A stretch of DNA of 64,000 nt, taken from positions 62,001 through 126,000 of the forward strand of contig JAFIET010000001.1 of NCBI GenBank assembly GCA_020832405.1, written 5' to 3'. How positions within the stretch are numbered: position 1 is the stretch's first letter; the number at the start of each line of letters is the position of its first letter. The stretch is from Balneolales bacterium (GTDB lineage: Bacteria; Bacteroidota; Rhodothermia; Balneolales; Cyclonatronaceae). Shown here one piece after another: positions 1-64,000 of the stretch. The notes below the pieces were generated by a model. The model had not been told where the DNA came from. It ran no database searches and was given only the letters and a program-made list of their open reading frames with translations. A program made the position numbers and the translations under genes.

Positions 1-384
1 GATATACTTGCAGTATCTGAGCGGATTCAGAACCTGTGTCATGATAATGACATTTGCAGTCCTAACTCATGTAATATCAGGCTTGTGGTCGTAGAAGCCC
101 TCAACAATGTGAAGGAGCATGCTTACCTTGACAAACCCAACCGGTATATTTCCATCTATCTCTCTTTTACACGAGATTATGTGCTCATCAGTATTTCGGA
201 TAAAGGCCTTACGAATATAAAAGGGATACAGCCAATCGAACAGAAACTATCTTTGGAAGATCCTGACTCTCTGCCAGAGGGAGGCTTTGGCTTTAGTATA
301 ATGCATACGGTGATGGATGAGGTTTCTTATCACACACACGAAAACGTGAATACGCTAACCCTGAAAAAATACTGGCGGCGCTGA
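1..384 (+). CDS. Anti-sigma factor type serine kinase (HATPase), N-terminus cut by window edge
   Basis: The frame is open to the left edge of the window, so the true start is outside; a GTG at 85 is only internal. The protein shows a GHKL ATPase fold of the RsbW/SpoIIAB type: an N-box (VVEALNNVKEHA), a G1-like ISDKG, and a glycine-rich G2 (EGGFGFSIM) near the end. Such kinases bind a sigma factor or phosphorylate an anti-anti-sigma protein in stress or partner-switching circuits. An anti-anti-sigma partner would be expected upstream, outside the window. The family assignment rests on visible motifs; the regulatory target is unknown. Confidence 0.75.
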   Translation, partial: DILAVSERIQNLCHDNDICSPNSCNIRLVVVEALNNVKEHAYLDKPNRYISIYLSFTRDYVLISISDKGLTNIKGIQPIEQKLSLEDPDSLPEGGFGFSIMHTVMDEVSYHTHENVNTLTLKKYWRR

Positions 385-577
385 AAACAGCCGCAGCTCT
401 GAGTACGGAACCGGATATGAGCTGATCTAATAAAACGTAATGCATTCACACAGTGTTCAAGCCTCAGCTGTACATTTCATTCGATCAATGGCTTTTCCTC
501 ATGTATCCTCTTTAAGGATTTTCGGAAGGTAAAAAACTTTGTCTTTTTGACTTTTTAAAATCAGAACAACCATTTCT

Positions 578-1885
578 ATGTACGAAAAAAGTAAAGCCCT
601 GTACGAACGGGCACAGCAGTTTATTCCCGGCGGCGTTAACAGCCCTGTCCGGGCCTTTAAAGCAGTGGGCGGAACGCCCGTTTTTTTTGAAAAAGCCAAA
701 GGTTCTGTGCTGTACGATGCAGACGGCAACACCTACATCGATTATGTAGGCTCTTGGGGCCCGATGATTCTGGGCCATGCATGGCCGCCGGTTGTGGAAG
801 CCGTGCAAAAAGCAGCTGAGCGCTCCACCTCCTTCGGGGCCCCGACCGAACTCGAAATTCAGCTCGCCGAGCTCATTCAGCAGATGGTGCCGGGCCTCGA
901 CAAAATCCGTATGGTAAACTCCGGTACAGAAGCCTGCATGAGCGCGATTCGCGTGGCACGGGGCTTTACCGGCCGCGATAAAATCATCAAGTTTGAAGGC
1001 AACTATCACGGGCACGGCGATTCTTTCCTCATCAAAGCAGGCAGCGGCGCAATGACCTTCGGCACCCCGAGCAGCCCCGGTGTAACCAAAGGCACCGCGC
1101 AGGATACGCTCACGGCGAACTTCAACGACCTGGAAGATGTGAAGCGCCTCTTTGCCGAAAACAAGGGCGAAATTGCCGCCCTCATTATCGAACCCATTGC
1201 CGGCAACATGGGCTGCGTGCCCCCGGCTGAGGGCTTCCTGCAGGGCCTGCGCGATGTATGCACCGCAGAAGGTGCCGTCCTGATTTTCGACGAGGTGATG
1301 TGCGGGTTCCGCGTAGCACCCGGCGGGGCACAGCAGCTCTACGGCGTACAGGCCGATCTGGTCACCTTCGGCAAGATCATCGGAGCCGGCCTTCCGGTAG
1401 GCGCCTACGGCGGCCGGGAAGAAATCATGAAGGTCGTTTCGCCGGTCGGGCCCGTTTATCAGGCGGGTACGCTTTCAGGCAACCCGCTTGCCATGAGTGC
1501 GGGGCTCGCCCTGCTCACCGAGCTGCACAACAACCCGGGCATCTATGAAGACCTTGAGCACAAAACCGCGCATCTCGAAGAATGGCTGCACCGGGTATTC
1601 AAGCATCATGAGATTACGCATACTTTCAACCGGGTCGGATCCATGCTCGGTATTTTCTTTTGTGAAGATGAAGTGACCGATTTCGCAAGCTGCTCCAAAA
1701 CCGATGCTGAGCTTTTCGGCCGCTTCTTCCACGGTATGCTTAAACGGGGCGTGTACCTTCCGCCCTCGGCTTTCGAAAGCCTGTTCCTCTCCAATGCCAT
1801 CACGCAGGAACAGCTCGACCATACCGTGAATGCCGCCGACGAAACGGCTGAAGAAATCGCACATCTTGCACAACAAAAAGGCTGA
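578..1885 (+). CDS. hemL: Glutamate-1-semialdehyde 2,1-aminomutase
   Basis: A 435-residue PLP enzyme that converts glutamate-1-semialdehyde to 5-aminolevulinate in the C5 route to haem. The N-terminus ([19 protein letters not shown]) is the family signature. The aspartate-containing [10 protein letters not shown] and the PLP-lysine context [17 protein letters not shown] (lysine near residue 266) are intact, and the length is usual for the family. A 193-base leader precedes it; an AACTTTG near 535 could be part of a Bacteroidota -7 element. The MFS gene begins two bases after its stop, so the two are probably co-transcribed. Confidence 0.95.
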
Positions 1886-1887
1886 GT

Positions 1888-3162
1888 TTGAAAAAAGGGC
1901 GCCTCTTTACGGTCTTCTTTGTTGTATTGATTGACCTGATCGGTTTTGGCATTGTGCTTCCGCTGCTGCCGTTTTACGGCTCAGAGTTCGGGGCTACGGC
2001 CATCACCATTGGTTTGCTGTACAGCATTTTTTCCTTCGCGCAGCTCATTTTTTCCCCGATTTGGGGTAGCCTCTCAGACCGTATCGGGCGCCGCCCCATC
2101 ATGCTCATCAGCACCCTGGGCTCGATGGTGGCCTACATCATCTTCGGGCTGGCGGGTTCGCTTGGCGTCCTGTTGTTCTCGCGGCTGCTTGCCGGGGTAA
2201 TGGGCGGCAGCATTTCCACCGCGCAGGCCTACATCGCCGATGTTACCACAACCGAGGAGCGTGCCCGCGGCATGGGCCTGATCGGCGCCGCCTTTGGCAT
2301 CGGCTTCGTGCTTGGGCCGGTACTGGCTGCTGCACTCATCAATCCGTCCTTTGCCGGCTTTTTTGCCAACCTCGGCTATGCCGATTTCGCGGCCTGGCTG
2401 GAAGCCAACAAATACGCTCTGCCCGGTTTCTTTGCGGCATTCCTGTCGTTTTGCAGCTTTCTCTGGGTATTTTTCCGCCTGGAAGAAACCGTTGATAAAG
2501 AGCGGGCCAAAAGCCTGCCGAAGTTCAAAATCGGGGGCGTTTTCACCAAAACCTTCTGGGAGCGGCTCAGCGACAACAAAGCCAAAGGCTCGGCCTTTTT
2601 CGGGATGCTGGTGTTCGCCGCCTTCATCCTGTCCTTTGGTCAGTCGAACCTCTACAGCGCCTTCCCGCTTTTCAGCGAAGCCATACTGGGAATGGATGCG
2701 CAGCAGGTGAGCCTGCAGTTTTTCTATATCGGCATTATCGCGGTCATCATTCAGGGCGGGCTGATTCGGCCGCTTACGCGCATGTTTTCTGAGGAAAAAA
2801 TCTTCCTCACCGGCAACATTCTCATGGCCATCGGCATGGCGCTGATCGGCCTCTCAACAGAGGTGTGGATGCTCACCATGTTCCTCGGCCTGATGGCGGT
2901 GGGGCACAGCCTCAACCTGCCTACCATGAACAGCCTCATCTCCAAAGAAGCCGATCCTGCGCAGGTCGGCACGGTTATGGGCACCGCACAGGGGCTTTCG
3001 GGTCTTGGTCGCACCATCGGCCCGACCTGGGGCGGTTTTCTGTTTGGCATTTCGCCCTTCATTCCGTTCTTTGTAACCGGCGCCGTTATCGCCATCACCA
3101 TCTGGATTGGCGCCCGCATCGTGGCCGGGCGCGGGTCTGCGGCTGAAGTCCCGGCGGGCTGA
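1888..3162 (+). CDS. MFS transporter, TetA-like drug/metabolite exporter
   Basis: A 424-residue inner-membrane protein with about 12 hydrophobic segments. It carries the major-facilitator loop 2-3 signature (GSLSDRIGRRPIM, residues about 63-75) and a TetA/MFS_1-like N-terminus (FVVLIDLIGFGIVLPLLPFY). It probably works as a proton antiporter exporting a small molecule; the substrate cannot be read from sequence. The start is TTG, two bases after the hemL stop, which suggests translational coupling. A long loop between helices 5 and 6 (roughly residues 150-180) is somewhat unusual. Confidence 0.85.
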   Translation: MKKGRLFTVFFVVLIDLIGFGIVLPLLPFYGSEFGATAITIGLLYSIFSFAQLIFSPIWGSLSDRIGRRPIMLISTLGSMVAYIIFGLAGSLGVLLFSRLLAGVMGGSISTAQAYIADVTTTEERARGMGLIGAAFGIGFVLGPVLAAALINPSFAGFFANLGYADFAAWLEANKYALPGFFAAFLSFCSFLWVFFRLEETVDKERAKSLPKFKIGGVFTKTFWERLSDNKAKGSAFFGMLVFAAFILSFGQSNLYSAFPLFSEAILGMDAQQVSLQFFYIGIIAVIIQGGLIRPLTRMFSEEKIFLTGNILMAIGMALIGLSTEVWMLTMFLGLMAVGHSLNLPTMNSLISKEADPAQVGTVMGTAQGLSGLGRTIGPTWGGFLFGISPFIPFFVTGAVIAITIWIGARIVAGRGSAAEVPAG

Positions 3163-3189
3163 TGCTACCGCCGGTTTATTTTTTTTAGG

Positions 3190-3633
3190 ATGATGAGCCT
3201 CCTGCCCCTGCTCAGCAGCTTTCCCGCATGGCCGTATTTGGGATTGTTTGTAACGGCTTTTGCCGCGGCGACCATCCTCCCGTTTAGTTCAGAAGCTGCG
3301 GTTGTTGCTGCCATGCTGGCCGGGCTCGATCCGGCCGCCATCCTCCTCTGGGCCTCGCTGGGTAACTGCCTGGCCTGCCTGTTCAACTACGGCATTGGCT
3401 ATCTTTTTTATAAACCGGCCCGGCAAAAACTGCGGCAGAGCCGGTACGGCCGCATCGCCCTTATCTACACCAAAAAGTACGGCATGTGGAGCATGCTGTT
3501 TTCCTGGGCGCCGCTCATCGGTGACCCGCTCACCATCGTTGGCGGACTCTTCCGGCTGCCGCTGCTTCCGTTTCTGCTGCTCGTTTTCAGCCTCCGTATC
3601 GGCCGGTACGCGCTTATTATCTGGGTGATGTGA
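3190..3633 (+). CDS. YqaA-type small membrane protein (VTT/DedA-related)
   Basis: A 147-residue polytopic membrane protein. FVTAFAAATILPFSSEAAVVAA, the GNCLACLFNYGIGY segment and a C-terminal FSWAPLIGDPLTIVGGLFR match the YqaA branch of the SNARE-associated/VTT family, related to DedA proteins. Some relatives act as lipid scramblases or affect membrane potential; the role of this one is unknown. It begins 27 bases after the MFS gene and probably belongs to the same transcript. ATG codons at 3190 and 3193 are equivalent candidate starts. Confidence 0.75.
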   Translation: MMSLLPLLSSFPAWPYLGLFVTAFAAATILPFSSEAAVVAAMLAGLDPAAILLWASLGNCLACLFNYGIGYLFYKPARQKLRQSRYGRIALIYTKKYGMWSMLFSWAPLIGDPLTIVGGLFRLPLLPFLLLVFSLRIGRYALIIWVM

Positions 3634-3640
3634 TTTGAGG

Positions 3641-3668
3641 CCGTGAACCCATCACCCGAAAAAAAGAC
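3641..3668 (+). repeat. Recurring CATC(A/C)CCC intergenic element, copy 1
   Basis: The core CATCACCC at 3650-3657 is followed by a GAAAAAAAG run, between the convergent YqaA-like gene and the YeeZ-like gene. It is one of the recurring elements described in the findings. Its function is unknown. Confidence 0.5.
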
Positions 3669-3670
3669 CC

Positions 3671-4510
3671 TTAATAGCCGTCGTAAGGTGATTTGTATTT
3701 GAACTCGTAGCCGAGCTCTTCGCGCAGTTTGCGGCTGCTTACCTGCTTCCAGTTTTCATCCGGGGCAGTGGCCGTAAAGGCAGGCAGCGGCAGATTCATG
3801 CGCCGGGCGCACTCGGTGTAGTAGGTTTCCCGGTTGGGGTGTTCGTCGCAGCACACGTTGTAAATTTCGCCCATGATTTGCTTTCTGATAACGCGCTCAG
3901 TAACCCTGATGCAGTCTTCGAGGTGGACCAGGTTTACGGGAGCTTCGGGCTTGTCGAGGCCCTGCCGTCCCGCGAGGTACCTGGCGGGATGCCGCCCGTT
4001 GCCGTAGAGTCCGGCAAAACGAAGCACGCAGGTGCCGAATTCGCTTCGGGACATCAGCGCCTGCTCGGCCTCAAGCATGGCAAGCCCGGAATTGGTGATG
4101 TTGCCCTGCCCAGCGTCTTCTTCCTGTACTACCCGGTTCAGGTCGGCGTAAACCGACGTGGAGCTGATAAACACAACCAGACTCACAGGCGATGACAGCA
4201 GGTGAGGCATCAGGTTGTCGATCAGCAGGCGGTACCACGACCGCAGGTTTTCTTTCTTCCGGCCGGGCGGGATGTTGAGCACCAGCACATCGGCATCAAA
4301 AAAGGAGTGCAGGCTTTGCGGTGCTTTGAGGCCGGGCGTAAACTGAAGCACATAGTCGCTGATGTGGTGCTCGCGCAGCAGCGGGCGTTTCTCTTCTGAA
4401 GTAGTGGAGCCGTTAACCTGAAAACCGGCCTGAACAAGCCGGGCTCCCAAAGGGAGGCCGTACCAGCCGCAGCCGAGCACAGAAATTGTTTTTACGGGAG
4501 GTTGGTGCAT
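3671..4510 (-). CDS. YeeZ-like SDR/NAD(P)-dependent epimerase-family protein
   Basis: A 279-residue cytoplasmic protein with an N-terminal Rossmann dinucleotide motif (SVLGCGWYGLPLGARL, residues about 10-25), followed by VLNIPPGRK and an SSTSVYAD segment matching the serine/tyrosine region of extended SDRs. The pattern fits the YeeZ-type 'SDR family' proteins near sugar-nucleotide epimerases. The substrate is unknown. It is transcribed alone, convergent with the YqaA-like gene and divergent from mrp across an 81-base gap, which must hold both promoters. Confidence 0.7.
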   Translation of the reverse strand: MHQPPVKTISVLGCGWYGLPLGARLVQAGFQVNGSTTSEEKRPLLREHHISDYVLQFTPGLKAPQSLHSFFDADVLVLNIPPGRKKENLRSWYRLLIDNLMPHLLSSPVSLVVFISSTSVYADLNRVVQEEDAGQGNITNSGLAMLEAEQALMSRSEFGTCVLRFAGLYGNGRHPARYLAGRQGLDKPEAPVNLVHLEDCIRVTERVIRKQIMGEIYNVCCDEHPNRETYYTECARRMNLPLPAFTATAPDENWKQVSSRKLREELGYEFKYKSPYDGY

Positions 4511-4591
4511 AAATCTTTCAACGATATTTCATAATAGTTTGTTAGATTGCCAAGATACTATCAGCCAAGATAAATCCGGAATTTATTTACT

Positions 4592-5689
4592 ATGTCAATT
4601 ACGCAGGAAAAAGTTATAGAAGCTCTCAGCAATGTAATTGACCCCGATTTGGGTCAGGACATTGTGACCCTCAATATGGTCGAAGATGTGCAGATTGAAG
4701 GCAAAAAAGTGAGTTTTACAGTAAACCTCACCACGCCTGCCTGCCCGATGAAAGAAGAAATTCAGCGTGCGTGTGTAAATGCGGTGAAGCATCTTGTGGA
4801 TGCTGAAGCCGAAGTTGTACCGAACATGAGTTCAAAAGTGCAGCAGAACAAGAAAATAGAGGAAACGCAGACCGATACGCTTTCGGGGGTTAAGAACATT
4901 ATTGCAGTAGCCTCCGGAAAAGGCGGCGTGGGGAAATCAACTGTTTCCGTGAATCTTGCAGTAGCGCTGGCACAGACAGGCGCCAAGGTCGGGCTTGTGG
5001 ATACTGATATTTACGGACCGAGCATCCCGACTATGTTTAATGTGCGGGAGCGGCCGAACATCAACACGCGCCGGAAGCTTATCCCCCTGGAGAAATTCGG
5101 TGTGAAGCTGCTTTCCATGGGTTTGCTTGTAGATCAGGATCAGGCGGTGGTTTGGCGCGGACCGATGGTTTCAAGCGCGGTGAAGCAGTTTCTGAGCGAA
5201 GCAGAGTGGGGCGAGCTCGATTACCTGATTATGGATCTGCCTCCGGGAACCGGCGACATTCAGCTCACCATTGTGCAGACCGTGCCGCTAACGGGCGCCA
5301 TCATTGTATCAACCCCACAGGATGTTGCGCTTGACGATGCCCGCAAGGGAGTGGCGATGTTCCAGAAAGTGAACGTGCCGGTGCTCGGTATTATCGAGAA
5401 TATGGCCTACTTCACCCCGCCGGATATGCCGGATAAGAAGTACCACATCTTTGGTAAAGACGGAGCCCGGAATCTTGCTGCCCGTTTACAGGTACCATTT
5501 TTAGGAGAGGTACCCCTCGAACAGTCTGTCCGGGAAGGCGCCGATGAAGGTGTACCTGCTGTTGCGCAGCACGACCTGAGTCCGGCAGCTTTGTCGTTTA
5601 AGGAAATTGCCAAACGAAGTGCACAGCAGATTTCCATCCGCAATGCGGAGCAGGACCCGACTGAGCGCATTGAAATAAAGTTCAAATAA
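4592..5689 (+). CDS. mrp: Mrp/ApbC-family iron-sulfur cluster carrier ATPase
   Basis: A 365-residue protein with an N-terminal MIP18/DUF59 domain (residues 1-80, including TPACPMK) and a ParA/MinD-type ATPase with the deviant Walker A GKGGVGKST (about 109-117). DTDIYGPSIPTMF and LPPGTGDIQLT are typical Mrp motifs. It should load or carry Fe-S clusters to apo-proteins. The CxxC normally found after ENMAYF is absent; the segment reads TPPDMPDKKYHIFGKDG. I recall the same replacement in other Bacteroidota Mrp proteins. A terminator follows 57 bases after the stop. Confidence 0.9.
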   Translation: MSITQEKVIEALSNVIDPDLGQDIVTLNMVEDVQIEGKKVSFTVNLTTPACPMKEEIQRACVNAVKHLVDAEAEVVPNMSSKVQQNKKIEETQTDTLSGVKNIIAVASGKGGVGKSTVSVNLAVALAQTGAKVGLVDTDIYGPSIPTMFNVRERPNINTRRKLIPLEKFGVKLLSMGLLVDQDQAVVWRGPMVSSAVKQFLSEAEWGELDYLIMDLPPGTGDIQLTIVQTVPLTGAIIVSTPQDVALDDARKGVAMFQKVNVPVLGIIENMAYFTPPDMPDKKYHIFGKDGARNLAARLQVPFLGEVPLEQSVREGADEGVPAVAQHDLSPAALSFKEIAKRSAQQISIRNAEQDPTERIEIKFK

Positions 5690-5746
5690 GGCGTACAGCC
5701 TGTAAAGGCGGTCAGGCAGAAAATAACAGAACTCCATTACACAATT

Positions 5747-5795
5747 GGGGTCGTGGCGGTACGGGTTTAGAGTGCTGAGCCGCGACCCCTTTTTA
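5747..5795 (+). terminator. Intrinsic terminator after mrp
   Basis: GGGGTCGTGGC (5747-5757) pairs with GCCGCGACCCC (5779-5789, one G-T pair), followed directly by a T-run. Confidence 0.8.
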
Positions 5796-5806
5796 TTTAT
5801 ATACCT

Positions 5807-6136
5807 ATGCTCACCGAAGAAGCTAAAAAGGCGTTGTACTATGCACGCCCGTTTGTTACGGCAGCCGACTATGAGGATGTAAAACAGGGTGATAACGCAG
5901 CCGCAGCCAAACGAATCAGAAACCGCAGCTGGTTTATGCTGCTTATTTCAGTGCTTGTAAGCAGTATTTTTTTGCTGAACAGCGTATTCCGGGTTTTTGA
6001 GTATCTGGAAACAGAACGCAGCGGAGCACTTACAGCTGTAGTGCTTTGGGCCCTGGTAGGTCTGGTGTGTCTCATTTCCGGATTCCGGTATTATATGAGG
6101 CTATCCCGAACAGGCCGTTGGCTGCTGCACAACTGA
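5807..6136 (+). CDS. Small two-helix membrane protein, unknown function
   Basis: A 109-residue protein with a hydrophilic N-terminus of about 45 residues and two transmembrane helices (WFMLLISVLVSSIFLLNSVF and LTAVVLWALVGLVCLISGF), ending in a short basic tail. I do not recognise the family. It lies directly behind the mrp terminator and faces the rplS operon, so it needs its own promoter or read-through. Codon use resembles its neighbours. It is supported as a gene by length, membrane pattern and lack of a competing frame. Confidence 0.6.
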   Translation: MLTEEAKKALYYARPFVTAADYEDVKQGDNAAAAKRIRNRSWFMLLISVLVSSIFLLNSVFRVFEYLETERSGALTAVVLWALVGLVCLISGFRYYMRLSRTGRWLLHN

Positions 6137-6188
6137 GACGTTTGCATAAATAAATGCGGCATCTCAACAAAGCTTTAAGCTAAACAAG

Positions 6189-6216
6189 AAAAGGCCACCC
6201 CCGTTAGAGGGTGGCC
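6189..6216 (-). terminator. Intrinsic terminator of the ffh-rplS operon
   Basis: GGCCACCC (6193-6200) pairs with GGGTGGCC (6209-6216). On the minus strand the hairpin is followed by TTTTC, so it ends the operon after rplS. Confidence 0.8.
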
Positions 6217-6281
6217 GAACACATAAAACGCTATGCTTAAGGCGGGGGCTCTGCCGTCGCTTAAAGCAGCACGAAACGGGC

Positions 6282-6632
6282 TTAGCGGGTAAAGCGGCCT
6301 CTTTCCTTGATGCGGGCTGCTTTGCCGCGAAGAGCACGCAGGTAGAAGAGTTTTGCACGACGTACTTTACCGCGTTTTTTCACTTCAATTTTGGAAATGA
6401 AGGGTGAGTACATGGGGAAGATACGCTCTACCCCTACGTTATTAGAAATTTTGCGTACAGTAAAGGTCTTGTTGGCAGTGGAGCCGCGCATGCTGATAAC
6501 AACACCCTCATACTGCTGAATACGCTCTTTTTCACCTTCACGCACACGATAATGGATGTTGATCGTGTCGCCGGGCTTGAAGTCAACCACTTCGCCCACT
6601 TGTGTTTGTTCAATTAATTTGAGCTTTTCCAT
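6282..6632 (-). CDS. rplS: Large ribosomal subunit protein bL19
   Basis: A 116-residue protein with the L19 signatures [29 protein letters not shown] and [12 protein letters not shown] spread along its length. It sits at the 30S-50S interface. It is the last gene of the ffh-rpsP-rimM-trmD-rplS cluster, 26 bases after trmD, and is followed by a hairpin terminator. Length and sequence are typical. Confidence 0.97.
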
Positions 6633-6658
6633 TGTTTTGCCTGATTAGAAATGTGCTT

Positions 6659-7354
6659 TTATTGATTATTCAGAAATTGATTGTAAAGATCCGGTCTGAG
6701 GCGCTTTGTTTTATCCTCCATCTGCTGCTGACGCCACTGCTGAACGCGTTTGTGGTCGCCCGAGCGAAGGACTTCAGGTATCGGTATTCCGCGGAATTCA
6801 GCGGGACGCGTGTAATGCGGCGCATCGAGCAGCCCGTCCATAAAGGAATCGGTAAGGGCACTTTCTGCATCACCCAGTACACCCGGGAGCAGCCTTACAA
6901 TAGCGTCGGTTACGACCAGCGCGGGCAGTTCGCCACCAGAGAGAACAAAATCACCAATGCTGTATTCTTTGGTGATGATTTCATCCCGGATGCGCTGATC
7001 TATCCCTTTGTAGTGGCCGCACAAAATGATAAGGTTGCTGCACAGCGATAAGCGGTTGGCATCCTGCTGTGTGAAAACCGGCGCATCGGGTGTCATGAAA
7101 ATGATTTCATCGTACGAACGCACAGCTTTGAGGGCTTCGGTACAGTCGAAAACCGGCTGTGCTGTAAGCACCATGCCGGCGCCTCCCCCAAAAGGGTAGT
7201 CATCAACTTTTCGGTGTTTATGCGTGGAGTAATCACGTATGTTGTGTACTTCGATTTCGGCCAGCTGCTTGTCGCGCGCATTACGGATAATGCTGTGGTC
7301 AAGCGGGCTGTGCAGCATCTCGGGCACAACAGAAAGCAGATCAATTCGGAGCAT
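6659..7354 (-). CDS. trmD: tRNA (guanine-N1-)-methyltransferase
   Basis: A 231-residue SPOUT-class methyltransferase that makes m1G37 in tRNAs reading CNN and similar codons, protecting against +1 frameshifting. LRIDLLSVVPEML at the N-terminus, YPFGGGAGMVL, ILCGHYKGIDQRI and FVLSGGELPALV are the S-adenosylmethionine trefoil-knot motifs. It lies between rimM and rplS as in many bacteria. ATG start; normal length. Confidence 0.97.
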   Translation of the reverse strand: MLRIDLLSVVPEMLHSPLDHSIIRNARDKQLAEIEVHNIRDYSTHKHRKVDDYPFGGGAGMVLTAQPVFDCTEALKAVRSYDEIIFMTPDAPVFTQQDANRLSLCSNLIILCGHYKGIDQRIRDEIITKEYSIGDFVLSGGELPALVVTDAIVRLLPGVLGDAESALTDSFMDGLLDAPHYTRPAEFRGIPIPEVLRSGDHKRVQQWRQQQMEDKTKRLRPDLYNQFLNNQ

Positions 7355-7382
7355 AGAAAGTTAATGAGCGGGCAGCTGTTGG

Positions 7383-7910
7383 TTAATCTTCAAGGCCGAA
7401 AAAAGCATCGAGGCCCTGTGCATACACTACCTGAGCGTCGTGGTCTATTTCAGCAATGTAAGCTTCAACTGCCGGAACGAGCAGCAGCTGTGCCCTAAGC
7501 TGAACCTCAAAAATAGGATGTGCAGGGTTATCCATCACACCTGTGATGTACCCGCTTATACCGGAAGCCTCGTCTTCGAGCTGATAGCCTTCACAGCCGA
7601 AGATAAGGGCGGATTCATCCTCTTCATTTTGGTCAGTACGCTGCAGGGGCTCAGTTGGAGAAAAGAGCACGAGATCCTGCAGGGTTTCGGCTTCCGAACG
7701 GTTGCTGATACCTGAAAATAAAACAAAGAACAAACCCGAGCCGGCCTTACCGTTCGGGCGGATTGCTTCAATGCGAATCGGTTCATAATCTCCCCGGCTG
7801 CTTTTAACATAAAGCAGATCGTTTACTTCAGGGGGAGCGCCTTCCTCGTGTACGAACACGATTTCTCCTTTAATGCCATGAGCTTTTTTTATGAAGCCAA
7901 TCGGGTACAT
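7383..7910 (-). CDS. rimM: 16S rRNA processing protein RimM
   Basis: A 175-residue two-domain protein. The N-terminal reductase-like barrel starts YPIGFIKKAHGIKGEI, the usual RimM opening, and a PRC-barrel follows (GYQLEDEASGISGYITGVMD). It helps mature the 16S 3' domain by binding uS19. It sits between rpsP and trmD, its standard place. The C-terminus (DAQVVYAQGLDAFFGLED) is slightly diverged but complete. Confidence 0.95.
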   Translation of the reverse strand: MYPIGFIKKAHGIKGEIVFVHEEGAPPEVNDLLYVKSSRGDYEPIRIEAIRPNGKAGSGLFFVLFSGISNRSEAETLQDLVLFSPTEPLQRTDQNEEDESALIFGCEGYQLEDEASGISGYITGVMDNPAHPIFEVQLRAQLLLVPAVEAYIAEIDHDAQVVYAQGLDAFFGLED

Positions 7911-7955
7911 GGGAAACCTGTGTTTGAAAAAGGCAGGGAATCAGACCGAAAGCGC

Positions 7956-8564
7956 TTATTCGCTTTTGGTTTCTTCAGCAGCGCTTTCGCCTGTTTCTTC
8001 AGAAGGGGCTTCTGCCTCAGCTGCTGCATCTGCCGGGGCTTCGGCTTTTGCTTCAGCTTCAGCGGCTTCTGCCTCTGCTGCTGCTTTGGCTTCAGCTGCT
8101 GCTTTTTCTTTAGCGATGCGTGCTTCTTCAGCTTTTTTGGCTGCTTCTTCGGCGCGTTTTTTCTGCTCGGCCTGGAAAGCTTCTTCTTCTGCTTTAACAG
8201 CAGCTTTTTTAGCTTCTTTAGAAGTGAGGGGCTGACCGGTTTTGTCGGCTTTTTCCTGCTTCCAGCTGCTTAGTGCGGCTTCAATTTCCTCGGGGGATTT
8301 TTTCCAGCGCTCGAGGTGGAGGCGATAGTAAATACCTTCGTTTCTGAGCAGGCGCTCAACTGTCTCGGAAGGTTGAGCACCGGTTTTTAGCCAGTAAATG
8401 ATCCGCTCGGTATCAACGGCTACCATAGCCGGTGTTGAAACGGGGTTGTAGCGGCCAAGGCTTTCAATAATACGGCCGTCGCGCTTTTTACGGCTGTCGG
8501 CTGCCACGATATGATAGTAAGGCGCTTTTTTGCGTCCGTGGCGTTGTAATCTGATTCGTACCAA
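7956..8564 (-). CDS. rpsP: Small ribosomal subunit protein bS16 with long charged C-terminal extension
   Basis: The first ~80 residues (MVRIRLQRHGRKKAPYYHIV, then RDGRIIESLGRYNP) are a standard S16 domain that supports 30S assembly. The protein runs to 202 residues, over twice the usual 80-90. Residues about 115-202 form a lysine/alanine/glutamate-rich coiled-coil-like region, then an acidic alanine/glutamate tail. Extended S16 proteins are known in Bacteroidota; the tail's role is unknown. It is second in the operon, 85 bases after ffh. Confidence 0.95.
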   Translation of the reverse strand: MVRIRLQRHGRKKAPYYHIVAADSRKKRDGRIIESLGRYNPVSTPAMVAVDTERIIYWLKTGAQPSETVERLLRNEGIYYRLHLERWKKSPEEIEAALSSWKQEKADKTGQPLTSKEAKKAAVKAEEEAFQAEQKKRAEEAAKKAEEARIAKEKAAAEAKAAAEAEAAEAEAKAEAPADAAAEAEAPSEETGESAAEETKSE

Positions 8565-8649
8565 AATTATTCTCCTTTAATACGTGTATTGCGTTTTATG
8601 TGTGTGAAAATCGTATTGCTGAAAACGAAAAATGCAGCCTGCCCGTAAC

Positions 8650-9987
8650 TTACGGCCGGCCTGTGAGATTTTTGAGACCCTGCATAGCACGGCCCATTTT
8701 GCTCATTTTAGTCATCGTTTTCATCATTTTCTTCATTTGGCTGAACTGCTTGAGCAGGTCATTTACGGCACGTACAGATGTGCCTGAGCCGGATGCGATG
8801 CGTCTTTTACGGCTTGCATTCAGAATATGCGGATTTCGCCGTTCATCCGGGGTCATTGAGTTAATGATGGCCTCGATCGGGTCGAGGGCATTGTCGTCAA
8901 TTTCGGTGTCTTTTAGTTTTTGGCTCACGCCGGGAATCATGCCCGCCAGATCTTTGAGAGAGCCCATCTTTTTAATCTGATTGATCTGTTTGTGAAAATC
9001 TTCCAGATCAAACTTATCAGAAGTGATGCGCTGCTGAAGCTGTTTGGCTTCTTTTTCGTCAAATTCCTGCTGTGCTTTTTCCACAAGGGAAATAACATCG
9101 CCCATGCCCAGAATGCGTTGTGCCATCCGGTCCGGGAAAAAAGGGGTGAGCGAATCAAGCTTCTCACCCATGCTGATAAACTTGATGGGTTTTTCAACCA
9201 CATTGCGGATGGAAAGTGCGGCACCGCCGCGGGTATCCCCGTCAAGTTTGGTAAGTACGACCCCGTCGAAATCAATTGTTTTATCGAATTCTCGGGCGGT
9301 GTTAACGGCATCCTGACCCGTCATTGAGTCAACTACAAACAGGATTTCGTTAGGTTGTACCGCTTTTTTGATTTCGGAGACTTCCGCCATCATTTTCTCG
9401 TCAACATGCAGGCGGCCTGCTGTATCAATAATCAGCACATCATGTGCATTGCTGCGGGCAAACTGAAGGGCTTCTCTTGCCGTACGTACAGCATCTTTTT
9501 CTTCAATCGAATAAACAGGTACTTTAATCTGTTCAGCCAGGGTCTTAAGCTGTTCAACCGCAGCCGGGCGGTACACGTCGGCGGCAGCAAGCAGGGGGTT
9601 ACGGCCCTTGCTTTTCAGATATTTGGCCAGCTTGCCGGTAAATGTCGTTTTGCCGGAGCCCTGCAGCCCGGCAATCAGGATAACGGTAGGCGGGGTAGTT
9701 GCAAACCGGATCTCTTCTTGTTTACCTCCGAGTACCTGTGTAAGCTCATCATAAACAATCTTGGTAAAGAGCTGACCGGGTGATACACTTGTGAGTACAT
9801 CCTGCTCAAGAGCCTGATCTTTCACTTTTTTGGTAAATTCCCGCGCTACTTCGTAGTTTACGTCCGCATCAAGCAGGGCTCTGCGGATTTCTCGCACAGC
9901 CTCTGCAATGTTCAGCTCCGTAATTTTGGACTGACCGCTGAGGGTTTTGAATGTGGACTGTAATTTGGACGAAAGATCATCAAACAT
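8650..9987 (-). CDS. ffh: Signal recognition particle protein Ffh (SRP54)
   Basis: A 445-residue GTPase that binds signal peptides and 4.5S RNA for co-translational delivery to the membrane. It has an N-terminal four-helix domain, a G domain with the P-loop GLQGSGKTT (about residues 107-115), DTAGRLHVDEKMM, TKLDGDTRGG, and a C-terminal methionine-rich M domain with SGTSVRAVNDLLKQF. It is first in its operon; the promoter should lie in 9988-10129, where CAACTTTG on the minus strand is close to the -7 consensus. No 4.5S RNA gene was seen nearby. Confidence 0.97.
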   Translation of the reverse strand: MFDDLSSKLQSTFKTLSGQSKITELNIAEAVREIRRALLDADVNYEVAREFTKKVKDQALEQDVLTSVSPGQLFTKIVYDELTQVLGGKQEEIRFATTPPTVILIAGLQGSGKTTFTGKLAKYLKSKGRNPLLAAADVYRPAAVEQLKTLAEQIKVPVYSIEEKDAVRTAREALQFARSNAHDVLIIDTAGRLHVDEKMMAEVSEIKKAVQPNEILFVVDSMTGQDAVNTAREFDKTIDFDGVVLTKLDGDTRGGAALSIRNVVEKPIKFISMGEKLDSLTPFFPDRMAQRILGMGDVISLVEKAQQEFDEKEAKQLQQRITSDKFDLEDFHKQINQIKKMGSLKDLAGMIPGVSQKLKDTEIDDNALDPIEAIINSMTPDERRNPHILNASRKRRIASGSGTSVRAVNDLLKQFSQMKKMMKTMTKMSKMGRAMQGLKNLTGRP

Positions 9988-10129
9988 GACGGGAGTGTAT
10001 TTGCTGGTTTGCTTCGATTACTGCAAAGTTGCGAAAAATACAGATTATTCCCTTCTAACTCAATAAGGAAAGTAAGAGTTTTCAGCCCAACCGTTTCTGA
10101 GCTGCCTAAGTTATTTGAAGCAGGATGTT

Positions 10130-11380
10130 TTAATTCTGCCCGGCAGCCTGCAGCCATGCGGTGTACTGTGCCCTTCTTTCGAGCACTTTCTGTAAATAGT
10201 GCCTTGTTTCCTGATAGGGCAGGTTTTGGATGAGGAACTCCAGGTTTTCTGCCTCGCTCATTTCATTGGCGCGTTCGGCAGCGCGGCGGATATTGGTGTT
10301 GCCCGTGTAGGCGCGGGCTACATTTCCGGCGCCGGTATTGTACGCTGCAATAATGAAATATTCGTGCACCACAGCCGACTGCAGCCCGCGGATGTAGCGG
10401 CTGCGCAGGATATCGAGATACACGGCACCGTAAATCATGTTCACAGCCGGATCGAACAGCAAATCCGGCCCCGGGATGCCGTCCTGCCCGTTGAGCTGCC
10501 GGTACACGTCGCGACCCGCGGAGGCCGGCACTACCTGCATCAGGCCCAGCGCGTTGGCGTGTGAGCGGGCGGTCGGGTTGAAGTAAGATTCGGTGTGCAC
10601 CACCGCGAGCAGCAGGGCCGGGTCGTGGTTCCATTCCTGAGCGGCGTGCAGCAGCTCATTGCGGAAACGCGATGCGCGTACCTGCAGGTGGTCGGGGGCG
10701 AGGCTCAGGTTCAGGCGCAGCACGGTTGCGGCGGGTTCAGGAAGGGGGCGGCTCTGAGCATCAGGCCGGGCAGGGGGCTCTGCCGGCGGAGCGGGCTCAG
10801 CAGCCGGCGTAACGGCTATGAGCTCAGCGCCGGCTGCAAGCGCGTTTAGGGCAGCATCGCTGCTCTCCGCACCGATGTTTTCAAGCTGACCTTCGAGAAC
10901 GGGCACGGCAAGCACGCGGCTGCTGTCGCCCGGCAGGCCGGTTTGGGTTGCGGGGCTGAGGCTGAGTTCACGCAGGGCCGAGGCCAGCCGCTGCTGCATC
11001 TCCTGCTGCGTTTCGCCTTCCCGCTGCGCCACCTCAATGGTTGCTTCGCCGCTTTCGAAATCGACTTCCCAGCGGGCGTCGCCACCGTCGGTGTACTCCA
11101 CCCAGCTTTTTTGGGAGCGCTCACGGAAGCTGCCCCAGCGTGCGGTCATGGCCTGCCGGAAAGCCTCGAAGCGCTGCCGCTCGGCTTCACGAAAAGCTTC
11201 CCATGCTTCAATTTGTGCGAATACACCTTCGCTTTGCGCGGCTTCAAAGGTGCGGAGGGCCTGCTGCTGCGCACGTTCAAATTCCTCAAAGGTTTGTGCC
11301 CGGAGCGTGCCTATCGCAGAGAGGCTGAAAAACAGCCCGGCAAGCAGCAAAATCCGGATATGGTGGGTCATATTTTTCAT
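10130..11380 (-). CDS. MltC-like membrane-bound/periplasmic lytic transglycosylase
   Basis: I choose the ATG at 11380, which gives 416 residues beginning with a signal peptide (RILLLAGLFFSLSAIGTLRAQ); the frame is open further upstream. A charged coiled-coil-like region (about 25-75) follows. Next is a segment with WVEYTDGGDARWEVDFESGEATIEV that resembles the DUF3393 domain of MltC. The C-terminal SLT domain (about 285-410) has the catalytic glutamate in HTESYFNPTARS, then ANALGLMQVVPASAGRDVY and IIAAYNTGAGNV. It should cleave glycan strands to 1,6-anhydromuropeptides. No lipobox cysteine is evident, unlike classical MltC. Confidence 0.85.
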   Translation of the reverse strand: MKNMTHHIRILLLAGLFFSLSAIGTLRAQTFEEFERAQQQALRTFEAAQSEGVFAQIEAWEAFREAERQRFEAFRQAMTARWGSFRERSQKSWVEYTDGGDARWEVDFESGEATIEVAQREGETQQEMQQRLASALRELSLSPATQTGLPGDSSRVLAVPVLEGQLENIGAESSDAALNALAAGAELIAVTPAAEPAPPAEPPARPDAQSRPLPEPAATVLRLNLSLAPDHLQVRASRFRNELLHAAQEWNHDPALLLAVVHTESYFNPTARSHANALGLMQVVPASAGRDVYRQLNGQDGIPGPDLLFDPAVNMIYGAVYLDILRSRYIRGLQSAVVHEYFIIAAYNTGAGNVARAYTGNTNIRRAAERANEMSEAENLEFLIQNLPYQETRHYLQKVLERRAQYTAWLQAAGQN

Positions 11381-11774
11381 AAAATTCAGATGTTTGGGAA
11401 TAAGGGATGAAGGATGATGCTTCCCTGAACCGAAAATAATCTTAAATCTTGTATTTCCCGAGCTTGGTTTTACAAAAAGAGCCGGCTCCGGCTGTCCGGC
11501 GGGGGGGATTCGGATGGGGCAGAGCACAGCCTGCAAGCTGCTGTTTATGGTTGCAGTATTAAATGTGTATATTCGGTACGACTTCCTCAAGCCGGCAAAA
11601 AAAGCTCGGGAAGCAAAATCTTTGCAGCAAGAAATTATCAACTCAATTTCAGGTGTGTTTTCCGCTTCTCAGGGCCGGCCGAACCGGTTCAAAACGTTCA
11701 AATAAAAGCTGTACCGCCACTACAGGCGGGTTCAGGCCGGAAACACATCACCCTACAACCAAAAAATACAGAAC
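11381..11774. other. Divergent intergenic region between mltC-like gene and fabI
   Basis: 394 bases with no convincing gene; short frames here lack family features. It must carry the promoters of both divergent genes. Near the fabI side there is a copy of the CATCACCC element, and a CATCATCC variant (minus strand, 11412-11419) lies near the transglycosylase start. A GC-rich patch with a 7-G run (about 11500-11510) precedes AT-rich DNA. No exact TAnnTTTG box was found on the fabI strand. Confidence 0.4.
11735..11760 (+). repeat. Recurring CATC(A/C)CCC intergenic element, copy 2
   Basis: The core CATCACCC at 11746-11753 is followed by TACAACCAAAAAAT and lies 21 bases before the fabI start. Confidence 0.5.
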
Positions 11775-12635
11775 ATGAATTACACAGAAGGATATGGCCT
11801 GCTTAAAGGCAAGAAGGGAATTATTTTTGGCGCACTTGATGAGCGCAGCATTGCATGGCGGGTAGCCCTTGCCTGCAAACGGGAAGGAGCTTCTTTTGTG
11901 CTTTCCAACGCGCCTGTTGCCCTGCGCCTGGGTGCGCTCAACGCGCTGAGTGAGGAAACCGGCGCGCCGATTTTCCCCTGCGATGTTTCCAAAGAAGACG
12001 ACGTTGCGGCCATGATGGAAAAAGTGAAGGAAGCCCTCGGCAGCGTCGATTTTATTTTGCACGCCATCGGTATGTCGCCCAATGTGCGGAAAAGCAAGCC
12101 CTACGACGACCTGAACTACAACTGGTTCCAGCAGTCGCTCGATATTTCGGCCATCTCGCTGCATAAGGTGATTCACTTTGCCGATAAAGCGGGCATCCTG
12201 AACGACGGCGCGAGCGTTGTGGCGCTTTCCTACATCGGGGCACAGCGGATTTTCTCGAAATACTCGGACATGAACGACGCCAAGGCCCTGCTCGAAAGCA
12301 TCGCCCGTAACTACGGTTCGCGCCTCGGCAGCCGCGGCATTCGGGTGAACACGGTATCGCAGGCGCCCACGATTACTTCGGCCGGCTCCGGCATTAAGGG
12401 TTTCGACGGCATGTACACCTTTGCCGAGAAGATGTCGCCGCTGGGGAACCCCACCGCTGACGACTGCGCGGATTACTGCGTAACCCTCTTCAGCGACCTC
12501 ACCCGCAAGGTGACCATGCAGAACCTGTTCCACGACGGCGGTTTCGTGACCAACGGCATCAGCGAGGAGCTGATGAACGATCTGTTCGAAATGCATGCCC
12601 GCCGCGATGCGGAAAACGCCGGCGATAACGCCTGA
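11775..12635 (+). CDS. fabI: Enoyl-[acyl-carrier-protein] reductase (NADH)
   Basis: A 286-residue SDR enzyme that does the last reduction of each fatty-acid elongation cycle. The FabI-type nucleotide motif is KGIIFGALDERSIAWRVA rather than the classic GxxxGxG. The catalytic pair is YSDMNDAK (Tyr-x6-Lys), preceded by SYIGAQR with the second conserved tyrosine. VNTVSQAPTITSAGSGI is the substrate-loop region. The C-terminus extends about 20 residues past the core. A hairpin terminator follows 16 bases after the stop. Confidence 0.95.
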   Translation: MNYTEGYGLLKGKKGIIFGALDERSIAWRVALACKREGASFVLSNAPVALRLGALNALSEETGAPIFPCDVSKEDDVAAMMEKVKEALGSVDFILHAIGMSPNVRKSKPYDDLNYNWFQQSLDISAISLHKVIHFADKAGILNDGASVVALSYIGAQRIFSKYSDMNDAKALLESIARNYGSRLGSRGIRVNTVSQAPTITSAGSGIKGFDGMYTFAEKMSPLGNPTADDCADYCVTLFSDLTRKVTMQNLFHDGGFVTNGISEELMNDLFEMHARRDAENAGDNA

Positions 12636-12651
12636 GCCGCAGCGCCCTAAA

Positions 12652-12680
12652 GCAGCACCCGCTTGGGCTGCTGCATTTTT
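12652..12680 (+). terminator. Intrinsic terminator after fabI
   Basis: GCAGCACCC (12652-12660) pairs with GGGCTGCTGC (12665-12674, one bulged C), followed by ATTTTT. Confidence 0.75.
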
Positions 12681-12689
12681 AATTTCGGG

Positions 12690-12716
12690 GGGGCAGGGTG
12701 ATGTGTACCCTGCCCT
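12690..12716 (-). repeat. Recurring CATC(A/C)CCC element (minus orientation), inside an inverted repeat
   Basis: GGGTGATG at 12696-12703. The surroundings form arms GGGCAGGGT and ACCCTGCCC, so this copy can fold into a 9-bp hairpin upstream of ruvC. Confidence 0.5.
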
Positions 12717-12742
12717 GAACCCGCTCTTTTTTTGATACCGGC

Positions 12743-13318
12743 ATGGAAGCAGAAATCTTTTTAGGCATAGATCCCGGCTCGCGCAGAACGGGTTATGCGG
12801 TGCTCAGCCGAAGCGGTACCCGCTTTGAAGCCCTTGCTTTGGGCGTGCTGCGCGCCGAGCAGTTCGAGGAGCATGCCCGCCGCCTGCAGTTTATTTTTGA
12901 AGAAATTCAGGGCCTGATGCAGCAGTACAAACCCCATTTCTGCGCTATCGAAACGCCGGTGTACGGCAAAGATCCGCTGGCCATGCTCAAATTGGGGCGG
13001 GCGCAGGCAGCCTGTATTCTGGCCCTGAGCGCGGGCGGGCTTGAAGTTGCCGAGTACTACCCCAAGGCCGTGAAAAAATCCATCACCGGAAACGGCAATG
13101 CCGCCAAAGAGCAGGTTGCCTACATGCTGGCCAAGCTGCTCAACCTGGGTGAAGAAGCCTACCCCGCTGATGCCACCGATGCGCTCGCCGTAGCCTGGTG
13201 CCACGCCATGCGCAAAGACATGCCCGGCGACGGCCACCCGCTGAAGCGTCAGGGGAGGGGGCACTCGGCCTGGGGCGATTTCCTGAGCGGCAACCCCGAC
13301 CGCATCATCCGCTCCTGA
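12743..13318 (+). CDS. ruvC: Crossover junction endodeoxyribonuclease RuvC
   Basis: A 191-residue Holliday-junction resolvase. FLGIDPGSRRTGYAV holds the first catalytic aspartate, CAIETPVYGKDPLAMLKLG the glutamate, and YPADATDALAVAWCH the C-terminal acidic pair. KAVKKSITGNGNAAKEQV is the DNA-contact region. It should dimerise on junctions and cut symmetrically with RuvAB. The C-terminal ~25 residues are extra and basic. It precedes ruvA by 49 bases; ruvB is not in the window. Confidence 0.95.
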   Translation: MEAEIFLGIDPGSRRTGYAVLSRSGTRFEALALGVLRAEQFEEHARRLQFIFEEIQGLMQQYKPHFCAIETPVYGKDPLAMLKLGRAQAACILALSAGGLEVAEYYPKAVKKSITGNGNAAKEQVAYMLAKLLNLGEEAYPADATDALAVAWCHAMRKDMPGDGHPLKRQGRGHSAWGDFLSGNPDRIIRS

Positions 13319-13367
13319 GGCTGTACTTTCTGATGGAATACGTAATCCTTCATCCTAATTTAAACCC

Positions 13368-13979
13368 ATGATTGCTTACCTGCGCGGCACGCTTGCGGAG
13401 AAAGGTGCCGGTCACGTTATTATTGAAGCTGGCGGGGTGGGCTACATCGCCGGCGTGAGCGCACAAACCCTGGCCGCGCTGCCCGACACCGGCACGGCGG
13501 TTCGCCTGGATATTTTCCATCACCGCACCGAAGCCGATGAGCGCCTGTTTGGTTTTGCGACAACGGTCGAGAAGCAGCTGTTCGAAAAGCTGATTACGGT
13601 GAAGGGCGTCGGGCCTAAAGTCGCTCTCGGCGTGCTTTCGGCGCTCGACGGGCCGCAGCTGGTGCGCAGCATCACTACGCAGGATGTGGGTGCGCTCTCA
13701 ACCGCGCCGGGCATCGGGCGGAAAACGGCTGAGCGCATCGTGCTCGAGCTGTCTGATAAGATGACGGAGCTGAGCGGGCAGACGGCCGGCGCTTCAGCTG
13801 AAACGGGCAGCAGCGGGGGAGCAGGCAGGGCCGCAGCCGAGGCGCTCTCGGCCCTCGAGGCGCTTGGCTACCGGCGGGCCGCTGCCGAAAAAGCGCTGCA
13901 GGCGGTGCTCAACGCCGCAGAAGGCGGCCGGCCTGATGTCCAGGCGCTCATTAAAGGAGCGCTGCGGCAGCTCAGCTGA
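13368..13979 (+). CDS. ruvA: Holliday junction branch migration protein RuvA
   Basis: A 203-residue protein with the OB-fold N-terminus (MIAYLRGTLAEKG), two helix-hairpin-helix motifs (KLITVKGVGPKVALGVLS and LSTAPGIGRKTAERIVLEL) and the small C-terminal domain that contacts RuvB (EALSALEALGYRRAAAEKAL). A glycine/alanine linker (about 138-152) joins domains II and III. It binds the four-way junction and directs the RuvB motor. ATG start, preceded by the CATCCTAATTTAAACCC variant of the recurring element. Confidence 0.96.
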   Translation: MIAYLRGTLAEKGAGHVIIEAGGVGYIAGVSAQTLAALPDTGTAVRLDIFHHRTEADERLFGFATTVEKQLFEKLITVKGVGPKVALGVLSALDGPQLVRSITTQDVGALSTAPGIGRKTAERIVLELSDKMTELSGQTAGASAETGSSGGAGRAAAEALSALEALGYRRAAAEKALQAVLNAAEGGRPDVQALIKGALRQLS

Positions 13980-14005
13980 GGCCGGAACGGCCCTGAATTT
14001 CATGA

Positions 14006-14033
14006 GGGCAGGGAGCCATCCCCCGATAAAAAC
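14006..14033 (+). repeat. Recurring CATC(A/C)CCC intergenic element, copy 4
   Basis: GGGCAGGGAGC precedes the core CATCCCCC (14017-14024), followed by GATAAAAAC, directly downstream of ruvA. This is among the fullest copies. Confidence 0.55.
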
Positions 14034-14153
14034 AATGAAAAGCGCGGTATGAGCGGTAACAATTTCATAACAGCCAGCCGGTTTGGGTTTCGCGCCAGGA
14101 TGGTTAACATTAGTTTTATGTGTACATCATCCTGAAAACAAACCCGGAGAAAA

Positions 14154-14831
14154 GTGCCCAAGCAAGTAATACTGGTAGTTGACGACGAAGAGGACCTGCT
14201 GGAATTTATAGGCTACAGCCTGCGCAAGGAAGGCTACGACGTGCTCGCGACCGACAGCGGGGAGCAGGGGATTAAAATGGCAAAAGAAAACAGGCCCGAC
14301 CTCATTCTGCTCGATATTATGATGCCGGGCATGAGCGGTATTGAGGTTTGCCGGCTTATTAAACAGGATACCGAGCTGAAGCACATCCCCATCGTGTTTC
14401 TGACGGCCAAGATGGATGAGAAAATTGAAGTTCAGGGTTTGGATCTGGGCGCGGACGATTACCTGCCCAAGCCTATCAGCACGAGCAAGCTCAAGAGCCG
14501 GATCAAGGCCGTGCTGCGCCGTTACCGCAATGCGGATAAGCCCGATGCCGTGCTGCACGTGCACGAGCTGATGATAGACCGCGACCGCTACGTGGTAACT
14601 ATAGGTGAAACCGAGCATCAGCTGCCCAAAAAAGAATTTGAGCTGCTTTACTACCTGGCAAGCCGCAAGGGCAAGGTGCTGGACCGGCAGACCCTGCTGA
14701 ATGAAGTGTGGGGCAACAATATTTATGTGATTGACCGTACCGTGGATGTGCATATCCGCAAAATAAGGGAGAAAATAGGGGAAGAATATATCGAGACGGT
14801 AAAAGGGGTGGGGTACCGGTTCCGGCAATGA
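14154..14831 (+). CDS. OmpR/PhoB-family response regulator
   Basis: A 225-residue two-domain regulator. The receiver has VVDDEED near the N-terminus, the phospho-acceptor aspartate in LILLDIMMPGMSG and the lysine in DYLPKPIS. The C-terminal winged helix has LPKKEFELLYYLASRKGKVLDRQTLL and VDVHIRKIREKIG. It starts with GTG after a GGAGAA sequence, a rare clear ribosome site here. The next gene is its likely kinase. The pair resembles PhoB/PhoR, but no phosphate genes are adjacent and the signal is unknown. Confidence 0.92.
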   Translation: MPKQVILVVDDEEDLLEFIGYSLRKEGYDVLATDSGEQGIKMAKENRPDLILLDIMMPGMSGIEVCRLIKQDTELKHIPIVFLTAKMDEKIEVQGLDLGADDYLPKPISTSKLKSRIKAVLRRYRNADKPDAVLHVHELMIDRDRYVVTIGETEHQLPKKEFELLYYLASRKGKVLDRQTLLNEVWGNNIYVIDRTVDVHIRKIREKIGEEYIETVKGVGYRFRQ

Positions 14832-14867
14832 AACGTTTCGGAAGGATGAACCAAAACCTGCGCTCAG

Positions 14868-15905
14868 ATGGCCGGCATCGGACTTAAGGCGGGCGGCATC
14901 ACGTTTGCAACGGTGCTGTTTGCGGTATTCGCGGCCCTTGCGGGGCTGGCTGGTATCGGGCAGCTGCAGGCCGCCGGGATTGCACTTTTTGCCGGTGCAG
15001 CGGCTTTCGGGGCCGTGTGGCTGAGCATCCGCTGGATGATTGAAGCCCGTTTTGAGGCGCTGCGCAAACTGATGCGGGCCATTACCGAAAAGCAGTTCGA
15101 CGACCTTCCCGAGCTGCAGAGCAAAGGCACGGACGAAATTGATGAGATGCTGAATGAAGTGGCAAAGGCAGCCAAGACCATTGAACAGGAATTTTACCGG
15201 CTGATGCGGCTTGAAAACTACCGCAAGGAATTTATCGGGGATATCTCTCACGAGCTCAAAACGCCCATTTTTGCCATTCAGGGCTTTGTGGAAACCCTGC
15301 TCGACGGAGCGCTGGAAGACGAGAACGTGAACCGCGTTTTTCTGGAAAAGGCCATGAAAAACGTAACCCGGCTTACGATTCTGACCAACGACCTGATGGA
15401 AATTGCCAAGCTCGAGACCGGCGAGCTGAAATCGCACATCAAGCCGTTTTACATTGCCGACTGTGTGCAGGAAGTGCAGGATACGCTGCAGTACCGCGCA
15501 ACGGAAGAGGATCTCACCTTTACGGTACAAGCCGATGAACAGGATTGCAGGGTGATGGGCGACCGGAATCAGCTGCGGCAGGTGATGGTGAATCTGGTTG
15601 AAAACGCCATCAAATACAACCGGCCCGGCGGCAGGGTGACGCTCAGGGTGCAGTCTTCCCCTGAAAATGACAAAAAAGTGCAGATCCTGGTTGAGGACAC
15701 CGGTATCGGCATCGCGCCCGAGCACCTGAGCCGGGTAACGGAGCGGTTCTACCGGGTAGATAAATCGAGATCAAGAGGAAAAGGGGGAACAGGCCTCGGG
15801 CTGGCCATCGTGAAACACATTCTGGAATCGCACGGCAGCAGCCTGAAGGCTCAAAGCGTACCGGGAGAAGGTTCGGTTTTCAGTTTTTGTCTCAAAAAGG
15901 CATAG
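14868..15905 (+). CDS. Sensor histidine kinase (PhoR/ResE-like)
   Basis: A 345-residue inner-membrane kinase. Two close transmembrane segments (about 8-30 and 32-55) leave almost no periplasmic domain, so sensing is probably intramembrane or cytoplasmic. The H-box is FIGDISHELKTPIFAIQGF; N (NQLRQVMVNLVENAIKYN), G1 (VEDTGIGIAPEH), F (ERFYRVDKSRSR) and G2 (GGTGLGLAIVKHI) boxes are intact. Its frame opens only at 14868. An ATG in another frame overlaps the regulator's stop (ATGA at 14828) and encodes 19 codons, so either a leader peptide or an N-terminal frame change exists. Confidence 0.88.
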   Translation: MAGIGLKAGGITFATVLFAVFAALAGLAGIGQLQAAGIALFAGAAAFGAVWLSIRWMIEARFEALRKLMRAITEKQFDDLPELQSKGTDEIDEMLNEVAKAAKTIEQEFYRLMRLENYRKEFIGDISHELKTPIFAIQGFVETLLDGALEDENVNRVFLEKAMKNVTRLTILTNDLMEIAKLETGELKSHIKPFYIADCVQEVQDTLQYRATEEDLTFTVQADEQDCRVMGDRNQLRQVMVNLVENAIKYNRPGGRVTLRVQSSPENDKKVQILVEDTGIGIAPEHLSRVTERFYRVDKSRSRGKGGTGLGLAIVKHILESHGSSLKAQSVPGEGSVFSFCLKKA

Positions 15906-16025
15906 TATATTTCAGCTTCGCGGCTCAAATCAGTAAATTGAAAAAAGAGCAGCAGGCGAAACAAGGTGTGAGCAGGCCTGCAGCGAACTCCAACCCCGAA
16001 CCCGAATATTCTAATTCAAATACCA

Positions 16026-17108
16026 ATGCGATACGCAGTAATCATGGCAGGGGGCAGCGGCACCCGTTTCTGGCCAAAGAGCAGGGTAGCAAAGCCCAAG
16101 CAATTTCTCCAGCTGGTAGGCAAAAAAACCATGCTTCAGCAAACCGTAGCCCGCATCAGCGGGATGGTTCCGCCGGAGCGCACGCTCATCATCACCAATA
16201 AAAGCTATGTGGGGCTGGTTCAGGAGCAGTTGCCCGATGTGCCGGCTGAAAACATCATCGGTGAGCCGGTGGGCCGCAACACCGCGCCCGTTGCTGCAGC
16301 GGCTGCTGCCATTATTGAGGCCCGTACCCCCGGTGCTGCGATGGCTGTACTGCCGTCTGATCACTACATCCGTGATGAGGCCACCTTTGCCGCCATACTG
16401 GAATCCGCCTTTCTGAAGGCTGAGGCCGGGGCCCATCTCGTAACCATCGGCATCCGTCCGTACCGCCCGGAAACGGGATTTGGGTACATACAGACCGAGC
16501 AGGAAAGCAGCGATATACTTGAAGGCAACCCGGTGCATCAGGTAAAGCGATTTGCCGAAAAGCCCGATCTGAAAACCGCCCTTTCATTTCTGGAATCCGG
16601 AGATTTTCTGTGGAACAGCGGCATGTTTGTGTGGCGCTCTGATGTAATTATGGATGAGTTTGAAAATCACCTGCCCGAACTGCACGAGCTTGCCGTAAGG
16701 CTGAAGGGTAAGCTTGCCGGCGGGATGTCAGTTCCCGCGGTGGAAGCCTTTTATGAGGCTGCGCCTTCGGTTTCGGTGGATTACGGCATCATGGAAAAAG
16801 CCGCCACGGTATATGTGCTGCCCGGCGAATTCGGCTGGAATGATGTGGGCAGCTGGCAGGCCATCTACGAACTTGAGGATAAAGACGAGCAGGGCAATGT
16901 GGCTGATGCTGAAAACCTGCTCATGACCGGCTGCAGCAACAGCTACGCGTACAGCCGCAGCGGCCGCCTGATTGCACTCGTTGGCCTGGAGGGCATAGGC
17001 GTTGTGGAAACCGACGACGCACTCATGGTATGCCGGATTGAGAAATCGCAGGATGTGCGCGAAATCGTGGCCCGGCTGCAGAAAGATCCCTTTCAGAAAT
17101 ACCGTTGA
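16026..17108 (+). CDS. manC: Mannose-1-phosphate guanylyltransferase (GDP)
   Basis: A 360-residue nucleotidyltransferase making GDP-mannose for polysaccharide or glycan synthesis. The N-terminal signature MAGGSGTRFWPKSRVAKPKQFL, AVLPSDHYI and VDYGIMEKA are typical of GMP enzymes. FAEKPDL holds the substrate lysine region. The protein ends after the catalytic and short beta-helix part, without the fused phosphomannose isomerase found in bifunctional ManC/AlgA. Upstream is the two-component pair; downstream lies a perfect palindrome. Confidence 0.92.
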   Translation: MRYAVIMAGGSGTRFWPKSRVAKPKQFLQLVGKKTMLQQTVARISGMVPPERTLIITNKSYVGLVQEQLPDVPAENIIGEPVGRNTAPVAAAAAAIIEARTPGAAMAVLPSDHYIRDEATFAAILESAFLKAEAGAHLVTIGIRPYRPETGFGYIQTEQESSDILEGNPVHQVKRFAEKPDLKTALSFLESGDFLWNSGMFVWRSDVIMDEFENHLPELHELAVRLKGKLAGGMSVPAVEAFYEAAPSVSVDYGIMEKAATVYVLPGEFGWNDVGSWQAIYELEDKDEQGNVADAENLLMTGCSNSYAYSRSGRLIALVGLEGIGVVETDDALMVCRIEKSQDVREIVARLQKDPFQKYR

Positions 17109-17190
17109 CGCACTGCAACAAAAACTTGTTAACACCGTTAAGTTTTATTTAAACGTTCGATTAGAACTTTGTATCTTACAATAGTATAAA

Positions 17191-17250
17191 CAAGATGTTC
17201 AGCCTTGCCTGCAAGGCTGAACATCTTGCAGGCACCGGAATTTCCGGTGC
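17191..17250. promoter_or_regulatory. Tandem perfect palindromes ahead of the YtxH-like gene
   Basis: CAAGATGTTCAGCCTTGC (17191-17208) is followed by CT and its exact reverse complement (17211-17228): 18-bp arms with a two-base centre. Three bases on, GCACCGGAA (17232-17240) faces TTCCGGTGC (17242-17250) around one base. Neither hairpin is followed by a T-run, so they do not look like intrinsic terminators. They could be an RNA leader structure, a processing or stability element, or a binding site. Confidence 0.6.
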
Positions 17251-17303
17251 GGCTAAAGCGCAGATTTCAGAAAAGAAACCTCATACAAAACGGAGAACGA
17301 ACG

Positions 17304-17558
17304 ATGGCGAAATTTTCCACCTCACAGCTGTTCATAACCGCGGTAAGCGCCTTCGCAGGCGGAGTACTGTGCGCATGGCTCTCGAGCCCGCGCTCAGGTG
17401 CTGATAACAGAAAATGGATTACCGACAGCACACATGGTCTGAAAAACAAGGTGAAAGAGTCCGGGAAAGGCATCAAAACCAAAAATTTCCCTGACTTGTA
17501 CGAAGCAACGGAAGACTTGGGGCTTACCGAGGAAGACCTGCTTTCAGGCACCCGCTAA
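17304..17558 (+). CDS. Small YtxH-like membrane-anchored protein
   Basis: I choose the ATG at 17304, giving 84 residues; the frame opens 99 bases earlier but that part overlaps the palindromes. A single N-terminal helix (LFITAVSAFAGGVLCAWLSSP) is followed by a short charged region (RSGADNRKWITDSTHGLKNKVKES) like the YtxH pattern of a glycine-rich helix then a proline/glycine-lysine turn and amphipathic helix. YtxH proteins are often stress-linked; the function is not established. The DUF2851 gene starts 24 bases later. Confidence 0.6.
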   Translation: MAKFSTSQLFITAVSAFAGGVLCAWLSSPRSGADNRKWITDSTHGLKNKVKESGKGIKTKNFPDLYEATEDLGLTEEDLLSGTR

Positions 17559-17582
17559 GTCGGGAATATAGTATCAAACTGC

Positions 17583-18737
17583 ATGAAAGAACATAAACTG
17601 CAGCAGTTATGGCAACAGCTTGCCTTTGGCAGGCATGGGCATCGTACGCTCTGCGGGCTTACTTTTATGCTGGAAAACCCGGGAGAGTTTAACCCCGGCG
17701 ACGGCCCCGATTTCAGGCTTGGGGCCATCCGCACCGCAGACGGGCTGCTGCTGCGCGGCGATATAGAGCTGCACGTGCATGAACAGCAGTGGCAGGAGCA
17801 CGGTCACAGTACAGACCCCGCCTACAACGGGGTGGTGCTGCACGTTTTTTTATATCCATCGGCAAAGCCGGTAAAACTAAAGAGCGGTCAGATACCGCTT
17901 CGCTGTTCCCTGTTACCGGTAATTAAACCGGAACAGTTTGCGGATTTACAGCCCGGTTCAGGTCTTCCATGCAGTGCATCAGTGCGGTATCTGAAGCCTG
18001 AAATAGTGCATCGGCAGCTTGAGAAGGCCCGCGAAGCGTACTTTGCCAGCAGAGCAGAGGCCCTGATGTGCTGGTGGGAGCCGGCTCTTGGCATAGAACA
18101 GGCATGGAAGCAGATGGCGCTCAGAGGAGCGGCTTCCGTATTCGGGCTCAGCCGCAACAGGGATGCAATGGTGCAGCTGTCGGGCCATGTGCCCGGGCTG
18201 CTTCGGCAGGGCCTGAGTGCGGACGCGCTTCAGGCAAAGCTGCTCGAACTCAGCGGCCTTATTTCTGAAAATAGTGCTTCAGCACCGATGAAGCGCACAG
18301 ATTGGGATTTTAGCGGCTCCCGCCCGGGAAATAAACCCCGGCAAAGAATCGGACATCTCGCTGTTTTTGCTACCCGCCTCGATGCGCTCAGCCGCAGTGA
18401 TCTGCTGAAAGGCCCGGAATGGTGTGCACGGCAGGTGTTAAGCAGCGGTAAACGAAATGAGCTCTTATATCTGATTGTATGGCTACCGGCCTTTTATCTT
18501 CTCGGCAGCATTTTGGCGTCGGGGCGGCTGCAGCAGGAGGCCTGGCAGCACTGGAAGACGCATCACTATGAGCCGGAACCGGTATTCAGCCAGGCTTTTG
18601 AAGCTGCCGGTTTTAAGGAAAAAGCATCGCTCAGCCATCTTGGTGTGGTGCATCAGTACCGTTCGTGGTGTGCACAGAAGCGATGCGGTGAATGCAGTAT
18701 AGGCCGCCTTGTACCGGATAGCAGCCGGCCGGCTTAA
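17583..18737 (+). CDS. DUF2851 family protein
   Basis: A 384-residue cytoplasmic protein. PGEFNPGDGPDFRLGAIR, then GDIELHVHEQQW, a GHSTDPAYNGVVLHV segment and a C-terminal cysteine cluster (SWCAQKRCGECSIGRL) are the hallmarks I recall for DUF2851, a family widespread in Bacteroidota and of unknown function. The conserved acidic/His core recalls a nuclease-like active site, but that is inference. It ends shortly before the tRNA-Gln promoter. Confidence 0.8.
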   Translation: MKEHKLQQLWQQLAFGRHGHRTLCGLTFMLENPGEFNPGDGPDFRLGAIRTADGLLLRGDIELHVHEQQWQEHGHSTDPAYNGVVLHVFLYPSAKPVKLKSGQIPLRCSLLPVIKPEQFADLQPGSGLPCSASVRYLKPEIVHRQLEKAREAYFASRAEALMCWWEPALGIEQAWKQMALRGAASVFGLSRNRDAMVQLSGHVPGLLRQGLSADALQAKLLELSGLISENSASAPMKRTDWDFSGSRPGNKPRQRIGHLAVFATRLDALSRSDLLKGPEWCARQVLSSGKRNELLYLIVWLPAFYLLGSILASGRLQQEAWQHWKTHHYEPEPVFSQAFEAAGFKEKASLSHLGVVHQYRSWCAQKRCGECSIGRLVPDSSRPA

Positions 18738-18761
18738 ACTGAGATAGGTTTAATTTTGGGG

Positions 18762-18792
18762 TTGACACAGCTTATATTTCTCTTTAAATTTG
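18762..18792 (+). promoter_or_regulatory. Bacteroidota-type promoter of tRNA-Gln
   Basis: TTGACA (18762-18767), 17 bases, then TAAATTTG (18785-18792), an exact match to the TAnnTTTG -7 consensus. The tRNA begins 22 bases downstream. Confidence 0.75.
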
Positions 18793-18813
18793 CATTCTAT
18801 TAAATAAAATGAT

Positions 18814-18884
18814 TGCCCGGTCGTCTAAAGGCAGGACAGCTGGTTTTGGTCCAGTCAGTGGGGGTTCGAATCCTCCCCGGGCAA
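18814..18884 (+). tRNA. tRNA-Gln (anticodon UUG)
   Basis: The acceptor arms TGCCCGG and CCGGGCA pair fully. The D stem is GTC/GAC, the anticodon stem GCTGG/CCAGT encloses TTTTGGT (anticodon TTG), and the T arm is GGGGG-TTCGAAT-CCTCC. The discriminator is A. The 3' CCA is not encoded. Confidence 0.95.
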
Positions 18885-18895
18885 CATTTCTTTCT

Positions 18896-18930
18896 TAAAG
18901 GATGTCCATGCTACGTGTGCATCCTTTTTT
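18896..18930 (+). terminator. Intrinsic terminator after tRNA-Gln
   Basis: AAAGGATG (18897-18904) pairs with CATCCTTT (18920-18927), with an inner CATG/CGTG stem and a run of six T. It separates the tRNA from prs, whose start is only about 30 bases on. Confidence 0.8.
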
Positions 18931-18941
18931 ATTACGTATAA

Positions 18942-18959
18942 CCCTCAGCCGCATCACCC
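18942..18959 (+). repeat. Recurring CATC(A/C)CCC intergenic element, copy 5
   Basis: The core CATCACCC (18952-18959) abuts the TTG start of prs directly, the closest spacing of any copy. Confidence 0.5.
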
Positions 18960-19889
18960 TTGGATAAGCCGCTCGCTATATTCGCAGGTCGCAGTAATTT
19001 GTCTCTATCCCGTGCAATTGCAGAGGAGTATGGCAGCACCTTAGGAGAAGTGACTATTAAAAATTTCTCAGACGGTGAGCTGTACGTTAAGTTTAAGGAG
19101 AGCATACGGGGGGTTGATACCTATATCATTCAGTCAACGCCAACAGCTGACAGCATTATTGAGCTGTTGCTGATGATTGACGCAGCGAAGCGGGCTTCAT
19201 CACATCGGGTTACGGCGGTAATACCGTATTTCGGATATGCAAGGCAGGATCGTAAAGATCAGCCTCGGGTTTCGATAGCAGCCAAGCTAATGGCTAACCT
19301 GATTGCTTCAGCCGGTGCTGACAGGGTGCTTACTATGGATCTTCATGCACCTCAGATTCAGGGTTTCTTTGATATTCCGCTTGATCACCTGTATGCCGGG
19401 TCAATATTTGTGGATTATTTCAAAAACAATCCGATTGATGATTTGGTCGTAGTAGCTCCGGATGTAGGCAGCCTTAAAATGGCCCGTTCGTATTCGAAGC
19501 GCTTAGGTGCAGGTCTGGCTTTTGTTGATAAACGCCGGCCGCAGCAAAACGTAGCTGAAGTGATGAACGTAATTGGTGAAGTGGACGGCAAAAACATTCT
19601 GATGGTAGATGATCTGATTGATACCGCCGGAACACTAACCAATGCCGCAGATGCCCTTAAAGCACGCGGTGCGAAAAAGATTGTGGCCGCAGGAACACAT
19701 CCGATACTTTCCGGACCGGCCTATCAGCGTATTGAGCAGTCAAGTATCGACATGCTTTTAGTATCGGATTCTATTCCGCTGCAGCGTCATTCCGACAAAA
19801 TTAAAGTTCTGAGTGTAGCTGGTATTTTCGCTGACGCCATCCGCAGAATATATACGGATGATTCCATCAGCACTCTGTTTGATGATTAA
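18960..19889 (+). CDS. prs: Ribose-phosphate pyrophosphokinase
   Basis: A 309-residue enzyme making PRPP from ribose-5-phosphate and ATP. IFAGRSNLSLSRAIA, FSDGELYVKFKESIRG, GYARQDRKDQPRVSI and the PRPP-binding loop ILMVDDLIDTAGTL are diagnostic; TMDLHAPQIQGFFDIP is the metal-binding region. The start is TTG at 18960; an N-terminus of LAIFAGRS... aligns with family members, so a later start is unlikely. rplY follows after 20 bases, giving a prs-rplY-pth order seen in many bacteria. Confidence 0.96.
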   Translation: MDKPLAIFAGRSNLSLSRAIAEEYGSTLGEVTIKNFSDGELYVKFKESIRGVDTYIIQSTPTADSIIELLLMIDAAKRASSHRVTAVIPYFGYARQDRKDQPRVSIAAKLMANLIASAGADRVLTMDLHAPQIQGFFDIPLDHLYAGSIFVDYFKNNPIDDLVVVAPDVGSLKMARSYSKRLGAGLAFVDKRRPQQNVAEVMNVIGEVDGKNILMVDDLIDTAGTLTNAADALKARGAKKIVAAGTHPILSGPAYQRIEQSSIDMLLVSDSIPLQRHSDKIKVLSVAGIFADAIRRIYTDDSISTLFDD

Positions 19890-19909
19890 TTAACACACAA
19901 GGAAATATT

Positions 19910-20551
19910 ATGAAAAACCCAAAAGTCGTAGAACTTGAAGTTAACGTTCGGGAAAGTGGCAGCACACCCAGCAGTAAGCTTCGCAATCAAAATCTGGTAC
20001 CCGCTGTAGTCTATGGCCCGGGTGTTGAAGAAAATATCAATATCGCGCTGCCTGAGCTGGACGTTGAAAAAATGCTGAGCGTTGTTGATAAGGAGTTTCT
20101 TCTCATCAAAGTTAACGGTGGCGAGTATAAGTGTATCATTCAGAAGGTGGAGTTTCATCCTGTAACGGATCGGCCGATTCACGTTGATCTGTATGCTACT
20201 TCTGAGGATAAAGAGTTTACCATCACGGTGCCCATCCGTCTTGAAGGTATTTCGCCGGGTGTTACAGAAGGCGGTCGTTTGTATCAGCCGCTTCGTGAAC
20301 TTCAGATCAGATGTCTGCCTGCAAATATGCCGGCTGAATTTGTGGTTAACATCGGTAAAATGCAGATCGGTAATACCCTTAAAGTACGCCGTATTAAGCC
20401 GAAAAACCTCCAGATTCTCACTCCGGGTGAGCGCACTATCGTAGTTATTCGTCCGCCGAAAGGTGCAAGCGGTATCTCAATTACCGAGCTTGACGACGAT
20501 GAAGAAGGTGCAGAAACAGCTGAAGCTGCTGCTGAAACTGCAGAAGCATAA
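19910..20551 (+). CDS. rplY: Large ribosomal subunit protein bL25, CTC form
   Basis: A 213-residue long-form L25 (general stress protein CTC). The N-terminal 5S-rRNA-binding domain starts KVVELEVNVRESGS and includes LVPAVVYGPGVEE. The C-terminal beta domain has PVTDRPIHVDLYAT and a final acidic tail (TELDDDEEGAETAEAA). It binds 5S rRNA in the central protuberance. It lies between prs and pth, and a strong terminator follows. Confidence 0.93.
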   Translation: MKNPKVVELEVNVRESGSTPSSKLRNQNLVPAVVYGPGVEENINIALPELDVEKMLSVVDKEFLLIKVNGGEYKCIIQKVEFHPVTDRPIHVDLYATSEDKEFTITVPIRLEGISPGVTEGGRLYQPLRELQIRCLPANMPAEFVVNIGKMQIGNTLKVRRIKPKNLQILTPGERTIVVIRPPKGASGISITELDDDEEGAETAEAAAETAEA

Positions 20552-20600
20552 ACATAAACAGCATTCCTGCTTAAGCATTACGGCATACGTTGTTTTACCG

Positions 20601-20640
20601 GCAAACGCCGCCCTCAGATGAGTGGCGGCGTTTGCTGTTT
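20601..20640 (+). terminator. Intrinsic terminator after rplY
   Basis: GCAAACGCCGCC (20601-20612) and GGCGGCGTTTGC (20624-20635) form a 12-bp stem with an 11-base loop, followed by TGTTT. Confidence 0.75.
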
Positions 20641-20674
20641 ATACAGCGTATTGCAAATCAACTCAATCTGATCC

Positions 20675-21238
20675 ATGCATTTAATTTTCGGACTTGGAAA
20701 TATTGGCGCTGAATATGCGAATACCCGGCATAATATTGGTTTTACAATCGTAGAGCACATCGCCCGTGAGATGAACCTCGCTTTTGAGCCCGGCCGGGGT
20801 GCGTGGCGGGAAGCCCGCGGCAGTTTTAAAGGCAAGCCGTTTGTGCTCATCAAACCGGAAACCTACATGAACCGGAGCGGCAGTGCCGTTTCGAAGGCGC
20901 TTGTAACCTTTAAAACGAGCCTTGATAACTGCCTGATCTGTTACGACGACCTTAACCTGCCGCCGGGGAAAATCCGTTTTCGGGATGCCGGCTCGGCGGG
21001 CGGGCACAACGGCATCACCGATATTATTGAGCGGACCGGCACGCGCCGTTTCCCGCGGCTGCGGTTTGGTATCGGTAACGATTTCCCAAGGGGGCGTCAG
21101 GTCGATTATGTGCTTGGGCCGTTCGACGATACTGAGCGGCAGCTGATAGAGGAATCGGTGGCGCTTTCTGCTGAAGGTGTGCTGTGCTTCATCCGGCAGG
21201 GAATCGTGCAGACCATGAATCAGTTTAATTCGAAATAA
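20675..21238 (+). CDS. pth: Peptidyl-tRNA hydrolase
   Basis: A 187-residue enzyme that releases peptides from drop-off peptidyl-tRNA. It has GLGNIGAEYANTRHNIGF with the catalytic histidine, LIKPETYMNRSG, ICYDDLNLPPGKIRFRDAGSAGGHNGI with the essential aspartate and histidine, and RLRFGIGNDFP. Length and order are typical. It is separated from rplY by a terminator, so it may have its own promoter in 20640-20674. Confidence 0.96.
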   Translation: MHLIFGLGNIGAEYANTRHNIGFTIVEHIAREMNLAFEPGRGAWREARGSFKGKPFVLIKPETYMNRSGSAVSKALVTFKTSLDNCLICYDDLNLPPGKIRFRDAGSAGGHNGITDIIERTGTRRFPRLRFGIGNDFPRGRQVDYVLGPFDDTERQLIEESVALSAEGVLCFIRQGIVQTMNQFNSK

Positions 21239-21258
21239 TGCCCTGGGCGGCTTATGGC

Positions 21259-21280
21259 TCCGAACCGCATCACCCTAAAA
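21259..21280 (+). repeat. Recurring CATC(A/C)CCC intergenic element, copy 6
   Basis: The core CATCACCC (21268-21275) followed by TAAAATG, 15 bases before the start at 21291. Confidence 0.5.
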
Positions 21281-21290
21281 TGACAGCAGC

Positions 21291-22004
21291 ATGAATAAAG
21301 ATATTTTCAAACTTATTTTCGAGCACGATCTCCGGCTGGAGCAGCTTTCAGGAAACGCAGACCCCAGAGGGGAGCTCAAACGGCCTTCAACACTGGAAGA
21401 ATTTATGAAGCCGGTGCCGGTGTACTCCAAGTTTTATTTTACTGGTACGCGGTTTGGGGCAACCGGAGACCCTCAGTTTGGGTTTTCAGCCCTTGACCGT
21501 TTTGACAGCCTCTTTGCCGGCTTTATGCAAGCGCTGAAGCCGGTCCGTATTTTTTCCGACACACATCAGCTTGGTACAGAACCGGAAATACAGCAGTGGG
21601 CACCCACTGCCGCCGGCCAAGCTTTTGTTTTGTGCGGCTCAGATGAGGTGGCCGGGCGGGCGAAGACAGCGGCCGGAAATGCAGAAGGGGATGGCCTTTT
21701 TGCGGCTGATCTATCCGTTCGTGAAAAAATCGATTGCCTGAAACCAGTGCTTGATGCCGGGGCACAGGTGGTCTTTACCGAGCAGGCGCACAACGGATTT
21801 GACCTGCACCTGTTTTCGAAGGCCAATATTTACGAATCGTTTTTTGACGTTTATCAGCCCATGACCGGTACCGATACCTTTCGATTTTTCAGCATCAACG
21901 GGAAAAGGGCGAAAAGCGAGCGGCTGTTTTATTTTGAAACCTGGACCCTCGAGCGTCCGCCCCACGGTTTTGAGGAAGTTTTCCCCGAAACACGGCTGAG
22001 ATAA
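21291..22004 (+). CDS. Hypothetical protein, unrecognised family
   Basis: A 237-residue soluble protein that I do not recognise. It opens MNKDIFKLIFEHDLRLEQLSG and contains aromatic-rich stretches (KFYFTGTRFGATGDPQFGFSA, SKANIYESFFDVYQPM, TDTFRFFSINGK). No signal peptide, transmembrane segment or nucleotide-binding motif is visible. Cysteines are few (two). Codon use matches its neighbours. It is monocistronic, with a bidirectional terminator after it. The aromatic-rich central part could be a beta-rich fold, but no function is proposed. Confidence 0.6.
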   Translation: MNKDIFKLIFEHDLRLEQLSGNADPRGELKRPSTLEEFMKPVPVYSKFYFTGTRFGATGDPQFGFSALDRFDSLFAGFMQALKPVRIFSDTHQLGTEPEIQQWAPTAAGQAFVLCGSDEVAGRAKTAAGNAEGDGLFAADLSVREKIDCLKPVLDAGAQVVFTEQAHNGFDLHLFSKANIYESFFDVYQPMTGTDTFRFFSINGKRAKSERLFYFETWTLERPPHGFEEVFPETRLR

Positions 22005-22063
22005 GCGCCGGAACGGCAAATGTTGCAGGCCGTGCGGCATCGTTTCTGAGCCTCATCATCACA

Positions 22064-22106
22064 TAAAAAAAGCCGGAGGAGCATGCAGCTTCTCCGGCTT
22101 TTTGTT
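22064..22106. terminator. Bidirectional terminator between convergent genes
   Basis: AGCCGGAG (22071-22078) pairs with CTCCGGCT (22092-22099), with A-run and T-run on either side. It serves both 21291-22004 (+) and 22140-22898 (-). Confidence 0.85.
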
Positions 22107-22139
22107 TTCAGCAATAATGGTAAGGAAGCGGGGGTCCGG

Positions 22140-22898
22140 TCAGATTTCGATGCTCAGCTGATCGTAGGCAAGCTGCACGTGGGCCGGGAGCTTTGCGGAG
22201 ACCTCTTTGTGGATGACGTAGGAGGAAATGTGGACCAGGTAAGTTTGGGGAATTTCGAGCTCTTCGGCGATTTTTACGGCTTCGGGTATGGTGATGTGGG
22301 TGGGATGGTCAGGATCCCAGCGGAGGCCGTTGAGCACGAGCACTTTGGAGCCTCTGATGCGCTCACGCGTTTCTTTAGGGATGATTTTGGCATCCGTAAC
22401 ATAAGAAAGATCGTTGATGCGGAAACCGAGCACGTCCATTACGGTGTGATCGACCGGAAGCGGTGTGATGGTGCAGTCGCCTATGGTAACGGCATGGTTG
22501 AGTACGTGCAGGTCGAGATCTACAGAGCCCGGGGTTTTGTGTGGCGGAAACATATAATGGAAGCGCGTACGCAGGGCCCTGATGCAGCTTTGTGTTGTGT
22601 AGGCCGGCAGCGGTTTGCGGCGCATGTAGTGGAAAGGGCGAAGATCATCAAGGCCGGCAATGTGATCGGTATGCTCGTGGGTGAGCAGTAGCAGGTCAAC
22701 ACTTCGGATGCCCGCCCTCAGGGTTTGCAGCCTGAATTCGGGGCCGGTATCAATGATAATAGACAGCTCGTCGGTTTGGACCCATGCGGATGTTCTGTAG
22801 CGGTCATCTCTGGAATCTCCGGTCGGAACTTCCCGGCCAAAGCCGCCGGCAACGGGCACGCCCATAGAAGTGCCGGTTCCGAGAAAAGTAAGTTTCAT
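22140..22898 (-). CDS. Metallo-beta-lactamase-fold hydrolase, PhnP-like
   Basis: A 252-residue metal-dependent hydrolase. It opens LTFLGTGTSMGVPV and has the metal motif LLTHEHTDHIAGLDDLRPF (HxHxDH), a later LPVDHTVMDVLGFRI histidine and a SYVTDAKIIP aspartate. The GLDDLRPF extension after the motif is typical of the PhnP/cyclic-phosphodiesterase branch. The substrate is unknown. Its start overlaps the stop of the preceding gene by ATGA, indicating translational coupling with the 110-residue protein. Confidence 0.85.
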   Translation of the reverse strand: MKLTFLGTGTSMGVPVAGGFGREVPTGDSRDDRYRTSAWVQTDELSIIIDTGPEFRLQTLRAGIRSVDLLLLTHEHTDHIAGLDDLRPFHYMRRKPLPAYTTQSCIRALRTRFHYMFPPHKTPGSVDLDLHVLNHAVTIGDCTITPLPVDHTVMDVLGFRINDLSYVTDAKIIPKETRERIRGSKVLVLNGLRWDPDHPTHITIPEAVKIAEELEIPQTYLVHISSYVIHKEVSAKLPAHVQLAYDQLSIEI

Positions 22899-23227
22899 GC
22901 AAAATCAGTATTTAGGGGGTCGGGCCGGTCTTCAGACCGGCGCTCAGACAGATGCCTTGCAGCCCTGATGCGCTCATTCAGATGCTTGCGGGTTGCAGGT
23001 TTAATATACAGGCTGTCGAGTTCAATCTCATGGCTGTTTTCCAGCAAAAAGCGGGCGATAACGCCAACGAGATAATCAGGAGGCTGATTTTTGTTCAGCA
23101 TAATTATTTTTTCGCCTTCAAGCAGACAAAACCCGCCGCGAAAACTTCCCCGTTCTTTGCGAACGACGTAGCCGAGCTGTTCCAGAATGTCTTCAAGATC
23201 GAGAAGCAGTTTTTCAGATCTCATCAC
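22895..23227 (-). CDS. Small conserved-type hypothetical protein coupled to the PhnP-like hydrolase
   Basis: A 110-residue soluble protein opening with an acidic amphipathic helix (SEKLLLDLEDILEQLGYVVR), then RGSFRGGFCLLEGEKIIMLNK and a basic C-terminal helix (RKHLNERIRAARHL). No catalytic motif is visible. The stop overlaps the next gene's start (ATGA). I recall similar small proteins next to MBL-fold hydrolases in Bacteroidota but cannot name the family. Methionines at 23227 and 23224 are both possible starts. Confidence 0.6.
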   Translation of the reverse strand: MMRSEKLLLDLEDILEQLGYVVRKERGSFRGGFCLLEGEKIIMLNKNQPPDYLVGVIARFLLENSHEIELDSLYIKPATRKHLNERIRAARHLSERRSEDRPDPLNTDFA

Positions 23228-23251
23228 AAAAAACAGTTTGCGGAGTTTCGG

Positions 23252-23995
23252 TTAAAAAGTGACGGCAAACCGCAGCCGGTGTGAGGACCAGTCGTACCGG
23301 AATTCCGGGTCGGTATTGCTGTAACGGATAAAGGAAGCTGTGTAGCCCAGTTGTGCGCCGAAACGGCCTGCCAGCTGATTGAAATTCAGGAAAAGATCCT
23401 GCGTGAGTTTGTAGGAAGTGCCGCCGTTGGCTCCGTAAGAGCCTACCGTGAAACCGATATTGGGCTGCGATACGGCATGCAGCTGCGTTCGCTGGGTCAG
23501 CTGAAAAAGAAAATCGAGGCCTGCGGCTGCATAAATGGAGTTCTGAGCAAACTCCTGACTGGTATTGGCCGTTTGCCGTGTTCTTACGAGCGTGTAATCG
23601 GTGCTCAAACCAAACGGGATAGCGATACGGTAGCTGTTACCGGAACGAATGGTAGCGGGAGCCAGAACGCCAAGACCCACAAAAGTTGCGCGGATATCTT
23701 CACCATCACTCAGTGAGGTGCGGTCGGCCAGGTGAAACACGAGGCCCGGTGTTCTGATGAAAACCCCGTAGAGCATGCCGTCAAAGCTGTAGTCGGGCAT
23801 ACCGGATTCATCTGAAATGCGCCCAAACAGAGAAAAATCAGCGAATTCAACAAAAGCTCCCGCACTGCTTGGGGTGATGAGCCGCTGCTGCTGTGGTTGT
23901 GTGGTGCCGGATACGGAAAACATCTGCGCCTGTAGCGGCGCAGTTATGCCGGCTATTAGACCTGCAGCAAGAAAAAGGCCTGCGATAAGTTTCAT
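23252..23995 (-). CDS. Predicted outer-membrane beta-barrel protein
   Basis: The ATG at 23995 gives 247 residues with a clean signal peptide (KLIAGLFLAAGLIAGITAPLQAQ). The mature part is rich in alternating hydrophobic/aromatic strands, such as GAFVEFADFSLFGRIS and LGYTASFIRYSNTD, and ends in a phenylalanine (LRFAVTF), the usual barrel C-terminal signature. The function is unknown. It is upstream of the hydrolase pair by 24 bases and probably co-transcribed with it. Confidence 0.7.
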   Translation of the reverse strand: MKLIAGLFLAAGLIAGITAPLQAQMFSVSGTTQPQQQRLITPSSAGAFVEFADFSLFGRISDESGMPDYSFDGMLYGVFIRTPGLVFHLADRTSLSDGEDIRATFVGLGVLAPATIRSGNSYRIAIPFGLSTDYTLVRTRQTANTSQEFAQNSIYAAAGLDFLFQLTQRTQLHAVSQPNIGFTVGSYGANGGTSYKLTQDLFLNFNQLAGRFGAQLGYTASFIRYSNTDPEFRYDWSSHRLRFAVTF

Positions 23996-24091
23996 TATTA
24001 ACAAAATTAAGGATATGGATCGATTCCTCTTGGAACGTTATGGGGCCGGTGATAATTTCAGGCATAAGCTGTTAACCAAACCCTGAAAAAA

Positions 24092-24652
24092 ATGATTTTA
24101 CTGATTTTCTTATTTATGACGACCTTCTCTGAACCTGCGGATGAGAACACATCAAATGAGCGCCAAAGTACAGTTTACGACTTTTCCATGCTTTCTCTGA
24201 ACGGGGAAGAAACGGATCTGGAACAGTTTAAGGGCTCTGTGGTACTCTTCGTAAATACGGCTTCAAAATGCGGGTTTACTTCCCAATATAGGGAACTTCA
24301 GGAGTTGTACGAAACCTATGCCGGCCGGGGATTCACGATACTTGGTTTCCCCTCAGCTGATTTTGGTGGCCAGGAGTTTGATGCGGATGATGAAATTGCT
24401 GAGTTCTGTGAGCGTAATTTTGGCGTCACTTTTCCCATGTTCAGCCGCATTTCTGTGAGGGGGGAAGAGCAGCACCCTTTGTTTGCTTTGTTAACGAACA
24501 CACCTAACCCCGACATTGAGGGTGACATACGCTGGAATTTCGAAAAATTTCTTATTGATCAGCAGGGAAATCTTATTCGCCGTTTCGGCTCACGTACTAC
24601 GCCTATGAGTCCTGAAATGACGGGCAGTATTGAGGCTTTACTGCAGGAGTAA
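24092..24652 (+). CDS. Glutathione-peroxidase-family thiol peroxidase, exported
   Basis: A 186-residue protein with a short hydrophobic N-terminus (ILLIFLFMTTFS) that may export it. The peroxidatic cysteine is in NTASKCGFTSQY, and the WNF of IRWNFEKFLID gives the catalytic tryptophan and asparagine. The family's FPCNQFGGQE segment reads FPSADFGGQE here: the resolving-type cysteine and the catalytic glutamine are replaced by serine and aspartate. Electrons probably come from thioredoxin rather than glutathione. A strong bidirectional hairpin follows. Confidence 0.85.
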   Translation: MILLIFLFMTTFSEPADENTSNERQSTVYDFSMLSLNGEETDLEQFKGSVVLFVNTASKCGFTSQYRELQELYETYAGRGFTILGFPSADFGGQEFDADDEIAEFCERNFGVTFPMFSRISVRGEEQHPLFALLTNTPNPDIEGDIRWNFEKFLIDQQGNLIRRFGSRTTPMSPEMTGSIEALLQE

Positions 24653-24681
24653 TTTCGTCCTCATTTTTTTCGTCAGTAATC

Positions 24682-24727
24682 AAAAAAAAGACCTCTCTGT
24701 CAATTTGTACAGAGAGGTCTTTTTTTA
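24682..24727. terminator. Strong terminator after the peroxidase gene
   Basis: AGACCTCTCTGT (24689-24700) and ACAGAGAGGTCT (24709-24720) make a 12-bp stem flanked by A7 and T7 runs, so it can act in both directions. Confidence 0.9.
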
Positions 24728-24924
24728 TAATTCTGATTTACGATAAACCCGCTGAAAGCAGATTCCGGTTTGTTTATTCGGTGGAAGGGGTAGGAAAATC
24801 GGCAGCATTACTCTGAATTATAGTTGAATTCCTGCTGAATCTGAATATTCAAAACGATTCATGTGAGTTACGGTCAAATTCAGAAAAGCTTTTTTATGAG
24901 CAAAGCTTTCCGGTGAGCGGCAGC

Positions 24925-25308
24925 TCAGTTCAGCAGGTGTGAGCGGAGATGAAACTCCGGAATGTTCACCTTAACACGTTCGCCGTTGTCGCGCTGCATC
25001 AGATAGTAGCCCTTCATTTTGCCAGCCATTGATTTAAGCACGCAGTAGCTGTTGTAGCTATGCGATTTCCCGGGCCCGATTACAGGCTGCCTCCCGATAA
25101 CTCCCTCTCCCTCAATCTCATAAACATCGCCGGTCGAATCAGCAATGTGCCAGTAGCGGTTCAGGAGTTTTACGGGCTCCTGACCCAGGTTTTCAATAGT
25201 AATGAAATAGGCATAGACATATTTGCCTGTAATCACATCGGATTCATTCTCAAGAAATACAGGTTTCACAATTACTTTTATGTCGAAGGAGATTTCAGTG
25301 TAAGTCAT
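24925..25308 (-). CDS. apaG: ApaG domain protein
   Basis: The ATG at 25308 gives 127 residues, the usual ApaG length; the open frame upstream encodes no domain. The sequence has VIVKPVFLENESD, YVYAYFITIENLGQEPVKLLNRYW, GEGVIGRQPVIGPG and KGYYLMQRDNGE, the conserved fibronectin-like fold. ApaG is linked to Co2+/Mg2+ efflux and to polyphosphate/Ap4A phenotypes in enterobacteria; the exact role is unclear. It is 82 bases downstream of the methyltransferase gene on the same strand. Confidence 0.92.
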   Translation of the reverse strand: MTYTEISFDIKVIVKPVFLENESDVITGKYVYAYFITIENLGQEPVKLLNRYWHIADSTGDVYEIEGEGVIGRQPVIGPGKSHSYNSYCVLKSMAGKMKGYYLMQRDNGERVKVNIPEFHLRSHLLN

Positions 25309-25390
25309 AGCAGCAGATGTGGAATGAATAAACGAAGGGGTTGTTGACAGACTAACGAAAAATTTACGCAAAGTAAACGACAGACGGGAA

Positions 25391-26392
25391 TCAGCTTGCT
25401 TCTTCTGTTTTTGTGAACACGTAAATAACAGAACTGCTTCGGTTAACATTCGAAGCGCCGTAAATATTTGAGAGCAACCCGATGAGCGCGGCCCGGAAAA
25501 AACCGGCAAAGCCGCTCTTTCGGTACTGCTCGCTGAGCAGGCTCACATAAAAAGCATCGAAGGGCATGCCCTGCTTTTCTTCGAGCCGGAATCCGCAAGA
25601 CGCCGCGAGTTTTGCAATACCTTTCGGGCTGTAGTGGAACAGATGGCGCGGGGTGTCGAGTCCGGCCCAGCTGCTGCCGTAAAATTCGGCATCGTAGCTT
25701 GTGTAGTTGGGAAGGGCGATGACGAGCTTTCCGTGGTGCACCAGCCGTAGGTTCATTTCCCGCAGGGTTTCGGCCGGGTCAGGTACGTGCTCGAGGGCGT
25801 GCCATGCGGTGACGAGGCTGAAGCGCTCTGTTGCCGGGAGGGCTCCGAAGCTTTCGCTAACCGCGAGGCCGTGCCGCTCCCGTGCCTGCTGCGCGGCTGA
25901 CTCCCCGGGCTCAATTCCGGCTACCGACCAGCCGGGGCGGGCCTTTGCCAGAAAGCCGGCAAAGTCGCCGGTACCGCAGCCGAAATCGAGCACGCGCGCC
26001 TTACGGAGGGGTACGTAGCTCGCAATCAGCCGGAGCTTGCGCCGGTTCATGAAGGTGCGCACGCGCCGGTACACAGCCGCAAAGAGCCCTTTCTGCTCGC
26101 TGTTGTGGGAGAGGTAGGCGGGCATATCATAGTAACGGGGCATGACTTCAGGTGGCGGTGCAGGCCAGGTGAAGCAAAAGTGATTTCCGGCCGATTCCCA
26201 AACCTCGAAAGCTTCCCCGCTGCAGCCGAAATCGCGGGTGCGGCACAGCAGCCGGAGCCCGTAAGAGCCGCTCAGCGGACATTGCGGCGGTGCCGGTGTG
26301 TCTGTCAGCTGTGGTTGCGTATGCGTACGCATATGCGCTGAGTGCGGGGATGATCCTGACGCTGCTGCATCCAATTCAGGTGTTGCGGGCAT
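25391..26392 (-). CDS. Class I SAM-dependent methyltransferase with degenerate zinc-ribbon N-terminus
   Basis: A 333-residue protein. The SAM-binding motif VLDFGCGTGDFAGFLAK is around residue 140, followed by GIEPGESAAQQAR, WHALEHVPDP and LRLVHHGKLVIALPNY. The N-terminal part (CPLSGS, FEVWESAGNHFCFTWP, PRYYDMPAYLSHNSEQKG) matches the methyltransferase type that normally starts with a CxxC zinc ribbon, here reduced to one cysteine. The substrate is unknown. A start at 26332 (MRTHTQPQ) is also possible because the first 20 residues look unstructured. Confidence 0.8.
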   Translation of the reverse strand: MPATPELDAAASGSSPHSAHMRTHTQPQLTDTPAPPQCPLSGSYGLRLLCRTRDFGCSGEAFEVWESAGNHFCFTWPAPPPEVMPRYYDMPAYLSHNSEQKGLFAAVYRRVRTFMNRRKLRLIASYVPLRKARVLDFGCGTGDFAGFLAKARPGWSVAGIEPGESAAQQARERHGLAVSESFGALPATERFSLVTAWHALEHVPDPAETLREMNLRLVHHGKLVIALPNYTSYDAEFYGSSWAGLDTPRHLFHYSPKGIAKLAASCGFRLEEKQGMPFDAFYVSLLSEQYRKSGFAGFFRAALIGLLSNIYGASNVNRSSSVIYVFTKTEEAS

Positions 26393-26669
26393 TTTGAGCT
26401 GATTCAGAGGTTTGAATTTAAAACCGGTTTCGGAGAAGCTCTTGCTTTAGGGTTTCAGGGAAGGGGCTATGCGGGAGAGGAACGCCGAAAACAGAAAACA
26501 AAAAGCTGGGGACAGGCCGCTGGTTTGGGATTTCCCGCAAGCACGAAAGACCGTGATGTGCACGGCGTTTCCCCTAAAAATAAGGCGGTACGGTCATAAT
26601 CGGGCAGCCGGGTTCAGGGCAACTGTTTATGCCTGCTTTGGTCGAAGCGGGGCGGGGCTTCGGGCAGAC

Positions 26670-27779
26670 TTACAGGGGCTTGTAGGGGTCGCCGGTTTCC
26701 TGCATGAAGCTTGGGGTGAGGCTCGCGCGCCCGTCTTCGTGCTCGAGTACTACGGCCGGCTCAAGCGGGCGAACCACCACATTATCGCCAATGCTGAAGG
26801 GCATGCGGTTATCGGTATGCACGATGCATTCGCACTGCGGCATGCGCACGTGGTAGGTGATGTCGTGCCCCTTGAACTCGCGGCTGCAGATCAGGCCGCA
26901 GCTGTTGCTGCTGTTGGCGGGTGTGGCGCGCTCAATGGTGAGGTGCTCGGGCCGTACGGAGAGCATTACATCGCCCCGGGCGGGTTTATCGAGCATGAGG
27001 GTGCCGATTTCGGAACGGGCTTCCAGCCCGGATGCCTGTGCTGCAAACAGGTTGGTGCGGCCCAGGAAGGTGGCCACGAAAGAAGTGCGGGGCCGGTAAT
27101 AGACATCTTCGGGGGTGCCGATCTGAACGAGTTTGCCCTTGTTCATCACCCCGATGCGGTCGGCTACCGAGAGGGCTTCCTCCTGATCGTGCGTAACGAG
27201 CACTGCGCTCATGCGCGCTTCTTTGAGGATGCGCCGCACTTCGTTGCGGGTTGACTGCCGCAGTACGGCATCGAGGTTTGAGAAGGGCTCATCCATGAGC
27301 AGCATGGAGGGCTTCGGAGCGAGGGCGCGGGCCAGGGCAACGCGCTGCTGCTGTCCGCCGGAAAGCTCGTGCGGCTTGCGTTTGCAGAAGGCCTTCATGC
27401 CGATGAGCTCCAGGATGTCGTTTGCCCGGTATTCGCGCTCGCTTTTGGAAAGCCCTGTGAGGCCGAACTTTACATTTTCCAGCACATTGAGGTGCGGGAA
27501 CAGGGCATAATCCTGAAATACGAAGCCTACACCCCGCTTTTCGGGGGGCACGTGCGTATAGGGGCACTCCAGCGTTTTGCCGTTCAGCTGTATGGAACCT
27601 TCGTCGGTTCGCTCGAAGCCGGCAATCATGCGCAGGGTGGTCGTTTTGCCGCAGCCGCTCGGGCCGAGGATGGCGAAAATTTCTTCAGGGGCTACCGTAA
27701 ACGAAACTTTATCCACCACAGGGGGATCCTGAGGCGAAAATCGTTTCGTGAGATTGGTAGCTCTCAACAGACAGTTCAT
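26670..27779 (-). CDS. fbpC: Ferric iron ABC transporter ATP-binding protein (FbpC/FutC type)
   Basis: 369 residues from the ATG at 27779, which overlaps the permease stop as ATGA; a start 12 bases earlier is possible. Walker A GPSGCGKTT, Q-loop FVFQDYALFPHL, signature LSGGQQQRVALARAL and Walker B MLLMDEPFSNLD are all present. The C-terminal TOBE-like region (IGTPEDVYYRPRTSFVATFLG onward) fits Fe3+, putrescine and sulfate importers. Neighbouring genes make iron the best substrate call. Confidence 0.88.
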   Translation of the reverse strand: MNCLLRATNLTKRFSPQDPPVVDKVSFTVAPEEIFAILGPSGCGKTTTLRMIAGFERTDEGSIQLNGKTLECPYTHVPPEKRGVGFVFQDYALFPHLNVLENVKFGLTGLSKSEREYRANDILELIGMKAFCKRKPHELSGGQQQRVALARALAPKPSMLLMDEPFSNLDAVLRQSTRNEVRRILKEARMSAVLVTHDQEEALSVADRIGVMNKGKLVQIGTPEDVYYRPRTSFVATFLGRTNLFAAQASGLEARSEIGTLMLDKPARGDVMLSVRPEHLTIERATPANSSNSCGLICSREFKGHDITYHVRMPQCECIVHTDNRMPFSIGDNVVVRPLEPAVVLEHEDGRASLTPSFMQETGDPYKPL

Positions 27780-29353
27780 GCTTTTTTCCATTCGCGGGCG
27801 AATAACAGATAAACAAATAATACCGAGAAAAACAGGATGCTAAGTGCAAAAGGAGCTGCTTCGGCAAACATGGCCTCCGCTGAATACCCCCAAACGCTCA
27901 CAGCCAGCGTTTCGAAGCCGATGGGTGACAATATAAAGGTAATTGGCAATTCCTTCATGGCTGAGAGGAAAACAAAGGCGGAGCCGGCTACAATTCCGCT
28001 TTTCAGCAGGGGGAAGGTTGTGAGCCAGAAGGCCCGGAAGCGGCTTACGCCCAGTGAGCGGGCAGCTTCCTCAATGCGCGGCGGTGCCTGATACAGGGCG
28101 CTGCGGATCGGCCCCATCGATTCTGCAAGGAAGTGCAGCGCGTAGGCAAACACCAGCAGTGCCAGGCTTTGGTAGAGGAAAGGTACCGCGCTCAGGCTGA
28201 AAAAGATGAAGGCCAGCGCCAGCGCCAGCGGTGGGGTTGCATAGCCGAGGTAGGCAAACCGCTGCAGGTAGTTGGACATGCGCGAGGGGTAGCGGATCGA
28301 AATGTAGGCCAGCGGCACCGCAAAGAAAACGGCCAGCAGCGCGGCCGGTGCCGAAGCTGTGATGGAGTTCCGGATGGCATCGCCGAAGGAGTTCCAGATG
28401 AAGGGATCGACCCCCTGCGCCATCCAGAATAGAATGGTTACAACCGGTATCACTACGGCGGCCGTGAGCACGGCCAGCACGTAGGTCCAGGCCAGCCCGA
28501 TGCCCCAGCTGCTGAGCTCAGTGATTTTGGTGCGGCGCGCGGAACCGACCCCGATACGGTAAAACGACAGCCCTTTGAGCAGCTTGTACTCGGCCACCAG
28601 AATTGTGCTTGTGAGGGCCAGCAGCATGAGCGCGATCCAGGCGGCATAAACGCGGTCGAAGGCGCTCTCATATTGCAGGAAAAGCGCGTAGCTGAAGGTT
28701 TCGAAGCGCATCAGCGAAACGGCCCCGAAATCGCCGATTACGTAGAGCGAGATGATGAGCATACCGGCCAGATAGGAAGGCTTCAGCTGCGGGATGATCA
28801 CCCGGAACAGAATCTGCCTGCTGCTGTAGCCCAGTGAGCGGGCGGCTTCCTCAACGGAGGGGTCGAGGCCGAGGAAACCGGTGCGCAGGTTCAGGAACAG
28901 GTAAGGGAAGGTGTACAGGCTTATGGCCAGCAGCGCGCCCCAGAAGCCGGAGGGCCGGTCGATGACGATGCCGAACAGCTGCGCCAGCGTGCCGTTTGTG
29001 CCGCCTACGCCCAGCAGCGAATAGGCCAGCACATAGCCGGGAATGGCAAGGGGCATAACCCCGAGCAGGGTCATGAGTTTAACGCCGGGAACGTTGGTGC
29101 GTGTAGTGAGCCAGGCAAAGGGAAAGGCCAGCAGTGTGGTAACCAGCACTACGCTACCGGTGAGCATCAGGGTGTTTTTGAGCAGGATGAGGTTGCGCTG
29201 CCGCAGCACCAGCTCCGAAGTTTGGGACCAGTCGCCGTCGAAGGCGCGAATTACCAGATACACCAGGGGCATCAGCACCGATATGCCCACAAAAACAGCC
29301 GGAAGTAAAAAATACCAGGGCGGTAAACCGGAAAGGGTGCGTTTGGAAATCAA
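27776..29353 (-). CDS. fbpB: Ferric iron ABC transporter permease (FbpB type)
   Basis: A 525-residue permease with two homologous halves of six helices each. Each half has an EAA loop: VEEAARSLGYSSRQILFRVIIP in the first and IEEAARSLGVSRFRAFWLTTFP in the second. This double-length architecture is typical of FbpB/SfuB iron importers. It lies two bases after the binding-protein gene and overlaps the ATPase gene by four bases, so the three form one operon. Confidence 0.9.
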   Translation of the reverse strand: MISKRTLSGLPPWYFLLPAVFVGISVLMPLVYLVIRAFDGDWSQTSELVLRQRNLILLKNTLMLTGSVVLVTTLLAFPFAWLTTRTNVPGVKLMTLLGVMPLAIPGYVLAYSLLGVGGTNGTLAQLFGIVIDRPSGFWGALLAISLYTFPYLFLNLRTGFLGLDPSVEEAARSLGYSSRQILFRVIIPQLKPSYLAGMLIISLYVIGDFGAVSLMRFETFSYALFLQYESAFDRVYAAWIALMLLALTSTILVAEYKLLKGLSFYRIGVGSARRTKITELSSWGIGLAWTYVLAVLTAAVVIPVVTILFWMAQGVDPFIWNSFGDAIRNSITASAPAALLAVFFAVPLAYISIRYPSRMSNYLQRFAYLGYATPPLALALAFIFFSLSAVPFLYQSLALLVFAYALHFLAESMGPIRSALYQAPPRIEEAARSLGVSRFRAFWLTTFPLLKSGIVAGSAFVFLSAMKELPITFILSPIGFETLAVSVWGYSAEAMFAEAAPFALSILFFSVLFVYLLFAREWKKA

Positions 29354-29355
29354 GC

Positions 29356-30366
29356 TTAGAGCAGTCCGGTTTGGCGAAGCAGGCGCAGTGTGCCGTCGAG
29401 GTCCTCAAGCAGGTCGAGGTCAATTTCCGGGGCCAGTTCGAGAACGTCTTCAATCAGGCGGTAGCCGGGTGCAAGCCCTGTAGTGACCGGGTACTCAAAA
29501 GTGGAATCCCGGAAAAACTGCTGGGCTTCTTCCTGTATCATAAAATGGATAAAGCGGGTTGCCTGTTCAACCCTGCGTGACGGTGCTACGATGCCCATTC
29601 CGGCAATGTTGATCAGGTTACCGGAATCACCGGCGTCAAAAAACGCAAACCAGATCGGGTAGTTAGTGTTTGAACCCAGCGCGCGGTCGATGTAGTAGTG
29701 GTTGGTGAGGCCTACGAGAACTTCACCTGCTTCTATGGCCTGAAGGATGGAGTTGTTGTTATTGTAGGCGATGGCGCCGTTGCGGCGCATATCTTCGAGC
29801 CATTGGCGCGTTTTTTCTTCCCCGTCGAGGGCGCGCATGGCCGTTACAAACGACTGAAAAGAGGCATTAGCCGGCGCCCAGCCTACTTTGCCGCGCCATT
29901 CGGGTTTGGTGAGATCGTACACAGAGGCCGGCAGCTCTTCGGCTGAAATCTGTTTGGTGTTGTATGCCAGCACCCGGGCTCGTGCGCTTGTTGAAATCCA
30001 GCTGCCTGCACTGTTGCGAAACTGAGGCGGCAGGGCCTGCGTGAGGCTGTCGGGCAGGGCAAGCAGCATATCCCCGTTGTGAAGCGCGCCCAATGCTCCG
30101 GCATCCTGCGACCAGAAAACATCTGCCGGACTTCTGCGGCCTTCTTCCAGAATGGCTACGGCCAGCTGCGTGGTGCCCCCGTAGCGCACGCGAACCGTTA
30201 TGCCGGTCTCGGCCTGAAAGCGGTCAACCAAGGGTTCAACCAGCGCACGGTTGCGTCCGGAATACACTGTTATCTGAGCCAGGGCTGTTTCTGCCACAAA
30301 AAGCAGGCAGCACAGAACGGCGAGAGATACAATTCTTTTTTGCAGGATCAGCAGGATAGAGCTCAT
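29356..30366 (-). CDS. fbpA: Ferric iron ABC transporter periplasmic binding protein (FbpA type)
   Basis: A 336-residue exported protein with signal peptide (VSLAVLCCLLFVAETALAQ), then ITVYSGRNRALVEPLVDRF, the normal opening of iron-binding FutA/FbpA proteins. YNNNNSILQAIEAGEV and GLTNHYYIDRA give the paired tyrosines that ligate Fe3+. It captures periplasmic ferric iron for the downstream permease. It is first in the operon. The upstream region has TAATCTTTG (minus strand) and a small palindrome near 30428. Confidence 0.9.
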   Translation of the reverse strand: MSSILLILQKRIVSLAVLCCLLFVAETALAQITVYSGRNRALVEPLVDRFQAETGITVRVRYGGTTQLAVAILEEGRRSPADVFWSQDAGALGALHNGDMLLALPDSLTQALPPQFRNSAGSWISTSARARVLAYNTKQISAEELPASVYDLTKPEWRGKVGWAPANASFQSFVTAMRALDGEEKTRQWLEDMRRNGAIAYNNNNSILQAIEAGEVLVGLTNHYYIDRALGSNTNYPIWFAFFDAGDSGNLINIAGMGIVAPSRRVEQATRFIHFMIQEEAQQFFRDSTFEYPVTTGLAPGYRLIEDVLELAPEIDLDLLEDLDGTLRLLRQTGLL

Positions 30367-30421
30367 AAAAATAATAGCGTATGCAAAGATTAATTCTAAA
30401 TAAGGTATCTAAAATACAATT

Positions 30422-30434
30422 ATTCAGACTGAAT
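30422..30434. promoter_or_regulatory. Small palindrome upstream of the iron importer operon
   Basis: ATTCAG, A, CTGAAT: a 6-bp perfect dyad about 55 bases upstream of fbpA. A metal-responsive operator is plausible from position only; it does not match the classic Fur or DtxR box. Confidence 0.25.
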
Positions 30435-30553
30435 TAAAATAGCACCTGCAAGTTGTATTTTTATGAAGAAGCCTGCTTCAGCAAAAAAATGCAGCTCTTC
30501 TGAAGAAGTTTTGGGAGATGTTGTTTCAGCTTTATTTCTAAAAGCTGAGCAGC

Positions 30554-30982
30554 TCAGCCTTCTGTTCCCCAGGCCGTTAAGACCAGGTTTCTTGAGCCGC
30601 CCTCATTGCGGTGCTCACACAGGTAGATGCCTTGCCAAACGCCCATATTCAGCCGGCCGCTGCTGATCGGGATGAGCACAGATGCCCCCATTAAGGAACT
30701 TTTAATGTGTGAGGTCATGTCGTCTTCGCCTTCGAGGGTGTGCTTGTACAGCCGGGTATCTTCGGGTACGGTGCGGTTGAAAAAAGTCTCAAAATCCTGA
30801 CGGACCGTAGGATCCGCATTTTCATTAATGGTGAGCGATGCGCTCGTGTGTTTGATGAAAACCTGAAGCATGCCTTTTTTGATGCGTCTGATATCGCCGA
30901 TACCGCGCAGTATTTCGTCTGTTATGATGTGAAAGCCTCTGGGATGAGGCCGAAGCTCAATTTCTTTCTGAATGAAAACCAT
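30554..30982 (-). CDS. YjbQ/UPF0047 family protein
   Basis: A 142-residue protein of the YjbQ fold. FIKHTSASLTINENADPTVRQDFE, LYKHTLEGEDDMTSHIKSSLMG and GVWQGIYLCEHRNEGG carry the conserved histidine, aspartate and glutamate residues around the putative metal site. Some homologues have secondary thiamine-phosphate synthase activity; the true role is unknown. The gene is monocistronic and 187 bases from fbpA, with its start at 30982. Confidence 0.9.
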   Translation of the reverse strand: MVFIQKEIELRPHPRGFHIITDEILRGIGDIRRIKKGMLQVFIKHTSASLTINENADPTVRQDFETFFNRTVPEDTRLYKHTLEGEDDMTSHIKSSLMGASVLIPISSGRLNMGVWQGIYLCEHRNEGGSRNLVLTAWGTEG

Positions 30983-31277
30983 ATCCCTGTCCCTTGTTTA
31001 TGTTTAAGTTATGAGAAGCCTACAGCAGAATCTTCCGCTGCGTTCCGGCTTTTGGGTAAGTCCTTCAGCGTATTCAAATTTTAGCGTTTGAAATCAGCCC
31101 TGCGTAACTTAGCGCAATATAAAGTGTAAAAAAGAATTCTTTATAAGGCGTCGGCTGTATTGGTCTTTTTTTGAATCTTCCGGATGAAAAATCCAGGCTG
31201 ATCAGCCCGATGTACCAAACATGGAATAGTTTTCTGCAGCAGTTTAAATAATCGACTCCATCCATTTATTCAAAAAT

Positions 31278-31985
31278 ATGAAAATCATTTACGCAGTTCT
31301 GTTTTCAGCCCTTTTGGCAGGGCTTTTTCTATTTGGCACCGTTGCGGAATCAAACGCGCAGGAAGCTGAGTTTGCCGTTAATTTCCAGGTGGGTGTACCG
31401 CAGGGGGCTTTTGGCGATAAGCTCGACCGCAGCGGTTTTGGAATTCACGGTATGGCCGGTTACCGCCTGCCGTACTCGCCTCTGATGCTCGGAATCGATG
31501 CCGGCTTTCTTACCTTCGGCACCGACCGCCGCCGGGTGCCTATCAGCCCCACGATTCCTGACGTTACCGTTTCGGTAGAGAACAGCTACAATATGGCCAA
31601 CGTAAACTTTTTCGCCCGTATTACCGGCCGCGACTACCGCTTTCGCCCCTATGTTGATGCGCTCATCGGCTTTAATTACCTCTACACCGACTCCACCATA
31701 CGGGACCGCCGTACACAGGAAGAGGTTGTAAGCGACACCAATTTCGACGACTTCGCCTTTGCCTATGGCGCCGGTGCGGGCGTTCGGGCCCTCATCTGGG
31801 ACGGCGGCGAAGCGCAGCAGGGGCGCGTTTACTTCAACTTCGGTGCCCGGTATATGTTTGGCGGCAATGCCGAGTATGTACGGCCCGGCTCTATCGATAC
31901 CAGCGGCGGAGACTTCACCTTCGACGTGCTCGAATCCCGCACAGACATCCTGAACATCACCCTCGGTTTCACCTTCGTGTTTTAA
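31278..31985 (+). CDS. Outer-membrane beta-barrel protein (OmpA/OmpW-like porin family)
   Basis: A 235-residue exported barrel. The signal peptide (IIYAVLFSALLAGLFLFGTVAESNA) is followed by EFAVNFQVGVPQGAFG, repeated aromatic strands (YRLPYSPLMLGIDAGFLTFG; FRPYVDALIGFNYLYTD) and a terminal ILNITLGFTFVF ending in phenylalanine, as required for barrel insertion. The function is not predictable. The upstream 295 bases appear non-coding, and a bidirectional terminator follows. Confidence 0.75.
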   Translation: MKIIYAVLFSALLAGLFLFGTVAESNAQEAEFAVNFQVGVPQGAFGDKLDRSGFGIHGMAGYRLPYSPLMLGIDAGFLTFGTDRRRVPISPTIPDVTVSVENSYNMANVNFFARITGRDYRFRPYVDALIGFNYLYTDSTIRDRRTQEEVVSDTNFDDFAFAYGAGAGVRALIWDGGEAQQGRVYFNFGARYMFGGNAEYVRPGSIDTSGGDFTFDVLESRTDILNITLGFTFVF

Positions 31986-32010
31986 GCCGGGCGTTAAGCG
32001 TCTGAAACGG

Positions 32011-32056
32011 AAAACCCCTTCATCTGTAGCCAAAAGCACAGCTGAAGGGGTTTTGT
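32011..32056. terminator. Bidirectional terminator between convergent genes
   Basis: AAAACCCCTTCA (32011-32022) and TGAAGGGGTTTT (32043-32054) form a 12-bp stem, with an inner CTGT/ACAG. Confidence 0.85.
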
Positions 32057-32059
32057 TGT

Positions 32060-32083
32060 TTAGGGTGATGCGCGCTTAGCCCT
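32060..32083 (-). repeat. Recurring CATC(A/C)CCC element (minus orientation), copy 7
   Basis: GGGTGATG (32063-32070) preceded by TTTA and followed by CGCGCTTAGCCC, just downstream of a terminator. Confidence 0.5.
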
Positions 32084-32093
32084 GCGGAAAGGT

Positions 32094-32891
32094 TCAGGCT
32101 GTAACGGCTTGCCGTAGGACCTTCGTTGTTGGCGCTTTCCTGTCAGGTAGGTTTTCTTTTCGAATTTTGCGCACTTCCTGCTGTGCTTCGGCAGGAAGGT
32201 TTTTCAGGGCCGGTGCAAAGGCCACAGGGTGCATCTGACCGCAGCGCGATTTGAGCCACCTCAGCACATCATCCGGGAAAACCTTGCTCGTTTCTTTGAG
32301 CAGCCATGAGAGCGCCTTTTGAACGAGCACGTCCTCATCATGCAGGGAGGCATCGCACTGCATGAGCGCGGGGTACAGGCGGCCGGCTTTTTTTGCCGGT
32401 TTGATGAGGGCCACAAGCCCTGCGCGGCGCACCATGGGGTTGGGCGAAGCTGACCAGCTCAGGCAGTTACCCGTGTGGGTCGGATGAATGAGGAAAAACT
32501 CGCCCAAAACCGACGCGCAGAAGTCATCACAATCCGGCCAGCCGGAAATGTGTTCTTTCAGCCAGCGCTCAAACACGGGCAGATGTGCGGCCGTCCAGTG
32601 TTTTTTCTGCGCTTTGAGCCAATGAAAGCAGCTGATACGGTATTCGTAAAGGCCCTCTGTAAGCAGCAGATCGCAAAGTTTAGTTTGCTGAGCAACCGTT
32701 AGCCGGTTGAAATTTGGTTGATGTTGTTTTGCAATAGCACGGATTTCAGGGGCCGGAATGCCAAGAGCATCAGACATGTCAAGTCTGAATTTATCGGCCA
32801 TGGCTTTTTTGTAGGAAGGGTCAGCTTTTTGCTCAAGTTCAAGCATGAAGCCCTTCACCCATTGATAGTCAGGCGTGTCGAACAAAGACAT
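32094..32891 (-). CDS. DNA alkylation repair protein (AlkD-like HEAT-repeat glycosylase)
   Basis: A 265-residue all-helical protein of the DNA_alkylation superfamily. WVKGFMLELEQKADPSYKKAMADKF, LYEYRISCFHWLK, ISGWPDCDDFCASVLGEFFL and MVRRAGLVALIKPAKK match AlkD/AlkC-like HEAT repeats; the WPDCDDFC segment holds the aspartate expected in the active site. It should excise positively charged alkylated bases. It is a single-gene unit on the minus strand. Confidence 0.85.
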   Translation of the reverse strand: MSLFDTPDYQWVKGFMLELEQKADPSYKKAMADKFRLDMSDALGIPAPEIRAIAKQHQPNFNRLTVAQQTKLCDLLLTEGLYEYRISCFHWLKAQKKHWTAAHLPVFERWLKEHISGWPDCDDFCASVLGEFFLIHPTHTGNCLSWSASPNPMVRRAGLVALIKPAKKAGRLYPALMQCDASLHDEDVLVQKALSWLLKETSKVFPDDVLRWLKSRCGQMHPVAFAPALKNLPAEAQQEVRKIRKENLPDRKAPTTKVLRQAVTA

Positions 32892-33038
32892 AGTTTCATA
32901 TTTGTAATGATCTGAAGACGGGTGTTTGGCCAGGTTTGTTTGAACATACCCGCTTCAGAAATGACAGAAATAATTGATAGTGATATACCCGCTCGGGAGG
33001 CATTAAAAAAACAGTCGAATCAAACAGAATGCGGGCTC

Positions 33039-33063
33039 AGGGCAGGATGCCTTCCCCCGATAA
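33039..33063 (+). repeat. Degenerate recurring element
   Basis: GGGCAGGATGC, then CTTCCCCCGATAA: a diverged version of the CATC(A/C)CCC element, just before the gcdH terminator. Confidence 0.35.
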
Positions 33064-33076
33064 CCTAATGATACAG

Positions 33077-33107
33077 AAAAGGCCGGACTGATAACAGTCC
33101 GGCCTTT
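33077..33107 (-). terminator. Intrinsic terminator of the glutaryl-CoA dehydrogenase gene
   Basis: AAAGGCCGGACTG (33078-33090) and CAGTCCGGCCTTT (33095-33107), a 13-bp stem with a 4-base loop; TTTTCTG follows on the minus strand. Confidence 0.85.
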
Positions 33108-33146
33108 AAGAAAAGCGGTTTTTTGTGAAACAGAGTACTGTTTGAC

Positions 33147-34409
33147 CTAAACCTCGGTGGCTTCGAGGGTTTGGGCCACCGGTTCCGGTTTTGCCGCCGG
33201 CAGGTCGTTGCCGCGCGGGGTGAAGGCCTGAATGCCGGTAATATCGCGGCCCAGAATCAGCCCGTGAATGTCGTAGGTGCCTTCGTAGGTGTTCACCGAC
33301 TCGAGGTTCACAACGTGATGAATTACGCGGTATTCCCCGGTGATGCCGTTGCCGCCCAGCATGTCGCGGGCCACGCGGGCGATATCGAGGGCGCGGCCGC
33401 AGTTGTTGCGCTTGGCCAGCGAGGTCATCGAAGGGTGATCCTGCCCCTGGTCTTTCAGGTTGCCGAGGCGCCATGAAAGCAGCTGCATCTGGGTGATGTC
33501 GGTGAGCATGTTGGCCAGCTTGGTTTGAATCAGCTGATTCGCGGCCAGCGGGTAGCCGAACTGCTTGCGCTCCATCACATACTGACGCGCCCGGTGATAA
33601 CAGTTTTCAGCGGCGCCCAGCGAGCCCCACACGATGCCGTAGCGCGCGCTGTTGAGGCAGGTAAACGGACCTTTCAGACCGCGGACGGTCGGGAAAACGT
33701 TGGCATCGGGCACGAACACATCATCAAAAATAAGCTCGCCGGTGAAGGAAGCGCGCAGCGACATCTTGTTGTGGGTAGTAGGTGCCGAGTAGCCGTCGCT
33801 GTCGCGCTCCACGATGAAGCCCATAATTTTGCCGTCGTCGGAGCCGGCATTTTTGGCCTTGGCCCACACGATAGCGATATCGGCGATCGGGGAGTTCGTG
33901 ATCCACATCTTGGCGCCGTTGAGTACCCAGCCGCCGTTGGTTTTGGTGGCCGTAGTAACCATGGAGCCGGGGTCGGAGCCGTGATCGGGCTCCGTAAGGC
34001 CGAAGCAGCCGATGAGCTCAGCGGTGGCCAGTTTGGGCAGGTACTTGCGCTTCTGCTCTTCAGTACCAAACACGTTGATGGGGTGCATCACCAGCGATGA
34101 CTGCACCGAAAGGAAGGAGCGGTAGGCCGAATCGACCCGTTCAATCTCGCGGGCGATGAGGCCGTAGGCGGTGTAGCTCGCGCCGATGCCGCCGTACTCT
34201 TCGGGTACAACGACCCCGAGCAGGTTCAGCTCGCCCATTTCTTTGGGGATGTTCATGTCGAAAATCTCATCCTGATTGGCCTCGCAGGCGCGGGGTTCGA
34301 GCCGGCTTTGGGCGTAGTCGCGCGCGGTTTCCATGATCATGCGGTCGTCTTCACCCAGCATGGATTCGAACAGGCAGGCGTCGTCGGTATTAAAGCTGTT
34401 TTTTGCCAT
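33147..34409 (-). CDS. Glutaryl-CoA dehydrogenase-like acyl-CoA dehydrogenase
   Basis: 420 residues from the ATG at 34409 (MAKNSFNTDDACLF); the open frame further upstream is discarded. The flavoprotein signatures are GCFGLTEPDHGSDPGSM, WILNGAKMWITNSPIAD-like WVLNGAKMWITN, and the catalytic base in YEGTYDIHGLILGRDITGIQAF, which is the glutaryl-CoA dehydrogenase pattern. GVVVPEEYGGIGASY is the N-terminal domain. It probably oxidises and decarboxylates glutaryl-CoA in lysine or tryptophan breakdown. It has its own terminator. Confidence 0.88.
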   Translation of the reverse strand: MAKNSFNTDDACLFESMLGEDDRMIMETARDYAQSRLEPRACEANQDEIFDMNIPKEMGELNLLGVVVPEEYGGIGASYTAYGLIAREIERVDSAYRSFLSVQSSLVMHPINVFGTEEQKRKYLPKLATAELIGCFGLTEPDHGSDPGSMVTTATKTNGGWVLNGAKMWITNSPIADIAIVWAKAKNAGSDDGKIMGFIVERDSDGYSAPTTHNKMSLRASFTGELIFDDVFVPDANVFPTVRGLKGPFTCLNSARYGIVWGSLGAAENCYHRARQYVMERKQFGYPLAANQLIQTKLANMLTDITQMQLLSWRLGNLKDQGQDHPSMTSLAKRNNCGRALDIARVARDMLGGNGITGEYRVIHHVVNLESVNTYEGTYDIHGLILGRDITGIQAFTPRGNDLPAAKPEPVAQTLEATEV

Positions 34410-34537
34410 AAAAGTAGAAATTCGGTGTAGTGCGTTTTCCCCCAAAGCTTTGAAAACAGGGAGAATATGGGGGCTCAGAAAATCTGAGGTTAAACTTCAA
34501 ATTACTAAAAATCCTGCCGAAACGCAGTAAGAAGTAA

Positions 34538-34573
34538 AAAAACAAAGGCTGATAATTGAGGTTATCAGCCTTT
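34538..34573 (-). terminator. Intrinsic terminator of the second acyl-CoA dehydrogenase gene
   Basis: AAAGGCTGATAA (34544-34555) and TTATCAGCCTTT (34562-34573); a T-rich run (TTTGTTTTTTT including the stem) follows on the minus strand. Confidence 0.85.
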
Positions 34574-34606
34574 GCTAAGGTTTAAAGCGTTTCAGGCAGT
34601 AAGGGT

Positions 34607-35779
34607 TTATTTCATGAACTGCCGTGCAAGCACCATGCGCTGTACCTCGCTCGTGCCCTCACCGATTTCGAGCAGCTTGGCATCGCGCAGGAAGCGCTCA
34701 ACGTGGTACTCCTTGGTGTAGCCGTAACCGCCGTGTATCTGAATGGCGTCGAGGCAGGCTTTGGTGCACATTTCTGAAGCGAACAGCTTGGCCATAGAGG
34801 CTTCCTTGGTGTAGGGCCGGCTGTTATCTTTCAGCCAGGCTGCCCGTTGAACGAGCAGGCGAGCGGCATCGATACTGACGCCCATATCCACGATTTTCCA
34901 CTGAATGGCCTGATTCTGACCAATCGGCCTGCCAAACTGAGAGCGCTCCTGCGCGTAGTTCTTCGACTCTTCGAAAGCACCGCGGGCCACACCAACGGCA
35001 ATGGAGCCGATGCCGATGCGGCCGCCGTCCAGAATCTTCATGGTATCAATGAAGCCCTGCCCCAGCCCGCCCAGCTGATTCTCAGCCGGTACCACCACAT
35101 CTTCCATATAAATTTCGCAAGTGTCGGAGGAGTTCATGCCCAGCTTCTTAAGCTTGGGGCCGTAGCTGAAGCCCTTCATGCCTTTTTCGAGGATGAAGGC
35201 CGTAACGCCTTTTGCGCCTTTGTCGCGGTCGGTTACAGCCAGCACCACGTAGATGCTGCCTACAGAACCTTGTGTGATAAAGATTTTGGCGCCGTTCAGA
35301 ATCCAGTTGTCGCCGTCGCGTACGGCGGTTGTTTTCATATTGGAGGCATCGCTTCCGGAACCGGGCTCGGTGAGGGCCCAGGCACCGAGGGCTTTTCCGC
35401 TTGTGAGCTGCGTGAGGTACTTCATTTTCTGTGCCTCATTGCCGGCCAGGGCGATGTGCGCCGAGCAAAGGGAGGTGTGCGATGCAACTGTGAGCGCAAG
35501 GGAGGCATCCCAGCGGGCAATTTCTTCAAGCACGATGGCGAAGCTCATGGTGTCGAAACCTGCGCCGCCGTACTTTTCTTCATGATAGATACCGAGCATA
35601 CTCATCTCGGCCAGTTCACTCACAATGTCATGCGGAAATTCGCAGTTCTCATCCCGCTCCATCACAGTTGGTGCAACACGTTTCTCTACGAAATCGCGAA
35701 TGCTTTCACGAATCATGTTGTGATCTTCTGAAAGCTCAAAGCCTAAGCCTGCGGGCGGGGTAAGGGTGTCTATACTCAT
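34607..35779 (-). CDS. Short-chain/butyryl-type acyl-CoA dehydrogenase
   Basis: A 390-residue FAD enzyme for the first step of beta-oxidation or branched-chain acyl degradation. ALTEPGSGSDASNMKTTA and WILNGAKIFITQGSVGSIYVV are flavin-region motifs; YGYTKEYHVERFLRDAKLLEIGEGTSEVQRMVLAR carries the C-terminal signature. The glutamate in GEGTSE marks the short-chain layout. An electron-transfer flavoprotein is required but is not in the window. The acyl chain preference is inferred, not shown. Confidence 0.9.
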   Translation of the reverse strand: MSIDTLTPPAGLGFELSEDHNMIRESIRDFVEKRVAPTVMERDENCEFPHDIVSELAEMSMLGIYHEEKYGGAGFDTMSFAIVLEEIARWDASLALTVASHTSLCSAHIALAGNEAQKMKYLTQLTSGKALGAWALTEPGSGSDASNMKTTAVRDGDNWILNGAKIFITQGSVGSIYVVLAVTDRDKGAKGVTAFILEKGMKGFSYGPKLKKLGMNSSDTCEIYMEDVVVPAENQLGGLGQGFIDTMKILDGGRIGIGSIAVGVARGAFEESKNYAQERSQFGRPIGQNQAIQWKIVDMGVSIDAARLLVQRAAWLKDNSRPYTKEASMAKLFASEMCTKACLDAIQIHGGYGYTKEYHVERFLRDAKLLEIGEGTSEVQRMVLARQFMK

Positions 35780-35837
35780 GGAAATAAAGTTAAGGATGTT
35801 TGGAAGCGATTTTCCGCTAAATATAAGCAGATTCGGA

Positions 35838-35875
35838 CTGCTTCACGAAGCAGCTTACAAGGATTTATAACTTTG
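35838..35875 (+). promoter_or_regulatory. Candidate promoter with dyad, upstream of DUF308 gene
   Basis: TAACTTTG (35868-35875) matches the TAnnTTTG consensus. A dyad CTGCTTC-AC-GAAGCAG (35838-35853) lies where a -33 region would be. No TTG box is present at the standard distance. Confidence 0.35.
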
Positions 35876-35967
35876 ATGTCACGAACTTCGTTTGGCAGGA
35901 TTTATGCTCTGATTTTCGCATATTTCAGAAACAGAACTTTTGGTATCCAATTTAACCGCAGCTTTTT

Positions 35968-36417
35968 ATGCAACAGTTTAACATGCAGTTCGGGGAAGCG
36001 CAGCCCGGCAGAAAATTTACAAACGGCCTTGTGGCGCTTGCTACCGGGGTGTTCAGCATGATCTTTCCGGAAATGCTGCACATTATTATCGCGGCATGGC
36101 TTATCTCAAACGGCATCATGCAGTTTTTCTACCGGTCAGGCGCTTTCATGGGCGTTGTGTCGCTTATAGCCGGCCTGTTTATTTTTCAGTTCGAAAATTT
36201 CATCCCCTACGCTTTCGCCTTCTTTCTCATCATTATGGCTTTTGGCGCCATCCTTTCGGGCGGACTTTCCTTTTTCGGGGTCGTGACCTTCATCTTTGCT
36301 TTGCTCATCATGGGTACCCCTGCCCTTGTGAATGTGATGATAGCCGCCTTCCTCATTTTTTACGGAACAAGCGCTTTGTTTGCCTGGTGGCAGCTTCGTA
36401 AACTGCGACAGTTGTAA
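35968..36417 (+). CDS. HdeD/DUF308-like small membrane protein
   Basis: A 149-residue protein with about five to six transmembrane helices. GLVALATGVFSMIFPEMLHIIIAAWLISNGIMQFF and repeated short GG-type turns fit the DUF308/HdeD pattern of paired helices. HdeD is acid-resistance related in E. coli; the function here is unknown. The ATG at 35968 is preceded by a 90-base leader, and the gene ends at a strong terminator. Confidence 0.75.
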   Translation: MQQFNMQFGEAQPGRKFTNGLVALATGVFSMIFPEMLHIIIAAWLISNGIMQFFYRSGAFMGVVSLIAGLFIFQFENFIPYAFAFFLIIMAFGAILSGGLSFFGVVTFIFALLIMGTPALVNVMIAAFLIFYGTSALFAWWQLRKLRQL

Positions 36418-36440
36418 GGTGCTTTGTTAATTTTGAACTA

Positions 36441-36483
36441 AAAAAGCCGTACTTCGGAGATGATCTGAAGTACGGCTTTTTAC
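36441..36483. terminator. Bidirectional terminator after DUF308 gene
   Basis: AAAAAGCCGTACTTC (36441-36455) and GAAGTACGGCTTTTT (36467-36481): a 15-bp stem with an 11-base loop. It separates this gene from the convergent Na/Pi cotransporter gene. Confidence 0.9.
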
Positions 36484-36489
36484 TATTTG

Positions 36490-36513
36490 CAGGGGGATGC
36501 GCGCCTTGCCCCG
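36490..36513 (-). repeat. Recurring CATC(A/C)CCC element (minus orientation), copy 9
   Basis: GGGGGATG (36492-36499), followed by CGCGCCTTGCCCCG, next to the terminator. Confidence 0.5.
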
Positions 36514-36517
36514 ATCT

Positions 36518-38293
36518 TTACTGATTCCTGGATTTGGCTTCCTTGCGTACCGGCGGAAGGGTTCCTTCAATTTTTGAAACCAGAAACTTTTTGCCGGCAG
36601 CTGCTTCACTGACGTTCATGATGTGATCGCCGATTTTTTCAAGGCGGTTCAGCAAGTCGAGGTAAACGATACCGGAACGCACCCGGTAAACACCGTCTTC
36701 GAGCCGAGCGTAGTGGCGTTCCCGCAGCCGGTCCCGGATTTCATCAATTTTGCGCTCCATGTCGATGGCGGCCTGCAGGTCAACCTCGGCAGTACGCGAA
36801 AGGATGTTGTCTTTCATGATGATGATGGCATCGTGTACAGCGGAAAGCATTTCCCGAAGTTCTTCGAGGGCTTCATCAGGTACCTTTTCCTGTTCATCAT
36901 CAAGCGTACGCTCGTAGGTCTTAGACATCTGGAAGTAGAGGTCGCCAATCCGCTCAAGGTCATTTATCATGCTCTGCATGTTGCGGATTTTGCGGATAGA
37001 ATCTGATGAAACATTGGTGTTTTCAGAAATCTGAACCAGATATTCAGCAATCTCGACTTCCAGCTGATCGGTTATTTCTTCACGTTTTTCAAGCTTTTTA
37101 AGGAACTTACGCTGCTTCTCAGGTTTTTTGTACACCAGCCCGAGGAAGCCGTAGTGCATTTTTTCGACCATTTTCGCAAACAGACTGATTTCCTTGCGTG
37201 CCTGCTCGATGGAAAGCTCGGCTGATGACATCAGCCCGATGTTGATATATTTCAGCTCAAAGCGGTCGTCGGCGCTTCCTTTATCAGGCTGAATGCGCTC
37301 CACAAAACGCACCATGTGCGGCACAAAGGCGAACAGGAAAATCACGTTCAGCACATTGAAGGTGGTATGGAACAGCGAAAGCGCGAGCGTAGCGTTCGGG
37401 CGTGCGGCGGGGTCGTCAGAGAAAACAGACAAAGAACCCGGGCTGAACTGCTGCATGATCCAGTCAATGCCGTTGAGGAAGGGGTAAATAACAATAAGCA
37501 TCCATATTACCCCTGCAAAATTGAAGAAAAAATGGAAGCGGGCGGCCCGTTTTGCGTGCACGTTGCCGATCAGTGCGGCAATGTTGGCCGTAACAGTGGT
37601 ACCGATATTTTCACCCAGAATCATGGCTGCTGCAATCGGGAAGGAAATCCAGCCCTGAAACAACATTACAAGGGTAATGGCAGTTGCGGCTGAAGAAGAC
37701 TGCGTGAGCAGGGTAAGTATGGTACCCACGCCGACAAAAAGCAATAAGGAAAGATAGCCGTAATCGGTGAAGCTGTCGAGAAAAGCAAAGATTTCCGGGT
37801 TTTGATCGATATCAGGTACGGCATCTTTAATGAAGTCGAGGCCGATAAACAGGATACCAAAGCCGATCATGGCTTCTGCTATGTTGCGCAGTTTCAGGTT
37901 GCTCACAAACAGAAACGGGAAGAATAAACCGATCATCATAACGGCAATCGGCGTTATCTGAAACTTGAAGCCGAATATCGCGACCATCCAGGCGGTTACC
38001 GTTGTGCCGATATTCGCCCCCATAATTACACCCGTTGATTCCACAAAGGTGAGCAGCCCGGCATTCACAAAGCTGACGACCATTACGGTAGTTGTTGTGG
38101 ACGACTGCGTAATGGTTGTGGTACCGAAACCGGTGAGCACGCCCGTAAATCGGTTTCGGGTCATGCCTTTAAGGATGGATCTGAGCTTGCTTCCGGCAAC
38201 TTTCTGCAGGCCGTCGCTGAAAATTTTCATCCCAAAAATAAAGATGCCAAGGGCACCAACCAGTTGCAGAAAGTCAAAAAAAGTATAGGTCAT
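36518..38293 (-). CDS. Na/Pi cotransporter family protein with PhoU-like domain
   Basis: A 591-residue protein. The N-terminal half is the two-repeat NptA/YjbB transporter: FGTTTITQSSTTTTVMVVSFVNAG and LTLLTQSSSAATAITLVMLFQG are the duplicated QSSS motifs. The C-terminal ~230 residues are helical and PhoU-like (LERIGDLYFQMSKTYE, LNRLEKIGDHIMNVSEAAAG). It should export or import phosphate with sodium, with the PhoU domain regulating it. It is a single unit; an upstream TATTTTTG on the minus strand (38406-38413) is only a weak promoter candidate. Confidence 0.9.
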   Translation of the reverse strand: MTYTFFDFLQLVGALGIFIFGMKIFSDGLQKVAGSKLRSILKGMTRNRFTGVLTGFGTTTITQSSTTTTVMVVSFVNAGLLTFVESTGVIMGANIGTTVTAWMVAIFGFKFQITPIAVMMIGLFFPFLFVSNLKLRNIAEAMIGFGILFIGLDFIKDAVPDIDQNPEIFAFLDSFTDYGYLSLLLFVGVGTILTLLTQSSSAATAITLVMLFQGWISFPIAAAMILGENIGTTVTANIAALIGNVHAKRAARFHFFFNFAGVIWMLIVIYPFLNGIDWIMQQFSPGSLSVFSDDPAARPNATLALSLFHTTFNVLNVIFLFAFVPHMVRFVERIQPDKGSADDRFELKYINIGLMSSAELSIEQARKEISLFAKMVEKMHYGFLGLVYKKPEKQRKFLKKLEKREEITDQLEVEIAEYLVQISENTNVSSDSIRKIRNMQSMINDLERIGDLYFQMSKTYERTLDDEQEKVPDEALEELREMLSAVHDAIIIMKDNILSRTAEVDLQAAIDMERKIDEIRDRLRERHYARLEDGVYRVRSGIVYLDLLNRLEKIGDHIMNVSEAAAGKKFLVSKIEGTLPPVRKEAKSRNQ

Positions 38294-38500
38294 AGTGGGT
38301 TGGCTGTGTGTGGCAATTTAATCATCGGTGAAAACAGATTTTTTGCCGTTAGCACGATACCTGAGTCTGGAAGTTAGGAATTCAGAAAGGTAATTATGAA
38401 GTGACCAAAAATATCAAAAAAAGTTGAGGGAAAGGCACATAATCGAAGGGCGGTTGTTTGCATATCAGGATTTAACACTGCGGTAACATTGGCAGATTGT

Positions 38501-39331
38501 TCATGCAAAAACCCGCCAAAGCAGTTGTGCTGCAACAAAAAGCGCAAGCAGGCCAAATGTAAGCTCCATGTATCTTTTTGGGATGCGGCTCGTGGCGTAA
38601 ACTCCGTAATTTGCACCGATTAGGGCGCCGGCTATCAGAGGAAGAGCTGTGCCGAAATCTACAAAACCCAGAGTAAATGGGGTGATGCCTGCCTCAGCCG
38701 GACTCTGAATCGCAAACTGACCCCAGCCAAAAAAGGAAATAAATACAATCGCTGCCGAAGAAATGCTGATAGCTTTCAGGTAAGGAAGTTTCAGAACCAT
38801 GGTCATGATGGGCACCATCACTACGCCGCCGCCTACTCCGGCAAGCGTTGCAACCGTACCGCCTGCCGTGCCGGTAAGCAGGGCCTGCCTTGGGCCAAGT
38901 TTTCCGTCCGTCATCAGCCCGGAGTTGTGGTCACTTCCGGCAACAGCTTTCTCTTTAGCTTTGAAGATGAATTTCCAGGCAGCAAAAAGCAGCAGGCCGC
39001 TGAATACGACCGAGAACTCCGTTTGGCTGTACCACTCGCTGCGAACAACAGAAACGCCCAGCAAGGTGCCGGCGAGGCTGCAGGAGCCTACCCAAAGGCT
39101 GTCCCGCCGGAAGAAATTGTTCATGCGGATGTGCTTGCGCACGCTGCTCAGAGAGGCGGCAAAGGTACACAGCAGGGAGGTACCGATAATCCAGGGCAGC
39201 GGATCTTCAAAAGATTCAGCGAAAATAAAAATGAGCACAGGGGTAAAAATGAGCCCGCCGCCTACACCAAGCATGCCGGCAAGGATGCCTCCAAAGAGGC
39301 CGATCAGAAGTAGAAGGATTAGTAGCAGCAA
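38501..39331 (-). CDS. TauE/SafE-family sulfite/organosulfonate exporter-like membrane protein
   Basis: A 276-residue permease with about eight helices in two repeats. GGILAGMLGVGGGLIFTPVLIFIF is the N-terminal glycine-rich repeat, and GTVATLAGVGGGVVMVPIMTMVLKLP is its counterpart. These are the TauE/SafE signatures. Substrates range from sulfite and taurine to unknown anions and cannot be assigned. It is monocistronic; TACGTTTG (minus strand, 39384-39391) lies upstream. Confidence 0.85.
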   Translation of the reverse strand: MLLLILLLLIGLFGGILAGMLGVGGGLIFTPVLIFIFAESFEDPLPWIIGTSLLCTFAASLSSVRKHIRMNNFFRRDSLWVGSCSLAGTLLGVSVVRSEWYSQTEFSVVFSGLLLFAAWKFIFKAKEKAVAGSDHNSGLMTDGKLGPRQALLTGTAGGTVATLAGVGGGVVMVPIMTMVLKLPYLKAISISSAAIVFISFFGWGQFAIQSPAEAGITPFTLGFVDFGTALPLIAGALIGANYGVYATSRIPKRYMELTFGLLALFVAAQLLWRVFA

Positions 39332-39403
39332 AATCAGACTGTGTTGTTCCTATAGATGGGAATTGAAAATAACAAGACTAAATCAAACGTAAAGGAAAGG
39401 TTT

Positions 39404-39442
39404 AAATAAAAAAAGCCCGAAGCTGTAGAGCTCCGGGCTTTT
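39404..39442 (-). terminator. Intrinsic terminator of the type IX-sorted secreted protein gene
   Basis: AAAAGCCCG (39411-39419) pairs with CGGGCTTTT (39434-39442) with an inner AGCT/AGCT; a T-rich tract follows on the minus strand. Confidence 0.8.
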
Positions 39443-39466
39443 CGGATATTGCTGAGAGGCTGAACC

Positions 39467-40861
39467 TTACTTCACGAGCATCATTTTGTTGGTCTGTGTG
39501 AAGGCACCTGCTGTCATGCGGTACAGGTAGATACCGCTTGAAAGGTTTGCAGCATCGAAAGTAACAATGTGTGAACCGGCAGAGAAGCTTCCGTTAGCAA
39601 GGGTAGCTACGCGCTGACCCTGCATGTTGAATACTTCAAGGCTAACATCAGAAGCCTGTGGCAGGGTGAAGCTGATGTTGGTAGTTGGGTTGAACGGGTT
39701 CGGGTAGTTCTGAGAAAGCTCAAAGCCCTGAACGGTTTCGCCGGTACCAATGCTGGTTGGCGGAACGAGGGTGAAGGTTACGCTCCATACTTCATCCGCG
39801 AAGCGGGCTTCGTCGCCGGCAGAAGCAACTACGCTCCAGTCGATGGTAACGGTTTGGCCGGGCTCAACACCAAGGCTCTGAAGGATGTCGTAGATAGCAC
39901 CATCGGTAAGTACGAGCTCGGTTGCAGCACCGGTTGGTACATTGAGGAGGGGATCTTCGAGGCTGTTACCGGAAAGGTGAGCAACCCAGGCGTAATCGGT
40001 AGCATTTTCAGAAGCTTCCCACTCAATAGCGATGGCTGTTTCGCCTTCGAAAGTGAGGTCAACTTCAACGCCGTTTGGCGGAGAAAGCAGGCTGAATGCG
40101 CCAAGCTCAACAGAAGCTTCACCGGGGATACCTTCGATGGTCATTACCAGACCGGACGGATCCCAGTTAATTCCAAGGGCTGAGAAAGGAGTCCAGTCGA
40201 AGAAATTACCATTGAAATTGTTGTCGGGGTCGATAAGCATAGGCTCACCAAAATTCTGCTCGCCTTGTGCCCAGTTCCAGCGGCTTGCACCGTCGAGATC
40301 GGCAAGATCCTGAACCGGAGCTACAGAAAGCCAGTACCGCTCAGCAGGAAGGAACCAGTTTTCTTCAGAAACGTCAACGATAAAGGTGTACAGGTTTGCT
40401 TCCTGAACAACTTCAAGTCTTGGATCATCAAGGTCAACTTCGATCGAGTAGAGTGCATCACCCTCGTATGGCTCACCAGCAGGTGAACCGCCGCCATTGG
40501 CAAAAATGTAAAACTGTACGCCCAAAAGAATACCATCGAGGTAGGTGGCATTGTTTTGGAAACCAAGTACAGAAATAGAGGTGAGCGTAGCAGGTGTGCT
40601 GAGTTCGAAATCGTCAGCGCTGAAGGTAGCGGTACCAAGACCTTCAAAAGTTCCGGATACGATACCGCCTGTATCGGCGCGGTTTTGCTGGAACAAAATT
40701 TCTGCGTTCATCAGGCCGGGAGCACGCTCAGCAGGCTGAACACCGGGGAATTGATTTTGAGCTTCAAGCGGGAAAACCTGAGCATTGGCAGTGCCGGTGG
40801 CACCAAGCAGCAAAAGACCTGCGGCAAGCAGACCTTTGCCAAAATTGTAGAATTGTTTCAT
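39467..40861 (-). CDS. Secreted protein with type IX secretion C-terminal sorting domain
   Basis: A 464-residue protein with signal peptide (GLLAAGLLLLGATGTANAQ) and a C-terminal por/T9SS type A domain: SQNYPNPFNPTTNISF, LEVFNMQGQRVATL, SSGIYLYRMTAG, ending KMMLVK. The middle (about 50-250) looks like a beta-sandwich with ISVLGFQNNATYLDG and a SRWNWAQG motif; a fibronectin-like stretch (about 290-370) follows. No catalytic residues are recognised. It should be exported across the outer membrane and attached to the surface or released. Confidence 0.8.
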   Translation of the reverse strand: MKQFYNFGKGLLAAGLLLLGATGTANAQVFPLEAQNQFPGVQPAERAPGLMNAEILFQQNRADTGGIVSGTFEGLGTATFSADDFELSTPATLTSISVLGFQNNATYLDGILLGVQFYIFANGGGSPAGEPYEGDALYSIEVDLDDPRLEVVQEANLYTFIVDVSEENWFLPAERYWLSVAPVQDLADLDGASRWNWAQGEQNFGEPMLIDPDNNFNGNFFDWTPFSALGINWDPSGLVMTIEGIPGEASVELGAFSLLSPPNGVEVDLTFEGETAIAIEWEASENATDYAWVAHLSGNSLEDPLLNVPTGAATELVLTDGAIYDILQSLGVEPGQTVTIDWSVVASAGDEARFADEVWSVTFTLVPPTSIGTGETVQGFELSQNYPNPFNPTTNISFTLPQASDVSLEVFNMQGQRVATLANGSFSAGSHIVTFDAANLSSGIYLYRMTAGAFTQTNKMMLVK

Positions 40862-41438
40862 GACAGATAGGTATTGAGTTAGTTGAAATAGTCCTTGCTC
40901 ATAGTGAGCATTCGAATATAATTCACTGATCCTTTAAATTACAAACAATGATTTGGTAACTTTTTAATTCTATAAAACTTTGATAATTATGAACTTGTGT
41001 ATTTGTTTTTTCTGGCGGGGCAAAATTTAAAAGAGTAAATTCAGAATTATTAAAAATCTCATAGTGATATAGGTTTTTCAAAATTCGAAAATCAGCAGGA
41101 ATTAAAGAAATTAAGGAGCTTTGAGGGCTACCTTCGCCTTATTTTTGTGAATTTACCTTAAATACTTAATTAAATTAAGCAGTACACGTTCGGGCTGCAG
41201 GGTGTTTGCTGATTCTTGTTTGCGTGCGGCTGTTTGCGTTTTCGTATCGATTAAAACGTAGCTAAGATAATTCACCGCTGTTTCCGGGTAGTTGGGGCTC
41301 AAAAAAAGCCGTCACTCAAATAGTGTTGTAAGGCAGCAGCAGAATTACTGAAGCTCAGGGCTGCGCTTCAGGCAACTTATGCTTAATCAGTTTCTTGTTT
41401 TAATGTCTGAGTTGTAAATTGAGTACCGTGCGCACCTC
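40862..41438. other. AT-rich intergenic region upstream of the secreted-protein gene
   Basis: 577 bases with no supported gene. The half next to 40861 is very AT-rich and probably carries the promoter and leader of the secreted-protein gene. CTTAATT-A-AATTAAG (41165-41179) is a perfect dyad. Near the gldC end, CTGAAGC (41348-41354) and GCTTCAG (41365-41371) form a hairpin that may end gldC transcription, although a T-run is missing. No exact consensus promoter was found. Confidence 0.4.
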
Positions 41439-41768
41439 TCATTTTTTGATCTCCATCTTTTCGGCGAAATACTCGCAAAAGTCGCGCATATCGCCGCTCA
41501 TGCGGTCGTCTTTGGTAGAACTTTCGAAGGTGTCGGCCATGGTTACCAGCGTTTCATAGAAGAAGAGCTTCATCTCATCTACGGTCATTTCTTTGGTCCA
41601 GAGGTCGAGTTTGAGCGTCTGTTTGTGGTCGTTGTCCCACAGGGAGAGCAGCATGGCCCGGCAGTCGGCCGGCTTGTCGAGGCCGGCATCCCCGGCATTC
41701 CAGGTTATTTTTTCGGGTACGTTTTTGTCGTCGAGCTCAATGGAGATGTCGATGTTCTTTTTTTTCAT
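41439..41768 (-). CDS. gldC: Gliding motility-associated protein GldC
   Basis: 109 residues from the ATG at 41768. NIDISIELDDKNVPEKITWNAGDAG, LSLWDNDHKQTLKLDLWTKEMTVDEM and a final MRDFCEYFAEKMEIKK match GldC of Bacteroidota. GldC is cytoplasmic and supports gliding in Flavobacterium; it is found widely in the group, including in non-gliders. The gene is 88 bases downstream of rluD on the same strand. The longer frame to 41972 has no support. Confidence 0.88.
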   Translation of the reverse strand: MKKKNIDISIELDDKNVPEKITWNAGDAGLDKPADCRAMLLSLWDNDHKQTLKLDLWTKEMTVDEMKLFFYETLVTMADTFESSTKDDRMSGDMRDFCEYFAEKMEIKK

Positions 41769-41819
41769 GTGCTTGCGAAGTCTTTTTTGGAGGGTGTCAA
41801 TTACAGGAACCGGGTTTCG

Positions 41820-41845
41820 TGCAGGGGGCACATCACCCGAAAAGA
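41820..41845 (+). repeat. Recurring CATC(A/C)CCC intergenic element, copy 10
   Basis: TGCAGGGGGCA precedes the core CATCACCC (41831-41838), followed by GAAAAGAAAA, between rluD and gldC. Confidence 0.55.
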
Positions 41846-41856
41846 AAATAAAAAGC

Positions 41857-42858
41857 TTAGCTGCAGTACGTGCGCAGCTGTTCGAGGGCGTGTTCGAAAT
41901 CTGCCGGCAGGGGCGATTCAAAATGAACAGGCTCGCCGGTTGAGGGGTGCAGAAAGCCCAGGGTTTTGGCATGCAGGCACTGCCGGCCCAGCTCTTTGAA
42001 GAGCTTCAGAAACAGATCCTTCCGGAAGCCGGTATTGGAGCCGTAGCGCACCGCCGCGCCCCCGTACACTGCGTCGGCAAGCAGGGGGAAGCCGGCATCA
42101 GCGAAATGCACGCGGATTTGATGCGTGCGCCCGGTTTCGAGCCGGGCTTCGATGAGGCTGAGATGATCGAAACGCTCCAGTACTTTGAAGTGCGTAATCG
42201 CCTGTTTGCCGCGCCCGTCGGTGAGTACGGCCATGAGCTTGCGGTCGCGCGGGTGCCGGCCCATGAGCGAATCGAAGGTGCCCTCATCGGGCGGCTGACC
42301 CCAAACGATGGCCTGATAGCTGCGTTCGATGGTGTGTTTGGCGAACTGTTTGGCCAGCAGCTGATGCGCCGTATCGTGTTTGGCCACCACAAGCAGGCCG
42401 CTCGTGCCCTTGTCGATGCGGTGCACTATCCCGGGCCGCACCGCCGGATCGTTTGCCCCCGAAAGCTGCCCCGTATGGTGCAGCAGCGCGTTCACCAGGG
42501 TGCCGGTCCAGTTGCCGAAGGCCGGATGCACAACCATATGAGACGGTTTGTTGATGATGAGGAAGTCGTCGTCCTCAAAAATGATATCAATCGGGATGGG
42601 CTCCGGAGCCAGCTCGGGCACCTTGTGCTTCAGAATTTCCGCCTCGATGAGGTCGTCGGGCTGCACCAGATAGGAAGCCTTGGTTGGCTTGCCGTTTACC
42701 AGCACCCGACCTTCCGAAATGGCCTGCTGAACTTTGCTGCGGGTCGCATTTTGCACCATATCGGCCAGGTAGCGGTCGATACGCACGGGCGTTGTCTGCC
42801 CCGGCGCTACTTCAAACCGAAGGTGCCGGGTTTCTTTTTCGTAGCCGTTTTCGCTCAT
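41857..42858 (-). CDS. rluD: RluD-type 23S rRNA pseudouridine synthase
   Basis: 333 residues from the ATG at 42858 (MSENGYEKETRH); the open frame upstream is discarded. An N-terminal S4 domain (VRIDRYLADMVQNATRSKVQQAISEGRVLVNG spread over residues 20-60) is followed by the catalytic domain with GIVHRIDKGTSGLLVVAKH, whose aspartate attacks the uridine, and LETGRTHQIRVHFADAG. Sites in helix 69 are the usual target. The upstream gap of 66 bases from lon contains a variant of the recurring element. Confidence 0.9.
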   Translation of the reverse strand: MSENGYEKETRHLRFEVAPGQTTPVRIDRYLADMVQNATRSKVQQAISEGRVLVNGKPTKASYLVQPDDLIEAEILKHKVPELAPEPIPIDIIFEDDDFLIINKPSHMVVHPAFGNWTGTLVNALLHHTGQLSGANDPAVRPGIVHRIDKGTSGLLVVAKHDTAHQLLAKQFAKHTIERSYQAIVWGQPPDEGTFDSLMGRHPRDRKLMAVLTDGRGKQAITHFKVLERFDHLSLIEARLETGRTHQIRVHFADAGFPLLADAVYGGAAVRYGSNTGFRKDLFLKLFKELGRQCLHAKTLGFLHPSTGEPVHFESPLPADFEHALEQLRTYCS

Positions 42859-42863
42859 GATGC

Positions 42864-42890
42864 TTTTTTTAGGGTGAAGGATGTGCTCAC
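42864..42890 (-). repeat. Variant recurring element upstream of rluD
   Basis: On the minus strand: CACATCCTTCACCCTAAAAA, six bases before the rluD start region. It carries an internal insertion relative to other copies. Confidence 0.4.
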
Positions 42891-42924
42891 AGGCCGGCAA
42901 AACCAGCCTGCTTTCAACACAGCC

Positions 42925-45357
<2,433 letters not shown>

Positions 45358-45624
45358 AAAACAGGCTAAAAAATAAAGTTTTGTGCTGGTTTTGCGGCTC
45401 ATAATCCGCCGCGGTGCAGGTCTGAACTGAACCGCGTAAGATAACAGTTTGTAAACTCATTATTAAGCCCAATAAGACCCGAACAGCTGCTGAATAAAAG
45501 CATTTGATTGCGTACCTTTAAACCCGTATTAAGCAGCATTTCCGGCAAAAACTGCCCCCGATTGCTTCGTTTGCCGGCAATCCCGCTTCCCAATTTTCCA
45601 AAAACCGAAAGCCTGTCTTCTGTT

Positions 45625-47334
45625 GTGATTACATCATTATATATAAAGGACTTCGCCCTGATTGATGAACTCGAGACAACCTTCGAACCCGGCCTGAACA
45701 TCATAACCGGGGAAACGGGGGCGGGAAAATCCATCATCATCGGGGCGCTTAATATTCTGCTCGGCGAGCGGGCACAGCTCGAAAGCATTCGTCAGGGTGC
45801 GAACAAAGCGATCGCCGAGGTGATTCTGAAAACAGGCAAAGACGACAAACTCGCGGCCCTGCTGCAGGAGCACGGTGTTGAGCCCGCCCCGGAAACCATC
45901 ATCCGGCGGGAAGTGCGGCCTTCCGGCAGCCGGGCGTTCATCAACGACACCCCCGTACAGCTGAGCGTGCTCAAGCAGGTAGGCGGCCTTTTGGTTGACC
46001 TGCATGGGCAGCACGACCATCAGCTGCTGCTGCGCGAGGAGCATCACCGGGAAGTGATCGACGGCCGACCGAGCGTGCAGCCTGCGCTTGCGGCCTACAT
46101 CCAGAGCTTTGAACAGCTCAGCGGGCTGCGCCGGCAGAAAGCCGCCCTGCAAAAACGGGAGCGCGAACTGCGCGAAAAGCAGGAGCTCTACCGCTTTCAG
46201 CTGCGTGAGCTTCGGGCAGCCGACCTCAAAGCCGACGAAACCGAGCAGCTTGAGCGCGACATCCGCCTGCTCGACAGCAGCGAGGAGCTCAACGAAACCG
46301 CGGCCAAAATACTCGCAGCCGGCCGCGACGGCGAATATAATGCGCTCGATCTTCTCGGGCTGATGGAACAGGCCCTCAGCCACATGGCGCAGATTGAGCC
46401 GGAGTTTGAAAACTACGTGCAGGAGCTGGAAACTGCCCGCATCAGCGTGGAAGAGCTGCTGCGCTTCACCGAGCAGTACCAAACCAACATCGAGTTTAAC
46501 CCCATACAGCTCGAAACCCTGCGGCAGCGGCAGGCGGAGCTCCGCCGGATCGAGAAAAAGTACGGGAAGGGCCCCGAGGAGCTGCTGGCCTACATGCAGG
46601 AAGTGGAGCAGACCCTGAGCTTGGCCGATAATTACGAAGCCGAGCTGGAAAAGCTGGATGCACAGATTCAGAAAGCCGCCGGCCTGCTCAAAGCGCAGGC
46701 GGTTGCGCTGCACGAAGCCCGGCTGCAGGAAGGCGAACGCCTCTCCCGCGATATTGAAAAAGAGCTGATGCGGCTGGGCTTCCGGCATGCGCGCTTTGCA
46801 GTTGTCGTGCGCTGGCGCGAGCAGGCCGACGGCTGGATCGAAATCGACGGCCGCCGTATCGCCTGTACCGACGATGGCGCCGACGACCTCAGTTTCTACA
46901 TTTCCACCAACAAAGGCGAGGAACCCAAGCCGCTGTCGCGCACCGCTTCAGGCGGGGAGATGAGCCGCATCATGCTGGCTCTGAAATCCATCCTGGCCCG
47001 CGAGCAGCGTCTGCCCGTGATGATTTTCGACGAAATCGATACCGGCATCAGCGGGCCCATCGCGCAACAGGTCGGCCGCACCATGCGCGAGCTGGCTTCA
47101 ACTGTGCAGATTCTGAGCATCACCCACCTGCCGCAGATTGCCTGCATGGCGCACACGCACTTTGTGGTGCGCAAGACCGAAACCAACGAGCGCACCGTTA
47201 CCCGCATCGACCGGCTCAGCCCGGAAGATCACGTCCGGGAAGTGGCCCGCCTCATGAGCGGCGCCGACCTCACCGAAGCTGTGCTCAGCAGCGCCCGCGA
47301 ACTGGTGGCCTCGGCAACCGAACTGCCAAACTGA
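45625..47334 (+). CDS. recN: DNA repair protein RecN
   Basis: 569 residues from the GTG at 45625 (VITSLYIKDFALID), matching the usual RecN start; the frame is open 117 bases upstream without homology. Walker A is GETGAGKSIIIGAL, the central coiled coil spans about 160-360, and the C-terminal ABC part has LSRTASGGEMSRIMLALKSI and MIFDEIDTGISG. It holds broken DNA ends together in recombinational repair as an SMC-like ATPase. TACCTTTA upstream is close to a -7 box. Confidence 0.95.
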   Translation: MITSLYIKDFALIDELETTFEPGLNIITGETGAGKSIIIGALNILLGERAQLESIRQGANKAIAEVILKTGKDDKLAALLQEHGVEPAPETIIRREVRPSGSRAFINDTPVQLSVLKQVGGLLVDLHGQHDHQLLLREEHHREVIDGRPSVQPALAAYIQSFEQLSGLRRQKAALQKRERELREKQELYRFQLRELRAADLKADETEQLERDIRLLDSSEELNETAAKILAAGRDGEYNALDLLGLMEQALSHMAQIEPEFENYVQELETARISVEELLRFTEQYQTNIEFNPIQLETLRQRQAELRRIEKKYGKGPEELLAYMQEVEQTLSLADNYEAELEKLDAQIQKAAGLLKAQAVALHEARLQEGERLSRDIEKELMRLGFRHARFAVVVRWREQADGWIEIDGRRIACTDDGADDLSFYISTNKGEEPKPLSRTASGGEMSRIMLALKSILAREQRLPVMIFDEIDTGISGPIAQQVGRTMRELASTVQILSITHLPQIACMAHTHFVVRKTETNERTVTRIDRLSPEDHVREVARLMSGADLTEAVLSSARELVASATELPN

Positions 47335-47380
47335 GCCTGAATTTTTTCCTGTTTCCGAATTTATCATCCTGAGAGCCCCC

Positions 47381-48520
47381 ATGTCCGCACGCTTCGCCGC
47401 TACCGCTTTTGTTTTTTTTCTTTTTATGATGACGGGTCCCGTGGCCTGGGCGCAGGATTCCGGGGCTGAAAACCGCTCCGAAGAATCCGGGCCCGGCCTT
47501 GAAGCCATGATCGGGCAGATGATGATGGTCGGTTTCCGGGGCTTCGAAGCCGATGAAGCGCACTGGGTTGTGCAGGACATCCGCGACCGGAACCTGGGCG
47601 GCATCATCCTGTTCGATTACGATGTGCCTAACCGGCGTGCCGAGCGCAATGTGCGCTCCCCGCAGCAGCTTGCGCGACTTGTGCGGCAGCTGCAGCGCCA
47701 CGCCGAAACCCCGCTGCTGGTGGCCATCGATCAGGAAGGCGGCCGCGTGAACCGCCTCAAGCCGCGCTTCGGCTTCCCCGAAACGCCCTCGCACGAGCAT
47801 CTGGGCCGCATCAACCGCGCGGATTCAACCCTGCACTATGCCCGGCAGACCGGCCGCATGCTTGCCGAGGCCGGCATCAGCATCAACTTTTCACCCGTTG
47901 TGGATGTGAACGTGAATCCGCAGAACCCGGTAATCGGTCAGCTCGGCCGCAGCTTCTCGGGGGATGCCGGCCGCGTAACGCATCACGCCCGCCTCACCCT
48001 TGAAGGCTTCCGGGAGGAGGGCGTCTGGGGCACGGTGAAGCACTTCCCCGGGCACGGCAGCGCCTGGAACGACTCGCACTACGGCATGGCGGATGTCACC
48101 GAAACCTGGACCGAAGCCGAGCTGGAGCCCTACCGCGACCTCTTCGCCGACGGCAGTGCGCGGCTGGTGATGAGCGCGCACATCTTCAATGCCGACTGGC
48201 ATCCCGAACACCCGGCGACCCTGGTACCGGAAATCATGACCGGCCTGCTGCGCGACGAGCTCGGCTTCACAGGGCTGCTGTTTTCCGACGACATGCAGAT
48301 GGGCGCTATCACCGATTTTTACGGGCTGGAGCAGGCGCTCGAGCTGGCCGTACTTGCGGGCATAGACGTGCTGGTATTTGCCAACAACTCGGTGTACGAC
48401 CCGGAAATCACCCGAAAAGCCATCGCCATCCTCAGCGCTGCCGTGGAAGAAGGCCGCATCCCCCGGGCACGCATCGAGCAGGCTTACGGACGGATCATGG
48501 CGTTCAAGGCCAGGATGTAG
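47381..48520 (+). CDS. Exported glycoside hydrolase family 3 beta-N-acetylhexosaminidase (NagZ-like)
   Basis: A 379-residue exported enzyme: signal peptide ATAFVFFLFMMTGPVAWAQ, then MIGQMMMVGFRG. The family 3 core has LLVAIDQEGGRVNRLKP, INFSPVVDVN, GTVKHFPGHGSAWNDSH (acid/base His) and the nucleophile aspartate in LFSDDMQMGAI. These fit beta-N-acetylglucosaminidases acting on muropeptides or chitin-like chains. hemW starts 58 bases after its stop. Confidence 0.88.
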   Translation: MSARFAATAFVFFLFMMTGPVAWAQDSGAENRSEESGPGLEAMIGQMMMVGFRGFEADEAHWVVQDIRDRNLGGIILFDYDVPNRRAERNVRSPQQLARLVRQLQRHAETPLLVAIDQEGGRVNRLKPRFGFPETPSHEHLGRINRADSTLHYARQTGRMLAEAGISINFSPVVDVNVNPQNPVIGQLGRSFSGDAGRVTHHARLTLEGFREEGVWGTVKHFPGHGSAWNDSHYGMADVTETWTEAELEPYRDLFADGSARLVMSAHIFNADWHPEHPATLVPEIMTGLLRDELGFTGLLFSDDMQMGAITDFYGLEQALELAVLAGIDVLVFANNSVYDPEITRKAIAILSAAVEEGRIPRARIEQAYGRIMAFKARM

Positions 48521-48553
48521 GGCGGGGCACGAAACCCATCCCCCGGCAAAAAC
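48521..48553 (+). repeat. Recurring CATC(A/C)CCC intergenic element, copy 12
   Basis: GGGGCACGAAAC, then core CATCCCCC (48537-48544) and GGCAAAAAC, between the glycosidase gene and hemW. Confidence 0.55.
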
Positions 48554-48578
48554 TCAAAAAAAACAAAGATTCGGCAGC

Positions 48579-49745
48579 ATGTCGGGCATTTATATCCACA
48601 TTCCGTTTTGCAGGCAGGCCTGCACCTACTGCGATTTTTACTTCGAAACCTCCCTGAAGCACAGGGCCGGTTTTGTGCCGCAGCTGCTGCGGGAAATCGC
48701 GCACACGCAGGCGCAATTTCCCGAAACCACCGCAGAGCCGGTAAAGACCCTCTACTTCGGCGGCGGCACGCCCTCGCGGCTCACGACTCCGGAAATTGCC
48801 GAAATCATCGCGCGCATCCGTCAGGGCTGGACGCTCGAACCCGGGGCCGAAATCACCCTTGAGATGAACCCCGACGATGTGCATTCCGGGCGGCTCGCGG
48901 AACTGCGGCAGGCGGGCATCACCCGGGTGAGCATGGGCGTGCAGACCTTCGATGAAGCCCGGCTCCGGTTCATGAACCGGGCGCACACCCGCGGCGAAGC
49001 CCTGCGCGCACTCGAAGCCCTCGCCGGTGCCGGCCTGCCAAGCTGGACCGCCGACCTCATCTACGGCAATCCCGGTCAGACCCGGGATGAACTACAGGCC
49101 GATCTCGAAACTCTGCTTCAGTTTCAGCCGCCGCATGTGTCGGCCTACAGCCTCACCGTGGAGGAAAACACCAAGCTCTACCGCATGGTGAAGAAGCAGC
49201 TGGTGCAGCCGCCTGACGACGAAGAGGTCGCCGAACAGATGCAGCTGGTTACCGATACCCTCGGCGCTGCCGGCATTGCGCGCTACGAGGTGAGCAACTA
49301 CGCCCGGCCGGGGCATGAATCGCGGCACAACGGCGCCTACTGGCGGCATGAAAACTATCTCGGCTTCGGACCCGGCGCGCACGGCTTCTGGTGGCAGCCC
49401 GGGGGGCAGGGGGCGGAGCGCACCCAAAATGCGCCCCGCCTGAGAACCTACATGGATGCCGACCCCGGCATTGCGTTTCACCGCACCCAAACCGACAGCT
49501 ACGATCTCGCGGCCCTCGGCGAAGAGCGCCTGCTGCTCGGGCTTCGCACCCGCAGCGGGGTCAGCCGCGAAGAGCTGCTCAGCCGCTACGGCTGCGGGCT
49601 GACCGAAGCACAGCTCAGCACCGCCGCAAAATTCACCGCACAGGACCTTTTGGATGATGTTGCCCAAACCGGCCTGCTGCGCCTCACCCAAAAAGGGCTG
49701 CTGTTCGCCAACAGGATCGGCCTTGAGCTGGTGAGCGTGAAATGA
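48579..49745 (+). CDS. hemW: Radical SAM heme chaperone HemW
   Basis: 388 residues from the ATG at 48579 (MSGIYIHIPFC). The Fe-S/SAM motif is CRQACTYCDFYF (CxxxCxxC). TLYFGGGTPSRL, VSMGVQTFDEARLRFMNRAH and LIYGNPGQTRDEL are the HemW/HemN-like core. It lacks the extra cysteine of true HemN, and the C-terminal HemN_C winged helix is intact. It probably hands heme to membrane enzymes. Codon use is GC-rich like its neighbours. The frame extends far upstream within the glycosidase gene and is ignored. Confidence 0.92.
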   Translation: MSGIYIHIPFCRQACTYCDFYFETSLKHRAGFVPQLLREIAHTQAQFPETTAEPVKTLYFGGGTPSRLTTPEIAEIIARIRQGWTLEPGAEITLEMNPDDVHSGRLAELRQAGITRVSMGVQTFDEARLRFMNRAHTRGEALRALEALAGAGLPSWTADLIYGNPGQTRDELQADLETLLQFQPPHVSAYSLTVEENTKLYRMVKKQLVQPPDDEEVAEQMQLVTDTLGAAGIARYEVSNYARPGHESRHNGAYWRHENYLGFGPGAHGFWWQPGGQGAERTQNAPRLRTYMDADPGIAFHRTQTDSYDLAALGEERLLLGLRTRSGVSREELLSRYGCGLTEAQLSTAAKFTAQDLLDDVAQTGLLRLTQKGLLFANRIGLELVSVK

Positions 49746-49855
49746 AATGAAATGCCGGAAAGGGTCACGTACGTCGTTTTACCTGATGAATCAGTCCAGC
49801 TTATCGTTTGGCTTTCATGGGTTTACAGCTTAAGTTGTGGTTAAATAAAAAAAGG

Positions 49856-50443
49856 ATGACAGACTCCCCTAAGAAATCGAAAACGACCTACAAGGTCGGT
49901 AAAACCAAGCAGATCATTGCAGTGGGTGGGGAATGGGACGCGTTTGCGGAAGAAAATGAAGGCCGGAAAGCGCTGTCAAGATCGGTAATTGGCCGGCCCA
50001 TCTGGGATTTCATTACCGGCGCTCCGACCCGCATGTGGCTGGAAACGCTGTTTCAGCTGGCTGAGCTGCGCAACGAGCCGGTTGAGCGGATTTACCGCTG
50101 CGATTCGCCACAGCTCAAGCGGGTGATGTCGATGCGCATCTCCCCCGAAGAAGACAGGGTGCTCCGGGTCGATAACGAGCTGCTCTCGGTCGAGCCGCTG
50201 GAAAAGAAGGTCGTAATACGGCATCATTCGCACCAAACCGGCACCGATATCCGCATGCGGTGCAGCATTTGCGGGAAAATTAAGGAAAAGGAAAACGAGG
50301 TATGGACCGAGCCTGCTGATCTCGTAGATCAGATACCGGAGGGCATTGTGGTGGCCTACACCGTGTGCGCTGCCTGCAAACAGGCTTTACCCCGCGCCGG
50401 TGCCCGGAAACCCTGGCAGCACCGTGAGCCGCCTGATTTGTGA
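49856..50443 (+). CDS. PAS-like protein with C-terminal zinc-finger-like cysteines, unknown role
   Basis: 195 residues from the ATG at 49856. The N-terminal half has IIAVGGEWDAFAEENEG, VIGRPIWDFITGAPTRMWLETLF and YRCDSPQLKRVMSMRIS, a pattern I recall from small PAS-like hypothetical proteins in several phyla. The end has CSICGKIKEK and VCAACKQAL, so four cysteines may bind zinc. This suggests a sensory or adaptor protein, but no output domain or partner is visible. Its last 57 bases overlap the convergent DinB-like gene. Confidence 0.65.
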   Translation: MTDSPKKSKTTYKVGKTKQIIAVGGEWDAFAEENEGRKALSRSVIGRPIWDFITGAPTRMWLETLFQLAELRNEPVERIYRCDSPQLKRVMSMRISPEEDRVLRVDNELLSVEPLEKKVVIRHHSHQTGTDIRMRCSICGKIKEKENEVWTEPADLVDQIPEGIVVAYTVCAACKQALPRAGARKPWQHREPPDL

Positions 50444-50965
50444 AAGGTGCCGCTGCTGATGCCCCGGCATGGCCTGAAACCAGGTCGCCGCGTTGAACCG
50501 CAGCAGCGGGGTGAAGGCCGAACGCACGTAAATCCGGTTCAGGTCGAGGCGGTTAGTCCGGCTGAACGCAAGCAGCTGCAGGTACTGCTGCTGAAGGGCT
50601 TCGAAGGTGTGCAGCAGTTCGGTTTTGCTGAATGAGGACCGGGCCGGTTTATAAACCGCAGGCGCCGGTATCGGCTTACCCGAGGGACCCGAGCCTTTCA
50701 GAAACCAGGCCCCGATAAAGCCGGTTTCGAAGGGCGGCTCGCCGGTGCGTCCTTTTTTTGCCGCCTTGCGGAGGGCAGTTTCAATGATAGGCAGCATTTT
50801 GGAACCGCTCAGATTCAGGTGCTCAATACATTCGCCGGCTGACCACTTACCGGGGGAGGGCTTCCAGTTGAAGGCTTCTTCATCCATGTTTTCGGTGAGC
50901 TCGCTTACATTCTGAAGGCAGGCCCGGCAGCCTGACTCCCACTCCTCATAACTTCGCAGTTTCAT
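50387..50965 (-). CDS. DinB-like (YfiT/DinB_2) putative metal-binding protein
   Basis: 192 residues from the ATG at 50965 (MKLRSYEEWES). It has FNWKPSPGKWSAGECIEHLNLSGSKML, the DinB_2 opening with a ligand histidine, and a C-terminal PGHQQRHLSQIRRLT giving the other histidines of the typical three-His site. DinB-family members are thiol transferases or unknown enzymes. It overlaps the convergent PAS-like gene tail-to-tail by 57 bases. The far-upstream part of the frame is ignored. Confidence 0.75.
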   Translation of the reverse strand: MKLRSYEEWESGCRACLQNVSELTENMDEEAFNWKPSPGKWSAGECIEHLNLSGSKMLPIIETALRKAAKKGRTGEPPFETGFIGAWFLKGSGPSGKPIPAPAVYKPARSSFSKTELLHTFEALQQQYLQLLAFSRTNRLDLNRIYVRSAFTPLLRFNAATWFQAMPGHQQRHLSQIRRLTVLPGFPGTGAG

Positions 50966-51050
50966 AGATGTCGGGTGAATGAAAAGTATCGTGCTTGCAA
51001 CAGCCGGCAAAATAGGTTTATAATTCCTTAGAAAACAAACGTTTTGAGAT

Positions 51051-51093
51051 AAAAAAAGCCCGAAGTACTGAAATCAGTGCTTCGGGCTTTTCG
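51051..51093 (-). terminator. Intrinsic terminator of the EEP-family gene
   Basis: AAAAGCCCGAAGTACT (51054-51069) pairs with AGTGCTTCGGGCTTTT (51076-51091, one G-T); T7 follows on the minus strand. Confidence 0.85.
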
Positions 51094-51096
51094 ATT

Positions 51097-51121
51097 TTTT
51101 AAAAGGGGGATGGCTTTCCTG
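51097..51121 (-). repeat. Recurring CATC(A/C)CCC element (minus orientation), copy 13
   Basis: GGGGGATG (51105-51112) with TTTTAAAA before it and GCTTTCCTGCC after it, next to a terminator. Confidence 0.5.
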
Positions 51122-51124
51122 CCT

Positions 51125-52651
51125 TTACGGCCACTGCGGATTGATGTAGTCTGCACTTTCAATCACAAACTGCCAGTTGCCGCGGAATTTGCCCAAACGC
51201 GCAATAAAACCGACTTCCGAGCCGCTGCCGGCATCCGCTGCGAAACGCTCGCGCACGTTAAAAGCCGGTGCCCAGAGGTCGTACAGCTCGCCGTTTACCT
51301 GCACCTGAAAGCGGTTGTTAATTTCGGCTTCAACCCAAAAAAGCTGATCAAAAAAAGCAGAGGTGCGGATGTTTTGCCCGAGGTATTCATCCGGCATGAG
51401 TACATCCGACGGATGCGGCATGGTGTACTGAACGGGAATCACGAAGCTGTCTTCATCATCATTAAAACCGGGGTTTTCAAGGGGGATGAAATCCAGCCCT
51501 GAACCCGCCTCTGCAATCTGAAAGCGCATGCTGATAGGCAGGTGATCGGAGTAGCCGCCGCCGTCTTCAAAGAAATGCCAGCGCCGGGGGGCGCCGCTGT
51601 TGGCGTACACATTCTTGCCGGGCCAGCGGCCGACCGCAAAACTGTTATCGGTGTACTGCACGCCCTCGAAATCGTACATGCCCATCCCGATCATAATCTG
51701 CATGAGGGTGCCCCAGTTGCCGCGAAAAACATCTGAGCCGCGCTCGTACAGCGGCAGCTCGTACCAGAGGTTGTACACGCCGTCGGTTTCGCCCCGCTTC
51801 ACCCCGCGCTCATCGCCAACCGAGCGCAGTACATCGTTTACGGCCGTAACTTCCATGTACGGGTAGCGGTGACTCTGATGGTACTGACTGTTGAAGTCGC
51901 CTCCGAGAATGAAGTCCAGCTGCGGGTTTTCGGCCAGCAGCTCGTCGAGCCGGTCGCGCAGCACCTGCGCGTTACGGATGCGGATGAGCTCCATTTCGGC
52001 ATCTGAAGCCCGTGAGCGCCAGTGGTTCACAAACAGCGCGAGCTCGTGCCCGTGCACGTCAACCCAGGCTTCGAGAGTCGGGCGGGCACTTTCGCCGGGC
52101 AGGGCGCGGGTGCGCTCGTGCAGGATGGGAAAGCGCGAGAACAGCACATTTTTTACGGCATGCGTCGGGCGGCCGTTTGCGTCGCGCTCGTAGGCAACGG
52201 CCACGTCGTAGCCGGTAAGCCCGTGATCGTGCATCCCCTTGAGCAGCAGCATTTCTGCCGGCAGGTCAGCGATGTCATCGTCGAGGTGCGTGGTGAGCAT
52301 CTGCTCAATGGTGAGGTGCGCGTAGCGGGCAAGCACCTCCTGCGGGTCGTGCAGGGCGAATTCCGGCAGAGGGGTGAAATCACTTTCGATTTCCACAAAC
52401 ATGATGATATCCGGACCTGCGCCCTCATTGTAGCGGGCCATCAGCCGGCTCGTTTTCTGAATTTTGGTAAGCAGATGTTCGGGCCGGTACAGGGGGTTGC
52501 CGTCCTCATCAAACGGCTGATAATCGCTGTAAACGGCGACTCCGTCGATATCAAATATGTTTTCCACATTATGGACGACCAGCTTGTACTCCTGAGCAAA
52601 AGTGTAAGGCAGGGCAAGAAAAAAGGAAACCAGCATGAAGGCCGGCATCAT
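51125..52651 (-). CDS. Secreted endonuclease/exonuclease/phosphatase (EEP)-family protein
   Basis: 508 residues from the ATG at 52651, with signal peptide (MMPAFMLVSFFLALPYTFAQ). The EEP fold is marked by LVVHNVENIFDIDG, VNHWRSRASDAEMELIRIRNAQVL (His-containing), FILGGDFNSQY and YSDHLPISMRF. It may be a secreted DNase, phosphatase or phospholipase; substrate unknown. The C-terminal ~130 residues (about 375-508) form an additional beta-rich region with EAEINNRFQVQVNGELYDLW. No type IX sorting domain is present. Confidence 0.82.
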   Translation of the reverse strand: MMPAFMLVSFFLALPYTFAQEYKLVVHNVENIFDIDGVAVYSDYQPFDEDGNPLYRPEHLLTKIQKTSRLMARYNEGAGPDIIMFVEIESDFTPLPEFALHDPQEVLARYAHLTIEQMLTTHLDDDIADLPAEMLLLKGMHDHGLTGYDVAVAYERDANGRPTHAVKNVLFSRFPILHERTRALPGESARPTLEAWVDVHGHELALFVNHWRSRASDAEMELIRIRNAQVLRDRLDELLAENPQLDFILGGDFNSQYHQSHRYPYMEVTAVNDVLRSVGDERGVKRGETDGVYNLWYELPLYERGSDVFRGNWGTLMQIMIGMGMYDFEGVQYTDNSFAVGRWPGKNVYANSGAPRRWHFFEDGGGYSDHLPISMRFQIAEAGSGLDFIPLENPGFNDDEDSFVIPVQYTMPHPSDVLMPDEYLGQNIRTSAFFDQLFWVEAEINNRFQVQVNGELYDLWAPAFNVRERFAADAGSGSEVGFIARLGKFRGNWQFVIESADYINPQWP

Positions 52652-52792
52652 CCTGAAAAAAAGAAAATCGAATCCGGATTTCCCGGAAGGGGCTGAATGC
52701 ATGAGCTGAATTTTTGAGAGAATATTGATGAACAGTGCAAGATACCGAAAAAGCTGCTCAGTCGGAGGGGGGGCAAAGCTGGCTGAGAGCAG

Positions 52793-53359
52793 CTAAAAAC
52801 GCGGCCGGAAGAAACTTCTGATATCGGGGTGCACTTCGCCGTGCACAAAATAAATGAAGATGACCTCGGTAAACGCCAGCATATAAATGAGGATAACGCC
52901 GCGAAAAACCAGGGTGGTATCCATGAAGAAGGAGGTGATCATGGCAAAGAAAATGGCCGCGCCGCCCAGTTTGCTCAGCCAGGTGTGCAGGAAAAGCACC
53001 CGCCGGAATTTGAGCAGCGAAAGCACAATACTCGAAAAAAACAGCCCGAGCAGCAGCTGCAGGTAAACCAGGTTGGGCGAGATATAGTCCGGAAACAGCA
53101 CGTAGAAAAACCAGGCCGAGGAAAGGTAGAATACAAAATCGGCCGCGGAGTCGAGATGCGCACCGAAGGTGGTAGCCTGATTGAGCCAGCGGGCGGCCTT
53201 GCCGTCCAGAAAGTCGGTGAGGCCCAAAGCAATGTATAGCCCCAAAAAGGCATTTAGCTGACCTGTGCCCAGCAGCCAGAACAGAAAGGGAACCCCCAGC
53301 AGGCGGCTCAGCGAGAGGGCATTAGGCAGGTTGATATAAGGTACAGGTGTTGGATTCAT
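52793..53359 (-). CDS. CDP-alcohol phosphatidyltransferase family membrane protein
   Basis: 188 residues from the ATG at 53359 (MNPTPVPYINLPNALSLSRL), which is the typical start; the upstream frame adds nothing. The catalytic motif DGKAAR, eight residues, G, three residues, D, three residues, D is exact (residues about 52-75). Several helices follow. It joins a CDP-activated lipid or small group to an alcohol, as in phosphatidylglycerophosphate or inositol-phosphate synthases; which one is not clear. It is divergent from the metallophosphoesterase gene. Confidence 0.85.
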   Translation of the reverse strand: MNPTPVPYINLPNALSLSRLLGVPFLFWLLGTGQLNAFLGLYIALGLTDFLDGKAARWLNQATTFGAHLDSAADFVFYLSSAWFFYVLFPDYISPNLVYLQLLLGLFFSSIVLSLLKFRRVLFLHTWLSKLGGAAIFFAMITSFFMDTTLVFRGVILIYMLAFTEVIFIYFVHGEVHPDIRSFFRPRF

Positions 53360-53409
53360 GCGGGATATTAGCTGCTGAGCCGGAATTCTGCAAGCTTCCG
53401 GCAAAGGTT

Positions 53410-53423
53410 TGTAAGCGCTTTTT
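53410..53423. promoter_or_regulatory. LacI/CcpA-type operator-like site, half-degenerate
   Basis: TGTAAGCGCTTTTT matches the perfect palindrome at 55111 in 12 of 14 positions. It lies in the divergent region upstream of both the CDP-alcohol transferase and the metallophosphoesterase genes. Confidence 0.5.
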
Positions 53424-53492
53424 TTGAAAACAAGCCAAAATTAGCGATACTGCTGTAATCTGATAGTTTTTCCATGTTTAACTGAATTCAAA

Positions 53493-55034
53493 ATGAGCCT
53501 GCTTCTTCGTAATTCCGTGCTTTTTACGCTGTTGTTTTTGTTTTTCGGGACGTTCGCTGCCGGAAGCCTGCAGGCGCAGTCGGCCGGTCATGCGGATATT
53601 ACCGTGTACAGTTATTTCATAAGTGATCCGCTCACTGAAATTCATATCGCGGCCATCGGCAGATCGCAAACGCAGCTGGTTTTTGAATACCGTCCGGCGG
53701 GCTCAAGCCGCTGGCGGCAGCATGCCTTCACCCGGATCTCCGACATCCCCGGCTCGAACCGTATCCTCCGGGAAGTACATCTGCAGCAGCTCTCGCCCGA
53801 CAGCCTGTACGAAATCCGCTTTTCGTCGGCTGAGAACAGCCCCGTTTTCCGGTTCCGGACCCTCCCGGAAAGGCTCGAAGGCCCGCTCAGCATCGTGAGC
53901 GGCGGCGACCTCTTCCACAACGCCGAGCTCATGACCCCGACCACTGCTGCCGCAGCCCGCACCAACCCGCTGCTTGCTGCCATTGGCGGCGACTGGGCCT
54001 ACGCCGACGGCAACCCCGCCCGTATCGGGCGCTGGCTGGAGCTGTTCCGTATCTGGATGGAGCACATGGTAACCGACGACGGCCGCATGGTACCCTTCGT
54101 ACCCGGCATTGGCAATCACGAGGTTGTTGGCGGCTACGGCACCGATCCGGAGCTCGCCCCGCTTTATTTCACCTTTTTCGACCTGCCCGATAAACGGACC
54201 TGGTTCACCCTCGATGCCGGCGATTACCTCAGCCTCATCATGCTTGATACCAACCACACCGCCCGCATCGAAGGGCCGCAGCGGCAGTGGCTGCGCGAAA
54301 CGCTCGAAGCCCGGCGCGATGTAGCACACGTATTCCCGGTCTATCATGTGCCCGCCTGGCCGTCGTTTCGCCCATTCAGCGGCACACACACGCAGCAGGT
54401 TCGCGAGCACTGGGTACCGCTGTTTGAGCAAAACGGCATTCAGCTGGCCTTCGAAAACCATGATCATACCTTCAAGCGTACCAAGCCCATCCGGAATAAT
54501 CAGGTCGATCCCGGCGGGGTTGTTTATGTGGGGGATGGGTCCTGGGGTGTTTCTACCCGCCGTGCTGACGACATCGCACAGCGCTGGTGGCTGGAAAAAG
54601 TGACCGACGACCATCACTTCTGGCACCTGATGCTGCTGCCTGACACACGGCTCGTTACAGCGCGAAACGAAAGGGGCGAGCAGCTCGATTACTTCGAACA
54701 GCGGGTTCCGGTGAGCAGTGAAACTGAGCCCGGTTTAGGCCGCGCTGAGCTTCCCACCGGATTTTTCCTGTACCAAAACTATCCCAATCCCTTCAATGCC
54801 GGCACGGTAATCAGCTTTGTGGTGCCGGATTCGCACGACGGTCAGCCCGTGAGGCTGGACGTATTCAGCACCGGAGGGCAGCGTCTGGCTACGCTCGTGA
54901 ACGGCCCCGTTACGGCCGGAATTCATCAGCTGGCCTTTGATCCGGGCCGTTTAGGACTCAGCTCAGGGACCTACATCTACCGGCTGCAGGCTGCCGGACA
55001 AACCCGCTCTCGCCGCATGCTGTATGTGAAATAG
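53493..55034 (+). CDS. Secreted purple-acid-phosphatase-like metallophosphoesterase with type IX sorting domain
   Basis: A 513-residue secreted enzyme. Signal peptide SVLFTLLFLFFGTFAAGSLQAQ; fibronectin-like domain (about 35-125, ending FRFRTLPERLEG); metallophosphoesterase core with GGDWAYAD, VPGIGNHEVVGG, VFPVYHVPAW and FENHDHTFKR supplying the metal ligands; C-terminal YQNYPNPFNAGTVISF and YIYRLQAAGQTRSRRMLYVK sorting domain. It probably releases phosphate from extracellular esters. An operator-like site lies 70-83 bases upstream. Confidence 0.82.
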   Translation: MSLLLRNSVLFTLLFLFFGTFAAGSLQAQSAGHADITVYSYFISDPLTEIHIAAIGRSQTQLVFEYRPAGSSRWRQHAFTRISDIPGSNRILREVHLQQLSPDSLYEIRFSSAENSPVFRFRTLPERLEGPLSIVSGGDLFHNAELMTPTTAAAARTNPLLAAIGGDWAYADGNPARIGRWLELFRIWMEHMVTDDGRMVPFVPGIGNHEVVGGYGTDPELAPLYFTFFDLPDKRTWFTLDAGDYLSLIMLDTNHTARIEGPQRQWLRETLEARRDVAHVFPVYHVPAWPSFRPFSGTHTQQVREHWVPLFEQNGIQLAFENHDHTFKRTKPIRNNQVDPGGVVYVGDGSWGVSTRRADDIAQRWWLEKVTDDHHFWHLMLLPDTRLVTARNERGEQLDYFEQRVPVSSETEPGLGRAELPTGFFLYQNYPNPFNAGTVISFVVPDSHDGQPVRLDVFSTGGQRLATLVNGPVTAGIHQLAFDPGRLGLSSGTYIYRLQAAGQTRSRRMLYVK

Positions 55035-55110
55035 CTGCCGCACCGGGGAAGACATCAGCACAGGGTTACCTCAGATTTTATTTGTGAGGGAGTTTCTTTA
55101 TCTTGATAAT

Positions 55111-55124
55111 TGTAAGCGCTTACA
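55111..55124. promoter_or_regulatory. Perfect LacI/CcpA-type operator upstream of the GH57 gene
   Basis: TGTAAGCGCTTACA is a perfect 14-bp palindrome and fits the cre consensus TGWAANCGNTNWCA. It sits 39 bases before the GH57 start, a position suited to repression or activation by a LacI-family sugar regulator. No such regulator is in the window. Confidence 0.7.
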
Positions 55125-55162
55125 AAATTGTGAGCTGATTTCACCCTTCAAAAAAGACTGTG

Positions 55163-57715
55163 ATGAAGAACCTGATTTTCGCTGCTACAGCGGCCTTTGC
55201 TCTAAGCCTTTTGGGATGGATGAATGCCGACGCCCGTCAGACCGATCAAAGCCTTCAGTCCAACCCGCCCATTTACATTGCCTTTCACTGGCACATGCAT
55301 CAGCCGATTTACTGGCCCTACGAAAGCGTGGTGCAGACCGAAGCCCGAGGGGCCTACAGTTTTTCGCTGAAGGAAGTGCACACCTCCCGCACCGGACCCT
55401 ACACCAACTGGCCGGCCAACGCCGTGCAGAAAGGCATCAGTGCCGGCATGCCGCATTTCGGCGCGCAGGTGAGCTTCTCCGGCTCGCTGATCGAAAACCT
55501 CGAAGCGGCCCGCGCGGCAGGCTGGGGCTTTCAGAACTGGAGGAGTCCGTGGCTTGGCGTCATCAGCCAGCAGACCTCCGAGGGGAATCCGCGGATTGAC
55601 ATGACCGGCTTCGGCTACCATCATCCGCTGATGGCGCTAACCGACTATGACGACATCCGGCGGCAGATTCAGTGGCACCGCGAAATCATGGCCGAATATT
55701 TCCCCGGCGAATATAGTCGCGGTATTTTCCCGCCCGAGACCGCTTTCTCAACCCGCATGATTCCCGCCCTCGTTAACGAAGGCTTCGAGTGGGTAATCGT
55801 GGATAACCTGCACTTCGAGCGGGCCTCAGAAGGGGCGCCGCTGGGCGACGGCTCCGGGGTGAAGCGCCCGAACCGCGCCGACGTGCGCAATCCCAACCCC
55901 GGCGACTGGAAGCAGCTGAACGGGCTTTGGGCGCCTGCGCCGGTTTCCATGCAGTGGGCGCATCAGCCGCGCTACGTTTCCTTCACCGACCCCGAAACCG
56001 GTCAGGAAAGCCGTATCGTGGCTGTTCCCGCCTCCCGCTATCTGGGCGAAGAAGACGGCCGCGGCGGTTTCGGCGCCCTGCAGTATGAGCATGTGATGAG
56101 TCAGTTCGAGCCCTACAATACCGATCCGCAGCGGCCCATACTGCTGGTGCTGCATCACGACGGCGACAATCACGGCGGGGGCAGCTCGGCCTACTACAAC
56201 AACAACTTTCAGAACATGGTGAACTGGCTGCAGCAGCATCCCGGCCGTTTTAAGGTCACGACCATTCAGGACTACCTCGACCGCTATCCGCCCGATCCGA
56301 ACGACGTGATTCACGTGCAGGACGGCAGCTGGCTCGGGGCCGATGCCGGCGATCCGGAATTCAAAAAATGGCTGGGCGATCCGGGTTCCTATCCAGGCGC
56401 GAGCGGCCCCTACAGCCCTGACCGCAACAGCTGGGGCGTGATGACCGCCGCCCAAAACTTCGTGCGCACCGCCGAGCAGGTGAATCCTTCACACCCCGAT
56501 ACCCGCCGTGCCTGGGAGTTCTACCTGAACGGGCAGGCCTCCGACTACTGGTACTGGGACGGCACCGAAATGTGGGATTCGCACCCCTCCCGCGCCGCCA
56601 ATCAGGCCGTGGAGAAAGCGATGCCGGTTGCGCAGTCCGGCGCTGACCTCACGCCGCCTTCCATTTTCCTGCCGCAGCGCACGCCCTACAACCCCGGCGG
56701 CATCGAGTGGGACAGTCAGGGCGTGATGCCCTCCGATTTCGACATCTGGACCTACGTGTTTGACATGAGCGGCCTCGATTATGTGTACCTCCGCTACCGC
56801 GTTTCGGAGCAGCCCGCCGTAACGGCTGCCAATCTTACCTATGCTGGCGGCGAATGGCAGACCCTTGAAATGAGCGGTACCTTCATCCCGTCAATCACCA
56901 ATCCGGTGCCGGCCTTCAAAGCGGAAGAATTCCGCGCAACCATCACCGGGCTTGAAGAGGTGATGGTCGATTACTATGTGGAAGCCGCCGATGTGCACGG
57001 CAACCTGAGCCGCTCCCTGATTCAGCATGTGTGGGTGGGGCAGACGCAGGGCGGAGGCGGCCCCGGTCCGGACCCTGACGGACCCATCTTAGTGGAACCG
57101 GCTCAGCCTTCGGTTGATGATGTCATCACCCTCACCATCACCAATGCGCCGACAACAGGCCGCCTGCACTGGGGCGTAAACACCTGGCAGCAGCCGAACG
57201 AAGCCTACTGGCCTGCCGGCACCTTTCTCTTTGGCGGCAGCGGTCCCGCCGTGCAAACCCCGCTCACACAGCTTGAGGACGGCTCCCTGCAGCTTCAGTT
57301 CGGGCCCTTCAACAACCCGGCGCAGGAAGTGCAGAACATTTCCTTTGTGATCAGCTACGACGACAGCAGCTGGGACAACAACAACGGGCAGGATTACTTC
57401 ATCAATCTTGCCGTGCCGACTGCCGCGGAGCCTTCGGGGGAAAGTCCGCTGCAGTTTGCCCTGCATCAGAACTACCCCAATCCCTTCAACCCGGTAACCG
57501 TGATCAGCTATCAGCTGCCCGAAGCTGCGGAAGTCAGCCTCGAAGTCTTTAACCTGCAGGGGCAGCGCGTGGCCACGCTCGTGAGCGGAGAACTCCGGAA
57601 CGCCGGCACCCATCAGCACCGCTTCGACGGCAGCCGCCTCTCAAGCGGCATCTACCTCTACCGCCTCAGCGCCGGCAGCTTCACGGAAACGCGGAAAATG
57701 GTGTTGGTGCGGTAG
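55163..57715 (+). CDS. Secreted glycoside hydrolase family 57-like enzyme with type IX sorting domain
   Basis: 850 residues from the ATG at 55163. Signal peptide IFAATAAFALSLLGWMNADA is followed by YIAFHWHMHQPIYWPYE, the GH57 opening motif. RGIFPPETAFSTRMIPALVNEGFEWVIVDN has the glutamate region near residue 191, and VLHHDGDNHGGGSS lies near 330. A beta-rich portion (about 500-760) is followed by the sorting domain (HQNYPNPFNPVTVISY ... SSGIYLYRLSAG). GH57 enzymes are alpha-amylases, glucanotransferases or branching enzymes; the exact activity is unresolved. A LacI-type operator precedes it. Confidence 0.85.
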   Translation: MKNLIFAATAAFALSLLGWMNADARQTDQSLQSNPPIYIAFHWHMHQPIYWPYESVVQTEARGAYSFSLKEVHTSRTGPYTNWPANAVQKGISAGMPHFGAQVSFSGSLIENLEAARAAGWGFQNWRSPWLGVISQQTSEGNPRIDMTGFGYHHPLMALTDYDDIRRQIQWHREIMAEYFPGEYSRGIFPPETAFSTRMIPALVNEGFEWVIVDNLHFERASEGAPLGDGSGVKRPNRADVRNPNPGDWKQLNGLWAPAPVSMQWAHQPRYVSFTDPETGQESRIVAVPASRYLGEEDGRGGFGALQYEHVMSQFEPYNTDPQRPILLVLHHDGDNHGGGSSAYYNNNFQNMVNWLQQHPGRFKVTTIQDYLDRYPPDPNDVIHVQDGSWLGADAGDPEFKKWLGDPGSYPGASGPYSPDRNSWGVMTAAQNFVRTAEQVNPSHPDTRRAWEFYLNGQASDYWYWDGTEMWDSHPSRAANQAVEKAMPVAQSGADLTPPSIFLPQRTPYNPGGIEWDSQGVMPSDFDIWTYVFDMSGLDYVYLRYRVSEQPAVTAANLTYAGGEWQTLEMSGTFIPSITNPVPAFKAEEFRATITGLEEVMVDYYVEAADVHGNLSRSLIQHVWVGQTQGGGGPGPDPDGPILVEPAQPSVDDVITLTITNAPTTGRLHWGVNTWQQPNEAYWPAGTFLFGGSGPAVQTPLTQLEDGSLQLQFGPFNNPAQEVQNISFVISYDDSSWDNNNGQDYFINLAVPTAAEPSGESPLQFALHQNYPNPFNPVTVISYQLPEAAEVSLEVFNLQGQRVATLVSGELRNAGTHQHRFDGSRLSSGIYLYRLSAGSFTETRKMVLVR

Positions 57716-57860
57716 GGGGGATTTCCTGACGGACGCGGAAACCTTGCCCGGGCTGCTAATTTATGATTGTGTGACTGCCTTTTCCTTAGGCTCTAAGGCC
57801 TCTCTTAACACCTTGCTTTTCTAACCACCATTCGCGTATAAATTTACCCCGTTTTTTGGT

Positions 57861-57893
57861 GGATGATGTAATGCTCCACGCTGTTAAGTCCGT
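57861..57893. repeat. Left ~33-bp direct repeat bracketing the HTH-nucleotidyltransferase module
   Basis: It begins GGATGATGTAAT and ends GTTAAGTCCGT. It matches 59247-59279 in about 28 of 33 positions in the same orientation and overlaps the last codons of the nucleotidyltransferase frame. Both copies encode a similar LN-x-x-E-x-YII-x-Q peptide on the minus strand. Confidence 0.6.
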
Positions 57894-58590
57894 AAATGGC
57901 CATAAGACTGATGGAGTATTTGGTTGATTTTTTCTTCTAAAACCGGCAAACGTTCTGCTAACATCAGGGGATGAATGTGTGCTATTAAAACTTCCTGCAT
58001 CATGCCTTTACTGGCGATGTGTTGTAATTGCTCCCTGATAAAGGCAGCGATGCGGTGATCGTCTTTTTCTATTTCCTCAACTATTCCAAGCCGATTATCT
58101 AATACACAGATGATGTCTTCAATATCGTGGCTTGTGCGATAGTCGGAACCTCTGTTGTTAAAAGCCTCGAATTTGGTGGCTAAATAACAAGGTGCCGAAA
58201 GAATAGTAATGTGCTGATCTTTTGCTTTTGCCGTCCATAAATTTTCAAAACCTGTTTTATACCAACGGTTGGCAGGGCCTAACGGACCATCTTCGGTGGC
58301 TATAATATCTACCGGAATGTCTTTGTACTTGTAACTGCAAATGGCATGACCAAAGGGATCGGGATGAAAACGGAGTGCTCTCAATCTTTCTTGTACTTTT
58401 TCCCAGTGGCTGAGGCTGAGAATGTTTAAAGTGATATCAATATCCTGCGTAGGGCGAATTTCATCGGCTGCCGGATCATCGGTGTATAAACCCACCACTG
58501 CGCCCCCACAAATACCATTTGGTCTTTGATATCCCGCAGGGCTTCGGCCACTTCGGCTACTATGGCAATATTGATGGTTCTATTCTCCAA
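57884..58590 (-). pseudogene. AbiEii-like nucleotidyltransferase, broken by a one-base frameshift
   Basis: Read from a TTG at 58590 (MENRTINIAIVAEVAEAL, then LRDIKDQMVFVG), the frame runs to a G5 run (58503-58507); the remainder of the domain is in the next frame (VVGLYTDDPAADEIRPTQDIDI onward to 57884). One extra G would restore VFVGGAVVGLY. The DID and VDII residues are the nucleotidyltransferase triad. Homologues are toxins or defence proteins of the AbiEii/MNT class. The start overlaps the preceding HTH gene. It may be a decayed gene, a phase-variable locus or a sequencing error. Confidence 0.7.
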
Positions 58591-59104
58591 GTTCCAGGCG
58601 TTTTTTTAGTTCCTTCACTGCCAGCTCTCTTTCTCTGGCCCGGCCTACCCGCAAGGCATCTGCTAAAGCCAACAGTTCATGTAATTTTTCATCCTTCAAA
58701 GCTGCTTCAGGTATCGAAGGGTACAAAGGTGTTATGCCGTGCCCACGTACAGTTCCTTTGCCATAGGGCCAAACATACGCCTCTGTACTTTGTATTACAT
58801 CGCTTAGGGGTTTTGCAGAGTGCGAAGTAGGCATACCGCGTACCACGGCCCCCGGTTTAACGGGGAACACATACCTTAGCCCGTATTGCAAAAACTCAAG
58901 CAGTGCCATTTTCAACACCGTTTTGCCATTGTGAGCCAATAAGCCGGAATATTTACACCGGGCTACGGCTTCGCTCACTTCCGACTGGCTCAAACCCAGG
59001 GCCTCTGCTACCGGTTTTTGATTCCATGCAGGGTTATTATCGCTTACAATTTTAAGTAAGAGACAGACATCCTGCGGTTTCAGTTGCTGATTTTGTGATT
59101 TCAT
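58580..59104 (-). CDS. HTH-containing partner/antitoxin-like protein of the nucleotidyltransferase
   Basis: 174 residues from the ATG at 59104 (MKSQNQQLKPQDVCLLLK). The N-terminal winged helix (PVAEALGLSQSEVSEAVARCKYSGLL, residues about 30-60) is MarR-like; the C-terminal part has PTSHSAKPLSDVI, AYVWPYGKGTVRGHGITPLYPSIPEAAL and a basic helix. I recall this protein beside nucleotidyltransferases, an AbiEi/AbiEii-like arrangement. It should bind the two 28-bp operators upstream and regulate its own operon. A later ATG is not needed because the leader runs up to the operator. Confidence 0.7.
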   Translation of the reverse strand: MKSQNQQLKPQDVCLLLKIVSDNNPAWNQKPVAEALGLSQSEVSEAVARCKYSGLLAHNGKTVLKMALLEFLQYGLRYVFPVKPGAVVRGMPTSHSAKPLSDVIQSTEAYVWPYGKGTVRGHGITPLYPSIPEAALKDEKLHELLALADALRVGRARERELAVKELKKRLELGE

Positions 59105-59110
59105 ATCGAT

Positions 59111-59138
59111 TATATTGCGTATCGCGATTTGCAATATT
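59111..59138. promoter_or_regulatory. 28-bp operator copy 1, proximal to the HTH gene
   Basis: Outer dyad TATTGC/GCAATA encloses GTATCGCGATTT. Its left end is seven bases upstream of the HTH start codon. It is similar to the reverse complement of the 59177-59204 site at about 20 of 28 positions. Confidence 0.6.
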
Positions 59139-59176
59139 ACGAAATAAACCGGCCCCGGGAAACAGCTGTGCCGGAA

Positions 59177-59204
59177 AATATCGTGGATTACGATAGGCGA
59201 TATT
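59177..59204. promoter_or_regulatory. 28-bp operator copy 2, distal
   Basis: AATATCG at one end and CGATATT at the other enclose a TGGATTACGATAGG core. In inverted orientation it resembles the 59111 site; centre-to-centre spacing is 66 bases. Together they suggest cooperative autoregulation. Confidence 0.6.
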
Positions 59205-59246
59205 TTCTGCTCGCAAATTGGCAATCATACCCATAACTCAGCTGTT

Positions 59247-59279
59247 GGATGATGTAATACTCCGCCCTATTAAGTTCGT
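59247..59279. repeat. Right ~33-bp direct repeat
   Basis: GGATGATGTAAT at one end and ATTAAGTTCGT at the other; the partner of 57861-57893. Confidence 0.6.
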
Positions 59280-59507
59280 TGAATACAATAACTAAAAGAT
59301 TTGATTGATCAGCGATTTCTGGAGGGATTGGTAGCTTTCCATTACTGAAGCCATATTATCTGCGTTTGAGGGGAAAATTTTCATTGCATTAATCAACTCC
59401 ATTCTCATCGTTTAAAAACCCTGATCTGATAATCTCCAATAACCTTATAACTGACTCCGGGCATTTTTGTACGGATAGTTACCACTTGAACAGCACGAGT
59501 CGGGAGG
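59280..59507 (-). other. Gene-poor stretch with two tiny overlapping frames
   Basis: AT-rich compared with the flanks. On the minus strand a 26-codon frame (59485 to 59405, ending YQIRVFKR) overlaps by ATGA a 38-codon frame (59408 to 59292, with MKIFPSNADNMASVM). I recognise neither; they could be small genes or remnants of a larger gene lost with the insertion. Together with 59105-59279 this fills the gap between the HTH gene and the amidohydrolase. Confidence 0.3.
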
Positions 59508-59543
59508 AAAAACAACCTATGGGCAACCCCATAGGTTGTTTTT
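59508..59543. terminator. Strong terminator of the amidohydrolase gene
   Basis: AAAAACAACCTATGGG (59508-59523) and CCCATAGGTTGTTTTT (59528-59543) make a perfect 16-bp stem with a four-base loop and A/T runs in both directions. Confidence 0.9.
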
Positions 59544-59556
59544 GAAGTTCGAAACC

Positions 59557-61254
59557 CTAAGGCGCCGTATATACCACCCTGCCGCCTACGATGGTGGTGA
59601 GGGGAAGAATATCGCGGATGGTGTCGGTATCATCCCGCATGAAATCTCCGCTCCAGATCACGAGGTCGGCGAATTTGCCGGGGGTGAGAGAGCCGAGGTC
59701 GTTTTCGCGGAAGATGCCGTAGGCGCTGTCGAGGGTGTAGCTGCGCAGGGCTTCTTCTCGGGTCATTACCTGCTCACCGAAGAAAATGTCGCCGGTCGGC
59801 ATCAGCCGGGTTACCGAGCTGTGGAAGCTGTGCATGGGGTTGAGGCGCTCAACCGGCGCATCAGTACCGTTGATGATTACGACGTCGTTTTCGAGCAGGG
59901 TGCGCCAGATGTAGGCGCCGCGCTGTGCCCGCGCTTCGGAAATGCGCCGGGCAACCCAGGGGCCGTCGGAAGTAGCGTGTACGCCCTGCATCGCGGCAAC
60001 TACGCCGAGTTCGCGGAAGCGCGGCACGTCGTCGGGGTGCAGGTTTTGCGCGTGCTCGATGCGCCAGCGCAGGTAGGGGCCGTACACGCCGTGTTCCTCA
60101 AAAAGGGCTTCGTACAGGTCGAGTGCTTCGCGGTTGCCGCGGTCGCCGATGGCGTGTACGGCCAGCTGCAGGCCATGCTCGAGGGCCAGCTCACCGGCCT
60201 CGCGGATGGTTTCCAGCGGGGTAGTGTTGAAGCCCGCCGTGCCGGGGTTGTCGGCATAAGGTTCGAGCATCCAGGCGCCGTGCGTACCCAGCGCCCCGTC
60301 GATGGCGCGCTTGATGCCGCTCACCCGGAAATACGGGTCGCCCGCAATGGCGCCGGCCAGTTCGGGCAGGGCTTCGGTCATCACATCGGTGCGGTCGCGC
60401 ACCATCAGGTGCAGCCTCACCTGCAGCGGATCCTGCTCGTGCACGCGCATCATCTCGCGGATATGATGCACCGGCGTACCCGCATCGCCAAAGGTGGTGA
60501 TGCCCAGGCTCAGGGCTTCGCGCTCAGCCATGCGAACGACCTGCGCCATATCCGGCTCCCAGGTATTTCGCAGCGGTGCCAGCAGGTTGGAGGCCCGCTG
60601 ACGAAACGGACCTGCCGGGCTGCCGTTTAATTCCCGCACAATTTCACCACCGGCGGGGTCAGGTGTTTCCGCCGTAATGCCGAGCTGCGCCATGGCGTAG
60701 GCGTTGGCGAAGGTCATGTGCCCGCTTGCATGTGTAAGAATAACCGGATTTTGAGGTGAAACCGCGCTCAGCTTTTCATGGTGCGGCAGGTCGCCAACCA
60801 TGCGTGCCGGCGCCTCATGCCAGTCATTCTGATGCCAGCCGCGCCCAACAATGAGATCGCCCGGCTCAGCCTGATCCACAGCAGCGGCAACCGCATCAAC
60901 TATGCTTTGCCAGCTTGGCTTGCCGAGCAGGTCGAGCTGCAGCCGCAGGCTCCCGACGCCCCAGAAATGCGCGTGCGCATCAATAAAGCCGGGTGTGATC
61001 AGCCGGCCCTGCGCGTCTTTCACTTCGGTGCGGCGGCCGGCCATGGCCTCAATGGTTGCAGCATCGCCAACTGCTATGATGATGCCGTCCCGGAGGGCAA
61101 TGGCTTCGGCCTCGGGCAGGCTTTCATCTACCGTTACAATGTGTGCGTTGGTGATGATGAGATCCGGGCTTTGGTCGCTGCTGCAGCCGGTAAAGAAAAA
61201 GAGGCCGCTCAGGGCAGCAAGCAGCAGGGTTTTTATGACGGATAAATACTTCAT
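59557..61254 (-). CDS. Lipoprotein amidohydrolase (YtcJ/amidohydrolase-3 family)
   Basis: A 565-residue protein. The N-terminus has a signal peptide with lipobox (LLAALSGLFFFTGCSS), so it is a lipoprotein. The metal-dependent core has ITNAHIVTVDESLPEAEAIALRDG, the HxH of GFIDAHAHFWGVG, VGRGWHQNDW, AVHAIGDRGNREAL and RIEHAQNLHPDDVPRF, with PGKFADLVIWSGDFM near the end. Substrates of this family (amides, lactones, cyclic ureas) cannot be predicted here. It is flanked by the two toxin-antitoxin-like loci. Confidence 0.88.
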   Translation of the reverse strand: MKYLSVIKTLLLAALSGLFFFTGCSSDQSPDLIITNAHIVTVDESLPEAEAIALRDGIIIAVGDAATIEAMAGRRTEVKDAQGRLITPGFIDAHAHFWGVGSLRLQLDLLGKPSWQSIVDAVAAAVDQAEPGDLIVGRGWHQNDWHEAPARMVGDLPHHEKLSAVSPQNPVILTHASGHMTFANAYAMAQLGITAETPDPAGGEIVRELNGSPAGPFRQRASNLLAPLRNTWEPDMAQVVRMAEREALSLGITTFGDAGTPVHHIREMMRVHEQDPLQVRLHLMVRDRTDVMTEALPELAGAIAGDPYFRVSGIKRAIDGALGTHGAWMLEPYADNPGTAGFNTTPLETIREAGELALEHGLQLAVHAIGDRGNREALDLYEALFEEHGVYGPYLRWRIEHAQNLHPDDVPRFRELGVVAAMQGVHATSDGPWVARRISEARAQRGAYIWRTLLENDVVIINGTDAPVERLNPMHSFHSSVTRLMPTGDIFFGEQVMTREEALRSYTLDSAYGIFRENDLGSLTPGKFADLVIWSGDFMRDDTDTIRDILPLTTIVGGRVVYTAP

Positions 61255-61364
61255 ATCAGGTTGCTAACAATTAAATAAAGTTGGAATTACGCTAACGCAG
61301 TGACGATAAATAACAGATACTTCATTTCCAAATCAGAACAGCTGCTATATGTTGGCCAATACGC

Positions 61365-61832
61365 CTATTTAGGCTTCGGAAAGAAAAAACGGTCGAGCCC
61401 GAGTTCCCGCTCATCGGCTATTTCAATCTCATGAAAAGCCTTCGAAGCCGGATTGAGCACATAATTGTATTCTTCTGGCACTACCGATGAAGGCACCCGA
61501 AACACGCAGCAGCCAGGGTCCCGCAGCAGTTCGTCGCCTAACTCCCTGGTAAAAGGATCCGGAGGAAAGGCATCCCAGCCCGAACTGAGTTCCCGAAGCG
61601 TGATGGTACGAACCGGCAGATAATCGGGCACATGAAGACTCAGCAGAACAAGGTCGTTGGGCATTTGCTTCAGGTTAATGTGCACGAGAACCTCAAGCTG
61701 ACACAGCGCCCGCGATTCGGACGCATAGAGCGCGGGTATGCCGCGGCTGTTCCAGCGGCCACCGGCTAATTTGGCGCCGGTACCGCTGAGGTCCTTTGCA
61801 TACAGCTCAGATGTAGCGCGGTAAACAAGCAT
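61365..61832 (-). CDS. RES-domain toxin (NAD+-consuming)
   Basis: A 155-residue RES protein. VYRATSELYAKDLSGTGAKLAGGRWNSRGIPALYASESRALCQLEVLVH holds the conserved Arg, Tyr and Glu/Ser positions. RES toxins split NAD+ and stop growth. It follows the Xre antitoxin gene by 11 bases, the standard order. The C-terminus (IEIADERELGLDRFFF) is typical. Intact and of normal length, so likely active when unbound. Confidence 0.9.
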   Translation of the reverse strand: MLVYRATSELYAKDLSGTGAKLAGGRWNSRGIPALYASESRALCQLEVLVHINLKQMPNDLVLLSLHVPDYLPVRTITLRELSSGWDAFPPDPFTRELGDELLRDPGCCVFRVPSSVVPEEYNYVLNPASKAFHEIEIADERELGLDRFFFPKPK

Positions 61833-61843
61833 GGCGGGCAGAC

Positions 61844-62278
61844 CTAAACAAACACGCCGTGCTCGATGCGGATGAGCTCATCGAGCACCATATCGAGGCC
61901 GAAGATGCTGTCGAGCAGGCTTAGCGGGCTTTCGCCGCCGAGGGCTGCCGAGCGATCGCGGAGCCAGCCGAAGAATTTGGCATCGCTGCCAAATACTGAG
62001 CGGCCCTTGTTGAAGAGCTGACCTATGCGCAGTAATTTCTCCGACTCGGGCACCGGAAAGCGGTGACCGCTTTTCTGATAGCGTTGCAGGCTGCGCTCGG
62101 ATATGCACAGGATGTGCGCCCAATCGCTGAGGGTGAGCGGCGCGGACTCCATGAGCTGATTGAGCTCGCTGATGGTTACGCCGGTTCTTGCCATGCCCAA
62201 AAATTTGCGGGAAGTTTTGTCGCTGAGGTAGGGCACAGCGGTATCTTCGAGGAGGTTTATGTGTTTGGGATTGCTCAT
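61844..62278 (-). CDS. Xre/MbcA/ParS antitoxin of a RES-Xre pair
   Basis: A 144-residue antitoxin. The N-terminal HTH region (LTLSDWAHILCISERSLQRYQ, residues about 48-68) recognises DNA; the C-terminal MbcA/ParS toxin-binding domain has SEKLLRIGQLFNKGRSVFGSDAKFFGWL and LDSIFGLDMVLDELIRIEHGV. It should neutralise the RES toxin and repress the operon through the inverted repeat at 62321-62357. Confidence 0.9.
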   Translation of the reverse strand: MSNPKHINLLEDTAVPYLSDKTSRKFLGMARTGVTISELNQLMESAPLTLSDWAHILCISERSLQRYQKSGHRFPVPESEKLLRIGQLFNKGRSVFGSDAKFFGWLRDRSAALGGESPLSLLDSIFGLDMVLDELIRIEHGVFV

Positions 62279-62320
62279 GGATGCTTGATTTAAGGGTTTT
62301 ATTTTGCTTTACTCCGATGA

Positions 62321-62357
62321 TACGACATCTGTCATTAATTTTCAACTTTATGTCGTA
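62321..62357. promoter_or_regulatory. Inverted-repeat operator of the RES-Xre operon
   Basis: TACGACAT (62321-62328) and ATGTCGTA (62350-62357), 8-bp arms 21 bases apart, located 43-79 bases upstream of the antitoxin start. Confidence 0.6.
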
Positions 62358-62400
62358 ATTTAAGCACTTTCTCCCGGGCTTTATTTTTGAACTGCGCTTT

Positions 62401-62435
62401 TTTGAGGTTTGGTATTAATCATTTGTTTAATTTTG
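62401..62435 (+). promoter_or_regulatory. Candidate promoter of the alpha/beta hydrolase gene
   Basis: TAATTTTG (62428-62435) matches TAnnTTTG exactly; a TTTG (62401-62404) lies 23 bases upstream. The leader would be about 100 bases. Confidence 0.4.
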
Positions 62436-62543
62436 CGCGCAGCACAGCATGCCCCCGAAATCCTGTTTTGTTCCGGAAAAAGCGGGGTTTTTTCTCTGTA
62501 ATTAATCAGCGTTCTAATTTCTCAGGAAGGGTTTGCCGGTTTT

Positions 62544-63326
62544 ATGAACACTTTTTTTGCCGACATTGACGGTTTTTCGACCGAAATCATTGATTACCAT
62601 CCGGATCGGGTGGGAGCTGAGCTTGTGCTGGCCCTGCACGGCTTTGGCGGTAATGCCCGAACCTTCCGGCGGCTTAGAGGTCTGCTGCCGGAGAAATATC
62701 GCCTTTGGGGCCTGTCGCTGCCCTGGCACGGCCGCACGGAAGCCGCGCCTGCAACAGAAAAGATGGAGCTTGAAAGCTACGTGCACGGGTTGGCCGCCCT
62801 GCTTGAGGAGCTTGGTATCGGGCGGGTGCATCTGCTGTGCCACTCCTTCGGCTCGCGTATTGGCGCCATGTTCGCAAGCCTGTACCCGGCGCGCACCCGC
62901 ACCCTCGTGCTCATTGCCCCGGGCGGCTACTACCCGCCGGAGGACTACATGTTCCGCATCCTCGGCAGTTTCCCGATGCGTCAGCTCATCCGCCGCGACC
63001 TTTTCCTGGCGCCCTTTGTGAAATTCCTCATCCCCAACCTGCCCCGCGAGAAAAAAGCCGCCACCTACCGCGCCCTGCGCCACATCGGCTGGTCGTTTCC
63101 GGGCATCAGCCTCAAGGCCCGGGGCGAGCTTCACCGCCTGAAAAATTATCCGGGCAAAACCGTGCTCATCATCGGCGACCGCGACCGCCTCATGAAGGCT
63201 TCTTACGCGCCCCAAATTGCCCGCTGGTACCACGATTGCAGCACCGAAATTATGCCCGAAGCCGGTCATCTGCCCATGGCGCAGATGCCGGATCAGCTCA
63301 TGAAACTGCTGCTCAAATATCTGTAG
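62544..63326 (+). CDS. Alpha/beta hydrolase
   Basis: A 260-residue hydrolase. LVLALHGFGGNARTFRRL is the oxyanion-hole region; the nucleophile elbow is HLLCHSFGSRIG (serine near residue 104), with the usual first glycine replaced by cysteine. VLIIGDRDRLM has the acid and PEAGHLPMAQMP the histidine. It acts on an unknown ester or thioester. It is divergent from the RES-Xre operon and followed by a copy of the recurring element. Confidence 0.87.
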   Translation: MNTFFADIDGFSTEIIDYHPDRVGAELVLALHGFGGNARTFRRLRGLLPEKYRLWGLSLPWHGRTEAAPATEKMELESYVHGLAALLEELGIGRVHLLCHSFGSRIGAMFASLYPARTRTLVLIAPGGYYPPEDYMFRILGSFPMRQLIRRDLFLAPFVKFLIPNLPREKKAATYRALRHIGWSFPGISLKARGELHRLKNYPGKTVLIIGDRDRLMKASYAPQIARWYHDCSTEIMPEAGHLPMAQMPDQLMKLLLKYL

Positions 63327-63363
63327 TTTTTTTAGGGTGCAGGGGGGATGTGTCCTGTGCCCG
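63327..63363 (-). repeat. Recurring CATC(A/C)CCC element (minus orientation), copy 14
   Basis: GGGGGATG (63343-63350) after TTTTTTTAGGGTGCA and before TGTCCTGTGCCC, directly behind the hydrolase stop. Confidence 0.55.
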
Positions 63364-63484
63364 GCCCCGCTGCTGTGCCGAAAGCCGCTTTTTGCATTTT
63401 AGGCGCAAAAGCAACATTTTGAGCCTCAACCGTTACGGTTAGAAACCGTTCTGATTTTTTTGATTCGACCTCATTTCCCTCACT

Positions 63485-64000
63485 ATGCAGCAAACGCAAT
63501 CCATGCAGGCCGCTTTGAGTGCCTTTACGGCCGGCCTTATCGACTACGCCGGCCTTTTTCCGCCGGCCGCGCTTGATATGGCGCCTGCCATCGAAAATTT
63601 TCTGCGCTACCGCTCCGGCCCCTTTGCGCCGCAGCTCGGTGCCTTTGTTGTGCCGGCTGCCCGGCTGGGCGAGCTCGACGGCTACGCCGTCGGTTTCCAA
63701 AAGCAGGCGGCCAAAGCCGGTCCCGTTCCGTTTTCGGTGCTCGCCGGCGGCGGTACCGATGCGGCCCTGTACCGCAATCATTTTGAAGCCGCTCTGCACA
63801 AAGCGCAGACCTTTCTTGAACGGCACGGCGCTGCGGTGCGCATCAGCGCTTTTGAAGTGCGCCTGCCCGAAGAGCTGCCCGAGCCGGAGCCCCTGCGCGA
63901 GCTTCTAAGCGAAAGCATCACGCAGGTCCGCGAAACATTGGGCTGCGCGCCCGATTTCTTCTTTGAACCCAAACGCGATGGCAGCTGGCACAGCACCGTT
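63485..64000 (+). CDS. Conserved hypothetical protein, C-terminus cut by window edge
   Basis: The frame is open from the ATG at 63485 to the end of the window (172 codons). It reads MQQTQSMQAALSAFTAGLI, then DYAGLFPPAALDMAPAIENFL, YRSGPFAPQLGAFVVPAARL and VPFSVLAGGGTDAALY, a pattern I recall from a conserved hypothetical family of about 300 or more residues, function unknown. No signal peptide or transmembrane segment. GC-rich codon use like its neighbours. Confidence 0.7.
   Translation, partial: MQQTQSMQAALSAFTAGLIDYAGLFPPAALDMAPAIENFLRYRSGPFAPQLGAFVVPAARLGELDGYAVGFQKQAAKAGPVPFSVLAGGGTDAALYRNHFEAALHKAQTFLERHGAAVRISAFEVRLPEELPEPEPLRELLSESITQVRETLGCAPDFFFEPKRDGSWHSTV

What the first reader, a model, noticed from the sequence alone, without database searches (positions are those of the whole stretch)
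57884..58590. Nucleotidyltransferase toxin-like gene interrupted inside a G-run that encodes its catalytic Gly-Gly
The minus strand codes the same domain in two frames that meet at a G5 run (58503-58507). A sixth G would give an intact VFVGGAVVGLY, so the lesion falls exactly in the catalytic GG motif. Phase variation by slippage, a selected loss of a toxic activity, and a sequencing error are all possible.
Basis: partly seen in the sequence, partly recalled or inferred. Interest (0 to 1): 0.75.

Follow-up and report, generated by a model that had tools for sequence, protein, structure and literature searches.

The report
Recently broken toxin beside intact antitoxin
A bacterial self-poisoning gene, left behind with its antidote gene after a DNA-restriction system around them was lost, carries a one-base shift that destroys its catalytic centre; this looks like an ordinary recent inactivation (or, less likely, a sequencing error), not a genetic switch.

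Summary
The minus strand holds an AbiEii-like nucleotidyltransferase gene (57884-58590, TTG start). Its two frames meet at a G5 run (58503-58507), inside Gly-Gly motif I. Every intact relative examined (12 close full-length genes, 26 genes at the motif) is one base longer there, and none starts at the internal GTG.

It is the second gene of a two-gene module (PADLOC candidate PDC-M21). Its partner, an HTH antitoxin-like gene (58580-59104), is intact, as are two palindromic operators. In 9 of 16 close relatives the pair lies directly upstream of a type I restriction hsdR gene (three also show hsdM and hsdS upstream). The window keeps only an HsdS tail and two 18-19-codon hsdR starts, so it is a restriction-system remnant in a low-GC insert absent from a syntenic sibling.

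Phase variation is not supported. G5 is common here (61 G/C runs of exactly 5 in 64 kb), relatives have no G run above 4, and none uses GGG for the first glycine, so the run may be a product of the lesion. The toxin's dN/dS on this branch (0.15) equals its relatives', so the break is recent or an error. Best reading: recent toxin knockout in an orphaned module.

The parts
57884..58590 (-). nucleotidyltransferase (AbiEii-like, PDC-M21B) gene, frameshifted; TTG start 58590 overlaps the stop of the partner gene
   Evidence: the overlap CTTGGAGAATAG is kept in most relatives
58503..58507 (-). G5 run where the two frames meet, inside motif I (VFVGG)
58426..58590 (-). upstream frame: 54-codon peptide that leaves the toxin frame at the G5 run and then stops
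57884..58498 (-). downstream frame: motif II (R...DID), motif III (KFEAFNNR) and motif IV (HDIED) intact; lacks motif I
   Evidence: motifs as defined in PMC3985639
58580..59104 (-). partner gene, HTH antitoxin-like (PDC-M21A), intact, 174 aa plus stop
59111..59138 (-). operator palindrome O1 AATATTGCAAATCGCGATACGCAATATA, 6 bp before the partner gene's ATG; identical in L020
59177..59204 (-). second, weaker operator-like palindrome O2, centre 66 bp upstream of O1; the same 65-bp spacing in L024, L027, L032 and L033
59236..59289 (-). fragment of an hsdR start (IVFNELNRAEYYIIQQLS), upstream copy of the flanking direct repeat
57847..57903 (-). fragment of an hsdR start (MAIYGLNSVEHYIIHQKTG, then stop), downstream copy of the flanking direct repeat
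59295..59400 (-). remnant of an HsdS C-terminus (...ESYQSLQKSLINQIF, then stop)
   Evidence: last 11 residues identical to L026 and L032 HsdS
57716..59556 (.). foreign low-GC insert (about 40-50% GC in a mostly 60% GC neighbourhood) between two syntenic genes; absent from sibling G093

Best explanation
The site is the remnant of a horizontally acquired type I restriction-modification operon that carried an AbiEii-like toxin-antitoxin module (PDC-M21 A and B) directly upstream of hsdR. The restriction genes have been lost, leaving an HsdS tail, two hsdR start fragments and the module. The toxin gene then recently lost one base within motif I, so no catalytically competent toxin is made. The intact partner and its operators most likely still form a self-repressing antitoxin unit. 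Shown here: the frameshift, the intact partner, the flanking restriction remnants, the conserved gene order in relatives. Inferred: toxicity and antitoxin function of this family, autorepression at the palindromes, and that the deletion is real and inactivating.
For: Frames and break. Relatives intact and one base longer at the same codons. Family: PDC-M21B 1.1e-38 and PDC-M21A 1.7e-46; intact relative L021 passes the Pfam AbiEii cut-off, 24.7 against 22.5 bits. Motif I is needed for AbiEii toxicity (PMC3985639). Partner intact, 91-94% identical to L020 and L021. Operators kept. hsdR directly downstream in 9 of 16 close relatives, HsdM and HsdS upstream in three. HsdS tail and hsdR starts in the window; no cognate hsdR in the genome, only distant ones. 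Insert absent in the syntenic sibling. No other frameshift in the window against that sibling. Toxin branch dN/dS 0.15, 95% interval 0.08-0.29, against 0.16 and 0.15 for L020 and L021, so the break is recent.
Against: No reads or second strain were available, so the base call is unverified. The absence of relaxed selection fits an error as well as a recent mutation. A -1 slip of the ribosome on the G run could in principle still give some full-length product.
Confidence: 0.7

Rival explanations
1. Sequencing or assembly error: the gene is intact in the cell and the module is functional.
For: Homopolymer length is a classic error type; the toxin shows purifying selection equal to its relatives; the assembly is a 188-contig draft.
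Against: No other frameshift in about 31,000 aligned residues of window genes against sibling G093 (overlapping ORFs counted), although the window has 71 G/C runs of 5 or more. A G5 run is short for such an error.
Confidence: 0.2
2. Phase variation: replicative slippage in the G run switches the toxin on and off.
For: The break is at a mononucleotide run inside a gene whose loss would be cheap.
Against: G5 is short and common in this window (61 G/C runs of exactly 5); no relative has a G run above 4 in this motif and none uses GGG for the first glycine. The tract is therefore not a conserved switch and may itself result from the lesion.
Confidence: 0.04
3. Translational recoding or transcriptional slippage on the G run yields a little full-length toxin; low output would suit a toxic enzyme.
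For: A tRNA-Gly reading GGG could re-pair one base back on GGG, and the next codons would read GGC GCA GTG, giving VGGAVV (sequence).
Against: The run is not conserved in relatives, no stimulatory element was identified by eye, and all intact relatives make the protein in one frame.
Confidence: 0.03
4. The shorter protein from GTG 58498 is a functional variant, for example a non-catalytic regulator.
For: The ORF of 204 codons is open and keeps motifs II-IV.
Against: No relative found starts there, there is no credible start signal beyond the G run itself, and motif I is absent.
Confidence: 0.03

Closest known systems
PADLOC candidate PDC-M21 (A and B)
   Same: Both genes match the two models strongly, side by side on one strand
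   Different: The B gene here is frameshifted; no experimental study of PDC-M21 was found in the library searched
AbiE type IV toxin-antitoxin (AbiEi/AbiEii; PMC3985639)
   Same: Two-gene order antitoxin-toxin, nucleotidyltransferase with motifs I-IV in intact relatives, paired palindromes before the operon
   Different: The partner hits no AbiEi Pfam family at E up to 1; Gly-Gly to DhD spacing is 19 residues against 15 in AbiEii; in the window motif I is lost
DarTG2 embedded between hsdS and hsdR of an E. coli type I system (PMC12255303)
   Same: A toxin-antitoxin pair sits between hsdS and hsdR, as in relatives L026, L027 and L032
   Different: Unrelated toxin; in the window the restriction genes are gone
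Orphan antitoxins (Klebsiella survey, PMC7192599)
   Same: An antitoxin without a functional toxin partner, a common outcome
   Different: Here the toxin reading frame is still nearly complete

Membership tests
PDC-M21 | Adjacent genes matching models PDC-M21A and PDC-M21B | tested here: met
   1.7e-46 and 1.1e-38
AbiEii nucleotidyltransferase family (PF08843) | Profile match above the curated cut-off | tested here: inconclusive
   Downstream frame alone 20.7 bits, below the 22.5 cut-off; intact relative L021 24.7 bits, above it
AbiEii nucleotidyltransferase family (PF08843) | Motif I hG[G/S] in frame with motif II DhD | tested here: not met
   Met in intact relatives, broken in the window
AbiEii nucleotidyltransferase family (PF08843) | Motif II (R, DhD), motif III (K..A.R) and motif IV (DxxD) | tested here: met
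   EIRPTQDID, KFEAFNNR, HDIED in the window against the motifs given in PMC3985639; the basic residue before motif IV is H
AbiE type IV system | AbiEi-type antitoxin | tested here: not met
   only weak HTH matches, no AbiEi family
AbiE type IV system | Toxicity of the toxin and neutralisation without toxin binding | not testable with these tools
   needs an experiment
Nucleotidyltransferase fold | Structural match to solved nucleotidyltransferases | tested here: inconclusive
   Model of L021, pLDDT 71.5; best match 5uvd, E 1.2e-4, TM about 0.4
Phase-variable gene | Long repeat tract, conserved or variable in length | tested here: not met
   mixtures in reads not testable
Type I RM-embedded module | hsdM/hsdS upstream and hsdR downstream | tested here: inconclusive
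   Met in full in L026, L027, L032; the window itself has only an HsdS tail and hsdR start fragments

The most novel reading that the evidence does not exclude
The module travels as a cassette bounded by copies of the first 16-20 codons of hsdR, so that it can enter or leave restriction operons by recombination between these repeats while hsdR stays intact. In the operon it couples hsdR translation to an antitoxin-repressed promoter. The window would show what remains when the restriction genes are lost, with the toxin then silenced.
Probability: 0.25. Interest if true: 0.55.

Novelty: new member of a known kind. Interest (0 to 1): 0.3.

Why it matters
It shows one end point of a toxin-antitoxin module carried by a restriction system: the restriction genes go, the toxin is disabled in its catalytic motif, and the antitoxin with its operators stays. 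The hsdR-start repeats in several hosts suggest how such modules may enter and leave restriction operons. The frameshift itself is ordinary.

Tried and rejected
(1) Long decay of the toxin: first suggested by residues such as S to G, G to R and M to I, but window and L020 each have three departures at invariant sites, VVG or VIG also occurs in intact L005, L006 and L009, and branch dN/dS is normal. (2) Generally poor assembly: no other frameshift in the window; the apparent ones lie upstream of gene starts. (3) Phage carriage: no relative in IMG/VR by the pattern scan or in the phage collection; plasmid relatives are all below 60% identity. (6) Literature on PDC-M21: nothing found.

Full report
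Observation. The minus strand at 57884-58590 carries one protein domain in two frames that meet at the G5 run 58503-58507. The upstream frame starts at TTG 58590, which overlaps the stop of the gene before it, and ends 54 codons later out of frame. The downstream ORF (GTG 58498 to 57884) is 204 codons long and carries the rest of the domain.

Family. The downstream ORF matches PADLOC PDC-M21B (1.1e-38, profile positions 38-230), so its first 37 profile positions are missing; the gene before it matches PDC-M21A (1.7e-46). Pfam AbiEii is a weak match for the fragment but passes its cut-off for the intact relative L021. Intact relatives have the four AbiEii motifs defined in PMC3985639. The window keeps motifs II, III and IV and loses motif I. 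In that paper the motif I mutants G49A and G49A/G50A were non-toxic. A predicted structure of L021's protein is of modest confidence and its best solved match is a nucleotidyltransferase-like protein.

Homologues at the break. Sixteen close relatives came from Bacteroidota genomes, the best 83-85% identical. In 26 relatives the two glycines and the alanine after them are read in one frame; the longest G run is 4 and the first glycine codon is never GGG. The window lacks one base at that place. Which base was lost cannot be told: loss of the third base of the first glycine codon gives G5 whatever that base was. The G run is therefore not needed as a cause. The window holds 61 G/C runs of exactly 5 and ten longer ones.

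Real or error. The sibling genome G093, one contig, is syntenic along the window and mostly about 70-84% identical at the DNA level. Comparing ORFs both ways found no frameshifted gene in the window. The toxin's branch dN/dS is 0.15 (0.08-0.29), the same as L020 and L021; the partner's branch value, worked out by the same distances, is about 0.04. The gene was under purifying selection until recently. This fits a recent mutation or an error; I favour the mutation.

Partner and control region. The partner gene is intact and 91-94% identical to L020 and L021. Just before its ATG lies AATATTGCAAATCGCGATACGCAATATA, identical in L020, with a second, weaker palindrome centred 66 bp further upstream. 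Several relatives have two palindromes at 65 bp spacing, with changed but still symmetric sequence. AbiEi represses its own promoter at paired inverted repeats (PMC3985639), so autorepression is the likely role here; this is inference.

Restriction remnant. In 9 of 16 close relatives (L020, L022-L027, L029, L032) the gene directly downstream is hsdR; in the seven where spacing was read, the toxin stop and the hsdR ATG lie within a few bases or overlap. L026, L027 and L032 also show HsdM and HsdS upstream. In the window the same places hold an HsdS tail (SLQKSLINQIF), an 18-codon hsdR start upstream of the module and a 19-codon hsdR start after it. These two fragments contain the 37-bp direct repeat. 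Upstream copies at about the same distance from the partner gene occur in L020, L021, L027 and L032. L021 is a second copy outside an operon with both fragments. L076, a related operon, has hsdS directly followed by hsdR without the module. The genome has other, distant hsdR genes but not the cognate one. The insert is of low GC and absent from G093.

Known context. A toxin-antitoxin pair between hsdS and hsdR is known for DarTG2 (PMC12255303). That paper cites work on defences embedded in other immune systems; I believe, without having tested it, that the PDC models come from that work. Orphan antitoxins are common (PMC7192599).

Verdict. A correct observation of an ordinary event in an informative setting: a disabled toxin beside an intact antitoxin in the remains of a type I restriction operon. 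Phase variation is not supported.

Noticed in passing
61365-62278 (-): A second, intact toxin-antitoxin pair, RES/Xre (ParT/ParS type), lies about 3 kb from the module.
   Followed up: no
about 9990-10110 (-): About 100 bp upstream of an ffh-like gene are nearly identical between the window and sibling G093, apparently more conserved than the gene itself; possibly a conserved leader. The ffh name is by recall of the sequence, not tested.
   Followed up: no
59508-59543: A perfect 16-bp inverted repeat with a 4-base loop and A/T runs at its ends, likely a two-way terminator at the edge of the insert.
   Followed up: no
L034:2908-3600: Another relative has its toxin gene broken at a different place while its partner gene is open; L035 is decayed in both genes.
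   Followed up: partly
L077:2119-3614: A related hsdR is preceded by two other genes instead of the PDC-M21 pair.
   Followed up: no
L020:3580-3830: Between toxin and hsdR are repeated copies of a short element that interrupts the hsdR start.
   Followed up: no

What the first reader, a model, noticed from the sequence alone, without database searches (positions are those of the whole stretch)
59105..59210. Two matching 28-bp operators in opposite orientation ahead of the HTH-nucleotidyltransferase pair
59111-59138 and the reverse complement of 59177-59204 share the pattern ATAT(T/C)GC-TATCG-(G/C)-ATATT. They are 66 bases apart and one abuts the start codon. This is expected for cooperative negative autoregulation by the HTH protein, as known for AbiEi, and supports calling the pair a toxin-antitoxin-like unit.
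Basis: partly seen in the sequence, partly recalled or inferred. Interest (0 to 1): 0.6.

Follow-up and report, generated by a model that had tools for sequence, protein, structure and literature searches.

The report
Paired self-repression switch for toxin-antitoxin-like genes
Two matching mirror-symmetric DNA sites in front of a DNA-binding protein gene are real, are shared with distant relatives at an almost fixed distance, and most likely let that protein switch off its own toxin-antitoxin-like gene pair, although in this genome the partner gene reads as broken.

Summary
Both sites (59111-59138, 59177-59204) are themselves 28-bp dyads (11/14 and 9/14 pairs), so their orientation is undefined. 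They are the only matches to their motif in the 3.96-Mb genome, and a matrix built from distant relatives ranks them first and second in the 64-kb window. Of 69 homologous loci examined, 19 Bacteroidota loci (50-94% protein identity) carry both sites. Centre-to-centre spacing is 64-66 bp in 18 and 76 bp (one helical turn more) in one. The proximal site covers the -7 element of a conserved Bacteroidota promoter (TTG-N20-TAnTATTG; the -33 part is degenerate here). Homologs elsewhere carry one dyad of a related but different sequence. Best reading: autorepression by the wHTH protein, two complexes on the same face of the helix. The pair is PADLOC candidate PDC-M21: an AbiEii-like nucleotidyltransferase with a partner that is not AbiEi by sequence or predicted fold. 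In the window the nucleotidyltransferase has a one-base frameshift, and the 1.7-kb AT-rich island carries hsdS/hsdR scraps, a relic of relatives where the pair sits between hsdS and hsdR. DNA binding, cooperativity and toxin/antitoxin function remain inferred.

The parts
59111..59138 (-). Proximal operator O1: 28-bp dyad AATATTGCAAATCGCGATACGCAATATA, centred 20 bp upstream of the ATG; overlaps the -7 promoter element
   Evidence: 11/14 dyad; conserved in 19 double-site Bacteroidota loci; top matrix score in the window
59177..59204 (-). Distal operator O2: 28-bp dyad AATATCGCCTATCGTAATCCACGATATT, centred 86 bp upstream of the ATG, 66 bp from O1
   Evidence: 9/14 dyad; second-best matrix score in the window; conserved spacing 64-66 bp in 18 of 19 loci, 76 bp in one
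59132..59139 (-). Predicted -7 element TAATATTG of a Bacteroidota-type promoter, at the edge of O1; the -33 element expected at 59160-59162 reads TTT here instead of TTG
   Evidence: TTG exactly 20 nt upstream of the -7 element in 15 of 22 relatives; consensus TAnnTTTG/TTTG from PMC7366714
58580..59104 (-). Winged-HTH protein, 174 aa, candidate autorepressor/antitoxin (PADLOC PDC-M21A)
   Evidence: E=1.7e-46; weak MarR_2 only; model pLDDT 92.7; 50 synonymous vs 11 nonsynonymous codon differences to L002
57884..58590 (-). AbiEii-like nucleotidyltransferase (PADLOC PDC-M21B), candidate toxin; start overlaps the HTH stop codon; interrupted by a one-base frameshift in the C-run (+ strand) at 58503-58507, inside the VGG motif
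   Evidence: E=1.1e-38; intact relatives pass PF08843 cut-off
59230..59286 (-). Relic of the 5' end of hsdR (VFNELNRAEYYIIQQLSYG), upstream of the operators
   Evidence: matches the HsdR N-terminus (MAFNELNSVEHYIIHQL) of L003
59292..59408 (-). Relic of the 3' end of hsdS (...YQSLQKSLINQIF*)
   Evidence: blastp E=1e-7 and 8e-6 to the C-termini of HsdS of L089 and L071 (two-sequence search)
57856..57904 (-). Second relic of the hsdR 5' end, just after the nucleotidyltransferase
   Evidence: 88% identical to L003 4436-4484; 84% over 37 bp to the upstream relic
57735..59540 (.). AT-rich acquired island (38-50% GC against about 60% around it) holding all of the above
   Evidence: same-genus genome G108 has the two flanking genes with 406 bp between them and no island

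Best explanation
The two sites are the operators of a self-repressing two-gene unit. The winged-HTH protein (PDC-M21A) binds the 28-bp dyad AATATTGCATATCGCGATATGCAATATT. At the proximal site it covers the -7 element and transcription start region and blocks RNA polymerase. A second complex binds the distal site just upstream of the -33 element, on the same face of the helix (65 bp is about 6.2 turns), and probably stabilises repression by contact between the two complexes. The repressed operon encodes the HTH protein and an AbiEii-like nucleotidyltransferase, most likely its toxin or effector partner, and in some relatives a downstream hsdR. Shown by sequence: sites, dyads, uniqueness, spacing, overlap with the predicted promoter, gene order. 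Inferred: the HTH protein as ligand, repression, cooperativity, toxin-antitoxin function. In this genome the operators and repressor gene look intact, but the nucleotidyltransferase reads as frameshifted.
For: Nineteen double-site loci, 18 of them at 64-66 bp and one at 76 bp; eight of these come from an independent search tested with a matrix trained beforehand. Proximal and distal dyads average 11.1 and 10.6 of 14 pairs, against 4.7 for the stretch midway between. Only these two matches in the genome, which argues for a self-encoded ligand rather than a global regulator. -7 overlap and TTG-N20 in 15 of 22 loci. Homologs in other phyla keep a dyad before the same gene but of a different sequence. 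HTH protein with a confident winged-helix model and MarR/DtxR-like weak matches. Purifying selection on the HTH gene.
Against: No binding data. Several relatives have a single site (L017, L045, L058, L072), so the pair is not essential. The window's -33 element is degenerate, and its distal dyad is weak by symmetry alone. The nucleotidyltransferase of the window is frameshifted, so selection for regulating it may have gone.
Confidence: 0.82

Rival explanations
1. Dual switch: the protein at the distal site (about 61 bp upstream of the inferred start, a classic class I activator position) activates, and at the proximal site represses, giving a concentration-dependent homeostatic switch like controller proteins of restriction-modification systems.
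For: Position of the distal site relative to the conserved -33/-7 elements; the one exceptional spacing is longer by 11 bp, one helical turn; some relatives place hsdR directly downstream.
Against: Single-site relatives keep only the proximal, promoter-overlapping site; the distal site is usually not the better one; transcription start is inferred from consensus only.
Confidence: 0.15
2. The operators bind the protein but the pair is not a toxin-antitoxin unit: the nucleotidyltransferase is a non-toxic effector or a restriction-associated modifier and the HTH protein only a regulator.
For: PDC-M21 is an untested candidate system; no toxicity data were found in the papers searched.
Against: Same family and catalytic motifs as AbiEii/MenT toxins; gene order regulator-first with overlapping genes is typical of toxin-antitoxin operons (general knowledge).
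Confidence: 0.3
3. The sites are recombination sites (dif-like, 28 bp) or RNA hairpins rather than operators.
For: Length of 28 bp and dyad symmetry; the island is horizontally acquired.
Against: Both lie on one side of the gene at fixed spacing, none at the other end; the distal one lies upstream of the predicted start so it would not be transcribed; the two share sequence, not just pairing.
Confidence: 0.02

Closest known systems
AbiE type IV toxin-antitoxin system (AbiEi/AbiEii; S. agalactiae, Rv2827c/Rv2826c)
   Same: Regulator-first operon; nucleotidyltransferase of the AbiEii/DUF1814 family; regulator sites overlapping the promoter; negative autoregulation expected (PMC7319586)
   Different: HTH partner matches no AbiEi family or fold; 28-bp full dyads 65-66 bp apart instead of 23-bp repeats 3 bp apart
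MenAT systems of M. tuberculosis
   Same: AbiEii-like nucleotidyltransferases (fold matches to MenT3) paired with diverse antitoxins (PMC11375011 abstract)
   Different: Partner here is a different winged-HTH family; activity untested
PADLOC candidate PDC-M21
   Same: Both proteins match (E=1.7e-46, 1.1e-38)
   Different: The window's second gene is frameshifted; no operator or regulation has been described for PDC-M21 in the papers found
RptR (regulator of type I restriction-modification islands, E. coli)
   Same: Repressor with several sites in its promoter; toxin-antitoxin genes lying between hsdS and hsdR (PMC12255303)
   Different: RptR is a 9-kDa single-domain protein at the head of the island binding TAGCTA repeats; here 174 aa, 28-bp dyads, regulator inside the operon and only sometimes with hsd genes
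Controller (C) proteins of type II restriction-modification systems
   Same: Small HTH regulator with two operators, in some relatives upstream of the restriction gene
   Different: Different family; C-protein operators lie close together (general knowledge); activation not shown here

Membership tests
PDC-M21 (PADLOC candidate defence system) | Adjacent genes matching PDC-M21A and PDC-M21B | tested here: met
   E=1.7e-46 and 1.1e-38, overlapping genes on the - strand
PDC-M21 (PADLOC candidate defence system) | Both genes intact | tested here: not met
   one-base frameshift in the nucleotidyltransferase; sequencing error not excluded
AbiE type IV toxin-antitoxin | AbiEii-family (PF08843) nucleotidyltransferase with GG...DxD and K/D motifs | tested here: met
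   L003 25.7 and L005 31.5 bits against cut-off 22.5; window fragment 20.7, just below; motifs
AbiE type IV toxin-antitoxin | AbiEi-family (COG5340) two-domain antitoxin | tested here: not met
   no AbiEi model at E<=1; no AbiEi or Rv2827c structure by profile or among the 50 best fold matches
AbiE type IV toxin-antitoxin | Two 23-bp inverted repeats 3 bp apart in the promoter | tested here: not met
   against PMC7319586
AbiE type IV toxin-antitoxin | Toxin arrests growth, antitoxin rescues | not testable with these tools
   needs expression tests
Autoregulated HTH operon with paired operators | Sites unique to the promoter, conserved in homologs with constant spacing | tested here: met
Autoregulated HTH operon with paired operators | The encoded protein binds the sites and represses | not testable with these tools
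   needs gel shift, footprint, reporter
RptR family | 9-kDa four-helix protein and TAGCTA repeats in the promoter | tested here: not met
   174-aa protein, different motif; RptR features from PMC12255303

The most novel reading that the evidence does not exclude
The HTH protein is a phased two-operator switch for a mobile defence module that, when lodged between hsdS and hsdR, places the restriction subunit under its own activation/repression control, a type I counterpart of controller proteins that also guards a nucleotidyltransferase toxin.
Probability: 0.12. Interest if true: 0.65.

Novelty: new variant of a known kind. Interest (0 to 1): 0.45.

Why it matters
It gives an uncharacterised candidate defence family (PDC-M21) a concrete, testable regulatory circuit: a defined operator, a nearly fixed 65-bp spacing with helical phase, and a promoter overlap shared across Bacteroidota. 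It also shows an AbiEii-type nucleotidyltransferase paired with a regulator unlike AbiEi, and a second, unrelated case (besides RptR-DarTG2) of a toxin-antitoxin-like module sitting between hsdS and hsdR.

Tried and rejected
Dyad statistics on the window alone: too weak for the distal site. A matrix-free scan for the preferred spacing over all 64 loci: 65 bp ranked first but only modestly, because single-site loci and edge effects dilute it. Integron-cassette idea for the flanking direct repeats: rejected, they are hsdR 5' ends. The repeat finder found nothing at its thresholds. Close relatives on viral contigs and phage records: none. No paper mentions PDC-M21. Fold search of the HTH protein gave no match below E=0.001, so its C-terminal domain has no recognised solved relative.

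Full report
Observation. The genes lie on the - strand. Each is itself an inverted repeat: 11 of 14 pairs for 59111-59138 and 9 of 14 for 59177-59204. They are therefore 19/28 identical in either orientation, and 'opposite orientation' is not a property of the sites. Their centres are 66 bp apart (gap 38 bp), and the nearer one ends 6 bp before the ATG at 59104. Symmetry alone is unconvincing for the distal site. A matrix built only from relatives below 79% identity, however, ranks exactly these two places first and second in the 64-kb window (30.9 and 20.6 bits, next -1.8; shuffles never exceeded 13.6). A consensus pattern with up to three mismatches finds nothing else in the 3.96-Mb genome.

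The genes. The 174-aa HTH protein matches PADLOC candidate PDC-M21A, and the nucleotidyltransferase matches PDC-M21B. Pfam gives the HTH protein only weak MarR-like matches. Intact relatives of the nucleotidyltransferase pass the cut-off of PF08843, AbiEii, keep the GG...DxD and K/D motifs, and resemble MenT toxins by profile and fold. The HTH model is confident (pLDDT 92.7) but has no fold match below E=0.001, and no AbiEi structure is among its 50 best matches. It is therefore not an AbiEi by the tests available, although the partner belongs to the AbiEii family.

Conservation. Homologs were taken from species genomes, a phylum sample, a class sample and plasmids; 69 loci with the HTH gene were compared, 55 with a recognisable nucleotidyltransferase beside it. 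Nineteen Bacteroidota loci carry both sites, at 65 bp (13 loci), 66 (4), 64 (1) and 76 (1) centre to centre. Eight of them came from a later search and were scored with a matrix fixed beforehand. The one outlier is longer by 11 bp, one turn of DNA. Both sites average about 11 of 14 dyad pairs, against 4.7 for the stretch midway between. Four loci with the same motif have only the proximal site (L017, L045, L058, L072). Homologs in cyanobacteria, gammaproteobacteria and another Bacteroidota subgroup carry one dyad of the TTCGCGAA type at the same place. The label 'both sites' is clustered on the protein tree, with some losses or gains (there L072, L074 and L078 had been put under 'single' by default before their sites were measured, and L074 in fact has both).

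Promoter. In 15 of 22 loci a TTG ends exactly 20 bases before a TAnTATTG that forms the edge of the proximal site. This fits the published Bacteroidota consensus TTTG / TAnnTTTG (PMC7366714). The proximal site thus covers the -7 element, and the distal site lies just upstream of the -33 element, centred near -61 if the start is where the consensus implies. In the window the -7 element is kept (TAATATTG, 59139-59132) but the -33 triplet reads TTT.

Mechanism. The simplest explanation is autorepression by the HTH protein: a block at the proximal site, helped by a second complex 65 bp away on the same face of the helix. Shown: sites, symmetry, uniqueness, spacing, promoter overlap and gene order. 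Inferred: the ligand, repression, cooperation between the sites, and toxin-antitoxin function. A dual activator/repressor switch is the main rival because of the position of the distal site.

Context and decay. The unit lies in an AT-rich island that is absent from the same place in a same-genus genome, where the flanking genes are 406 bp apart. The island also holds the 3' end of hsdS (59292-59408) and two copies of the 5' end of hsdR (59230-59286, 57856-57904). In L071 and L089 the pair sits between hsdS and hsdR of a complete type I restriction-modification operon. In L086 and L003 hsdR follows the pair; in L003 an extra hsdR 5' scrap precedes it. Most loci have no hsd genes nearby, so the association is occasional. 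The genome's other HsdR-like proteins are only 28-40% identical to the L003 HsdR, so the cognate one appears lost. The nucleotidyltransferase of the window is shifted by one base in a G/C run at 58503-58507, within its first catalytic motif. The codon changes after the shift look like those between intact relatives (39:29 against 32:26 synonymous:nonsynonymous), so the shift is recent or a sequencing error. The HTH gene itself is under purifying selection (50:11).

Comparison with known systems. AbiEi of S. agalactiae binds two 23-bp repeats 3 bp apart, and Rv2827c binds four (PMC7319586); the arrangement here is different. RptR represses type I islands in E. coli, one with DarTG2 between hsdS and hsdR (PMC12255303); this is a parallel in layout but not the same family or site. 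PDC systems are unpublished PADLOC candidates, most of them unvalidated (PMC12988326, PMC11811056).

Verdict.

Noticed in passing
window 58503-58507: One-base frameshift in the nucleotidyltransferase inside its first catalytic motif; intact in relatives L002-L005 and L071. Recent decay or sequencing error.
   Followed up: partly
window 59230-59408 and 57856-57904: Scraps of hsdS 3' end and two copies of the hsdR 5' end flank the pair; relic of a type I restriction-modification operon.
   Followed up: yes
L071 9038-13888, L089 2184-12888, L086, L003: HTH-nucleotidyltransferase pair placed directly before hsdR, in L071 and L089 between hsdS and hsdR of a full operon.
   Followed up: partly
L003 239-2811 and 4200-4440: OLD-like TOPRIM ATPase and helicase genes (Gabija-like) just before the pair, and tandem repeats of the hsdR 5' region after it: nested defence genes with repeated insertion at one spot.
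   Followed up: no
window 59512-59539: Near-perfect 28-bp hairpin (12/14) followed by T-runs on both sides: likely bidirectional terminator of the neighbouring amidohydrolase gene.
   Followed up: no
proteins of alignment A3, residues about 75-174: C-terminal domain of the HTH protein is highly conserved (VWP, GxPT, PLY motifs) but has no recognisable solved structural relative.
   Followed up: partly
L089 upstream region (about 48 and 106 bp before the start codon): Carries one site of each motif type (AATATTCCATATCGAGATACGCGATATA and CAATTCGCGAATCGCGAATTGAGAATTA), a possible intermediate between subfamilies.
   Followed up: no
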